A stretch of 34,025 nt of DNA, from the NCBI GenBank assembly GCA_013288285.1, contig JABDCE010000022.1, forward strand, positions 2,864 to 36,888, in the 5' to 3' direction. The position numbers and the translations under genes are program-made. A model generated the notes under the pieces. It had not been told where the DNA came from. It was given only the letters and a program-made list of their open reading frames with translations, and made no database searches. This document shows positions 1-34,025 of this stretch, in pieces (the stretch's first letter is position 1; every line of letters begins with the position of its first letter). The DNA comes from Bacteroidota bacterium. Lineage in GTDB: Bacteria; Bacteroidota; Bacteroidia; Chitinophagales; Chitinophagaceae.

Positions 1-1
1 G

Positions 2-84
2 TTCGAGGTAGGTGAATTTCTTGTTTTCAAAAAAAGGAAAAAAGCTATGAAACGGCCGTAGACGCGATCTTTTCCATCAGTAAG
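2..84 (+). other. Upstream part of the thioredoxin-like gene, frame-broken
   Basis: Coding sequence appears to run in from the left edge. The frame beginning at base 2 reads FEVGEFLVFKK and then closes at a TAG at 59-61. The frame of the gene at 85-681 is open from base 16 and reads KKEKSYETAVDAIFSISK directly into that protein. The two join if one base is missing in the A-rich stretch at 29-43 (seven A, GG, six A). So the gene probably starts outside the window, and the ATG at 85 is internal. Either a consensus error or a real frameshift would explain this. Confidence 0.55.
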
Positions 85-681
85 ATGAATGCGGATATGC
101 GGGCCTTCGTTAGCACGCAACTGCTAAACCAGTTTCAGTATGGCGATTACGACATTCTCGGCGCATACATCAATGAGCATTATGTGGTCACTGAAACCTG
201 TGAGACCGGAGCTAAGCCAACTGATGTTACACAGCGGATAGACAAGATAAGGCGGGTAGCAGTTGGTAAGAATGCCCCAGAGATTACGATGATCCAGGAA
301 ACAGGGGACAGTCTGCGCCTTTCGGCTATCGCCGGAGACTACACGCTTGTGGTTTTCTGGGCCACAACTTGCCCTCACTGCACAGAAATGCTTCCCAAGC
401 TGAAGAAAGTATATGAAAGAAGGAAAAGCACTACTACCAAGGTACTTGCTATTTCGCTTGATCTGGACGACACCAAATGGAAAGATTTCAATAAGGCGGG
501 CAACTATTCATGGATCAGTTACTGTGACCACAAAGGCCCTGCCGGGCCCATAGTCAGCGATTACAATGTTACAGGCACGCCAAGCTTCTTCCTGCTTGAT
601 AAAAACAAAACCATTGTTGCCAAGCCTGCCACTATAGAAGACCTGACATCCACACTTACCCAACTTAATCTTATAGATTGA
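85..681 (+). CDS. TlpA-like thiol:disulfide oxidoreductase, C-terminal part
   Basis: The thioredoxin fold occupies about residues 62-198 counted from the ATG at 85. It has the redox motif CPHC at residues 96-99 in the context FWATTCPHCTE and the cis-proline segment GTPSFFLLD near residue 165. The preceding 60 residues are helical and resemble the N-terminal domain (DUF5106 type) found before redoxin domains in Bacteroidota. Such proteins usually sit in the periplasm and reduce or oxidise cysteines of exported proteins. No signal peptide is visible because the true N-terminus lies left of the window, and the reading frame is broken near base 30-43. The family call is firm; the specific partner is unknown. 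Confidence 0.85.
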   Translation: MNADMRAFVSTQLLNQFQYGDYDILGAYINEHYVVTETCETGAKPTDVTQRIDKIRRVAVGKNAPEITMIQETGDSLRLSAIAGDYTLVVFWATTCPHCTEMLPKLKKVYERRKSTTTKVLAISLDLDDTKWKDFNKAGNYSWISYCDHKGPAGPIVSDYNVTGTPSFFLLDKNKTIVAKPATIEDLTSTLTQLNLID

Positions 682-807
682 GTTGTAATATCTGACCGAA
701 GATCGGTCTGAAATTGCCTGGTTAAATCGTTATAGAAAATTAATTGGCAGCGGAGGGCGACAAGCTGAGCCCGGGTACTCCCGCTCACTCACCACTCACC
801 CAAAACC

Positions 808-857
808 AAAATCTGGTTTTCGCAAGGAAGTGCAGGTGCGATTCCAGTTCTGGACAC
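808..857 (+). repeat. Dispersed ~50-bp repeat, copy A
   Basis: This stretch matches 3716-3764 at about 43 of 50 aligned positions, including the shared core TTTTCGCAAGGAAGTGC. It sits between the convergent thioredoxin-like and DHFR-like genes. The second half contains GCGATTCCAGTTCTGG, which resembles a tRNA T-arm, but no complete tRNA can be folded around it. Function is unknown. Confidence 0.55.
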
Positions 858-942
858 TTAGTTCAGCTTGAAGCGAGAGCGCTTTCTGCTCACTCTGACG
901 TTTTTAGTGGCGATGTAAACGTCAACGAGTGGAAAAACCGGT

Positions 943-1590
943 TTATTTATCTTTTGCAATGATGATATGCGTCGCTCTGCCGGAGGGTGTGTTTTGTACG
1001 CATTTATAGCCAAGTTTGACAAGGTCGATGCCATTAAAAAGGTGCTCTCCCGATCCGAGCAGGGTGGGAGATATGGCGATGCGTAATTCATCAACTAAGC
1101 CTTCCTTTAAATATTGCCGGATGGTACTTGTGCCCCCGCACAATCGAATATCCTTGCCGTTGGCGACTTCTTTCGCGCGGCGAAGGGCTTCATGGATCCC
1201 TTCAGTTACGAAGTGAAAAGTTGTGCCCCCTTCCATCGTAACTGATTCTCTTGCATGATGGGTCAAAACAAAGACAGGACAATGAAAGGGGGGATTTTCT
1301 TCCCACCATCCTTTCCAGTTATCATCCGGCCAATTGCCTCTTATGGGGCCGAACATGTTTCTGCCCATAATACATGCACCTACCTGTTCCAAACCTTTTA
1401 ATGCAATGTCGTTATCTACGCCCTTTTCGCCAGGCTGGCCGCTTACCATTTGTTGAAATGCGTCTGTTGGGAAAAACCATTGATGCAGAGTCATTCCATT
1501 TTTGCCAAGCGGGTCATTTAAAGTCTGATCGGGCCCGGCGCCAAATCCATCTATAGAAATTGAAAAATTGTCGACTCTTATTCTTTGCAT
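943..1590 (-). CDS. DHFR-fold reductase (RibD C-terminal domain family)
   Basis: The 215-residue protein starts IRVDNFSISIDGFGAG, the usual opening strand of YyaP/YwjB-type dihydrofolate-reductase-like proteins. It carries GRNMFGP at residues 76-82 and the NADPH-binding segment CGGTSTIRQYL from residue 151, followed by VDELRIAISPTLLG. These match the RibD C-terminal domain family, predicted NAD(P)H-dependent cytoplasmic reductases whose substrates are mostly unknown. It is full length for the family. It lies between the convergent thioredoxin-like gene and a co-directional aldo/keto reductase whose stop codon is 87 bp upstream, so the two could be co-transcribed. It is not a riboflavin-pathway RibD, since the deaminase domain is absent. 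Confidence 0.88.
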   Translation of the reverse strand: MQRIRVDNFSISIDGFGAGPDQTLNDPLGKNGMTLHQWFFPTDAFQQMVSGQPGEKGVDNDIALKGLEQVGACIMGRNMFGPIRGNWPDDNWKGWWEENPPFHCPVFVLTHHARESVTMEGGTTFHFVTEGIHEALRRAKEVANGKDIRLCGGTSTIRQYLKEGLVDELRIAISPTLLGSGEHLFNGIDLVKLGYKCVQNTPSGRATHIIIAKDK

Positions 1591-1676
1591 GCTTATTTTA
1601 TTTTCATGAAATGATCTGACTACAAACCAAATTTAATAATAAAATGTGAGTGAAGAAAATGGAAAGTTTCCACGGC

Positions 1677-2567
1677 CTATGCCGGATGTTTGTCCAAAAA
1701 TTGCATGTCTTCTTCAGTCAGCTTTATATCTGCGGCTAACATATTTTCTTCAAAATGCACCAATGACGAAGTTCCAGGTATGGGTAAGATCCATGGTGAC
1801 CTATGCAGCAACCAGGCGATATTCGCCTGTATTTCGTTTACCCCGTATTTTTTGGCGATCGCGGCTATACGTGGATCTTTTTTTGGCGCTGACAGGAACA
1901 AAGAGAAGTAGGGTACTAATGGTATTCCGTTCTTTTCGCAGATATCGAGGATCTCTTCGCCTCCATTGCTCACCATATGACCCTCTCCGTGTGTGGTGCG
2001 CTGGGCATGACCATACATGTTTTCGACAGTGGCAATTTCGCCCATTTTCATAGCTGCTCCCAGCTCACTCCTGGTAACATTGCTTACGCCCACATGCAGT
2101 ATTTTGCCTTCCTGCTGCATCGCAAACATAGCCTCCATAGACCGTTCAAAATTCATGGCGTTCCCCATCGCCCTGAAATGCACCAGCGTTACCTGGTCAA
2201 TTTTTAGCGTACGCAGATTGTTTTCTATACTTGTACGCAGGTTTTCAGGTGTGTTAAACGGGATCCAGCTTTTATCGGGCTTGCGGGCCCCGCCCACTTT
2301 AGTGCAGATCACCAGATCTTTTGGGTATGGATACAAAGCTTCCGCTATTAAACGGTTAGTGACATCTTCGCCATAATAATCAGCGGTATCAAAAAAGTTG
2401 ACGCCTCTTTCTACTGCTTTCTTCAATATCTGCAAGGCTTCAGGCCGGTTGTGATGTTCGCCGTAGATACCGGGGCCGGTAAGCCGCATAGTGCCATAGC
2501 CCAGGCGGTTAACGGTTATCGGGTTCTTGCTACTAGCCGCAATGGTTATTGTTTTTGGATTGTTCAT
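1677..2567 (-). CDS. Aldo/keto reductase family oxidoreductase
   Basis: A TIM-barrel NADPH-dependent oxidoreductase. In the numbering of the longer form that starts at 2594, the tetrad is D69 and Y74 (FDTADYYG), K99 (CTKVGG) and H139 (LVHF). An upstream ATG at 2594 adds nine residues, but MNNPKTITI at 2567 is preferred: a TAGTTTTG box (2592-2599 on this strand) fits the Bacteroidota -7 element TAnnTTTG and would start transcription downstream of the 2594 ATG. The C-terminus ends EDMQFLDKHPA, a normal family ending. A paralogue lies at 19261-20109. The substrate cannot be read from sequence. Confidence 0.9.
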   Translation of the reverse strand: MNNPKTITIAASSKNPITVNRLGYGTMRLTGPGIYGEHHNRPEALQILKKAVERGVNFFDTADYYGEDVTNRLIAEALYPYPKDLVICTKVGGARKPDKSWIPFNTPENLRTSIENNLRTLKIDQVTLVHFRAMGNAMNFERSMEAMFAMQQEGKILHVGVSNVTRSELGAAMKMGEIATVENMYGHAQRTTHGEGHMVSNGGEEILDICEKNGIPLVPYFSLFLSAPKKDPRIAAIAKKYGVNEIQANIAWLLHRSPWILPIPGTSSLVHFEENMLAADIKLTEEDMQFLDKHPA

Positions 2568-2591
2568 GGTTTGTTTCGTAGTTAGACAAGT

Positions 2592-2599
2592 CAAAACTA
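2592..2599 (-). promoter_or_regulatory. Possible -7 box for the aldo/keto reductase gene
   Basis: On the minus strand this reads TAGTTTTG, an exact match to TAnnTTTG. No good -33 TTTG is seen at the expected distance, so this is a weak call. Its value is that it argues for the downstream start codon at 2567. Confidence 0.3.
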
Positions 2600-2743
2600 T
2601 GTATTGTTTGTCAATTAAAATACCTACTTGTTACCGATTCATGCACTTTGTATGAATATTGACATACACGTTCGTTGTTTAACGGCTGTGGGAATTGCCC
2701 GTTATTTTTATTGAGCATACATTTGCAACTCATTTTATTATTC

Positions 2744-3517
2744 ATGGGAAGTAGAATAGAACGTTTAAGGGAAGACATCAGGCCTTTGAGAGAACAACTG
2801 GTTGGACATTCGTTATACAGTCAAATAACAACGATGGCACGATTGAATGTTTTTATGGAGCATCACATTTTTGCTGTTTGGGATTTTATGTCGTTGCTAA
2901 AATCATTGCAGCGGGAGCTTACCTGCGTTGATGTGCCATGGGTACCTAAAGGAAGTGCTGATACGCGGTACTTAATAAATGAAATTGTAACGGGTGAGGA
3001 AAGTGATGTTGATCAGGATGGTAACAGAACCAGCCATTTTGAATTATATCTCAGTGCTATGAAGCAAGCAGGCAGCAATTCGGAGGGGATAGCTGACCTG
3101 ATAAAAGAGCTCGAAACTACCCACGAAGTCAGGACTGCAATGAAAAAATGTGATATTGCACAGCCCATTTTTGATTTCGTTTCAACGACTTTTGATGTGA
3201 TTGCCACAGGTAAGCCGTACTTGCAGGCAGCAGTATTTACCTTTGGCAGAGAAGATCTGATACCCGGGATGTTCATATCTTTTGTAAAAGAACTCAACAA
3301 ACAAACAACTGATAAGGCGAGCATATTTCAATACTATTTGGAACGACACATAGAAGTAGATGGCGACCACCACTCACATCTGGCGTATAAGATGACAGAA
3401 CAACTATGTGGCAACAACGATCAATATTGGGAAGAAGCTACAAAAGCGGTAAAGAATGCGTTGACTGCAAGGATAGCGCTCTGGGATCATATACTATCGG
3501 TAATCGAAACCAGGTAA
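2744..3517 (+). CDS. DUF3050 family protein (heme-oxygenase-like fold)
   Basis: The segment from [12 protein letters not shown] to the C-terminus matches DUF3050, an all-helical family I recall as belonging to the heme-oxygenase-like superfamily. The open frame extends upstream to 2675, but the ATG at 2744 gives the normal family start (257 residues). Histidine and acid-rich helices [12 protein letters not shown] and [16 protein letters not shown] are the expected cofactor- or metal-ligand positions, which would suit a heme-oxygenase-like di-iron enzyme; that function is an inference. It stands alone between a divergent aldo/keto reductase and a degraded remnant, so the neighbourhood gives no clue to its substrate. 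Confidence 0.82.
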
Positions 3518-3680
3518 TTTGCGAACATCGAGTCATTCAATTCGGCTATTGTCAGATCTGGATATCGTTCCTTTAGGAGCTGCTGCTATTTATACTTACA
3601 GTCATGGCGCTGTATTTGGAATCGCCGCATTATTGATGATCTGCGGACTGCTCCTGTTTGTAAAACTGAAAACGAAATAA
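3504..3680 (+). pseudogene. Remnant of a membrane protein C-terminus, possibly an MFS transporter
   Basis: A stop-free frame from 3504 to the TAA at 3678-3680 overlaps the end of the DUF3050 gene and has no usable upstream start. Its last part reads as a hydrophobic helix, GIAALLMICGLLLFVKLKTK, followed by the stop. This looks like the final transmembrane helix and basic tail of a drug-exporter type MFS protein, preceded by about 30 residues of a similar loop. A chance open frame is possible over such a short length. Confidence 0.35.
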
Positions 3681-3715
3681 GTATGAAAGGAATAACAGGC
3701 CGTTGAGTTGTGCTC

Positions 3716-3764
3716 AAAATCTGTTTTTCGCAAGGAAGTGCGGTTCGATTTCTGTTCCGGGCAC
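3716..3764 (+). repeat. Dispersed ~50-bp repeat, copy B
   Basis: Same orientation as copy A at 808-857, with about 86 percent identity. The core TTTTTCGCAAGGAAGTGC is followed by GGTTCGATTTCTG, which again resembles a tRNA T-loop. It lies in the 340-bp gap between the DUF3050 gene and the large surface protein. The remainder of that gap holds the membrane-protein remnant and the promoter region of the gene at 3862. Confidence 0.55.
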
Positions 3765-3783
3765 AAAACACTTTTTTGGGGTG

Positions 3784-3817
3784 TTTGTAATTTTTCTTGG
3801 GAAATATTTATATATTG
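3784..3817 (+). promoter_or_regulatory. Candidate promoter of the T9SS surface protein
   Basis: TTTG at 3784-3787 is followed 23 bases later by TATATTG at 3811-3817, close to the Bacteroidota pattern of TTTG and TAnnTTTG spaced by about 19-21. Transcription would start near 3824, giving a leader of about 38 bases. The spacing and -7 box are imperfect. Confidence 0.35.
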
Positions 3818-3861
3818 CATTATACTTAGGATTGACCTGAGTAGTTAATAAATACGCTAAT

Positions 3862-6800
3862 ATGAAAAAATTGGCACTCCTATCTATCCTTATCGTCCTG
3901 GCCTTCAGTACGTCTGCCCAGGTTTCATTCTCAGTCACCACTATTCCCTGCAATCACAATGGGGTACTGAGTAGCGATTTTTCTTCTGCCAGTCCTCCAC
4001 TCATACCTCCGGTAGTAGTAAGTTATACACTCACCGGTACTCCTGGTAGCACCGTAACGCATACAGGCGTCAGTGGTCTTACAGATTTGCTCACCAGCTA
4101 TTCCGGTGGCCCACTATCGGTATTAGCGTCTGACGCATTTGGAAACTTTGCATATGGCTCTTTTGCCGGAATGCCTGTATTTGGTTACAACTATATACCT
4201 AAGTCTGTGCTTTGTCCCGGAGTAAGTACTGATAGTGTGGATGTTTTTACAGGTGGTACAGCACCTTATACTTATCAATGGATAGATCTGACCACACGGA
4301 CTACTGTTGGTACAAGCAATCCCATATCTCTCGCTCCTGGCACATATGGCGTTGAGATCACTGACGCACTCGGTTGTGTGTATGGAGCTATGGATGAGCA
4401 TGACGCTTCTATCATACCTTATGTACCTTCTTATTCCGTTACCACTACCTCTACAGTGGCAAATTGCTCCAATGGCACTGCTTCTGTATCCGTTTCCCCC
4501 GGTGCGGTGTTACCGGTTAGTTATATTTGGTCTACAGGTGCTACTACGCCCGCTATTCTGGGTTTGGTTACAGGTAGTTATAACATTACCGTTAGCGATG
4601 CCATTGGTTGTACCGCATCAGCTTCAGCATATGTGCCGCAGGCCGTTACCATTGCAGCGCCTGTTACGCCTACGCCCGCTACCTGCACTTCTAACAACGG
4701 TGCAATCATAGCGTTCGGTAGCGGCGGCCTTCCTCCGTACGGATATCTTTGGAGCAATGGCGCTACTACACAATCTCAAACAGGCCTTTCCGCAGGTTAT
4801 TATACAGTGACAGTTACTGATGCGAATGGTTGTGTGGGGTCGGGCGCCGGTGCTGTTGGCGTTTCTACGCCCATCACAGTTACTTATTCTACCACTCCCA
4901 CTTTATGTACTTCACCTACCGGTTCAGCTACTCTGAGTATCGCTGGCGGCACACCTCCATACTCTACTATGTGGTACACAACTCCTGCGCAGACCGGTAT
5001 TACAGCCGTTAACCTCACTCAAGGCAATTTCAGCTTCCTGGTTGCTGATGCAGTAGGTTGTATTCGCTCCGGTGCCGCTACTGTTCCGCCTATCGATGTG
5101 ATAGTTGCATCCTTCTCGTCAGTTGCTCCTATCTGCACACTGTCTACAGGTAGCATAACGGTTACCGCCTCCAGTGGTGTTGCTCCTTATACGTACGCCT
5201 GGAGCAATGGTGCTACCACATCATCTATCAGCGGCGTGCCATCAAATTGGTATCACGTCACCGTCACTGATGTCAATAATTGTACTGCGACTTATTCTGA
5301 ATATTTGCCTTATACATCAACCTTGTCTGTAGGCATGGTTGAAACTCCGGCAACCTGTCTTTTTGTAAGCGATGGTGTTCTTACTGCCGTGCCTTATGGC
5401 GGTACCACACCTTATTACTATGCATGGACCGGCGGCGGATCTACCAGCACTATTACCGGGCTTCCTGCCGGCATCCCATATACGGTCATTGTTACAGATG
5501 CGCTTGGTTGCCAGGCCTCAAGTTCTGTAACAATGGGTGCTGACACACTCAGCTCATGCTACTGTACTATCTCCGGCACGGTTTATAATGACGCGAATGG
5601 TAACTGTACCCAGGATCCGGGCGAAGCAGGTATTCCTAATATAAAGATCAATATCAGTGGCCGTGGTTACACCTTTACAGATGCGTCAGGCAATTACTCT
5701 TACAAAGTGCCCTCAGGCACTTATATCGTATCCGAAAATGTCCTGGCTTTCTATCCGTTGTCTCCATGCCAGTCCAATTATATTACTTTTACATCTTCAT
5801 CAGCTACAGGTTGTGTGTTGCCGGTCAATTTTGCTAATACTATGGATACCATCCACGATCTGCATATTTGCACATGGGACTATAACCTTCCGGTGCCAGG
5901 GCATATATATAACCAGGTTACTATCATAACTAACAATGGTACGGTACCTGAACCCGCTGTTTACACTGGCTATGCACCGGATGGCCAGTTCTTCGCACCC
6001 TTGTCGTTCGTTCCTTCCGGTTACTTCCTTGGCGGCTCTAATTTTTATAGTACGGTAGATAGCTTCCCGCTGTTGACGCCCGGAGCCCAGCAGGCTTTCT
6101 ATATGGCGTACAATGTACCTACCGATATCCCATTGGGTACCAACGTTATATTTATAGATACTATAACTGCCGATTCTCCTGCTACTAACTGGCTGCTCGA
6201 CTACTCGCCATGGAACAACACCCGATATTTCACTACCACTGTGGTAGGGCCGTTCGATCCGAATTTTAAAGAGGTTTATCCTAAAGGTGTAGGTAGCGCC
6301 GGCCTGATTACTGCCGCAGATACTATTCTCGAATATATGGTACACTTCCAGAACACAGGCACTTACCAGGCAGAGAATATACGCGTGGTAGATACGCTCG
6401 ATGACAATCTCGACTGGACGTCGCTCGTACCTATTTCGGGCCAATGCCAGGTCACTGTCGATCAGTATGCCGGTAAAAAGATAGCCACATTTATGTTCAA
6501 TGAGATCAATCTGCCTCCAGCATCTTCCGAGCCGATCACCAGTAACGCCATGTTCAGCTACAGCATCAAAACATTGCCTGGGTTGCCGGTGGGTACGCAA
6601 TTTAAGAACAGCGCTTCTATCTATTTCGATTATAATGCACCGGTCAAGACGAACCAAACCCTCAATACCCTGGGCTCTTTACCGGAGCATACCGGCAATG
6701 TTACTGCTCGGCAGAATGTTAATTCATTTTCTGTTTACCCCAACCCTGCAAGCACCCGTTTTACCGCTATCATCAATAGCGATATTGCTGGTAATGCAAA

Positions 6801-6975
6801 CATGAATATTACTGATGTAACCGGTAAGATACTTATGAACACCAAGGTGAATGTTCAGAAAGGCCGCCAGTCAGTTTCCAGTGATATCAGCCAGCTTACT
6901 CCTGGTGTTTATTTTGTAAACTTCACTCAGAATGGCAAGTCGCAGATTCAAAAGCTGGTGGTAATAAAACAATAA
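3862..6975 (+). CDS. Large T9SS-secreted surface protein with SprB repeats
   Basis: The 1037-residue protein begins with a signal peptide ending FSTSAQ near residue 20. About residues 110-560 hold six SprB-like repeats, each with a GG..PY.Y.W(S)NGATT core and a closing V(T)VTDA.GC. A CNA-B/SdrD-like unit follows at about 568-650 (CTISGTVYNDANGNCTQDPG). The DUF7619-like/DUF11-type domain at about 790-950 contains EYMVHFQNTGTY and IYFDYNAPVKTN. The last 80 residues are a T9SS type A sorting domain (FSVYPNPASTRF ... GVYFVNF ... KLVVIKQ). Known relatives are cell-surface adhesins, some tied to gliding. It is exported by Sec, then T9SS, and the C-terminal domain is removed on anchoring. It has no operon partner. 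Confidence 0.93.
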   Translation: MKKLALLSILIVLAFSTSAQVSFSVTTIPCNHNGVLSSDFSSASPPLIPPVVVSYTLTGTPGSTVTHTGVSGLTDLLTSYSGGPLSVLASDAFGNFAYGSFAGMPVFGYNYIPKSVLCPGVSTDSVDVFTGGTAPYTYQWIDLTTRTTVGTSNPISLAPGTYGVEITDALGCVYGAMDEHDASIIPYVPSYSVTTTSTVANCSNGTASVSVSPGAVLPVSYIWSTGATTPAILGLVTGSYNITVSDAIGCTASASAYVPQAVTIAAPVTPTPATCTSNNGAIIAFGSGGLPPYGYLWSNGATTQSQTGLSAGYYTVTVTDANGCVGSGAGAVGVSTPITVTYSTTPTLCTSPTGSATLSIAGGTPPYSTMWYTTPAQTGITAVNLTQGNFSFLVADAVGCIRSGAATVPPIDVIVASFSSVAPICTLSTGSITVTASSGVAPYTYAWSNGATTSSISGVPSNWYHVTVTDVNNCTATYSEYLPYTSTLSVGMVETPATCLFVSDGVLTAVPYGGTTPYYYAWTGGGSTSTITGLPAGIPYTVIVTDALGCQASSSVTMGADTLSSCYCTISGTVYNDANGNCTQDPGEAGIPNIKINISGRGYTFTDASGNYSYKVPSGTYIVSENVLAFYPLSPCQSNYITFTSSSATGCVLPVNFANTMDTIHDLHICTWDYNLPVPGHIYNQVTIITNNGTVPEPAVYTGYAPDGQFFAPLSFVPSGYFLGGSNFYSTVDSFPLLTPGAQQAFYMAYNVPTDIPLGTNVIFIDTITADSPATNWLLDYSPWNNTRYFTTTVVGPFDPNFKEVYPKGVGSAGLITAADTILEYMVHFQNTGTYQAENIRVVDTLDDNLDWTSLVPISGQCQVTVDQYAGKKIATFMFNEINLPPASSEPITSNAMFSYSIKTLPGLPVGTQFKNSASIYFDYNAPVKTNQTLNTLGSLPEHTGNVTARQNVNSFSVYPNPASTRFTAIINSDIAGNANMNITDVTGKILMNTKVNVQKGRQSVSSDISQLTPGVYFVNFTQNGKSQIQKLVVIKQ

Positions 6976-6989
6976 ATCACATTTCCAGC

Positions 6990-7006
6990 ATAGCACGTCC
7001 TGCTAT
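6990..7006. terminator. Weak hairpin between convergent genes
   Basis: ATAGCA, loop CGTCC, TGCTAT forms a six-base-pair stem 15 bases after the stop of the surface-protein gene and before the end of the convergent SDR. It could serve either strand. There is no clear T-tract, so the call is tentative. Confidence 0.3.
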
Positions 7007-7032
7007 TACGCAGGGATCCTTTTGCTCCCTAA

Positions 7033-7799
7033 TCAGACATCCACGCCCGCATTCATCAGCATGTTCACGCCATTAATATGCCGTGATGATTGTATGAAAA
7101 AGAGAACGGCATCGGCCACTTCACCGGTGGTGAGCAGGCTTTTAAGCGGATGCTCTTCTTTCATTTGCTCTATGATGCGCTCATCCGTATCGGCGGTGAG
7201 CCAGTGAGCATAAACGAGGGTGATATGCAATTAGCAGTTATGTTATACCGTGCATTCTCGTTTGCCCATGCTTTGCTCATGGATAACAGGTATGCCTTAT
7301 TGGCCACATATTCAGAGAGGCCTGTCGGAGGCTTGTTCGCCACGTACGAAGAAAGTATAGTAATGATCTTCCCGAATTTCCTTTTTCTGAAGCTGTTGAT
7401 TGCAGCCCCGGTTATAGCCAGTACCGGCGCCACATTCCGCTCAAAGCTGTCCTGGAACGTGGCTGTGGCCGTTTTATGGAAGTGTGCCTTATGGATGGCG
7501 GTATGTGCATTGTTCACAAGCACGTCCAACTCCAGGCTACCCAGTTGTGCAGCCATATCCTCGACTGATGATAAATTATTAAAATCGCAGAAAATTGCTT
7601 TTGTATTGACATAGCGCTCCTCTGTTTCTTTAGCCGCCCCCCCCGCAGACTTTGCGTAGGTAAAATACACCGTGTTACCACTGTCCTGAGCTAGTTTCCC
7701 CACTATTGCAGCTTCTATAGTTGGCACATCCTTCCCCTCGTTGTTCGGCACGTCAGTGAATATTTCATTTACCAGTTTCAGTATTTCATCATCGTTCAT
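7033..7799 (-). pseudogene. Short-chain dehydrogenase/reductase, frame-broken and lacking its Gly motif
   Basis: The first frame (7799 down to 7170) has typical SDR elements: LDVLVNNAHT near residue 95, a serine pair at 150-151, and the catalytic YVANK (Y164, K168). It then reads NITANCISPSFMLTG and drifts into a short nonsense tail. The next frame supplies LTADTDERIIEQMK through HINGVNMLMNAGVDV, a normal SDR C-terminus ending at 7033. One base is missing near 7199-7204. Separately, the N-terminal strand reads GKDVPTIEAAIVGKLA where SDRs have TGxxxGIG, so the dinucleotide-binding loop is absent. About 20 acidic residues precede it (MNDDEILKLVNEIFTDV). The frame break could be an error; the missing motif suggests real decay or a changed function. 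Confidence 0.75.
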
Positions 7800-7928
7800 A
7801 TTGCTGATGCTGTGTGGTTATAATAGTATCTCTTTTCTTATAGTTTTTTAAATTGGCCTCCCACGTGCCGTCTGCCTATGCAAAGCCCATAAGGTTCTTT
7901 ACTATGCTGTTTTTTTTATTGTCTGGCG

Positions 7929-7956
7929 CAAAGTAAGCATTAAAATATAGATCAAA
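7929..7956 (-). promoter_or_regulatory. Possible promoter for the SDR gene
   Basis: On the minus strand, TTTG (7953-7956) is followed 17 bases later by TACTTTG (7929-7935). This approximates the Bacteroidota promoter but is one base short in the -7 box. It lies 130 bp upstream of the SDR start, inside the divergent gap with the barrel gene. Confidence 0.25.
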
Positions 7957-8043
7957 GCTTGGCTATATTTTGTGTTAGTTTAAACTACAGTTCAAAAAAT
8001 CTGGCACGATTCTTGCTTCATAAATTCAACAACACAATACCTT

Positions 8044-8708
8044 ATGCACTTCAGGGCAGTAGCAGGCATTATTTCACTGTCTCTTTTCTTTTCCGCCGGC
8101 GCTGCCTTTGCGACCGGGAGGGGAAATTCTATAGTTTCAATTAGTTCTGGCATTGTAAGCATTGATGATTTTAGAGGAGTTACTGCCACATCTTATATGG
8201 ATATTCCCTATGGTTATTCTACCGCCGTTTTTGAGTCTTATCGTTATTTTCTCACCAATCACTTTGCCGTTGGGTTGGGCATCGGCGTGGACGAAGTTAA
8301 AGGAGATCTGACTTATGGGAATCCTAAAGCTAATGGAGGGGTAGAAGGAACTGCAGGTACCTACATCAGGCATGCCTACACAATTGCGCCCGAATTGTTT
8401 ATTAAATATAGTGAGCGGGGAAAGACTATGCTGTATGGATATTGTGGAATAGGGTACACCTTCTCAACGGTTGAAAAAGCCTACTATCCGGAACAATATG
8501 CTGTTGCTTATCAAAATGGCGTTACGCCCTACCCGGCATACTTGCCACCATACCTATCCGCTCAGAATCCTCTGTACGTCAATGACGATCATATGAACTT
8601 CCAGGTGACGGTCCTCGGAATAAGAGTAGGAGGAAAATTGCATGGAACATAGAATTCGGTGCTGGCTACAAGGGTGTAATAAATACCGGCTTGTCCTTAA
8701 AACTTTGA
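8044..8708 (+). CDS. Outer-membrane beta-barrel protein (frame broken near its end)
   Basis: A signal peptide (SLSLFFSAGAAFA, cleavage near residue 23) is followed by alternating-hydrophobic strands such as HFAVGLGIGVDEV, MLYGYCGIGYTF and FQVTVLGIRVGGK, typical of a small eight- to ten-stranded barrel. The direct frame stops at 8652 after GGKLHGT. Adding one base near 8634-8644 restores AWNIEFGAGYKG and VINTGLSLKL, ending at a TGA at 8706-8708, which is the expected final strand pair with a hydrophobic C-terminus. The next gene starts at 8711, so the two are almost certainly one operon. No family was recognised beyond an OmpW/porin-like barrel shape. Confidence 0.75.
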
Positions 8709-8710
8709 CA

Positions 8711-9502
8711 ATGAAGAAAAGATATCTACCCATATTGCTCCTTTTACTGCTGCTGGCCTCCTGTTTTAAATACATCAAAGTTGATAACAGTATTAAGTAT
8801 ACCGTCCTCGGGTTTCGTGATGTAACTATAGATCAAAACGACTCTGGTATCCTGTACGTATCCGTCGAACTCTTGTCGGGTGACCCTACAAACGAATATA
8901 TTACGTTCAAAGTGAGCGGTATTCCGGATAGCGTATTGGTAAACAATGACAGCCTTACATTCCGTCCCAATTATGGGTTTCCCCTTGTATTCCATGCCCA
9001 CGCGCCAAAGCCGGGTGTGTACCCAGTTACTGTAACGATGTCGGCTCCCACGATAGGAACAAAAATATACACGTTCAACCTCACCGTCACATCGTTTACA
9101 GACTGCACAAACCAATTCAGCCAGAGTCAGACAACTTCTTCCCTAGACAGCCGACACGAAGTACAAATGCCCGGTACCTATGGGAGCAATCTTTATGCCT
9201 ATGTTCAACGAACAGCCTGCGATACGCTTCACATCCAGGTAATGAAAGACAGCATGGAGCCAGGTTCAGAGCCAGATGGCGTACAAATAATGGTGGCCGA
9301 ATTTTCTGCTTTTGTGAATTGTTCAGCCAATTCACTTTCTGTTTTTCCACAAAGCGCTAAGTGGCTTCAGCAGCCCAATGAATTGATAAGGGGGAGTGGT
9401 ACGTATGTACCCCTTACCACTACTACCGCGACTATCACCATTAACGACACTGTGTATTCAGGCTCCCAGATCAGCACCACCAATACGATTATTATTTATT
9501 GA
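8711..9502 (+). CDS. Hypothetical outer-membrane or periplasmic lipoprotein
   Basis: The 263-residue protein has a lipoprotein signal with lipobox LLASC (C18). An in-frame ATG at 8642 exists, but the start at 8711 gives MKKRYLPI followed by a clean hydrophobic segment and sits two bases after the barrel stop codon. The mature part is rich in beta-strand patterns, with Ig-like stretches (YITFKVSGIPDSV, GVYPVTVTMSAP) and four later cysteines. No family was recognised. Coupling to the upstream barrel suggests the two act together at the cell envelope; that is inference from arrangement only. Confidence 0.8.
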   Translation: MKKRYLPILLLLLLLASCFKYIKVDNSIKYTVLGFRDVTIDQNDSGILYVSVELLSGDPTNEYITFKVSGIPDSVLVNNDSLTFRPNYGFPLVFHAHAPKPGVYPVTVTMSAPTIGTKIYTFNLTVTSFTDCTNQFSQSQTTSSLDSRHEVQMPGTYGSNLYAYVQRTACDTLHIQVMKDSMEPGSEPDGVQIMVAEFSAFVNCSANSLSVFPQSAKWLQQPNELIRGSGTYVPLTTTTATITINDTVYSGSQISTTNTIIIY

Positions 9503-9520
9503 AACTATCTGCAGATAGTT
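9503..9520. terminator. Perfect palindrome after the lipoprotein gene
   Basis: AACTATCTGCAGATAGTT is an 18-base perfect inverted repeat starting right after the TGA of the lipoprotein gene. It could form a short hairpin terminating this operon, or be a binding site. It is not followed by a T-tract. Confidence 0.35.
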
Positions 9521-9592
9521 CTTGGAAGAAGGTGATTTTTGAGGTTAATGCTTCCGATGTTTCGACCGGATTTTATTCTGTCTGTATCGCTT

Positions 9593-10834
9593 TTATACCA
9601 GCATACCAGCAATAGTTGCTGACAAATAAGAGGCCAGCGTGCCGCACAGCAAGGCTTTCAGCCCAAGCTTTGCCAGATCGGCACGGCGCTCAGGGACTAA
9701 GGCCCCTATACCACCGATCTGCATGCCTACACTGCTGAAATTGGCGAAGCCGCAGATGGCAACAGTAATAATGGTGAGCCCGCGCGGTGTAACTATAGGT
9801 ACTGACTGTGTGGTAAGGTTTTTAAAAGCCACAAATTCATTGACAGTAAGTTTCTGGCCAAGCAATGCCGCAGCGTTATGTATATCTGTTTCCGGCACAC
9901 CCATTGCCCATGCAACAGGATAAAATAACTTACCGAAGATCATGTCTAATGACAGCCCATGGTATATATGCCCCAACATCCAGTTCACCATTGCTATGAG
10001 CGCTATGAAACCAATAAGCATTGCAATGACGTTCATTGCTATCTTAAAACCATCGGCTGCGCCATGCGTTATCGCATCTATGAGGTTTGTGTATTGGCTC
10101 TTTACGTCCAGCTTTACGGTACCCATAGTGGGCGAAATTTCCGTTTCAGGAAATACGATCTTTGAGATCACGAGGGCACCCGGTGCAGCCATAAGGCTGG
10201 CGGCGATCAGGTAATCAGGGCGTGCACCCATATTGGCATAAACGATCAGTATACCACCGGCTATACATGCCAGGCTGCCGCTCATTGATGCCAATAGTTC
10301 ACTTTTGGTCATTGTGGGCAGATATGCCCGTATCATTACCTGTGCCTCCACCTGGCCCACGAAAGCACTCGCTACATTACTCAATGCCTCAGCCCCGCTC
10401 ACGCGCATCACAAAATTCATGGCCCTGGCTATCACTGATACAATAAACTGCATGACATGCAGATGATACAATATGGCTACCAGTATGCATACCAGGATAA
10501 TAGTAGCGGTAATATTAAAGGCAAATACGAATACGGGTGCAGCCGCATAATTGACCAGTTGCCCGCTGTGATCATACGTGCCAATGCCGCCGTATACGAA
10601 GCCAGCACCCTCTTTGGCAAAGCCTTCCAGCTTTTGCATGCCTTTACCTAACAGCTGAAAGAAATTATTTACGGCAGGCACTTTCAAAACCAATAAAGCA
10701 ATTCCCAACTGAAGTGCCAGGCCGCTGCATACCAGCCGGAGGTTGATGCGCCTTCTGTTATTTGAACACAGGAATGCAATTCCCAGTATCAGTATAATGC
10801 CTATGATGCCCGTAAATCGCCCTGCTGATTGCAT
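9593..10834 (-). CDS. Concentrative nucleoside transporter (CNT/NupC family)
   Basis: The 413-residue inner-membrane protein is full length for bacterial CNTs, which import nucleosides with Na+ or H+. The characteristic segment SNVASAFVGQVEAQV (residues 152-166), the LTVNEFVAFKNL motif and the closing ICGFANFSSVGMQIGGIG match the family. The hairpin motif usually GQTEAPL reads GQVEAQV here (Q161, V162, E163, Q165), in the nucleoside-binding region. It is the last gene of a leftward run after cytidine deaminase (50-bp gap), consistent with nucleoside salvage. Confidence 0.92.
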   Translation of the reverse strand: MQSAGRFTGIIGIILILGIAFLCSNNRRRINLRLVCSGLALQLGIALLVLKVPAVNNFFQLLGKGMQKLEGFAKEGAGFVYGGIGTYDHSGQLVNYAAAPVFVFAFNITATIILVCILVAILYHLHVMQFIVSVIARAMNFVMRVSGAEALSNVASAFVGQVEAQVMIRAYLPTMTKSELLASMSGSLACIAGGILIVYANMGARPDYLIAASLMAAPGALVISKIVFPETEISPTMGTVKLDVKSQYTNLIDAITHGAADGFKIAMNVIAMLIGFIALIAMVNWMLGHIYHGLSLDMIFGKLFYPVAWAMGVPETDIHNAAALLGQKLTVNEFVAFKNLTTQSVPIVTPRGLTIITVAICGFANFSSVGMQIGGIGALVPERRADLAKLGLKALLCGTLASYLSATIAGMLV

Positions 10835-10884
10835 CTAAAAAATTTCTGGAAACAAATTACAAAATATTATTCCGGATTTCTATA

Positions 10885-11289
10885 CTATTCCATACTTGCT
10901 TTTGTAAACTCAAACGGTAACAGTTCCTGTATGGTGCGCTGGATGAGCTTTTGTTCGTTTTTGAATATGACAATGACATCTTTACCAAACTCAATAATAA
11001 ACTGGCGGCATGCCCCGCATGGTGATATGGAGTCTGTATTTGAATAGACAGCAATTGCTTTTATACCAGTATTACCAGCCGAGATAGCATATCCTAAAGC
11101 TGTTCTCTCCGCACAAATGGTGACGCTATACGATGCGTTCTCTACATTGGCGCCACGGAATATAGCACCGTCTGCGGTAAGCACAGCAGCACCCACGGGA
11201 AAATGTGAATAAGGCGAATAGGTATGAGCAGCTGCGGCTTTCGCTTCTTCAAATAATTTACACGCTTCGTCTTCCGGTAAGTAGTTCAT
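10885..11289 (-). CDS. cdd: Cytidine deaminase
   Basis: This 134-residue homotetrameric-type enzyme would convert cytidine or deoxycytidine to uridine or deoxyuridine in the cytoplasm. The zinc site is complete: C59-A-E61 with E61 as proton shuttle, and PCGAC giving C91 and C94. FPVGAAV and GANVENASYS (substrate-binding region) are also present. Only nine bases separate it from the stop codon of the upstream oxygenase gene, and the transporter follows, so the three form an operon. Its product uridine is the likely substrate of the phosphorylase encoded divergently at 12377. Confidence 0.95.
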   Translation of the reverse strand: MNYLPEDEACKLFEEAKAAAAHTYSPYSHFPVGAAVLTADGAIFRGANVENASYSVTICAERTALGYAISAGNTGIKAIAVYSNTDSISPCGACRQFIIEFGKDVIVIFKNEQKLIQRTIQELLPFEFTKASME

Positions 11290-11298
11290 AAGGCTCAG

Positions 11299-12246
11299 TT
11301 ATTTCTTCAGTCCTATTTCAGCCAGTCTTTCGTCGAGGTATTGACCGGCTGTATAGTCTTCATATGCCTTTGGAGCAGCTTCTGTAATACAGCTTCCCAG
11401 GCATGCGAGGCTCATATTGCTGCGCGGATGCAGGAAGAAGGGTATAGAATAGCGAGGCATATCCCATTTTTCTTTCGGAGGATTTACCACGCGGTGTGTT
11501 GTTGATTTCAGCCTGTTGTTGGTGAGGCGTTGCAGCATATCGCCAACATTTACTACTATCTGTTCCGGGAGTGAAGTTACTGGTACCCAATCGCCTTGCA
11601 TACTCAATACCTGCAGACCATCAGCCGAGGCACCTACAAGCAGCGTGATGAGGTTAATATCTTCATGTTGCTCTGCACGTATTGCAGACTTAGGTTCTTC
11701 TGTTATAGGAGGATAATAAATAGCCCTTAGTATGGAATTGCCATTGTGCACGTACTCATCAAAATAATGCTCGTCGAGGTCGAGAAACAGCGCTATGGCC
11801 TGGAGTAAGGCAATCCCTGATCTTTCAAATGCTTTGTATGCTGCCAGCATCGTAGGTGTAAATTGAGGTATCTCAGCTACTGCAACATTATCAGGATATT
11901 CGTCTGCATCAGTATCGCCGTCTTCTACTACCTGACCAAACTGGAAAAACTCTTTAAGGTCGGGTGCATCATAACCTTTGGCATGCTCTGTACCGAAGGA
12001 CGTATAACCACGCTGGCCGGCCAGTTCAGGTTTTTTATATTTCGCCTTGGTATCATCGGGTAAAGCAAAAAACGCCCGGATCTCTTCATAAAGGCTGGCT
12101 ATAAGTTCGTCAGAAATGCCATGATTCTTAACAGATACAAAACCAACCTCTTCATAGGCTTTGCCTAACCGGTTTACAAAATCTTTCTTTGACTGATCAT
12201 CACCGCTGACAAAATCGGCCAGGTCAACTACAGGAATGTTGTTCAT
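11299..12246 (-). CDS. 2-oxoglutarate/Fe(II) oxygenase, isopenicillin N synthase-like
   Basis: The protein has the N-terminal DIOX_N region (IPVVDLADFV, GFVSVKNHGIS) and the C-terminal 2OG-Fe(II) domain. Iron ligands are H203 and D205 (EQHED) with H260 (STTHRVV), and the 2OG-binding RxS is R274-Y-S276, counted from an alternative start at 12273. The ATG at 12246 (MNNIPVVD) is the family-like start. Relatives include isopenicillin N synthase and fungal thymine/pyrimidine-nucleoside hydroxylases. Being first in an operon with cytidine deaminase and a nucleoside transporter points to a nucleoside or nucleobase substrate, but that is inference. Confidence 0.88.
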   Translation of the reverse strand: MNNIPVVDLADFVSGDDQSKKDFVNRLGKAYEEVGFVSVKNHGISDELIASLYEEIRAFFALPDDTKAKYKKPELAGQRGYTSFGTEHAKGYDAPDLKEFFQFGQVVEDGDTDADEYPDNVAVAEIPQFTPTMLAAYKAFERSGIALLQAIALFLDLDEHYFDEYVHNGNSILRAIYYPPITEEPKSAIRAEQHEDINLITLLVGASADGLQVLSMQGDWVPVTSLPEQIVVNVGDMLQRLTNNRLKSTTHRVVNPPKEKWDMPRYSIPFFLHPRSNMSLACLGSCITEAAPKAYEDYTAGQYLDERLAEIGLKK

Positions 12247-12376
12247 ATTATTTATGTTTAAAGCAAAGCGCAAACTAATTCCAATTGCCAGTATTTTTCA
12301 TTATGTTTCGGTTAATTCTTATCCCGCAGGCCGTCATCGTTTTTGAACTATTTTTACAACACTTAAATATACAGTA

Positions 12377-13273
12377 ATGAATAATCACTTCATTGACCGG
12401 ATAGAAGATTCAGAGCTTATCATCACCGAACGTGGCACTATATACCACCTGGATCTTGCCCCGGAACACCTGGCGCCCACGGTGATAACGGTGGGTAGTT
12501 GTGACCGGGTAAAGGAGGTGTCGAAGCATTTTGATAAGATCACACACATCGCCCAGCACAGGGAATTCATCACTCATACCGGATATATAGGCACAAAGCA
12601 CATCAGCGTCATCAGCACGGGTATCGGGTCGGGCAATATAGATATTGTATTTAACGAGATCGACGCACTGGCGAACATTGACTTTGCAACGAGAGCAGTA
12701 AGGATTGAAAAAAAGCAGCTTTCGATCATACGCCTGGGAACCTGTGGTACGTTGCAAAAACATATCCCGGTTGATAGCATGATCGTGTCTTCGCACGGTA
12801 TAGGCCTTGACAACCTGCTTCTTTATTATCAGTACCACAATAGTCCAGAGGAAATCTATATTCTCAATGAATTTCAGAGGCATACCAATATGGGCATTAA
12901 AGGTATTACGCCGTATATTAATGAGGCTTCCATCTCTTTACGCAAACACTTTGGGCCGGAATATGTGCATGGTATGACGATAACATGCCCGGGATTTTAC
13001 GGACCGCAGGGGCGAGTACTGAGGCTACAGTCCAGTGTCCCCAATCTGCTTGATGCTTTAGCTTCGTTTCGCTGCCAGGACAAGGTTGTGGCCAATTTTG
13101 AGATGGAGACATCTGCCATGTATGGTATGGCGAAACTACTGGGGCATAAATGCCTGTCCATTAGTGTAGCACTCGCTAACCGCGCCACAAAAGACTTTTC
13201 TAAAAACCATGATGCGGCCATTGATAAAATGATCAAAACCTCCCTGGAGATAATTACTGGAATCCCTGCCTGA
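12377..13273 (+). CDS. Nucleoside phosphorylase (uridine phosphorylase-like)
   Basis: A 298-residue NP-I superfamily enzyme. Signatures are VITVGSCDRVKEVSKHFD near residue 37, the phosphate-binding STGIGSGNIDIV near 79, IRLGTCGTLQ near 116, and FEMETSAMYGMAKLLGH near 240, the E-M-E ribose-binding motif. It is longer than classical Udp (about 250 residues), like a group of Bacteroidota phosphorylases, so purine substrates cannot be excluded. It is divergent from the oxygenase/deaminase/transporter operon across a 130-bp gap that must hold both promoters. Together they would give import, deamination and phosphorolysis. Confidence 0.88.
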   Translation: MNNHFIDRIEDSELIITERGTIYHLDLAPEHLAPTVITVGSCDRVKEVSKHFDKITHIAQHREFITHTGYIGTKHISVISTGIGSGNIDIVFNEIDALANIDFATRAVRIEKKQLSIIRLGTCGTLQKHIPVDSMIVSSHGIGLDNLLLYYQYHNSPEEIYILNEFQRHTNMGIKGITPYINEASISLRKHFGPEYVHGMTITCPGFYGPQGRVLRLQSSVPNLLDALASFRCQDKVVANFEMETSAMYGMAKLLGHKCLSISVALANRATKDFSKNHDAAIDKMIKTSLEIITGIPA

Positions 13274-13434
13274 TCAGCGGTTGGGTGATTTCTGTTCCGA
13301 GGCAATGGTTGTCAACCAGTTAGGAAAAAGCGCTGCAAGCAATTCGTCTAAGTTTTCATAAATCGGGTTATGGAATGCATCGAGGGGCTCTTAAAATATA
13401 CTTTTTCGATCGATACTAGTCTACATTTGCAATT

Positions 13435-14217
13435 ATGGGTACTGGGTTATTGATTAGTGTTATCATAATAGTTATTGCCGCAGTTTTTTCCTTTAAGTAT
13501 ATGCGGAAGGACGCCAGCAAATACATAGTACCGGCAAATGCCCGGCAATTGTTATCTGACCATGTAACCTTTTATAGCCAACTGGACGATGCGAATAAAC
13601 TACTTTTTGAAACGCGGATAAAGGATTTCCTGGAAAATGTGATGATACGCGGGGTGGATGTGAAGGCTGAAGACCTGGACCGCGTCCTGGTGGCAGCAGG
13701 TGCGATCATTCCAATATTTGCTTTTCCCGATTGGAAGTACAATAACATTTCGGAAGTACTGCTATACAAGGATACATTTGACAAGGATTTTAAAACCACG
13801 GGTGTCACCCGCAATGTATTGGGAATGGTAGGCGATGGCGCTATGCGCCGGGAAATGTTATTGTCTCAGCCTTCCTTGCGTGCGTCCTTCAGAAACGCTG
13901 GCGATGGCCACAATACAGCAATACATGAGTTTGCACACCTGATAGACAAGGCGGATGGCGAAGCTGATGGCCTGCCTGAGTATTTGCTTGAAAAGCCTTA
14001 CATATTGCCCTGGATATCGCTGATGCATGATACCATAGAAGATATAAAAAGAAGCAGCAATCCTGATATTAATCCTTATGGCGCCGCAAATGATGCCGAA
14101 TTCTTTGCGGTTATATCAGAGTATTTTTTCGAGCGGCCGAATGAACTGAAAGAACATCATGCGGAGCTATATGTAATGCTGGAGAGAATGTTTCACCCGC
14201 CGGACGTTACGGCCTGA
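13435..14217 (+). CDS. M90 (MtfA-like) zinc metallopeptidase
   Basis: One N-terminal transmembrane helix (GLLISVIIIVIAAVFSF) is followed by a cytosolic or periplasmic domain of the MtfA type. The zinc motif is HEFAH at 164-168 and the third ligand is probably E222 in AEFFAVISEYFFERP. The RDNxxHEF context of other family members corresponds to GDGHNTAIHEFAHLIDKADG. E. coli MtfA is linked to glucose-transport regulation through Mlc; here the target is unknown. It stands alone, upstream of an AHSA1-like gene. Confidence 0.88.
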   Translation: MGTGLLISVIIIVIAAVFSFKYMRKDASKYIVPANARQLLSDHVTFYSQLDDANKLLFETRIKDFLENVMIRGVDVKAEDLDRVLVAAGAIIPIFAFPDWKYNNISEVLLYKDTFDKDFKTTGVTRNVLGMVGDGAMRREMLLSQPSLRASFRNAGDGHNTAIHEFAHLIDKADGEADGLPEYLLEKPYILPWISLMHDTIEDIKRSSNPDINPYGAANDAEFFAVISEYFFERPNELKEHHAELYVMLERMFHPPDVTA

Positions 14218-14362
14218 GCGTTACAAGGTTGAATAGAAAACTGTTTTTCCAGAAAAACGTTTTGGTAAATTGTTTTTCAAATAGTCCTTTCAGGAATTGG
14301 GAATATCCTGATTCTCAGGAAATAATTTAGTAACTAACTTTACTAAACTAAAAACCAACAAA

Positions 14363-14809
14363 ATGAACAATAAGGATTTTACGACTACTTTTTCTGTAGA
14401 CAAAACTGCGCTGGAGGTATTTAATGCCATCAATAATGTACGCGGATGGTGGTCGGGCGAGGTTAGTGGTGACACAACTACCCTGGGGGATGAGTTTACT
14501 TACAATGTACCTAACGTGCACTTCTCCAAACAAAAGATCACAGAATTAGTCCCTGGGAAAAGCGTTGTATGGCTTGTAGTGGACGCTGAGCTCACTTTTG
14601 TAAAGGACAAAGATGAATGGATTGGTACCGACATCACTTTTGACATCGCTAAAGCTGGCGATAAGACGGAAGTTCGTTTTACGCATGTCGGACTCGTGCC
14701 TGCCTATGAATGTTATAGCAAATGCTCAAACGCATGGGGAACGTTAGTAAACGGAAATTTGCGCAAGCTAATTGAGACAGGTAAAAATCAACCAAGCCCA
14801 TGGGACTAG
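14363..14809 (+). CDS. SRPBCC / AHSA1-like protein
   Basis: The 148-residue soluble protein has the START-like (Bet v1) fold of the AHSA1 family, with DKTALEVFNAINNVRGWWSG at the N-terminus and TEVRFTHVGLVP in the last third. These are predicted small-hydrophobe-binding domains often found beside regulators or glyoxalases; no such partner is next to it here. It ends NQPSPWD, a full-length family ending. A leader of about 145 bp separates it from the peptidase gene. Confidence 0.88.
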   Translation: MNNKDFTTTFSVDKTALEVFNAINNVRGWWSGEVSGDTTTLGDEFTYNVPNVHFSKQKITELVPGKSVVWLVVDAELTFVKDKDEWIGTDITFDIAKAGDKTEVRFTHVGLVPAYECYSKCSNAWGTLVNGNLRKLIETGKNQPSPWD

Positions 14810-14912
14810 GCTAAAGTTACCCAGTAATTTTTTTGCGAACTAAGAGGGAAAAGGTGATAATTTCTATTGGGTACGTTCGAGTATAGCTTAGTTATCCAAT
14901 AAACGAGACGGA

Positions 14913-15203
14913 TCACGAGCACTTGATATGTTCCAGCTTCATGATGCTGGCATGAACAAGATCAATGAATAGGGAAGTGTCCATGTTCTTGCTATTGTTA
15001 GTTTCGTTGAACAGTGTTGTATACCTGCCGCTTTCCTTTATTGACGAGATGCTGAACTTGCGCAGTTGCAGCCATACCTGGAAACTCCTGCCTTCGACGC
15101 TGCAGTTGACCGTTTGAATGTCTTCGACGTGCTCTATGGTGTACCGTACTTCTATCTGGTCGGCGCTTTCCGGTGGGTAAGCAATCATTACTGAGTTATT
15201 CAT
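14913..15203 (-). CDS. Small hypothetical protein downstream of the desaturase
   Basis: A 96-residue soluble protein without signal peptide or membrane helix. It has mixed beta-strand character (IEVRYTIEHVEDI, VNCSVEGRSFQVWLQLRKF). It begins 25 bases after the desaturase stop on the same strand, so it is probably co-transcribed. I do not recognise a family. Coding potential rests on length, composition and operon position. Confidence 0.6.
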   Translation of the reverse strand: MNNSVMIAYPPESADQIEVRYTIEHVEDIQTVNCSVEGRSFQVWLQLRKFSISSIKESGRYTTLFNETNNSKNMDTSLFIDLVHASIMKLEHIKCS

Positions 15204-15228
15204 AGAAAATATATTAAACGGGTAGTAC

Positions 15229-15963
15229 TTAGGTCGTTGCGTTTGAGATCTTGATAATGCTCAGCCGGTGAAAAAGGCGGATGACGGGGTACATAGGATC
15301 TATCTCGAACCAGCGGCGTCCGAAATTGATAGATGACGGATGTTTGTGATGATTGTTGTGATATGATTCGCCAAGCATCAATATGTCTATGAAGAACAGG
15401 TTCATAGAAGTGTTTTTCAGCTTGAAGTTGATATATCCGTATTTGTGGGCGAACCAATTGATGACCGCGCCATGAAATGCACCCATGCTAACGACCACAG
15501 GCAGCAGCAGGTACTGCCAGGGACTGGTGGCGAAGAAAATAAAGAAAGCAGTGTACAAGACCACCCAAATGATGCGCGATACCGCGCCGTTAGCAAAACG
15601 GTCGAGGGCAGGCCATTCAGGCACATTTTTAGTAAACCGGTCTTCTACTTCCATACGATTATGCACAATATCCTGGTAGATACTACGGGTGCGCCACATC
15701 ATGGAAAAAATGTTGGGAGAATAGGAAGGCGAATGCGGATCCTGCTCGGTGTCCGTATAGGCATGATGCAGCCTGTGCATAATGGCGTAAGCGCGTGGAC
15801 TCATATAAGAAGACCCCTGAGTAATATAGGCTATGATAAAGAAGAAACGCTCCCAGCGCTTGCTCATTGTAAAAGCCCCATGGGCCCCATACCTATGCTG
15901 GAAGAATGTTTGCGAAAACAAAGACGTATACCACAATGTGATAAAAAAGATGACCACTATCAT
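15229..15963 (-). CDS. Acyl-CoA/fatty-acid desaturase
   Basis: This 244-residue membrane di-iron desaturase has all three histidine boxes: HRYGAH at 23-28, HRLHH at 63-67 and HNNHH at 202-206. Hydrophobic segments lie at about 1-20, 38-55 and 130-165, giving the usual four-helix topology. It would introduce a cis double bond into acyl chains, adjusting membrane fluidity. Compared with longer relatives it starts almost at the first membrane helix, and no better upstream start is visible. The small gene at 14913-15203 follows it. Confidence 0.9.
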   Translation of the reverse strand: MIVVIFFITLWYTSLFSQTFFQHRYGAHGAFTMSKRWERFFFIIAYITQGSSYMSPRAYAIMHRLHHAYTDTEQDPHSPSYSPNIFSMMWRTRSIYQDIVHNRMEVEDRFTKNVPEWPALDRFANGAVSRIIWVVLYTAFFIFFATSPWQYLLLPVVVSMGAFHGAVINWFAHKYGYINFKLKNTSMNLFFIDILMLGESYHNNHHKHPSSINFGRRWFEIDPMYPVIRLFHRLSIIKISNATT

Positions 15964-16159
15964 TAGAAAAGAGATTTAAAATAGAAAAGGCGGGAGAACA
16001 GATCTCAAAATCCTAAGACGGTGAAATGATATAGAAGCGCTATCTCTGCATATAAAGTTAGGCTATTTGTAGTTAATAACAATATAAATGTTAACTTTTC
16101 ACGCTCCTAAGCGGTATCGGCATCTCCGTCTGCGATATAAATGAGGCGCAATCTATCAA

Positions 16160-16813
16160 ATGTGTTTCTCGGCAACAGCAAGTTTCTCGGCCAGTGCATC
16201 TTTAGCCATAATAGGAGTGGTCTCGTTTGTAAAAGCAAAAGATACACCCAGAAAAGTGATGGCCGGAATACCATTTGTTTTTGCCATTCAGCAATGTGTG
16301 GAAGGAGTGCTGTGGATGTCATTATTACATCCGGCGTGGCACAGATGGGAAGGGGCAGCTACTTACCTCTTCCAGGTATTTGCACAGGTGGTATGGCCGG
16401 TATATATACCTTTGTCCATTTTGTTTTTTGAAAATAGCCGAAGCAGGCAGCGGATGATCTTTCTTCTATTTCTGTTTGGTGTGGGCCTGTCGGCCTGTAC
16501 GTGCTATTATTTATATCAATACCCCGTACAAGCGATTGCAGAGCATCACCATATCCGGTATGAGCCGGGTTTCCCGCTGGCGCAAAAATGGTACTATGGT
16601 CTATTGTACTTTCTGCCAACTATCCTGGCGCCAATACTTAGCAGTGTAAGGCATATCCGTTGGCTGGGTTACCTGTTCCTTTTTTCCTATGCCGTATCGA
16701 GGGTGTTATTTCATTTTTATGAAATATCGGTCTGGTGTTTCTTCGGCGCGCTTATAAGCGCTATGGTGCTATTCATAATCACAAGGCCACTGAAGATGAG
16801 CGATGGGGTATGA
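16160..16813 (+). CDS. DUF6629-like polytopic membrane protein
   Basis: The protein opens MCFSATASFSASASL, the typical start of the DUF6629 family, and has about seven hydrophobic segments (SLAIIGVVSFV, GIPFVFAIQQCVEGVLWMS, VWPVYIPLSILFF, IFLLFLFGVGLSACTCYYLY, YGLLYFLPTILAPIL, WLGYLFLFSYAVSRVLF, FFGALISAMVLFII). At 217 residues it is full length. The family has no assigned function. It is divergent from the desaturase across about 200 bp. Confidence 0.82.
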   Translation: MCFSATASFSASASLAIIGVVSFVKAKDTPRKVMAGIPFVFAIQQCVEGVLWMSLLHPAWHRWEGAATYLFQVFAQVVWPVYIPLSILFFENSRSRQRMIFLLFLFGVGLSACTCYYLYQYPVQAIAEHHHIRYEPGFPLAQKWYYGLLYFLPTILAPILSSVRHIRWLGYLFLFSYAVSRVLFHFYEISVWCFFGALISAMVLFIITRPLKMSDGV

Positions 16814-16852
16814 GTACTCAGTAAGTACGGATAAACAACATTGGCAAATACG

Positions 16853-17137
16853 CTAGCTCCTACCCCGGCTCAATTTATTTAACAAGGATACATAGACTGA
16901 CTTTGCCGCGGGTGGTAGCTGTTGTATCATCTCGAGCTGTATCTCCGGGTAAGAACGGTCATCTTTCCAGGTAATATTACCATCCCATTTCTTCCGTATC
17001 TCAGGAGCAACGGATTGTACGATCTTGGAAAATGATATTTCGAATTGGCGTCTTGATTCCGGTGTAGTGAGCATAAGCCAGTTTGGGGGGATAAAAATGG
17101 ATGTTAATAAAGGTAACCTAATATTCTCACTATACAC
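16853..17137 (-). CDS. Small hypothetical protein
   Basis: A 94-residue soluble protein. The confident part is from MLTTPESRRQFEISFSKIV onward, containing WDGNITWKDD and SYPEIQLEMIQQLPP. The true start may be that internal methionine rather than the one at 17137, since the first 20 residues look less coding-like. No family was recognised. It is convergent with the DUF6629-like gene, ending 39 bases after that stop. Confidence 0.5.
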   Translation of the reverse strand: MYSENIRLPLLTSIFIPPNWLMLTTPESRRQFEISFSKIVQSVAPEIRKKWDGNITWKDDRSYPEIQLEMIQQLPPAAKSVYVSLLNKLSRGRS

Positions 17138-17274
17138 TATTTATTACGGTGGCGTTGCCCCTGATCGGATTGCTATACCGTCTTGGGTGCATGAATGAAA
17201 GATTTTTTGCTTAATTTTGAGTGATAGAGTAACGGATCGCGTGTCCGTACATGAATCTAAAATATTTAAAAAAA

Positions 17275-17463
17275 ATGGCCGCAAGACAAAAAAAAGAAAT
17301 GACCCGGAAAGTACCGGCATTTAAACATACCGAGGTGAAACTGAATGCAGAAGAAGACCTTAAAAAAGTGAAAGCACAGACGATCAAAGAACTGAAGGAA
17401 GCCGAAAAGAATAAAAAAGAATGGTACGATAACGAAATGGATAAAAATCTGAACAAACTTTAA
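17275..17463 (+). CDS. Small lysine-rich coiled-coil protein
   Basis: A 62-residue, strongly charged protein (MAARQKKEMTRK ... KELKEAEKNKKEWYDNEMD) predicted to be a single long helix. An upstream in-frame ATG exists at 17251, but the one at 17275 gives the more natural start. It ends 23 bases before the cyclophilin gene on the same strand, so the two are likely co-transcribed. No family was recognised. Small basic helical proteins of this kind can bind nucleic acid, but nothing here proves it. Confidence 0.6.
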   Translation: MAARQKKEMTRKVPAFKHTEVKLNAEEDLKKVKAQTIKELKEAEKNKKEWYDNEMDKNLNKL

Positions 17464-17486
17464 TCACTACGAAAAATAATAATAAC

Positions 17487-17963
17487 ATGGAAGGAACGAT
17501 CAAAACAAATAAAGGAGATATAGTTATAGATTTCTTTGACCAGGCAACGCCGAATACGGTGGCAAACTTTGTGAAGCTAGCCAAGTCTGGGTTTTATGAC
17601 GGGGTAAAGTTTCACCGCATCATCAGGAATTTTATGGTGCAGGGCGGAGATCCGCTGACCAAGGAAGAATCCAAGAAACATTTGTGGGGTACTGGAGGCC
17701 CGGGTTATAAATTTGATGATGAGATAGGCACTGAAAACAGTAATGCCTCCGGAACTATATCTATGGCCAATGCAGGCCGTAATACCAACGGCAGTCAATT
17801 CTTCATTAATGTTGCGGACAACCATTTTCTGAATTCGAAGCATACGGCGTTCGGGCAGGTGGTGAAAGGCATGGATGTGGTTGCGGCTATTGCTGCGGTA
17901 CCTACCGCTGCCGGCGATCAACCGATAGATCCGGTGGTGATAGAGTCTGTGGTGTTTGAATAA
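17487..17963 (+). CDS. Cyclophilin-type peptidyl-prolyl cis-trans isomerase
   Basis: A 158-residue single-domain cyclophilin that speeds proline isomerisation during folding. Active-site segments are FHRIIRNFMVQGGDP (42-56), the arginine of FHR being catalytic, NTNGSQFFIN (99-108) and KHTAFGQVVKGMDVV (119-133). No signal peptide is present, so it is cytoplasmic. It sits between the small lysine-rich gene (23-bp gap) and a lipoprotein gene (39-bp gap), all rightward. Confidence 0.95.
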   Translation: MEGTIKTNKGDIVIDFFDQATPNTVANFVKLAKSGFYDGVKFHRIIRNFMVQGGDPLTKEESKKHLWGTGGPGYKFDDEIGTENSNASGTISMANAGRNTNGSQFFINVADNHFLNSKHTAFGQVVKGMDVVAAIAAVPTAAGDQPIDPVVIESVVFE

Positions 17964-18002
17964 TGGGCAACATATTGTTGCCTACGAACAAACGATAATC
18001 TT

Positions 18003-18569
18003 ATGAGAACCCTGCTTGTTTGTATTCCTTTGTTATTGCTTTTATTCATTTCATCGTGCTGTCATAATGTAAGTACCAAGTGCGCCACAGGGAGCCTGAA
18101 TATTTATGTGACCGGAGTTTCCGAGAGTGACATGCATGCCAGCCCATCGAGTTCTATGCCACCTTACGCAGTGCGGTATTTGGCAGATAATACTTTTAGC
18201 AGTCCCATTGATTCGTTCATGATAGGCAGCACGATCAGCGATGGAGATACTTTCGCATTATACTTTAATGATCCGCAGAGTACAGGTGGTGTGAACGACA
18301 GTCTTGTAAATGGGTTACTGCCGGGTTATGATTATAAGATCGTGATTCCAGCGGATACGCTCACCTTTCTGCTCACCAACGTTGTACTCGCCAACAACAA
18401 TGTAATGGAACTGAAAAAGTGTGGGGACAAATCGCCGCCACAATGCTATAAAAATATAGTGTCGTGTAATGTTAATGGCATTGCTACAACGCCAAAACCT
18501 GTGTACGGGAATACCAACATCACTAATCTTTATCAGTATCCCTCCACGTTCATCTATCTATCGAGGTAG
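18003..18569 (+). CDS. Hypothetical lipoprotein
   Basis: A 188-residue protein with a lipoprotein signal (LLLLFISSCCHNVS; lipobox ISSC at about residue 19). The mature region has beta-strand character and several cysteines (TKCATG, KKCGDKSPPQC, NIVSCN), and resembles small Bacteroidota DUF4249-like or transthyretin-like lipoproteins only in general shape. No family was recognised. It follows the cyclophilin gene after 39 bases. Confidence 0.7.
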   Translation: MRTLLVCIPLLLLLFISSCCHNVSTKCATGSLNIYVTGVSESDMHASPSSSMPPYAVRYLADNTFSSPIDSFMIGSTISDGDTFALYFNDPQSTGGVNDSLVNGLLPGYDYKIVIPADTLTFLLTNVVLANNNVMELKKCGDKSPPQCYKNIVSCNVNGIATTPKPVYGNTNITNLYQYPSTFIYLSR

Positions 18570-18577
18570 CCCGATGG

Positions 18578-18886
18578 TCAGCTATGCATTTTCTCGACAA
18601 ATGCGATGCTCAGCATGACGCTCATGGTGACTATGCCTACAAAGAATAGTATTACAGTAAGCATTTTTGTATTGGTTATTTTCCCTCCCCGGTATAAAAA
18701 ATAACCGATGACAAGGTTGAACAAGCCCCATAAAACATTTACAGTGGGGGAGGATAACCCTTTTCCGGGTGGATTGGCGAATGGTGTAGGAAAACCATCG
18801 CCCGATATGCCATGAATAAAATGCGGGACGAAATTTGCAAGGAACATGCCTGCAAAAAAGCACGAGACGTAATTATACCATTTCAT
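18578..18886 (-). CDS. Small membrane protein, unknown function
   Basis: A 102-residue protein with three hydrophobic segments (YVSCFFAGMFLANFVP, VNVLWGLFNLVIGYFLY, MLTVILFFVGIVTMSVMLSIAF) and the motif HFIHGISGDGFPTPFANPPGKGLS between the first two. This looks like a conserved small inner-membrane family I have no name for. It is convergent with the lipoprotein gene (8-bp gap). A TACCTTTG box 43 bases upstream fits a Bacteroidota -7 element. Confidence 0.75.
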   Translation of the reverse strand: MKWYNYVSCFFAGMFLANFVPHFIHGISGDGFPTPFANPPGKGLSSPTVNVLWGLFNLVIGYFLYRGGKITNTKMLTVILFFVGIVTMSVMLSIAFVEKMHS

Positions 18887-18928
18887 GAAATGTGGTTTTT
18901 AAAAGTTAGACCCAAAGCCAACTAATGA

Positions 18929-18936
18929 CAAAGGTA
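18929..18936 (-). promoter_or_regulatory. Possible -7 box of the small membrane-protein gene
   Basis: On the minus strand this reads TACCTTTG, an exact TAnnTTTG. It would place transcription start about 36 bases before the ATG at 18886. No clear -33 TTTG is found at the right spacing. Confidence 0.35.
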
Positions 18937-19044
18937 TATTTATTCAAACAACATTATGTGAAGATCGAATGCACTTATGTCCCAAAATGCACATCAGCAA
19001 GACCCATGAAATATGGATCTCGCTGAAATAAATGTGCCTATGCT

Positions 19045-19185
19045 TTATTTTACAATGATTTCTGCGTCATCGTGATGGTGATGATGCCAGTGGTGGTGAT
19101 GGTCATCATGCTCGCGTACGATACATGAGCTTAAATTCATAGTGATGACTGCAAAAGCGACAAATAACATGATTTTCTTTTTCAT
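19045..19185 (-). CDS. Tiny histidine-rich lipoprotein (46 residues)
   Basis: The frame starts MKKKIMLFVAFAVITMN, has the lipobox LSSC (C21) and ends at a TAA at 19045-19047. The mature peptide is only 26 residues and contains DDHHHHWHHHHHDD: ten histidines in all, flanked by acidic residues. The combination of a proper lipoprotein signal and a metal-binding style tail makes chance unlikely. A role in holding zinc, nickel, copper or cobalt at the envelope is plausible but inferred. It lies alone in a 370-bp gap between the small membrane protein and an aldo/keto reductase. Confidence 0.65.
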   Translation of the reverse strand: MKKKIMLFVAFAVITMNLSSCIVREHDDHHHHWHHHHHDDAEIIVK

Positions 19186-19260
19186 AGCGATAGTTTTTTG
19201 CTTGACAATCACTAAGGATATAAAACCATGCCATTAGTCATGGCGAGCTGCCACTGTTAC

Positions 19261-20109
19261 CTATTTGAGCTGGCCTAACTCGTTCATCTCCTCATTTGTA
19301 AGTATAATAGAAGCAGCTTTGATATTTTCCTCCAGGTGCTTTGTTTTTGAGGTGCCGGGTATGAGCAGAATATTTGGTGCATGATGGTACAGCCAGCTAA
19401 GAGCTACCTGCTGCATTGTGGCATTGTGCCGGGCAGCAATCTCGTTGAGTTTTTCTACGTGAAGAATGTTGCCGGCATTGATGGGATTCCAGGGGATGAA
19501 CGCGATATTTTGCTCTTTGCAATATTGCAGATCAGGCTCCCAGTTGCGGTATAGTATGCTGTATTTGTTTTGGAGGGAAACTATATCAACAAATTCCTTT
19601 GCCTTCTTAATATCTGCAATGCCTACTTCTGATAAACCAATATGTTTTATCAATCCTTCTTCCTGCGCTTTCTTTAAAAAGCTAAGTGTTCTTTCGAAAG
19701 GTACTTTCGGGTCTATTCTATGTAACTGGTACAAGTCTATCTTTTCCAGCTTCAGTCGTTTCAGGCTGCCTTCGAGCGCTTGTCTTAGATGATCGGGGTG
19801 GCTGTTGATGTGCCATTCATTTGGGCCGGTGCGCATAAAGCCGCCTTTTGTGGCAATAACCATACCGGTGGGGTATGGGTACAACGCTTCTGCTATCAAC
19901 TCCTCAGATACATGCGGGCCATAGCTATCGGCTGTGTCTATGAAATTGACACCCAACTCCGGCAGGCTTTGTAGCACGTTTATAGCTTCTTCCATGTCTT
20001 CCGGCTGGCCCCATACACCCTTACCTGTTATGCGCATAGCGCCATATCCTATCCGGTTAACGGAAAGGTCTCCCCCGAGCGTAAATGTTTTTGATCCTGT
20101 TTTTATCAT
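19261..20109 (-). CDS. Aldo/keto reductase family oxidoreductase (second copy)
   Basis: A 282-residue NADPH-dependent TIM-barrel enzyme with tetrad D58, Y63 (IDTADSYG), K88 (IATKGG) and H130 (YQLHRID). The PYPTGMVIATK and LLIPGTSKTKHLEEN segments parallel the paralogue at 1677-2567 (PYPKDLVICTK, LPIPGTSSLVHFEEN), placing both in one subfamily. It is divergent from kdsA. The substrate is unknown. Confidence 0.92.
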   Translation of the reverse strand: MIKTGSKTFTLGGDLSVNRIGYGAMRITGKGVWGQPEDMEEAINVLQSLPELGVNFIDTADSYGPHVSEELIAEALYPYPTGMVIATKGGFMRTGPNEWHINSHPDHLRQALEGSLKRLKLEKIDLYQLHRIDPKVPFERTLSFLKKAQEEGLIKHIGLSEVGIADIKKAKEFVDIVSLQNKYSILYRNWEPDLQYCKEQNIAFIPWNPINAGNILHVEKLNEIAARHNATMQQVALSWLYHHAPNILLIPGTSKTKHLEENIKAASIILTNEEMNELGQLK

Positions 20110-20231
20110 GTGATGGCTTTAGAATAGCAAAGGTAGGGCGGTAATGAATACAGTAACGGTAATTCTGCATAAATGAACTTCGTTAAAACTTTCTGTGTTT
20201 TCCGCAGGAAAGAGTAATTTTGGGCTATCAT

Positions 20232-21056
20232 ATGCAGCAAAACATTCAATCTATATTTAGCCGTAATTATAACAGCGGCAACTTCTTCCTGATGGCTGGG
20301 CCTTGCGTGGTAGAAAGCGAAAAAGTGATCATGCAAACCGCTGAAAGAATAGTGCAGATCTGTGACCAACTGGAGATACCATTGATATTCAAGTCGTCAT
20401 ACCGGAAAGCAAACAGGAGCCGGCTGGATAGCTTCGCCGGTATAGGTGATGAGGCGGCATTGAAAATACTGAGAAAAGCGGGCGACGCTTTTAGTGTGCC
20501 GTTGGTGACGGACATACATGCAGCAGATGAGGCAGATATGGCTGCGGAGTATGTAGATGTGTTGCAGATACCTGCGTTCCTGTGCCGGCAGACTGATATA
20601 CTAATAGCTGCCGCAAAAACCGGGAAAGTAGTAAATGTAAAAAAAGGACAGTTCCTTTCTCCTGAGTCAATGCGTTTTGCGGTAGATAAGATCCAGCAGA
20701 GCGGCAATGATAAAATAATGCTGACCGACAGGGGGACAATGTTCGGGTATCACGACCTTATTGTTGACTACAGGGCTATACCGGCCATGCAGGAACTGAA
20801 CGTGCCGGTGGTGCTGGATTGCACTCACTCCTTACAGCAGCCTAACACCACAAGCGGCGTTACCGGAGGCAATCCGAAAATGATAGAGACAATAGCCCGC
20901 GCCGGAATAGCGGTAGGAGCCGATGGTCTGTTTATAGAGACGCATCCTGATCCTGCTCACGCTATGTCTGATGGGGCTAATATGCTGCAGCTTTCAGAAC
21001 TGGAACCGCTGCTCAAAAAACTGACCGCTTTACGCCGGGTAATTAACGAGTTTTAA
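20232..21056 (+). CDS. kdsA: 3-deoxy-8-phosphooctulonate synthase
   Basis: Condenses phosphoenolpyruvate with arabinose-5-phosphate to Kdo-8-phosphate, the first committed step toward lipopolysaccharide Kdo. Signatures include FLMAGPCVVES, FKSSYRKANRSR, VTDIHAADEAD, VNVKKGQFLSPE, DRGTMFGYHDL, DCTHSLQQPN and FIETHPDPAHAMSDG. The cysteine in AGPCVVES (where E. coli KdsA has asparagine), together with the HIS and HPDP positions, marks the metal-dependent class. The ATG at 20232 (MQQNIQSIF) is preferred over an upstream in-frame codon at 20220. It is convergent with the RlmI-like gene, its stop lying inside a 14-bp tandem duplication. Confidence 0.95.
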   Translation: MQQNIQSIFSRNYNSGNFFLMAGPCVVESEKVIMQTAERIVQICDQLEIPLIFKSSYRKANRSRLDSFAGIGDEAALKILRKAGDAFSVPLVTDIHAADEADMAAEYVDVLQIPAFLCRQTDILIAAAKTGKVVNVKKGQFLSPESMRFAVDKIQQSGNDKIMLTDRGTMFGYHDLIVDYRAIPAMQELNVPVVLDCTHSLQQPNTTSGVTGGNPKMIETIARAGIAVGADGLFIETHPDPAHAMSDGANMLQLSELEPLLKKLTALRRVINEF

Positions 21057-21071
21057 ATAACGAGTTTTAAA
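21044..21071. repeat. 14-bp exact tandem duplication at kdsA / methyltransferase junction
   Basis: TAACGAGTTTTAAA occurs twice in direct succession (21044-21057 and 21058-21071). The first copy contains the kdsA stop codon (21054-21056); the second contains the stop codon of the opposing gene (21067-21069 read on the minus strand). Confidence 0.95.
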
Positions 21072-22239
21072 GCACCTGCGCGACCAGGAATTTAAGGTAT
21101 TGTGTAGACGGTATATTTCTTAGGATAGGGTGGTCAGATGCCTGGGTGCGCCACTCCACCTGGCGTAGTATCCGCTTCGCATCCTTTGCCGCGGCATCAA
21201 TGGTATCGAGAAACATTTCCGGAGACACAAGATTGGTGCAGGATGCTGTGACGAGAAATCCTCCGGGGCGTATCAATTTCATAGCCCGCAGATTTATTTC
21301 TTTATAACCGGTTACGGCCTTTTGTATGTTCTCGCGGCTTTTGGTAAACGCCGGAGGGTCCAGTATTACGACATCATAGCGTCTATTCTCTTTGGCCCAT
21401 AGTTTCAGCACGTCGAAGGCATTGACCGCGTCGAATTTGCAGATGTTTTCGTAGCCGTTCAGTTCAGCATTCCTGCGCGCGGTTGCAACTGCGTTCTCTG
21501 AAATGTCGAGGCCAAGCACGCTCTTTGCGCCATATTGGGCGGCATGCAGAGAGAAGGTGCCTGTATAGCAGAATACTTCTAAAACGTCGGCGTCCTTAAC
21601 TACGTGAGCTATGGCACGGCGATTGTCCTGCTGATCGAGGAAGTAACCGGTCTTCTGTCCGTTTTCTATGTCGACATGAAACTTTAGTCCGTTCTCGTTG
21701 ATAATAATGTTTGTATCAAAGGGCGCTGACAGGAAGCCTTTTCGCTGCTCCATGCCTTCAAGTGTACGTACCGGCACATCATTGCGCTCATATATGCCCT
21801 TAGGCGTAAATATTTTCTGCAAAGCCGCGACTATTGCATCCTTCCATTTTTCTATACCCAGCGCCAGTGTCTGTATTACCAGGTAGTCATTAAACTTATC
21901 AATGATCAAGGCAGGCAATTGGTCAGCTTCACCAAAAATTAGGCGGCAGTTCTCTATATAGCCCAGCTTTTTACGGTATTCCCAGGCTTCGTTTATTTTT
22001 TTGAAAAAGAAATCTTCGTTTATTACTTCGTTCTTATCTCTTGTAAGCAGGCGAATACGTATCTGGGAGGCTGGGTTGATATATCCCTTGCCAACGAAAG
22101 ACCCATTGTAAGAATAGACCTCAACTATATCTCCGGGTTCCGCCGTTCCTTCTGTATCTCCCAGTTCATTTCCGAATATCCATGGATGGCCATTTATAAC
22201 ACGGTCGCCAATCTTTTTCCTTAAGAAGAATTTTGCCAT
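21067..22239 (-). CDS. RlmI-like 23S rRNA (cytosine-C5) methyltransferase
   Basis: The 390-residue protein has an N-terminal PUA-type domain (about 1-80, with NGHPWIFGNELG), an EEHUD-like middle region (ENGQKTGYFLDQQDNR near 195) and a SAM-dependent domain. The latter contains LEVFCYTGTFSLHAA (motif I), VLGLDISENAV, VILDPPAFTKS (motif IV) and TASCTNLVSPEMF with the likely catalytic cysteine. E. coli RlmI methylates C1962 of 23S rRNA; substrate identity here is inferred from family. It has normal length, and its start codon is preceded by a 55-bp gap from the next gene upstream. Confidence 0.9.
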   Translation of the reverse strand: MAKFFLRKKIGDRVINGHPWIFGNELGDTEGTAEPGDIVEVYSYNGSFVGKGYINPASQIRIRLLTRDKNEVINEDFFFKKINEAWEYRKKLGYIENCRLIFGEADQLPALIIDKFNDYLVIQTLALGIEKWKDAIVAALQKIFTPKGIYERNDVPVRTLEGMEQRKGFLSAPFDTNIIINENGLKFHVDIENGQKTGYFLDQQDNRRAIAHVVKDADVLEVFCYTGTFSLHAAQYGAKSVLGLDISENAVATARRNAELNGYENICKFDAVNAFDVLKLWAKENRRYDVVILDPPAFTKSRENIQKAVTGYKEINLRAMKLIRPGGFLVTASCTNLVSPEMFLDTIDAAAKDAKRILRQVEWRTQASDHPILRNIPSTQYLKFLVAQVL

Positions 22240-22294
22240 GCGGCAAAGATATGCCGTGTAGCGTATAATACCCGCACTAAGCGGTAAACGATGG

Positions 22295-23326
22295 TTATGG
22301 CCGGATCAGATACATGACTACCGGAAAATGGTCACTGTATCCATTGATCCAATGCGTGCCTACAAAGGAGCGGTGCGGTTCTCCTTCGTGGCCTTTGTAA
22401 TGATCTACTATAAAGTCTGGTTTGAAAATCTCTGCTTTGCTGTACTGGAGTTTGTGATTGCTGTTTTTCAATAGTGCACCCGACACTATTATCTGATCGA
22501 ACAAATTCCAGCTATGGCGATATTCTTCGGTGCCAGTACCACTTTTGTATATGTTTATCCAGGGGTCATATAGGCCTGTAGCTGTTACTTCAGCCTGCTC
22601 TGCTTTAGCACCCAGTATGTAGGTAATGCTGCTGTCGGTGGGGTTGTCGTTGAGATCGCCCAGGAGTATGATCTTTGCATTTGGGGCATTTTTTGTAATA
22701 GCATCTATTGCATTTTTAGCTACCTGCGCGGCTATGGCGCGTTTCGGACCGCTTTCGTCTTCACCACCACGCCGGGATGGCCAATGGTTTACAAATACAT
22801 CAACGGTATCGCTGCACAGCACACCATGCACATGCAATATGTCGCGGGTCACTGATTTGCCGCCTGTACCGGAGAGGTCAACGTGCAGCGGATCGGCGGA
22901 GATCACGGTAAAATATTGAGGATTATAGAGCATTGCCACATTGATGCCACGCGGATCAGGGCCATCGAACCACTCATATTTATAGCCGCGACCAGAAAGC
23001 TCGGGCTGGCGAATAAGGTCCCTTAATACGGTACTGTTCTCTACTTCGGCCATTCCCAGTATAGCCGGGCCATTGGGGCCTCCCATATTCTGAACGACGG
23101 TAGCCAGGTTGTGGACTTTTTGTTCGTAGACCCGGGTAGTATAGCGATACTTGCCTGCCGGAGTGAATTCTTCATCTTCCTTCGCCGGGTTATGAACGGT
23201 ATCGAAAAAGTTCTCGCAGTTATAGAAAGCGACTGAAATAATGTGGTTATCACTTTTTTGGGCGCAGCCCACCAGGCTGGTAACAAGCAGTAATATAAAA
23301 ACAATCAATATTTTATATGTGTTCAT
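22295..23326 (-). CDS. Endonuclease/exonuclease/phosphatase family lipoprotein
   Basis: A 343-residue protein with a lipoprotein signal (LLLVTSLVGC; C21). The EEP fold is shown by VAFYNCENFFD, LGMAEVEN, FVNHWPSRRGG, ILLGDLNDNP and the terminal GYSDHFPVVMYL, which together supply the metal-binding Glu/Asp/Asn and catalytic His residues. Similar exported proteins in Bacteroidota are thought to hydrolyse phosphodiesters or DNA outside the cytoplasm. It lies upstream of, and co-directional with, the RlmI-like gene and is divergent from the DinB gene. Confidence 0.9.
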   Translation of the reverse strand: MNTYKILIVFILLLVTSLVGCAQKSDNHIISVAFYNCENFFDTVHNPAKEDEEFTPAGKYRYTTRVYEQKVHNLATVVQNMGGPNGPAILGMAEVENSTVLRDLIRQPELSGRGYKYEWFDGPDPRGINVAMLYNPQYFTVISADPLHVDLSGTGGKSVTRDILHVHGVLCSDTVDVFVNHWPSRRGGEDESGPKRAIAAQVAKNAIDAITKNAPNAKIILLGDLNDNPTDSSITYILGAKAEQAEVTATGLYDPWINIYKSGTGTEEYRHSWNLFDQIIVSGALLKNSNHKLQYSKAEIFKPDFIVDHYKGHEGEPHRSFVGTHWINGYSDHFPVVMYLIRP

Positions 23327-23395
23327 GGATTTTATATTTAGGTTAAGGCTTAGTAAAATGGGAAATTTTCTTTAATTTTCATAAAAATATACATT

Positions 23396-23929
23396 ATGCC
23401 ATACAATACAGGCCTGATCGCCGAACTACAAATGGAAGCAGCAGCCACAAAGAAAATGCTGGAGCGTGTGCCAACAGATAATAATGATTGGAAACCACAC
23501 GATAAGTCAATGAAGATAGGCAACCTGGCCAACCACGTTGCTGAATTACCGGGATGGATAGCTATGACGATGACAACCGATGAACTGGATCTCTCTAAAA
23601 TGGATTACAAGCCAAAGATATCCCAGAGCACAGCAGAATTACTGGGCAAACTGGATGAAAACGTAAACAAGGCAGTAGCGGCTTTGGAAAACTCGACTGA
23701 CGATGACTTCCATAAAATGTGGACACTGAGAAACGGAGACAAGGTCATTTTTGCAATGCCTAAAATTGCTGTATTGCGCGCTATGGCATTTAGCCATCAC
23801 TACCATCACCGTGGCCAGTTGAGCGTTTATCTTCGTTTATTGGATATACCTGTTCCGGGCATGTACGGACCAAGCTATGACGATATGAATGCCATGGCTG
23901 CTGCGCCTGCAGAAGCTGCGATTAATTAA
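23396..23929 (+). CDS. DinB-like protein
   Basis: A 177-residue four-helix-bundle protein of the DinB/YfiT type. The metal triad is probably H47 (LANHVAELP), H134 and H138 (SHHYHHRGQ). Such proteins are thought to act as bacillithiol- or mycothiol-like S-transferases or hydrolases; the substrate here is unknown. It ends 51 bp before the TonB receptor stop codon, separated by a strong hairpin. Confidence 0.88.
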   Translation: MPYNTGLIAELQMEAAATKKMLERVPTDNNDWKPHDKSMKIGNLANHVAELPGWIAMTMTTDELDLSKMDYKPKISQSTAELLGKLDENVNKAVAALENSTDDDFHKMWTLRNGDKVIFAMPKIAVLRAMAFSHHYHHRGQLSVYLRLLDIPVPGMYGPSYDDMNAMAAAPAEAAIN

Positions 23930-23948
23930 TTTTTTAGTTTTACTGATT

Positions 23949-23980
23949 ATGTATAGAGCGGCTTTGGCCGCTCTATACAT
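23949..23980. terminator. 14-bp perfect hairpin between convergent genes
   Basis: ATGTATAGAGCGGC (23949-23962), loop TTTG, then GCCGCTCTATACAT (23967-23980) form a perfect 14-bp stem. The right arm abuts the stop codon of the TonB receptor (23981-23983 on the minus strand). It would stop transcription from both sides, and the T-rich stretch before it (23929-23938) is on the plus strand. A bidirectional terminator is the simplest reading. Confidence 0.75.
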
Positions 23981-25912
23981 TTATAGGAGCGTCACTTTTA
24001 TACCAGCCAACCAGTTGATCCCCGGCATAGGGCGGAAGGCAACTACCTGGTAATGCTGGTTCCAGATATTGTTGCATTGGGCCGTAAACTGAAACGGATG
24101 GTTGCGGAGAGGGGTATTGTACATGAGTTGCAGATTGCCTGTCTGATAGGGCAACAGGTATTCCGATTCATCGGTGGTGATGAACCTGTAGCCGGTGTAA
24201 GTCTGGTTGTAATTTGCCGATAATCTTTTATAGTTAAAGCCCACGTTTGCCTGGCCGTTGTAACGCGGGGCATAGGGGATCTGCTTGCCCACGCTGCCAT
24301 CATTTTGTATATAGCTGGCTACAGTAGTTGCCAATACGTAGGAGGTGTTGACGCCGATATGCAGCTTCCAATTGCCGATAGTATATACGATGTTATTCTC
24401 GGTCTCCACACCGCGGCTGTGTACTTCGGCAATATTATGTGGCGTCCAGATAGTGCCACCGAGCCATATTATCCAGTCGTGTATATCACGGGTAAACACA
24501 GAAAGATCGTGGTAGAATGTAAAATTCGAGTGCCCGAGCTTTACAGTATATCCTGCATCCTCATTCCACCCACGCTCCGGTTTCAGGCTGGTATTGCCAC
24601 CGGGGAAATAGTATAGTTCATTTAGGGTAGGGGTGCGGTAGGTGCGTTGTGCATTAGCCCGTAGCTGCAGCCATTGGGTAAGAGTAAAAGATGCGTCGGC
24701 GCCGGGTAAAAGTATTTTGTGCGTATTGATGTCTTCACCTCTTGCGTTCACAGCTATGTTCAACCGATTACTAATAAGCCCGATGTTGTATGCAGCCGCA
24801 ATGGCCAATCTGGTTTGCTGCTCAGTGTCTGTGCCCGGAGTGGGTATCCAGGATACCTGCAGTGGTAGGAATACAAGTAACTGGCCGTATTGAAAAAATT
24901 GTTTCTTCCACCCCAGTTCCTGGTAATATTGGTAAACTGTACTATTGGCATTGATCTCTATAGTATCGTCCCGGTAATGCTGCTGGTCGCGGATAAGGGA
25001 CGACTTCGCATACCATGTATTTGTGCCCGAATGTTTATTCCCGTCGGCAAGCAACCGGAGCGAACCATCGGTTTGTTGCTTATCGGAGTAGGTTTCGAAT
25101 AACGCGGGTGGAACCTCCCTGTCATATTGCTGGTACCATGCAGTAAGGCTGATGGTATTTTGGGTGTTTATTTTATAAGCGGCGTTTAGTAATGCTGCCG
25201 CACTTTTCAGGTGGTCGTTAGGCATCCGTTCCTGACTGCCTGCACTGTTAATATATTTGAAATCGTTGGTGGCCGTTTGTGTAAATACGTTTGCTGAAAA
25301 ATACCAGCGCTTGCCGGATATGGATCCTTTGAGGCTGCCCAGGTATTGGCCGAAACTGCCGGCGCCTACGCCCACTGATAAGGAATGTTTGCCGGAATCA
25401 AAGCCTGGCTTGTCTTGTTCCAGCAGCAATGCCCCTCCTACGTTTCCGCTGCCCCATAGTGCGGCAGATCCGCCGTAGACTATATTTACTTTGTCTATCA
25501 GTGCTACCGGCAGGGTAGATACATCAGCGATGCCGAGGGAGGCATTCTGAATGGGAATGCCATTCCATAGCACGGCACTCTGCGCTGCTGAAGAGCCTCT
25601 GAAATTAAGCGTGGCCAATCCGTTGAATCCGTATGACTTTATAAAGACCGGTACCTGCTGAGATAAAAGATTGGCCATGCTCTGGAGTTGGTATTGCTGA
25701 AGGGTGGCGCTGTCTATTGATCTTATTTTTTGTCCCGGAGAGAAGTCATTCACTTTTGTATCTGCAGACGGGTTTTGTTTAGCATGCACACGCACTTCTT
25801 TTAGCGTATCATTCAGGTGCTGGGCAACCGATATGTTCGAACAGGCAAGCAAGATCACAGCGGACAGTAATATAACTGGCAAGAGTAATCCGGTGTTTTT
25901 GTTCTTAAACAT
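23981..25912 (-). CDS. btuB: TonB-dependent outer-membrane receptor, BtuB-like (corrinoid uptake)
   Basis: The 643-residue protein has a signal peptide (to about SVAQ, residue 30), a TonB-box-like DTLKEVRVHA near residue 36, and a plug at about 65-170 (LNFRGSSAAQSAVLWNGIPIQN, GSGNVGGALLLEQD). A barrel of about 22 strands ends in the typical aromatic-basic C-terminus (INWLAGIKVTLL). No carboxypeptidase-like N-terminal domain is present, unlike SusC types, which favours the BtuB/vitamin group. It is the fourth and last gene of the operon controlled by the cobalamin riboswitch at about 29131-29305, and follows the beta-propeller lipoprotein after 18 bases. The btuB assignment rests on that regulation and the family shape; direct corrinoid specificity is inferred. 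Confidence 0.85.
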   Translation of the reverse strand: MFKNKNTGLLLPVILLSAVILLACSNISVAQHLNDTLKEVRVHAKQNPSADTKVNDFSPGQKIRSIDSATLQQYQLQSMANLLSQQVPVFIKSYGFNGLATLNFRGSSAAQSAVLWNGIPIQNASLGIADVSTLPVALIDKVNIVYGGSAALWGSGNVGGALLLEQDKPGFDSGKHSLSVGVGAGSFGQYLGSLKGSISGKRWYFSANVFTQTATNDFKYINSAGSQERMPNDHLKSAAALLNAAYKINTQNTISLTAWYQQYDREVPPALFETYSDKQQTDGSLRLLADGNKHSGTNTWYAKSSLIRDQQHYRDDTIEINANSTVYQYYQELGWKKQFFQYGQLLVFLPLQVSWIPTPGTDTEQQTRLAIAAAYNIGLISNRLNIAVNARGEDINTHKILLPGADASFTLTQWLQLRANAQRTYRTPTLNELYYFPGGNTSLKPERGWNEDAGYTVKLGHSNFTFYHDLSVFTRDIHDWIIWLGGTIWTPHNIAEVHSRGVETENNIVYTIGNWKLHIGVNTSYVLATTVASYIQNDGSVGKQIPYAPRYNGQANVGFNYKRLSANYNQTYTGYRFITTDESEYLLPYQTGNLQLMYNTPLRNHPFQFTAQCNNIWNQHYQVVAFRPMPGINWLAGIKVTLL

Positions 25913-25930
25913 TACTGTGCCAACTGTGTT

Positions 25931-27001
25931 TTAATTGAAATAAAAATGTCCTGGCCCGAGACCGACGTTAAAGCTATCTGTTTTAGTGCCGTCCTGCCTG
26001 AATATGTATACGATGCCTTTCTGGATGAAGCCTTTTGGGTCTCCCACATAAGCATAGCCAGTGGCAGGATCGATCCCCAATGCCCAGAAATATTGATATT
26101 GTTTTGCCAGAACAAATGCTTGTGCAGGCAATGATACGTCTGTTATGCCCATCCGGTAAATACCGTTATTAGCAGTACCGTTATAATAATTGACCTCAAT
26201 AAAATACAGCGTGTCTTTTGTGTTGTTGAAAACAGGTTTCAGGGCATCAGCGCTTGCTGGAAATTGCCACGATGCCAGTATTTCGCCCGTCAGCGTGTCG
26301 AGCCGTGTCCAGGTTGCGGTCTTACCCTCGGTCTGGTTGCCGGCCAATACCCAAAGCGTACCTTCTTTATCGAGCAAGGGAGACTGCGGCGCATAACCTG
26401 CTATTTTTATGGCCTGTTCTATTTTGTCTGTTTGTGTATTTACTTTGAAAACAGTATTACAGGCAGTGTCCCATGTACAAATGATCGCGGTGTTGTTATA
26501 ACCGCACATTTCTTCCGTATTCTGGTTAGGAAACTCTATGGTACCTGTTACAGTATATGTCTGCAGGTCGATAATGTACACTTTGTTATTGTACAGGGAA
26601 GACACGTAAGCTTTTGTGGGGCTCACCTGTAGCATATAACGTGGTGTGGGGATAGAGATAGTGGCGATTGTTTTTCGACTGGTGGTATCGATGACCACTA
26701 CCTTGTTGGAGTTGTTGATACAAAGAAAGAAATTTGCCCCGACACGGGTCATGCTCTGAAATACATCGCCCAATGGCTGATTATTTGTCGCAGTATACAG
26801 ATCGCCATATACGCTTTTCTTAACGGGATCATATAGATATAGTGTAGCGTCTCCGTTGCCAAAATTGCCTTCGCAGACCACATATACATCGTGCGGGCTA
26901 CCGGGCGCAATAGAACTGGCTGGCTGTGGTTTATCTTTTACGCAAGATACCAGCAGGCAGCATAATGCAAATGTCAGCGCTTTGATATCTTTTCTACCCA
27001 T
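25931..27001 (-). CDS. btuG: BtuG-like beta-propeller surface lipoprotein (DUF5074/YncE type)
   Basis: A 356-residue lipoprotein (lipobox LLVSC, C19-20). The mature N-terminus reads CVKDKPQP, with a K-D pair close to lipoprotein surface-export signals described in Bacteroidota. The mature part is a repeated-blade propeller: HDVYVVCEGNFGNGDATLYLYDP, NKVVVIDTTSRKTIATISIPTP, YMLQVSPTKAYVSSLYNNKVYIIDLQ, ending LGPGHFYFN. Its length and opening motif match Bacteroides BtuG, a seven-bladed protein that binds cobalamin tightly and caps BtuB. Its start overlaps the stop of the preceding gene by 28 bases, implying translational coupling. The BtuG role is inferred from fold plus riboswitch context. Confidence 0.82.
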   Translation of the reverse strand: MGRKDIKALTFALCCLLVSCVKDKPQPASSIAPGSPHDVYVVCEGNFGNGDATLYLYDPVKKSVYGDLYTATNNQPLGDVFQSMTRVGANFFLCINNSNKVVVIDTTSRKTIATISIPTPRYMLQVSPTKAYVSSLYNNKVYIIDLQTYTVTGTIEFPNQNTEEMCGYNNTAIICTWDTACNTVFKVNTQTDKIEQAIKIAGYAPQSPLLDKEGTLWVLAGNQTEGKTATWTRLDTLTGEILASWQFPASADALKPVFNNTKDTLYFIEVNYYNGTANNGIYRMGITDVSLPAQAFVLAKQYQYFWALGIDPATGYAYVGDPKGFIQKGIVYIFRQDGTKTDSFNVGLGPGHFYFN

Positions 27002-27975
27002 TTATTTCCATTGGCGTCACTCATCTCCAGGTAATACATGCCTGCAGGTAGTTCGCCGACAGAAATGCTACTTGTGCTTTGTGACAATGTATTTTGTTTG
27101 ACCACTTGTCCGGTAATAGCAGTGAGTCTTACCTGCATACCCGGGTTGCCACCTGTAACGGAGATAAAAAGCTTGTCTGTTGTGGGGTTAGGGTATGCTT
27201 TTACAGACAGGCCATAACCAACAATATTTATACCGGAATTAGTTGTTTGATGTATAGCGCCCACAGCGTCCAGGTCGAACCCACCGGTAGCAAACTGGGT
27301 TGGGAACGGATCGTTGATCACACTGCCCGTAATATCGTGAGATGCATGTATGCCTATAGTGCCTATCACATCTACCAGTCGAACGCTGGTGATATTAGTT
27401 ATGTCAAGGCCCGGTGAGTCGGCTAATTCCTGTAGGTCGAACGGAGTGCCGTAACCGGCGATGTACTTTCCGCCGAGGTTATTTACACGGTTGGCATACA
27501 TATATACACCGGCTCCCGGTATCTGTGTATTTATCTGGGTCAGCGAATTGCACGGGAACCGCACATAGCGCGAGCCATCAGAACTAACCTCTACGAATGC
27601 AAGTTCCAGGAAAGCCTGTGAATCATTGACCGGGTTGGGGAAGCCATTTTCAAACACAGCAAAGTCAGGTCCTGGACCATCATAAAGCGGGCTTGCGAAT
27701 GTAAGCGTTGCCACGCCGCTATCGCCTAAACTTACCACATAGCGGTCTGGTGCGCCTGCTCCAAAACTATCAACACCCGATGTTACATAGCCGAGGGCGG
27801 TTGAATCTATATTCAGATATCCCCGTGCTACCACGCAACCTGTGGCCCAGCCTGTGAAGACACTACTTGTGCCGCTAATTGCATCATTGCCCGGCACACC
27901 CACCTGTGGCAAATATTGCGCACTGGCGGGTGTGAGACAGATGATGGTGATAAGAAAAATAATAAATACTTTCAT
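26974..27975 (-). CDS. T9SS-sorted surface protein of the cobalamin operon
   Basis: The 333-residue protein has a signal peptide (LTPASA-Q at about residue 20). A beta-rich domain at about 20-245 contains GPGPDFAVFENGF, FVEVSSDGSRYVRFPCNS, GKYIAGYGTPFDLQEL, VRLVDVIGTIG and GGFDLDAVGAI. A T9SS type A sorting domain fills the last 80 residues (VKAYPNPTTDKLFISV ... GMYYLEM). The middle domain is a widespread secreted family without an assigned activity; similar domains occur in B12-related loci and in PEP-CTERM proteins. Only two bases separate it from the DUF4465 gene upstream. A corrinoid-binding or capture role is inferred from the operon. Confidence 0.85.
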   Translation of the reverse strand: MKVFIIFLITIICLTPASAQYLPQVGVPGNDAISGTSSVFTGWATGCVVARGYLNIDSTALGYVTSGVDSFGAGAPDRYVVSLGDSGVATLTFASPLYDGPGPDFAVFENGFPNPVNDSQAFLELAFVEVSSDGSRYVRFPCNSLTQINTQIPGAGVYMYANRVNNLGGKYIAGYGTPFDLQELADSPGLDITNITSVRLVDVIGTIGIHASHDITGSVINDPFPTQFATGGFDLDAVGAIHQTTNSGINIVGYGLSVKAYPNPTTDKLFISVTGGNPGMQVRLTAITGQVVKQNTLSQSTSSISVGELPAGMYYLEMSDANGNKWVEKISKR

Positions 27976-27977
27976 GA

Positions 27978-28982
27978 TCAGTTCTTAATGAATCTTGACG
28001 TAGCAATGCCGTTGCTACCGGATAACTTAAGTATATAGTTACCTGGCTGCAAACCAGATACATTGATCTCTGTATGGGCAGTAATGTTGTTAACTGTATA
28101 TACTGTATGGCCCGTAATATCTACAATGCTGATTTGGCCAATGGTGTTATCGGCAAGGTCCACATATAATGCGTTGGTTGCAGGAGTGGGATATACTTTT
28201 GCAACAGCAGCCACAGTATTATTAACGGATAAGCTGGATACCGGTAGTGGTTCGTCAGTTGTAAAGTTATCTATGCAGAAATAGGCGGGCGTGTTCATGC
28301 CATACATGCCATTATCGCTTGATGTTAACGATAGCTGCACGCTGTCTACATTTCCTAATGGTGTAAGGTCTACCCATTTCCAGGTATTAAGGATGAAGTT
28401 TTTGGTCGGGTCGGGGAACAGGAAATCGGCCAGGTAAATGCCAACCGTAGCGGGCTGCAGCACGCCGCCGGAATATCCCTGTACACTCAGCAGGTACCAG
28501 TCGCCGTTACCGAATTTTTTTCCAAAAAAATCGCCATCGCGCATGCTATTATAGGCATAGGTGCTGTTAGTGGCATAAAAGCCTTTTACCTTTTTACCAA
28601 TCGCAGACCCTGTAAGTTGTATTCTTACATTGTTTTCAAAAGTCACCGGGTCGCTACAGAAAACGGCCACGTAATTCGGTGATCCGCCATATCCGATCGC
28701 GGTTTTTGCCGAATATTCATTGGTATAACCGCTGGTGATACTGTCCGTCATGTTTGAGTATGCGAACCCTGTGCTCCAGATGCCACCGTAAGAAGTATCG
28801 TAGATGCAAGGGAAGTGGGCATGCCCGTCATTAAAGCCTACATCCGAAAGCGGAGCAGAGTAGTTGACATAAAAAGTATCGGCATGTGCGAGGTGCATAG
28901 TGTCGAACGTGGCAACTGTCTGTGCCTTGATAGCCGTTGTTCCGAGGACAAGGGCTGAGAATAGTAATGTAAATCTGCGCAT
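27978..28982 (-). CDS. DUF4465 protein with T9SS sorting domain
   Basis: The open frame begins at 29006, but MRRFTLLFSALVLG at 28982 gives a proper signal peptide (cleavage near IKA-Q). The DUF4465 domain spans most of the protein, with signatures WSTGFAYSNMTD, PNYVAVFCSD, KVKGFYATNSTYAYNSMRDGDFFGKKF, WYLLSVQGY, VGIYLADF, WKWVDLTPLG and PAYFCIDNF. The last 75 residues are a T9SS sorting domain (AKVYPTPATNALYVDL ... GNYILKL). I recall DUF4465-type proteins in Bacteroides cobalamin loci, some described as corrinoid-binding BtuH, but cannot verify that here. It is the first gene after the cobalamin riboswitch. Confidence 0.88.
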   Translation of the reverse strand: MRRFTLLFSALVLGTTAIKAQTVATFDTMHLAHADTFYVNYSAPLSDVGFNDGHAHFPCIYDTSYGGIWSTGFAYSNMTDSITSGYTNEYSAKTAIGYGGSPNYVAVFCSDPVTFENNVRIQLTGSAIGKKVKGFYATNSTYAYNSMRDGDFFGKKFGNGDWYLLSVQGYSGGVLQPATVGIYLADFLFPDPTKNFILNTWKWVDLTPLGNVDSVQLSLTSSDNGMYGMNTPAYFCIDNFTTDEPLPVSSLSVNNTVAAVAKVYPTPATNALYVDLADNTIGQISIVDITGHTVYTVNNITAHTEINVSGLQPGNYILKLSGSNGIATSRFIKN

Positions 28983-29130
28983 ATATAAATTGGTTTTTAA
29001 AAACAATTTTTAGCAGCAGCAATTGGGGTAAAAAATCAGATACAGAAGAAACCGGAGTTTGAATCCAATTTCATCTTACCTGTGCCTTTGGTCCCGAAAG
29101 CAGCGATAAGTATTCCGGATTAACCGGTTG

Positions 29131-29305
29131 CAAAGGCAGGTCTTCTGACTTACTCCACTTTTTCGCGGCCTTCCCACCCACGATAATCGGGGCAGTGGCT
29201 AAACAGGTAGCAAAAAAGCATTTAGCGGAGCTAACAGCATCGGGTAATGTCCAGGATTCACACCTGGTTCCCTTTTCATCCCGGCCGAAACCGGGAACCT
29301 TTGTT
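29131..29305 (-). promoter_or_regulatory. Cobalamin (AdoCbl-type) riboswitch
   Basis: Read on the minus strand, the elements come in order: GGTTCCCGG near 29300, GGGAACCAGGTGTGAATCC (the conserved core segment), GCTGTTAGC, the B12 box GCCACTG near 29190, GGGAAGGCCGCG, and the closing AGTCAGAAGACCTGCC at about 29136-29151. This order and these sequences are diagnostic. It lies about 150 bases before the DUF4465 start and should repress the four-gene operon when corrinoid is plentiful. Confidence 0.95.
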
Positions 29306-29387
29306 AGGGCAAAAGTATAAAGTAATTATCGAAATGGAAAAATTTCTTTTAAAACCAGCGCGCAGAGGGGCTGTGGATGGGCGAAAA

Positions 29388-29861
29388 TTATGAATTTGAA
29401 GTCCCGGTTGTATCCAATCTCATTTTCTCAAGCAGATCGTTGAGTGTCTGTGCTTCTTCTTCATTTAGCGCAGATATCCCGTTTGTGATCTCCCAGGTAA
29501 GGTCATTTGCGCGGTCAAGCGTTGTTATCCCTTTTTCGGTGAGGGATACTAATGTTTCGCGTTTGTCTTCTTTGGAGGGGGTGCGTTTTGCAAGTTTTTT
29601 GATCACGAGCCTGTCTAATATCCGTGGCACATTTGAACTTCTTTCGATAGTACGGCTTGCAATATCTTTAACGCACATTTGCTCCGGATGTTTACCTCTG
29701 AGTATGCGCAACACATTGTATTGCTCCAATGTAAGGTCTTCCTTTTTCAAATTGGCGCTATAACCGCTTCTCAGCCAGTAACCGGTATACAAAACATTGA
29801 TCGCGGCTTTCTGTTTTTCGCTGACAAACTTGCTGGATTTTATAGCGTCTTCTAATTTCAT
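29388..29861 (-). CDS. MarR family transcriptional regulator
   Basis: A 157-residue winged-helix protein. The MarR core is LTLEQYNVLRILRGKHPEQ, CVKDIASRTIERSSNVPRIL (recognition helix), the wing segment SKEDKRETLVSLTEKG and a C-terminal dimer helix. MarR proteins usually repress their own gene and a neighbouring efflux or stress gene and release on ligand binding; no such target is obvious here. It lies 82 bp upstream of the riboswitch, on the same strand, but is probably a separate transcription unit. Confidence 0.92.
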   Translation of the reverse strand: MKLEDAIKSSKFVSEKQKAAINVLYTGYWLRSGYSANLKKEDLTLEQYNVLRILRGKHPEQMCVKDIASRTIERSSNVPRILDRLVIKKLAKRTPSKEDKRETLVSLTEKGITTLDRANDLTWEITNGISALNEEEAQTLNDLLEKMRLDTTGTSNS

Positions 29862-29950
29862 GGTGCAAATATAGTGTGTTTGTTTAAGTCAGAAAGTGTG
29901 AGATAATATAGTTGTGGTGACTAGCAAGATATAAAAAATCATTTGTTTTC

Positions 29951-30403
29951 TCATGCCCGCACTTTCACTACCACTTTTTTTACCATGGTTGGATTGCCTG
30001 CCATAATGCAAGGCATGTGCAGGTCTGTAGGGAAGAATACCATAAACGTTCCGGCATCCAATGCACTAAAGAAGGATGGCTTATCGGCAAACAGCATAAA
30101 GTCGTTTTCGGGGTCATAAGGTTTTGAAGGGGACTGTTTGTGGAATAATGCATGGCCCACCAGTTCTGAGCCACTTATCATATACTGTACATCTATATAT
30201 TTTTTGTGCGATTCCATTTGCTCGCTGTCAGCATTGATTGTCTCATATTCCTGAACAATGGCAAATACGTCATTGCTGTCGATAGCATATTTACCCGGTG
30301 GGATGGTGAGCAAGTCGGTAGTCTGTAAGTAATGGAAGGCCTCGCCTATCCGTGTATGCACAGAAAGATATTGGGCTGCGTTTTCTAACCGGTCTATGAT
30401 CAT
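29951..30403 (-). CDS. YhcH/YjgK/YiaL family protein (DUF386)
   Basis: A cupin-like protein of about 150 residues. The start MIIDRLENAAQYLSVH at 30403 is preferred over a start at 30442, matching the normal N-terminus. Conserved features are GKYAIDSNDVFAIVQEYET, HKKYIDVQYMISG, and the closing FMVFFPTDLHMPCIM with KKVVVKV. E. coli relatives act on sugar or sialic-acid derivatives, possibly as anomerases; the substrate here is unknown. It is divergent from the fasciclin gene across about 170 bp. Confidence 0.9.
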   Translation of the reverse strand: MIIDRLENAAQYLSVHTRIGEAFHYLQTTDLLTIPPGKYAIDSNDVFAIVQEYETINADSEQMESHKKYIDVQYMISGSELVGHALFHKQSPSKPYDPENDFMLFADKPSFFSALDAGTFMVFFPTDLHMPCIMAGNPTMVKKVVVKVRA

Positions 30404-30574
30404 ATTTCGTGAGTTGAAGCGATTAAATGGACATAAAAACAATTGATAAACAGATGTTTTACTGCCTGTCAGGTTAATTTTCTTGATTTTTTTTCAAAAG
30501 TACAAAACCGAAAAGGAAAAGCCCCCGTAGATGTACAGGTAAAACAATTTCTAACCAACCAAAAAAACAAATTT

Positions 30575-31129
30575 ATGAAACGCATTCTTTTGATCCCAGT
30601 ATTTGCAGTCGCGCTGATAGCCGGAAACACTGCTACCAGCTATGCACAGAAAACAGTAATGGTAGGTGGCGCAGCTATGTACCCTGCTAAAAACATCGTT
30701 GAAAACGCTGTTAACTCTAAGGACCACACAACACTGGTTGCAGCTGTAAAAGCAGCGGGCCTTGTAGAAACACTGGAAAGCCCCGGCCCATTCACGGTAT
30801 TTGCACCTACCAACGAGGCTTTTGATAAACTGCCTAAAGGTACTGTAGACAACCTGGTAAAACCAGAAAACAAAGCTACACTCACATCTATTCTTACTTA
30901 CCATGTGGTATCCGGTTCACTGGATTCTAAGGCACTTATGGCCAAAATAAAAGCCGGTAACGGATCAGCAACGTTGACTACCGTACAGGGCGAACCACTG
31001 ACGATAATGGAAAAGAAGAGTAAGCTGTGGATAAAAGACAGCAAGGGTGGCCTGGCTGAGGTAACCATCAAGGATGTATACCAGAAGAATGGTGTGATCC
31101 ACGTAATAAATAAAGTATTAATGCCTTAA
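30575..31129 (+). CDS. Fasciclin (FAS1) domain secreted protein
   Basis: The frame is open from 30443, but the ATG at 30575 starts MKRILLIPVFAVALIAGN, a clear signal peptide ending SYAQ, giving 184 residues. One FAS1 domain follows: DHTTLVAAVKAAGLVETLE, GPFTVFAPTNEAFDKLPKG (H1 box), LTYHVVSGSL and NGVIHVINKVLMP (H2 box). FAS1 proteins are surface or periplasmic adhesion modules. It is single-domain and unanchored by any visible lipobox. A GGGGGAA/TTCCCCC hairpin lies 49 bases after its stop. Confidence 0.9.
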   Translation: MKRILLIPVFAVALIAGNTATSYAQKTVMVGGAAMYPAKNIVENAVNSKDHTTLVAAVKAAGLVETLESPGPFTVFAPTNEAFDKLPKGTVDNLVKPENKATLTSILTYHVVSGSLDSKALMAKIKAGNGSATLTTVQGEPLTIMEKKSKLWIKDSKGGLAEVTIKDVYQKNGVIHVINKVLMP

Positions 31130-31178
31130 AAGTTTGTAGGCTTTTAACTTTTTAAGCATGCTTATCGATGTATATTTG

Positions 31179-31200
31179 GGGGGAATTTATTTCCCCCATT
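31179..31200 (+). terminator. Hairpin terminator after the fasciclin gene
   Basis: GGGGGAA (31179-31185), loop TTTAT, TTCCCCC (31191-31197), then ATTTTAATT. The 7-bp GC-rich stem with a trailing T-rich run fits an intrinsic terminator. It lies only 14 bases before the TTG start of the serine dehydratase, so it also sits in that gene's immediate leader. Confidence 0.55.
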
Positions 31201-31213
31201 TTAATTAGATACA

Positions 31214-32638
31214 TTGAGCAAGGAAAGTATATCGGTATTTGACATTTTCAAGATAGGAATAGGCCCCAGCAGTTCTCACACTTTAGGTCCCTGGAGGGCA
31301 GCGCAGCGGTTCATAAGCACTATAAAAGGCAAAGGGCTGGATAAAGTACAATCGGTAAGAGTGCTGCTGTACGGGTCACTTGCCAAAACGGGTAGGGGGC
31401 ATGGTACAGATGTGGCCGTATTATTAGGCCTGTGCGGTGAAGACCCGGTTACTTTTGACGTGAATGCCCTTACACCGCGCGTTGAGTCAATAACAGAAAA
31501 CAGGAAAATAAAACTTAACGGAGAAAAAGAGATCACTTTCGATCCGAAAGCAGATGTGGTATTCCTGTATGACGAAAGCCTGCCGTTTCACCCCAATGCA
31601 GTTACTTTCCTATGTTCATTTACTGATGGCAATGAGATAGCAGAGACCTATTATTCTATAGGTGGCGGGTTTGTGGTGAAAGAAGGTGAAGCAGAGGGAG
31701 ATGGAAAATTCATACATCTTCCTTACCCGATAGAGAAAGCAGAGTACCTGCAGGCCGCTTGTGAAAAAACCGGGCTGGGTATAGCACAGGTGGTAATGGA
31801 AAATGAAAAAGCCTGGCGTAGCGAAGAAGAAACAAAACAGGGAGTGTTGGGAATATGGGGAGCTATGCGCGATTGCATATATCGCGGAGCTCATATAGGC
31901 GGTGAACTACCCGGTGGGCTGAATGTGACCCGCCGGTCTAATGACCTGAATAAAACGCTGACCCAAGGGAAGCCTTACAACAACTTTGATGAATGGTTAG
32001 CTGTGATACGTAGCGGTGGCGAGTCTTTCAAATACACACTGGACTGGGTGAGTTGTTTTGCACTTGCTGTTAATGAAGAGAATGCGGCTTTTGGCCGTGT
32101 GGTTACTGCACCTACCAATGGCGCAGCCGGAGTAGTGCCCGCGGTATTGCTCTATTACATCGTTTTTTGTGATGGCAATGACAATGACAAGATCATTAAT
32201 TTCTTACTCACTGCATCAGAGATAGGCAGCATCTTTAAGAAGGGCGCTACTTTGTCTGCTGCCATGGGTGGTTGCCAGGCAGAGATAGGTGTTTCTTCAT
32301 CAATGGCTGCCGGGGCGCTCACAGAGGCCCTTGGGGGTAGTGTGGAGCAGTGCCTGATGGCAGCCGAGATAGCTATGGAGCATCACCTGGGCCTTACCTG
32401 CGACCCTGTGGGCGGGCTGGTACAAGTGCCTTGCATAGAGCGTAATACCATGGGCGCCATAAAAGCCATAACGGCTGCACAACTGGCGTTGCAAAGCAAT
32501 CATGCCAATGCGCTTATATCACTTGATGATGTAGTAAATACCATGTGGCACACTGCCCTGGATATGAATCATAAATACAAGGAGACAGCAGAAGGCGGAC
32601 TTGCATTGCAGTTGCCAATCAGCCTGAGTGAGTGTTGA
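31214..32638 (+). CDS. sdaA: L-serine ammonia-lyase, iron-sulfur type (TTG start)
   Basis: Deaminates L-serine to pyruvate and ammonia. This 474-residue single-chain form has the beta domain with SSSHT at 19-23 and the alpha domain with [12 protein letters not shown]. The [4Fe-4S] cysteines are C354 (GGCQAEIG), C396 (LTCDP) and C407 (VPCIERN), with the same 42/11 spacing as known one-chain enzymes. The start codon is TTG, giving [12 protein letters not shown], the normal N-terminus. No ATG is available nearby. It is followed by a convergent methyltransferase gene after 36 bases. Confidence 0.93.
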
Positions 32639-32674
32639 TTTGTCAAGGTAAAACCAGTAGCTGCCGGTTGCTGT

Positions 32675-33864
32675 TCAACTCGCTTGTTGCTCTTCTTCAC
32701 GTACCTGCCGCCGGCTGCCTTCGTAGAGTTCGTATTCCATGAGGCGGCAATCTATGATGCTGGTGTAAAACTCTATTCTGCGTTTTGCTTTTAGCCCTAT
32801 TTTCTTTGCGAGGTCCAGGTTGCCGGTAAATATATATCCCCAGTAACCGCCGCATTTCTTCTTCATAAAATCACCTATCCGGGTGTAGGTGGCTTCCAGT
32901 TCTGATATATTGCCCAGACGCTCACCATATTCCGGATTCATGAACATAACGCCCTTACCACCTTCGGGTACCTCGGTAGCTTCAAAGTCACAAACTGAGA
33001 ATTCTATAATATCCGACACTCCGGCAGCAATGGCATTCTTGCGGGCATTGGCAATAGCCACGTCGCTATAATCCGTGGCAATAATGCGCAATCCGGGGAT
33101 ATCTATGATCTGTTTGTTGAGCGTTTCCATTTCATCCAGGTATACCTGCTCGTCATAACCGGTGAGGTGCATGAAAGCATAATTGAGCCGGAACAGACCA
33201 GGCCTTTGGTTAGTGGCAATGAGTGCGGCTTCTATAGCTACTGTGCCTGAGCCGCACATGGGTTGACGAAGGGCGATGCTTTATCCCAGCGTGTGGCAAG
33301 TATGGTTGCCGCAGCAAGTGCTTCCAGCATTGGCGCACGGCCAGGGATCTTGCGGTAACCATGGCGCGCTAATGAATCTCCCGAAGTGTCAATAAATACT
33401 TCTGCCGACTCGTTTTTCCAGAACAGGTGGACAACTGCACCTGTAAGCTCTGCGCCTGTTGATGGCCGGGTGCCTGTTTTTTCGCGCAGCCGGTCTACTA
33501 TGGCATCTTTTACCCGCAGGTTGGCAAACATGCTGTTGTTGATCGTTTCATTCATCACATTGCTGGTGACGGAGAAATATCCGTTGTCGGGCAATACCTT
33601 TTCCCAGGGATAATTGAGCAGGTTTTTGTAAATATCATCAGCATTTATGGCGTCAAACTGTTTAATGCTATATAGTACCTGGCTGGCGCACCGCAGGTTC
33701 AGGTTCAGTCGTATGCAATCATTAATCGTGCCCTTTAACCGTACTCCGGTCACAAAAGTTTCTTCAGGCTGAAACCCTAATTCTTTAACTTCCTGCTCCA
33801 GGTATGGCGCCAGACGTTTGTTGCAGGTAATAGTAATGGGTGCTGCTGTGGTGTATAAAGACAT
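32675..33864 (-). CDS. THUMP-domain rRNA methyltransferase, RlmL-type, frame-broken
   Basis: The first part (ATG at 33864, down to about 33260) has the ferredoxin-like and THUMP region (ITITCNKRLAPYLEQEVKELG, VNPLR-like VFIDTSGDSLARHGYRK) and reaches the SAM motif as DKASPFVNP. The frame then needs one extra base to continue MCGSGTVAIEAALIA, IIATDYSDVAIANARKNA and the motif IV region MFMNPEYGERLG, ending QQAS. Joined, it is about 396 residues, the normal length for this class I family that methylates guanosine in 23S rRNA. A housekeeping gene broken by one base suggests a consensus error. Motif IV reads NPEY where NPPY is usual. Confidence 0.85.
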
Positions 33865-33910
33865 AAGCAAAGGTATGTCCTAACTAAATGAGAGATTGCC
33901 AAAATGAAAA

Positions 33911-34024
33911 TTATTCCTGAGGTGATCCACCGTTTACAGCGTTTTTGCGAACAGATGCAGAGTCGTTCTTTTTGGGATTGATGTATTTTCTTTTAGGTGC
34001 AGACCAATGGTTTCTTGAATTCTG
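33911..34024 (-). CDS. C-terminal fragment of an unidentified protein at the right edge
   Basis: On the minus strand a frame enters from the right edge and ends at a TAA (33911-33913). It gives 37 residues beginning QNSRNHWSAPKRKYINPKKN and ending GGSPQE. It is basic and low in hydrophobics, like the tail of a soluble protein. The family cannot be told from this length. It precedes the methyltransferase on the same strand by about 46 bases. Confidence 0.5.
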   Translation of the reverse strand, partial: QNSRNHWSAPKRKYINPKKNDSASVRKNAVNGGSPQE

Positions 34025-34025
34025 G

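Follow-up and report, generated by a model that had tools for sequence, protein, structure and literature searches.

A recurrent riboswitch-headed variant of the Bacteroides Btu operon with T9SS-tailed J and H proteins

The closest described relatives of the locus analysed here are the Btu systems for vitamin B12 uptake of Bacteroides. Locus 2 of Bacteroides thetaiotaomicron (btuJ2-btuH2-btuL-btuG2-btuB2) is riboswitch-regulated, and its J, H, L and G products are all predicted lipoproteins according to its description (PMC12751083), which also names MNTPSY as the major binding motif. DUF4465 proteins constitute the BtuJ family, and B12 binding has been reported for eight of its members (PMC13398666, 2026). 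BtuH2 binds B12 by means of its BtuH-type domain (PMC8941943). In the BtuBG transporter a BtuG-type lipoprotein adjoins the TonB-dependent receptor BtuB. The terms T9SS, type IX and sorting are absent from the DUF4465 paper (PMC13398666), and our searches of open-access papers met no B12 capture system delivered by type IX secretion (T9SS).

The window, by which we mean the whole analysed stretch of 34,025 nucleotides from a member of the Chitinophagaceae (Bacteroidota; contig JABDCE010000022.1), holds a cobalamin riboswitch followed on the minus strand by four genes in the order J (DUF4465), H, G (DUF5074) and B (TonB receptor) (Table 1). The aptamer matches RF00174 at 29317-29118 (-) with 110.9 bits (E 3.3e-27; gathering threshold of the covariance model 31.5 bits) and is the single RF00174 element found in the source genome, which is 57.7% complete. 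It lies 135 nt from the first ATG (28982), and by their coordinates J and H are 2 nt apart, H and G overlap by 28 nt and G and B are separated by 18 nt. An earlier note on this DNA had proposed a cobalamin riboswitch heading four packed genes, namely a DUF4465 protein and a second protein, both with T9SS tails, a DUF5074 propeller lipoprotein and a TonB receptor. Each of these is confirmed; the span given for them (23981-29305) covers the same elements, except that the riboswitch reaches slightly beyond it, to 29317. Directly past the stop codon of B, between convergent genes, stands an inverted repeat, which is absent from the predicted terminator-like sites. The four products are homologous to proteins of B12 loci, H remotely. 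As in B. thetaiotaomicron locus 2, DUF4465, BtuH-like, BtuG and BtuB proteins are encoded in similar order under a riboswitch; unlike there, J and H end in T9SS tails, and a predicted lipobox is seen in G only. The riboswitch-headed operon with T9SS-tailed J and H represents a variation on the Btu system of Bacteroides that recurs across loci.

Table 1. Coordinates of the operon and its features in the window
Feature	Position	Strand	Basis
Cobalamin riboswitch aptamer, operon head	29118..29317	-	RF00174, model 1-189/189
J gene, 334 aa, signal peptide (by eye), DUF4465, T9SS type A tail	27978..28982	-	Pfam, NCBIfam
DUF4465 domain, J residues 65-240	28263..28790	-	PF14717
HI loop MNTPAYF of predicted B12 site, J residues 229-235, Tyr234	28278..28298	-	alignment to 9fct
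T9SS type A sorting domain of J, residues 263-334	27981..28196	-	TIGR04183
H gene, 333 aa, signal peptide (by eye), BtuH-type domain, T9SS type A tail	26974..27975	-	TIGR04183, family alignments
BtuH-type domain, H residues 20-243, no Pfam family	27247..27918	-	profile and fold search
T9SS type A sorting domain of H, residues 261-332	26980..27195	-	TIGR04183, structure model
G gene, 356 aa BtuG-type beta-propeller lipoprotein	25931..27001	-	DUF5074, E 7.7e-17
Predicted lipobox cysteine (LVSC), G residue 20	26942..26944	-	translation by eye and loose pattern match
B gene, 643 aa BtuB-type TonB-dependent receptor	23981..25912	-	PF00593 and PF07715 (barrel, plug)
Perfect 13-bp inverted repeat, 4-nt loop; possible terminator	23950..23979	.	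read from sequence

J matches PF14717 with E 4.1e-49 (167.7 bits; cut-off 25 bits) and is alignable to the DUF4465 chains 4jqr, 9hmu, 9qpm and 9fct. Domain and corrin-contacting HI loop are common to J and the BtuJ family, and the conserved tyrosine of this loop is present, MNTPAYF standing opposite MNTPSYF of 9fct (BtuJ1); across loci it is replaced by phenylalanine in 11 of 55 J domains. From these likenesses we infer that J is a BtuJ-type protein, predicted to bind corrinoids. It differs from the family by its C-terminal tail, which matches TIGR04183 (E 7.7e-14, 51.4 bits; cut-off 23) and PF18962 (E 1.2e-11). A search for an N-terminal lipid anchor in J found a signal region without cysteine.

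The tail of H is likewise recognised by TIGR04183 (E 8.1e-11, 41.8 bits; cut-off 23 bits), and the full-length model resembles the T9SS CTD 8qb1 (TMt 0.76, rmsd 2.3). Its main domain matched no family in Pfam. A profile (A2) built from one of two family alignments (A1, A2) reached residues 427-497 of the BtuG1-BtuH chain 8blw_B (E 3.8e-5, domain i-E 1.4e-4, 66 columns), the only solved chain under E 0.001, and this chain carries a BtuH-like domain. Two structure models of H have pLDDT 93.3 and 97.0. When the domain alone was submitted to Foldseek, 8blw_B ranked fourth (prob 1.00, TMq 0.50, E 2.3e-3) amid discoidin-like folds, in an alignment of rmsd 10.3 and about 11% identity for which the aligned part of the chain is not displayed; BtuH2 (7BIZ) is absent from the best 50 of 531 matches. 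A fold search with full-length H returned mainly two-sandwich glycosidases and was used for the tail only. The main domain of H thus looks like a remote BtuH relative by profile and, more weakly, by fold. With the BtuH family it has in common the likeness to the BtuH-like part of BtuG1 and the B12-locus context; it is set apart by its low identity, by leaving no space for the N-terminal Ig-like/PKD domains and by a T9SS tail in place of the lipid anchor. The earlier note had taken the two T9SS-tailed proteins for counterparts of BtuG and BtuH and suggested comparing them with Btu loci. That comparison supports a BtuH-like second protein; the first is a BtuJ and neither BtuG nor BtuH.

By this kinship H may bind corrinoids as well. 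It is unlikely, to our mind, that H is instead a non-binding partner, serving in docking, in stabilising BtuG-BtuB or in a vesicle-related role such as that reported for BtuL, with J the sole T9SS-delivered binder. The remoteness of the similarity to BtuH would agree with such a role, as would the many loci in which H is found without J and the case of BtuL itself, likewise encoded in a B12 operon, which showed no binding (PMC12751083). On the other hand, the one solved chain reached by the H profile under E 0.001 bears the very type of domain by which BtuH2 binds B12 (PMC8941943), and J-H fusions (L086, L119 and L120; Pfam DUF4465 in all three, tail in L086 and L119 only) suggest a joint role in capture.

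G and B resemble the BtuBG transporter by homology. G aligns with the BtuG chain 8p97_B (E 2.1e-41), and its LVSC motif at residue 20 is a predicted lipobox. B aligns with the BtuB chain 8p98_A (E 3.3e-54) and matches TIGR01779 (TonB-B12) with E 2.9e-26 and 92.2 bits, below the equivalog cut-off of 599.7.

The earlier note had further suggested that riboswitches and sorting-domain proteins should co-occur repeatedly, and starting from the H-type protein the survey was positive. Of 25 phylum-sample loci, 23 have BtuB and/or BtuG in the neighbourhood of H. The named H loci number 79, L082 having been left out of the original 80 (an opposite-strand frame masked its H gene). A riboswitch stands upstream of the H-type gene in 68 of them, 62 by a B12-box pattern and six more by Rfam, one of these six at only 39.2 bits; the pattern recovers 11 of 14 Rfam riboswitches and made no false call in 11 negative loci. 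The arrangement riboswitch, tailed J, tailed H and BtuG occurs in the window and 29 further named loci, and BtuB comes next, completing the four genes, in the window and 20 of these 29; Taibaiella soli (L073) is a named relative with the same operon. The capture module differs from locus to locus: besides DUF4465 there are DUF4430-type proteins, second propellers and J-H fusions. DUF4465 is rare in the phylum sample (6 of 198 genomes, 5 above the cut-off; G000, G017, G064 and G158 were examined further), and none was detected in 98 genomes of the order of G010. In G017 (L033), H is separated from riboswitch, BtuG and BtuB.

Across loci, tails and lipid anchors are distributed unevenly. T9SS tails are present on the product of the first gene past the riboswitch in 56 of 62 loci, on J in 54 of 55 and on H in 77 of the 79 named loci, the other two H being cut by the contig end; among phylum-sample H proteins, 8 of 25 are without recognisable tail. 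As the tail profiles were made from H tails and their matches, divergent tails may be missed. A 686-aa protein of L049 is tailed in one count and untailed in the riboswitch-ranked count described below. Of 105 propellers from all loci, 83 have the lipobox pattern only, 14 a tail only, none both and 8 neither. The single tailless J (L125) is lipoprotein-like by pattern and has no NCBIfam tail match; the pattern is loose and also matches five J proteins, all tailed, and 12 H proteins (11 tailed, L072 contig-cut), and we take the matches on tailed proteins as chance. The division of labour looks systematic in this operon type: free capture proteins would leave through T9SS, and the lid, which has to clamp the transporter, would remain a lipoprotein.

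Tails of this kind are common in the source genome (111 matches, at 57.7% completeness), so that two of them alone are unremarkable and the conserved arrangement is the remarkable part. They could then be incidental and of no special meaning for B12 uptake. Among 60 SprA-positive genomes chosen by riboswitch score, only seven riboswitch operons hold a tailed protein, and of their frames of at least 150 aa 9 of 144 are tailed, vs 6 of 209 background frames (p 0.10); the T9SS form of the B12 operon is therefore confined to a minority and is not significantly enriched overall. Yet the window and 20 named loci retain both tails in the identical four-gene order, no propeller combines a tail with the lipobox pattern (0 of 105), and the one J that lacks a tail is lipoprotein-like. 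Incidental tails are, in our judgement, very improbable.

We consider it quite probable that this is a corrinoid uptake operon whose J and H are T9SS-exported capture proteins feeding a lipid-anchored BtuG on BtuB. Given the riboswitch, the operon is expected to be active at low B12 and would be expressed once the vitamin becomes scarce. J and H would cross the inner membrane via their signal peptides and the outer membrane by T9SS via their C-terminal tails, and would then be surface-attached or released. There they would trap scarce corrinoids and pass them to BtuG, the lipid-anchored lid on BtuB; BtuB, powered by TonB, would then import them to supply MetH and methylmalonyl-CoA mutase. Type A tails are compatible with anchoring as well as with release. 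That they lead to release, making J and H diffusible B12 carriers and not surface-bound receptors, is possible, if doubtful: none of the sequence features tested separates the two fates, and released carriers would be public goods. A precedent for distant capture is the vesicle-borne BtuJ of B. thetaiotaomicron, the vesicles being likened to siderophores by the authors of that work (PMC12751083). Only tentatively do we suggest that some T9SS-bearing Bacteroidota release dedicated B12-binding "corrinophores" that wander outside the cell and return to lipid-anchored BtuG on BtuB, the capture module (DUF4465, BtuH-type, DUF4430-type, tailed propeller or a fusion) being swappable and the export tag kept. 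If true, T9SS would be a route for vitamin scavenging, and BtuJ and BtuH kinds would extend beyond gut lipoproteins into many other Bacteroidota. The rule would be that capture proteins may travel while the transporter lid must remain anchored. B12 is shared and contested in many communities, and the reach of capture proteins affects who obtains it.

Concerning the export machinery, the source genome (57.7% complete) holds a SprA fragment (E 3.9e-41); a PorU candidate in it was rejected as a tail-only match below the cut-off. SprA is present in 26 of 26 H-positive genomes, the source genome counted among them, vs 128 of 172 others (Fisher p 0.0009), an association on which we do not rely since all but one of the 20 SprA-negative genomes listed come from a single family, f16. 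Contig C70 carries candidate MetH-like and mutase-like frames.

The riboswitch, the only cobalamin riboswitch detected in its genome (2.57 Mb, 57.7% complete), is followed by four genes, J, H, G and B, all on the minus strand. Between J and H lie 2 nt, the H and G frames share 28 nt and a further 18 nt separate G from B, a tight spacing which makes a single J-H-G-B transcript most likely.

Features of the probable corrinoid-uptake operon and its surroundings
Feature	Position	Strand	Score
Cobalamin riboswitch	29317-29118	minus	110.9 bits
J gene (DUF4465, T9SS type A tail)	27978-28982	minus	
H gene (BtuH-type domain, T9SS tail)	26974-27975	minus	
G gene (BtuG-type propeller)	25931-27001	minus	
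B gene (BtuB-type receptor)	23981-25912	minus	
Perfect 13-bp inverted repeat	directly after B stop codon		

The Bacteroidota -7 promoter consensus is TAnnTTTG. It is matched by TACTTTTG at 29310-29317, the very first bases of the aptamer; the transcript may therefore begin slightly inside the aptamer as annotated. A 1037-aa repeat protein (3862-6975), apparently unrelated to the operon, has its own T9SS tail (contig C22, 9596-9826).

We consider it quite probable that this is a corrinoid-uptake operon with T9SS-exported J and H capture proteins feeding a BtuG-BtuB pair. Passages of PMC10404256 present BtuG as a lid over BtuB, and BtuH as a surface binder; BtuJ is, in passages of PMC12751083, a very tight binder borne on vesicles. 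The reading of J and H as capture proteins rests on analogy to this system. T9SS would export both proteins, which would bind corrinoids and pass them to BtuG-BtuB; if released rather than attached, they would be protein corrinophores. The titles and abstract openings listed by searches of the open-access literature yielded no T9SS-delivered B12 capture system, and none is described in the sections seen of PMC9723704, PMC12578637, PMC9430724, PMC8986121 and PMC5395568.

Solved DUF4465 proteins including 9fct align with the DUF4465 domain of J, and the MNTPAYF loop is intact. According to parts of PMC13398666, eight distant DUF4465 members bind B12 and 97% of homologs keep the HI-loop tyrosine; the text of that paper contains no mention of T9SS, type IX or sorting. 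The tyrosine is kept in J of the window. Among 55 J domains it is replaced by phenylalanine in 11 (L069, L070, L072, L073, L074, L081, L094, L095, L119, L130, L132) and by threonine in that of L086. A T9SS tail is present on 54 of the 55 J proteins, and the remaining one (L125) reads as a lipoprotein.

Besides its T9SS tail, H consists of a main domain without Pfam family: no Pfam match was found at E 1, and 15 aligned relatives gave weak and scattered matches (best E 0.016). When PDB was searched with the 16-member H profile, the one chain below E 0.001 was 8blw_B (E 3.8e-5; domain i-E 1.4e-4; residues 427-497). This chain is BtuG1. Its propeller aligns with G of the window over 38-371, and part of PMC10404256 states that an extension at the C-terminus of BtuG1 is homologous to BtuH2. 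A structure model of the H domain alone (pLDDT 97.0, pTM 0.93) led Foldseek to 8blw_B at rank 4 (probability 1.00, E 2.3e-3, rmsd 10.3, aligned part of the chain not given), with the highest TMq, 0.50, among the 50 matches listed; its neighbours in the list were discoidin-like folds. Because profile search and Foldseek both reach 8blw_B, H is taken as a remote relative of BtuH, in which, following passages of PMC8941943, a C-terminal globular domain binds B12. The NCBIfam model LIC_13355 lipoprotein also hits all 16 members of the H alignment (best E 2.9e-12; 17 to 45.6 bits among the matches listed, below the model cut-off of 120). We take this model to be of Leptospira origin, hinting that the H family (27247-27918 and relatives) extends to lipid-anchored spirochaete proteins.

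The H-domain alignment, searched against a set of one genome per species, gave at least 586 pattern matches, of which at least 542 were confirmed. The best 80 were kept, a set biased to close relatives of H; all but L082, where the H frame was missed, yielded an H frame, leaving 79 loci. A same-strand riboswitch lies upstream of H in 68 of the 79 loci, 62 found by B12-box pattern and six by Rfam (L087, L092, L097, L099, L131 and, at 39.2 bits only, L137). Rfam found none upstream of H in L093, L102, L105, L114, L117, L126 and L127; the pattern found none in L062, L090, L091 and L121, where at most about 320 nt of sequence precede H. H bears a T9SS tail in 77 loci and is truncated at a contig end in the other two (L072, L095). 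Among the 62 loci called by pattern, 56 have a gene for a T9SS-tailed protein directly behind the riboswitch. The order riboswitch, tailed J, tailed H and G is shared by the window with 29 named loci; in 20 of these, as in the window, B follows. Record titles name Chitinophagaceae, Taibaiella, Flavipsychrobacter and Sphingobacteriales among others, many just Bacteroidetes.

G and B match BtuG and BtuB structures, respectively, and G carries a lipobox, read by eye and by pattern. Among 105 propellers from all loci, the lipobox pattern alone occurs in 83, a tail alone in 14, neither in eight and both in none. The pattern is loose and also hits 11 H and 5 J proteins that are tailed; the BtuG partner thus appears to be mostly a lipoprotein. 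The 14 tailed BtuG-like propellers (L038, L040, L042, L044, L047, L050, L054, L087, L103, L109, L115, L122, L123, L136) show no lipobox match and stand in B12 loci, most of which hold a second, lipobox-bearing propeller.

The slot after the riboswitch in H-containing loci is occupied by varied, mostly T9SS-tailed modules: DUF4465, a second propeller or another domain. The last is found in seven Bacteroidales loci whose record titles mostly point to rumen or gut; here a tailed protein of another family takes the place of J (L098, L101, L104, L108, L110, L134) or is fused to H (L133). That of L104 matches DUF4430 (E 1.3e-7), which part of PMC4350170 mentions at the C-terminus of animal transcobalamins. 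A further B12 capture family is possible in these seven loci. By our own profile, L086, L119 and L120 encode tailed J-H fusions; Pfam recognises DUF4465 in each of the three, and the tail in L086 and L119. L086 is titled Azovibrio restrictus, a proteobacterium, yet its operon is Bacteroidota-type; the record is perhaps a mis-binned or mis-named MAG. Given these modules and the tail and lipobox counts on J and the propellers, capture proteins seem able to switch their delivery route.

The genome of the window encodes 111 T9SS tails and a fragment of the T9SS component SprA; no convincing match to another component, PorU, was found, an absence which says little at 57.7% completeness. Contig C70 holds frames which we take to be MetH-like and methylmalonyl-CoA-mutase-like.

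Less biased samples were also drawn. Whole H matched in 63 of 198 phylum genomes, many via the tail alone, and its domain in at least 25 besides the window's genome. Of these 25 loci, 23 have BtuB and/or BtuG near H and 14 a riboswitch. A tail was recognised on 17 of the 25 H proteins; NCBIfam likewise found none on the other eight. In a riboswitch-first sample (one riboswitch per genome, ordered by score), 50 of 60 operons from SprA-positive genomes contain BtuB or BtuG and seven a T9SS-tailed protein. The usual riboswitch operon of this sample therefore carries BtuB, either alone or together with BtuG, and operons of the T9SS form are in the minority. No tail occurred in 16 SprA-negative operons, all of one family, one stretch being 972 bases and two yielding no operon. 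When single frames (150 aa or longer) were counted, tails were not significantly enriched (9/144 in riboswitch operons versus 6/209 background, Fisher p 0.10). The repeated co-occurrence of riboswitches and sorting-domain proteins that the earlier note would count as support is seen when the search starts from H; starting from riboswitches, there is no significant general enrichment. The per-frame count slightly favours the view that the tails on J and H are incidental to B12 uptake, which we still regard as very improbable, and slightly weakens T9SS-dependent capture. Genome G017 splits J and H, with J alone beneath a riboswitch (L148) and H elsewhere without one (L033); another of its riboswitches (L193) heads a 589-aa T9SS-tailed protein of no assigned family.
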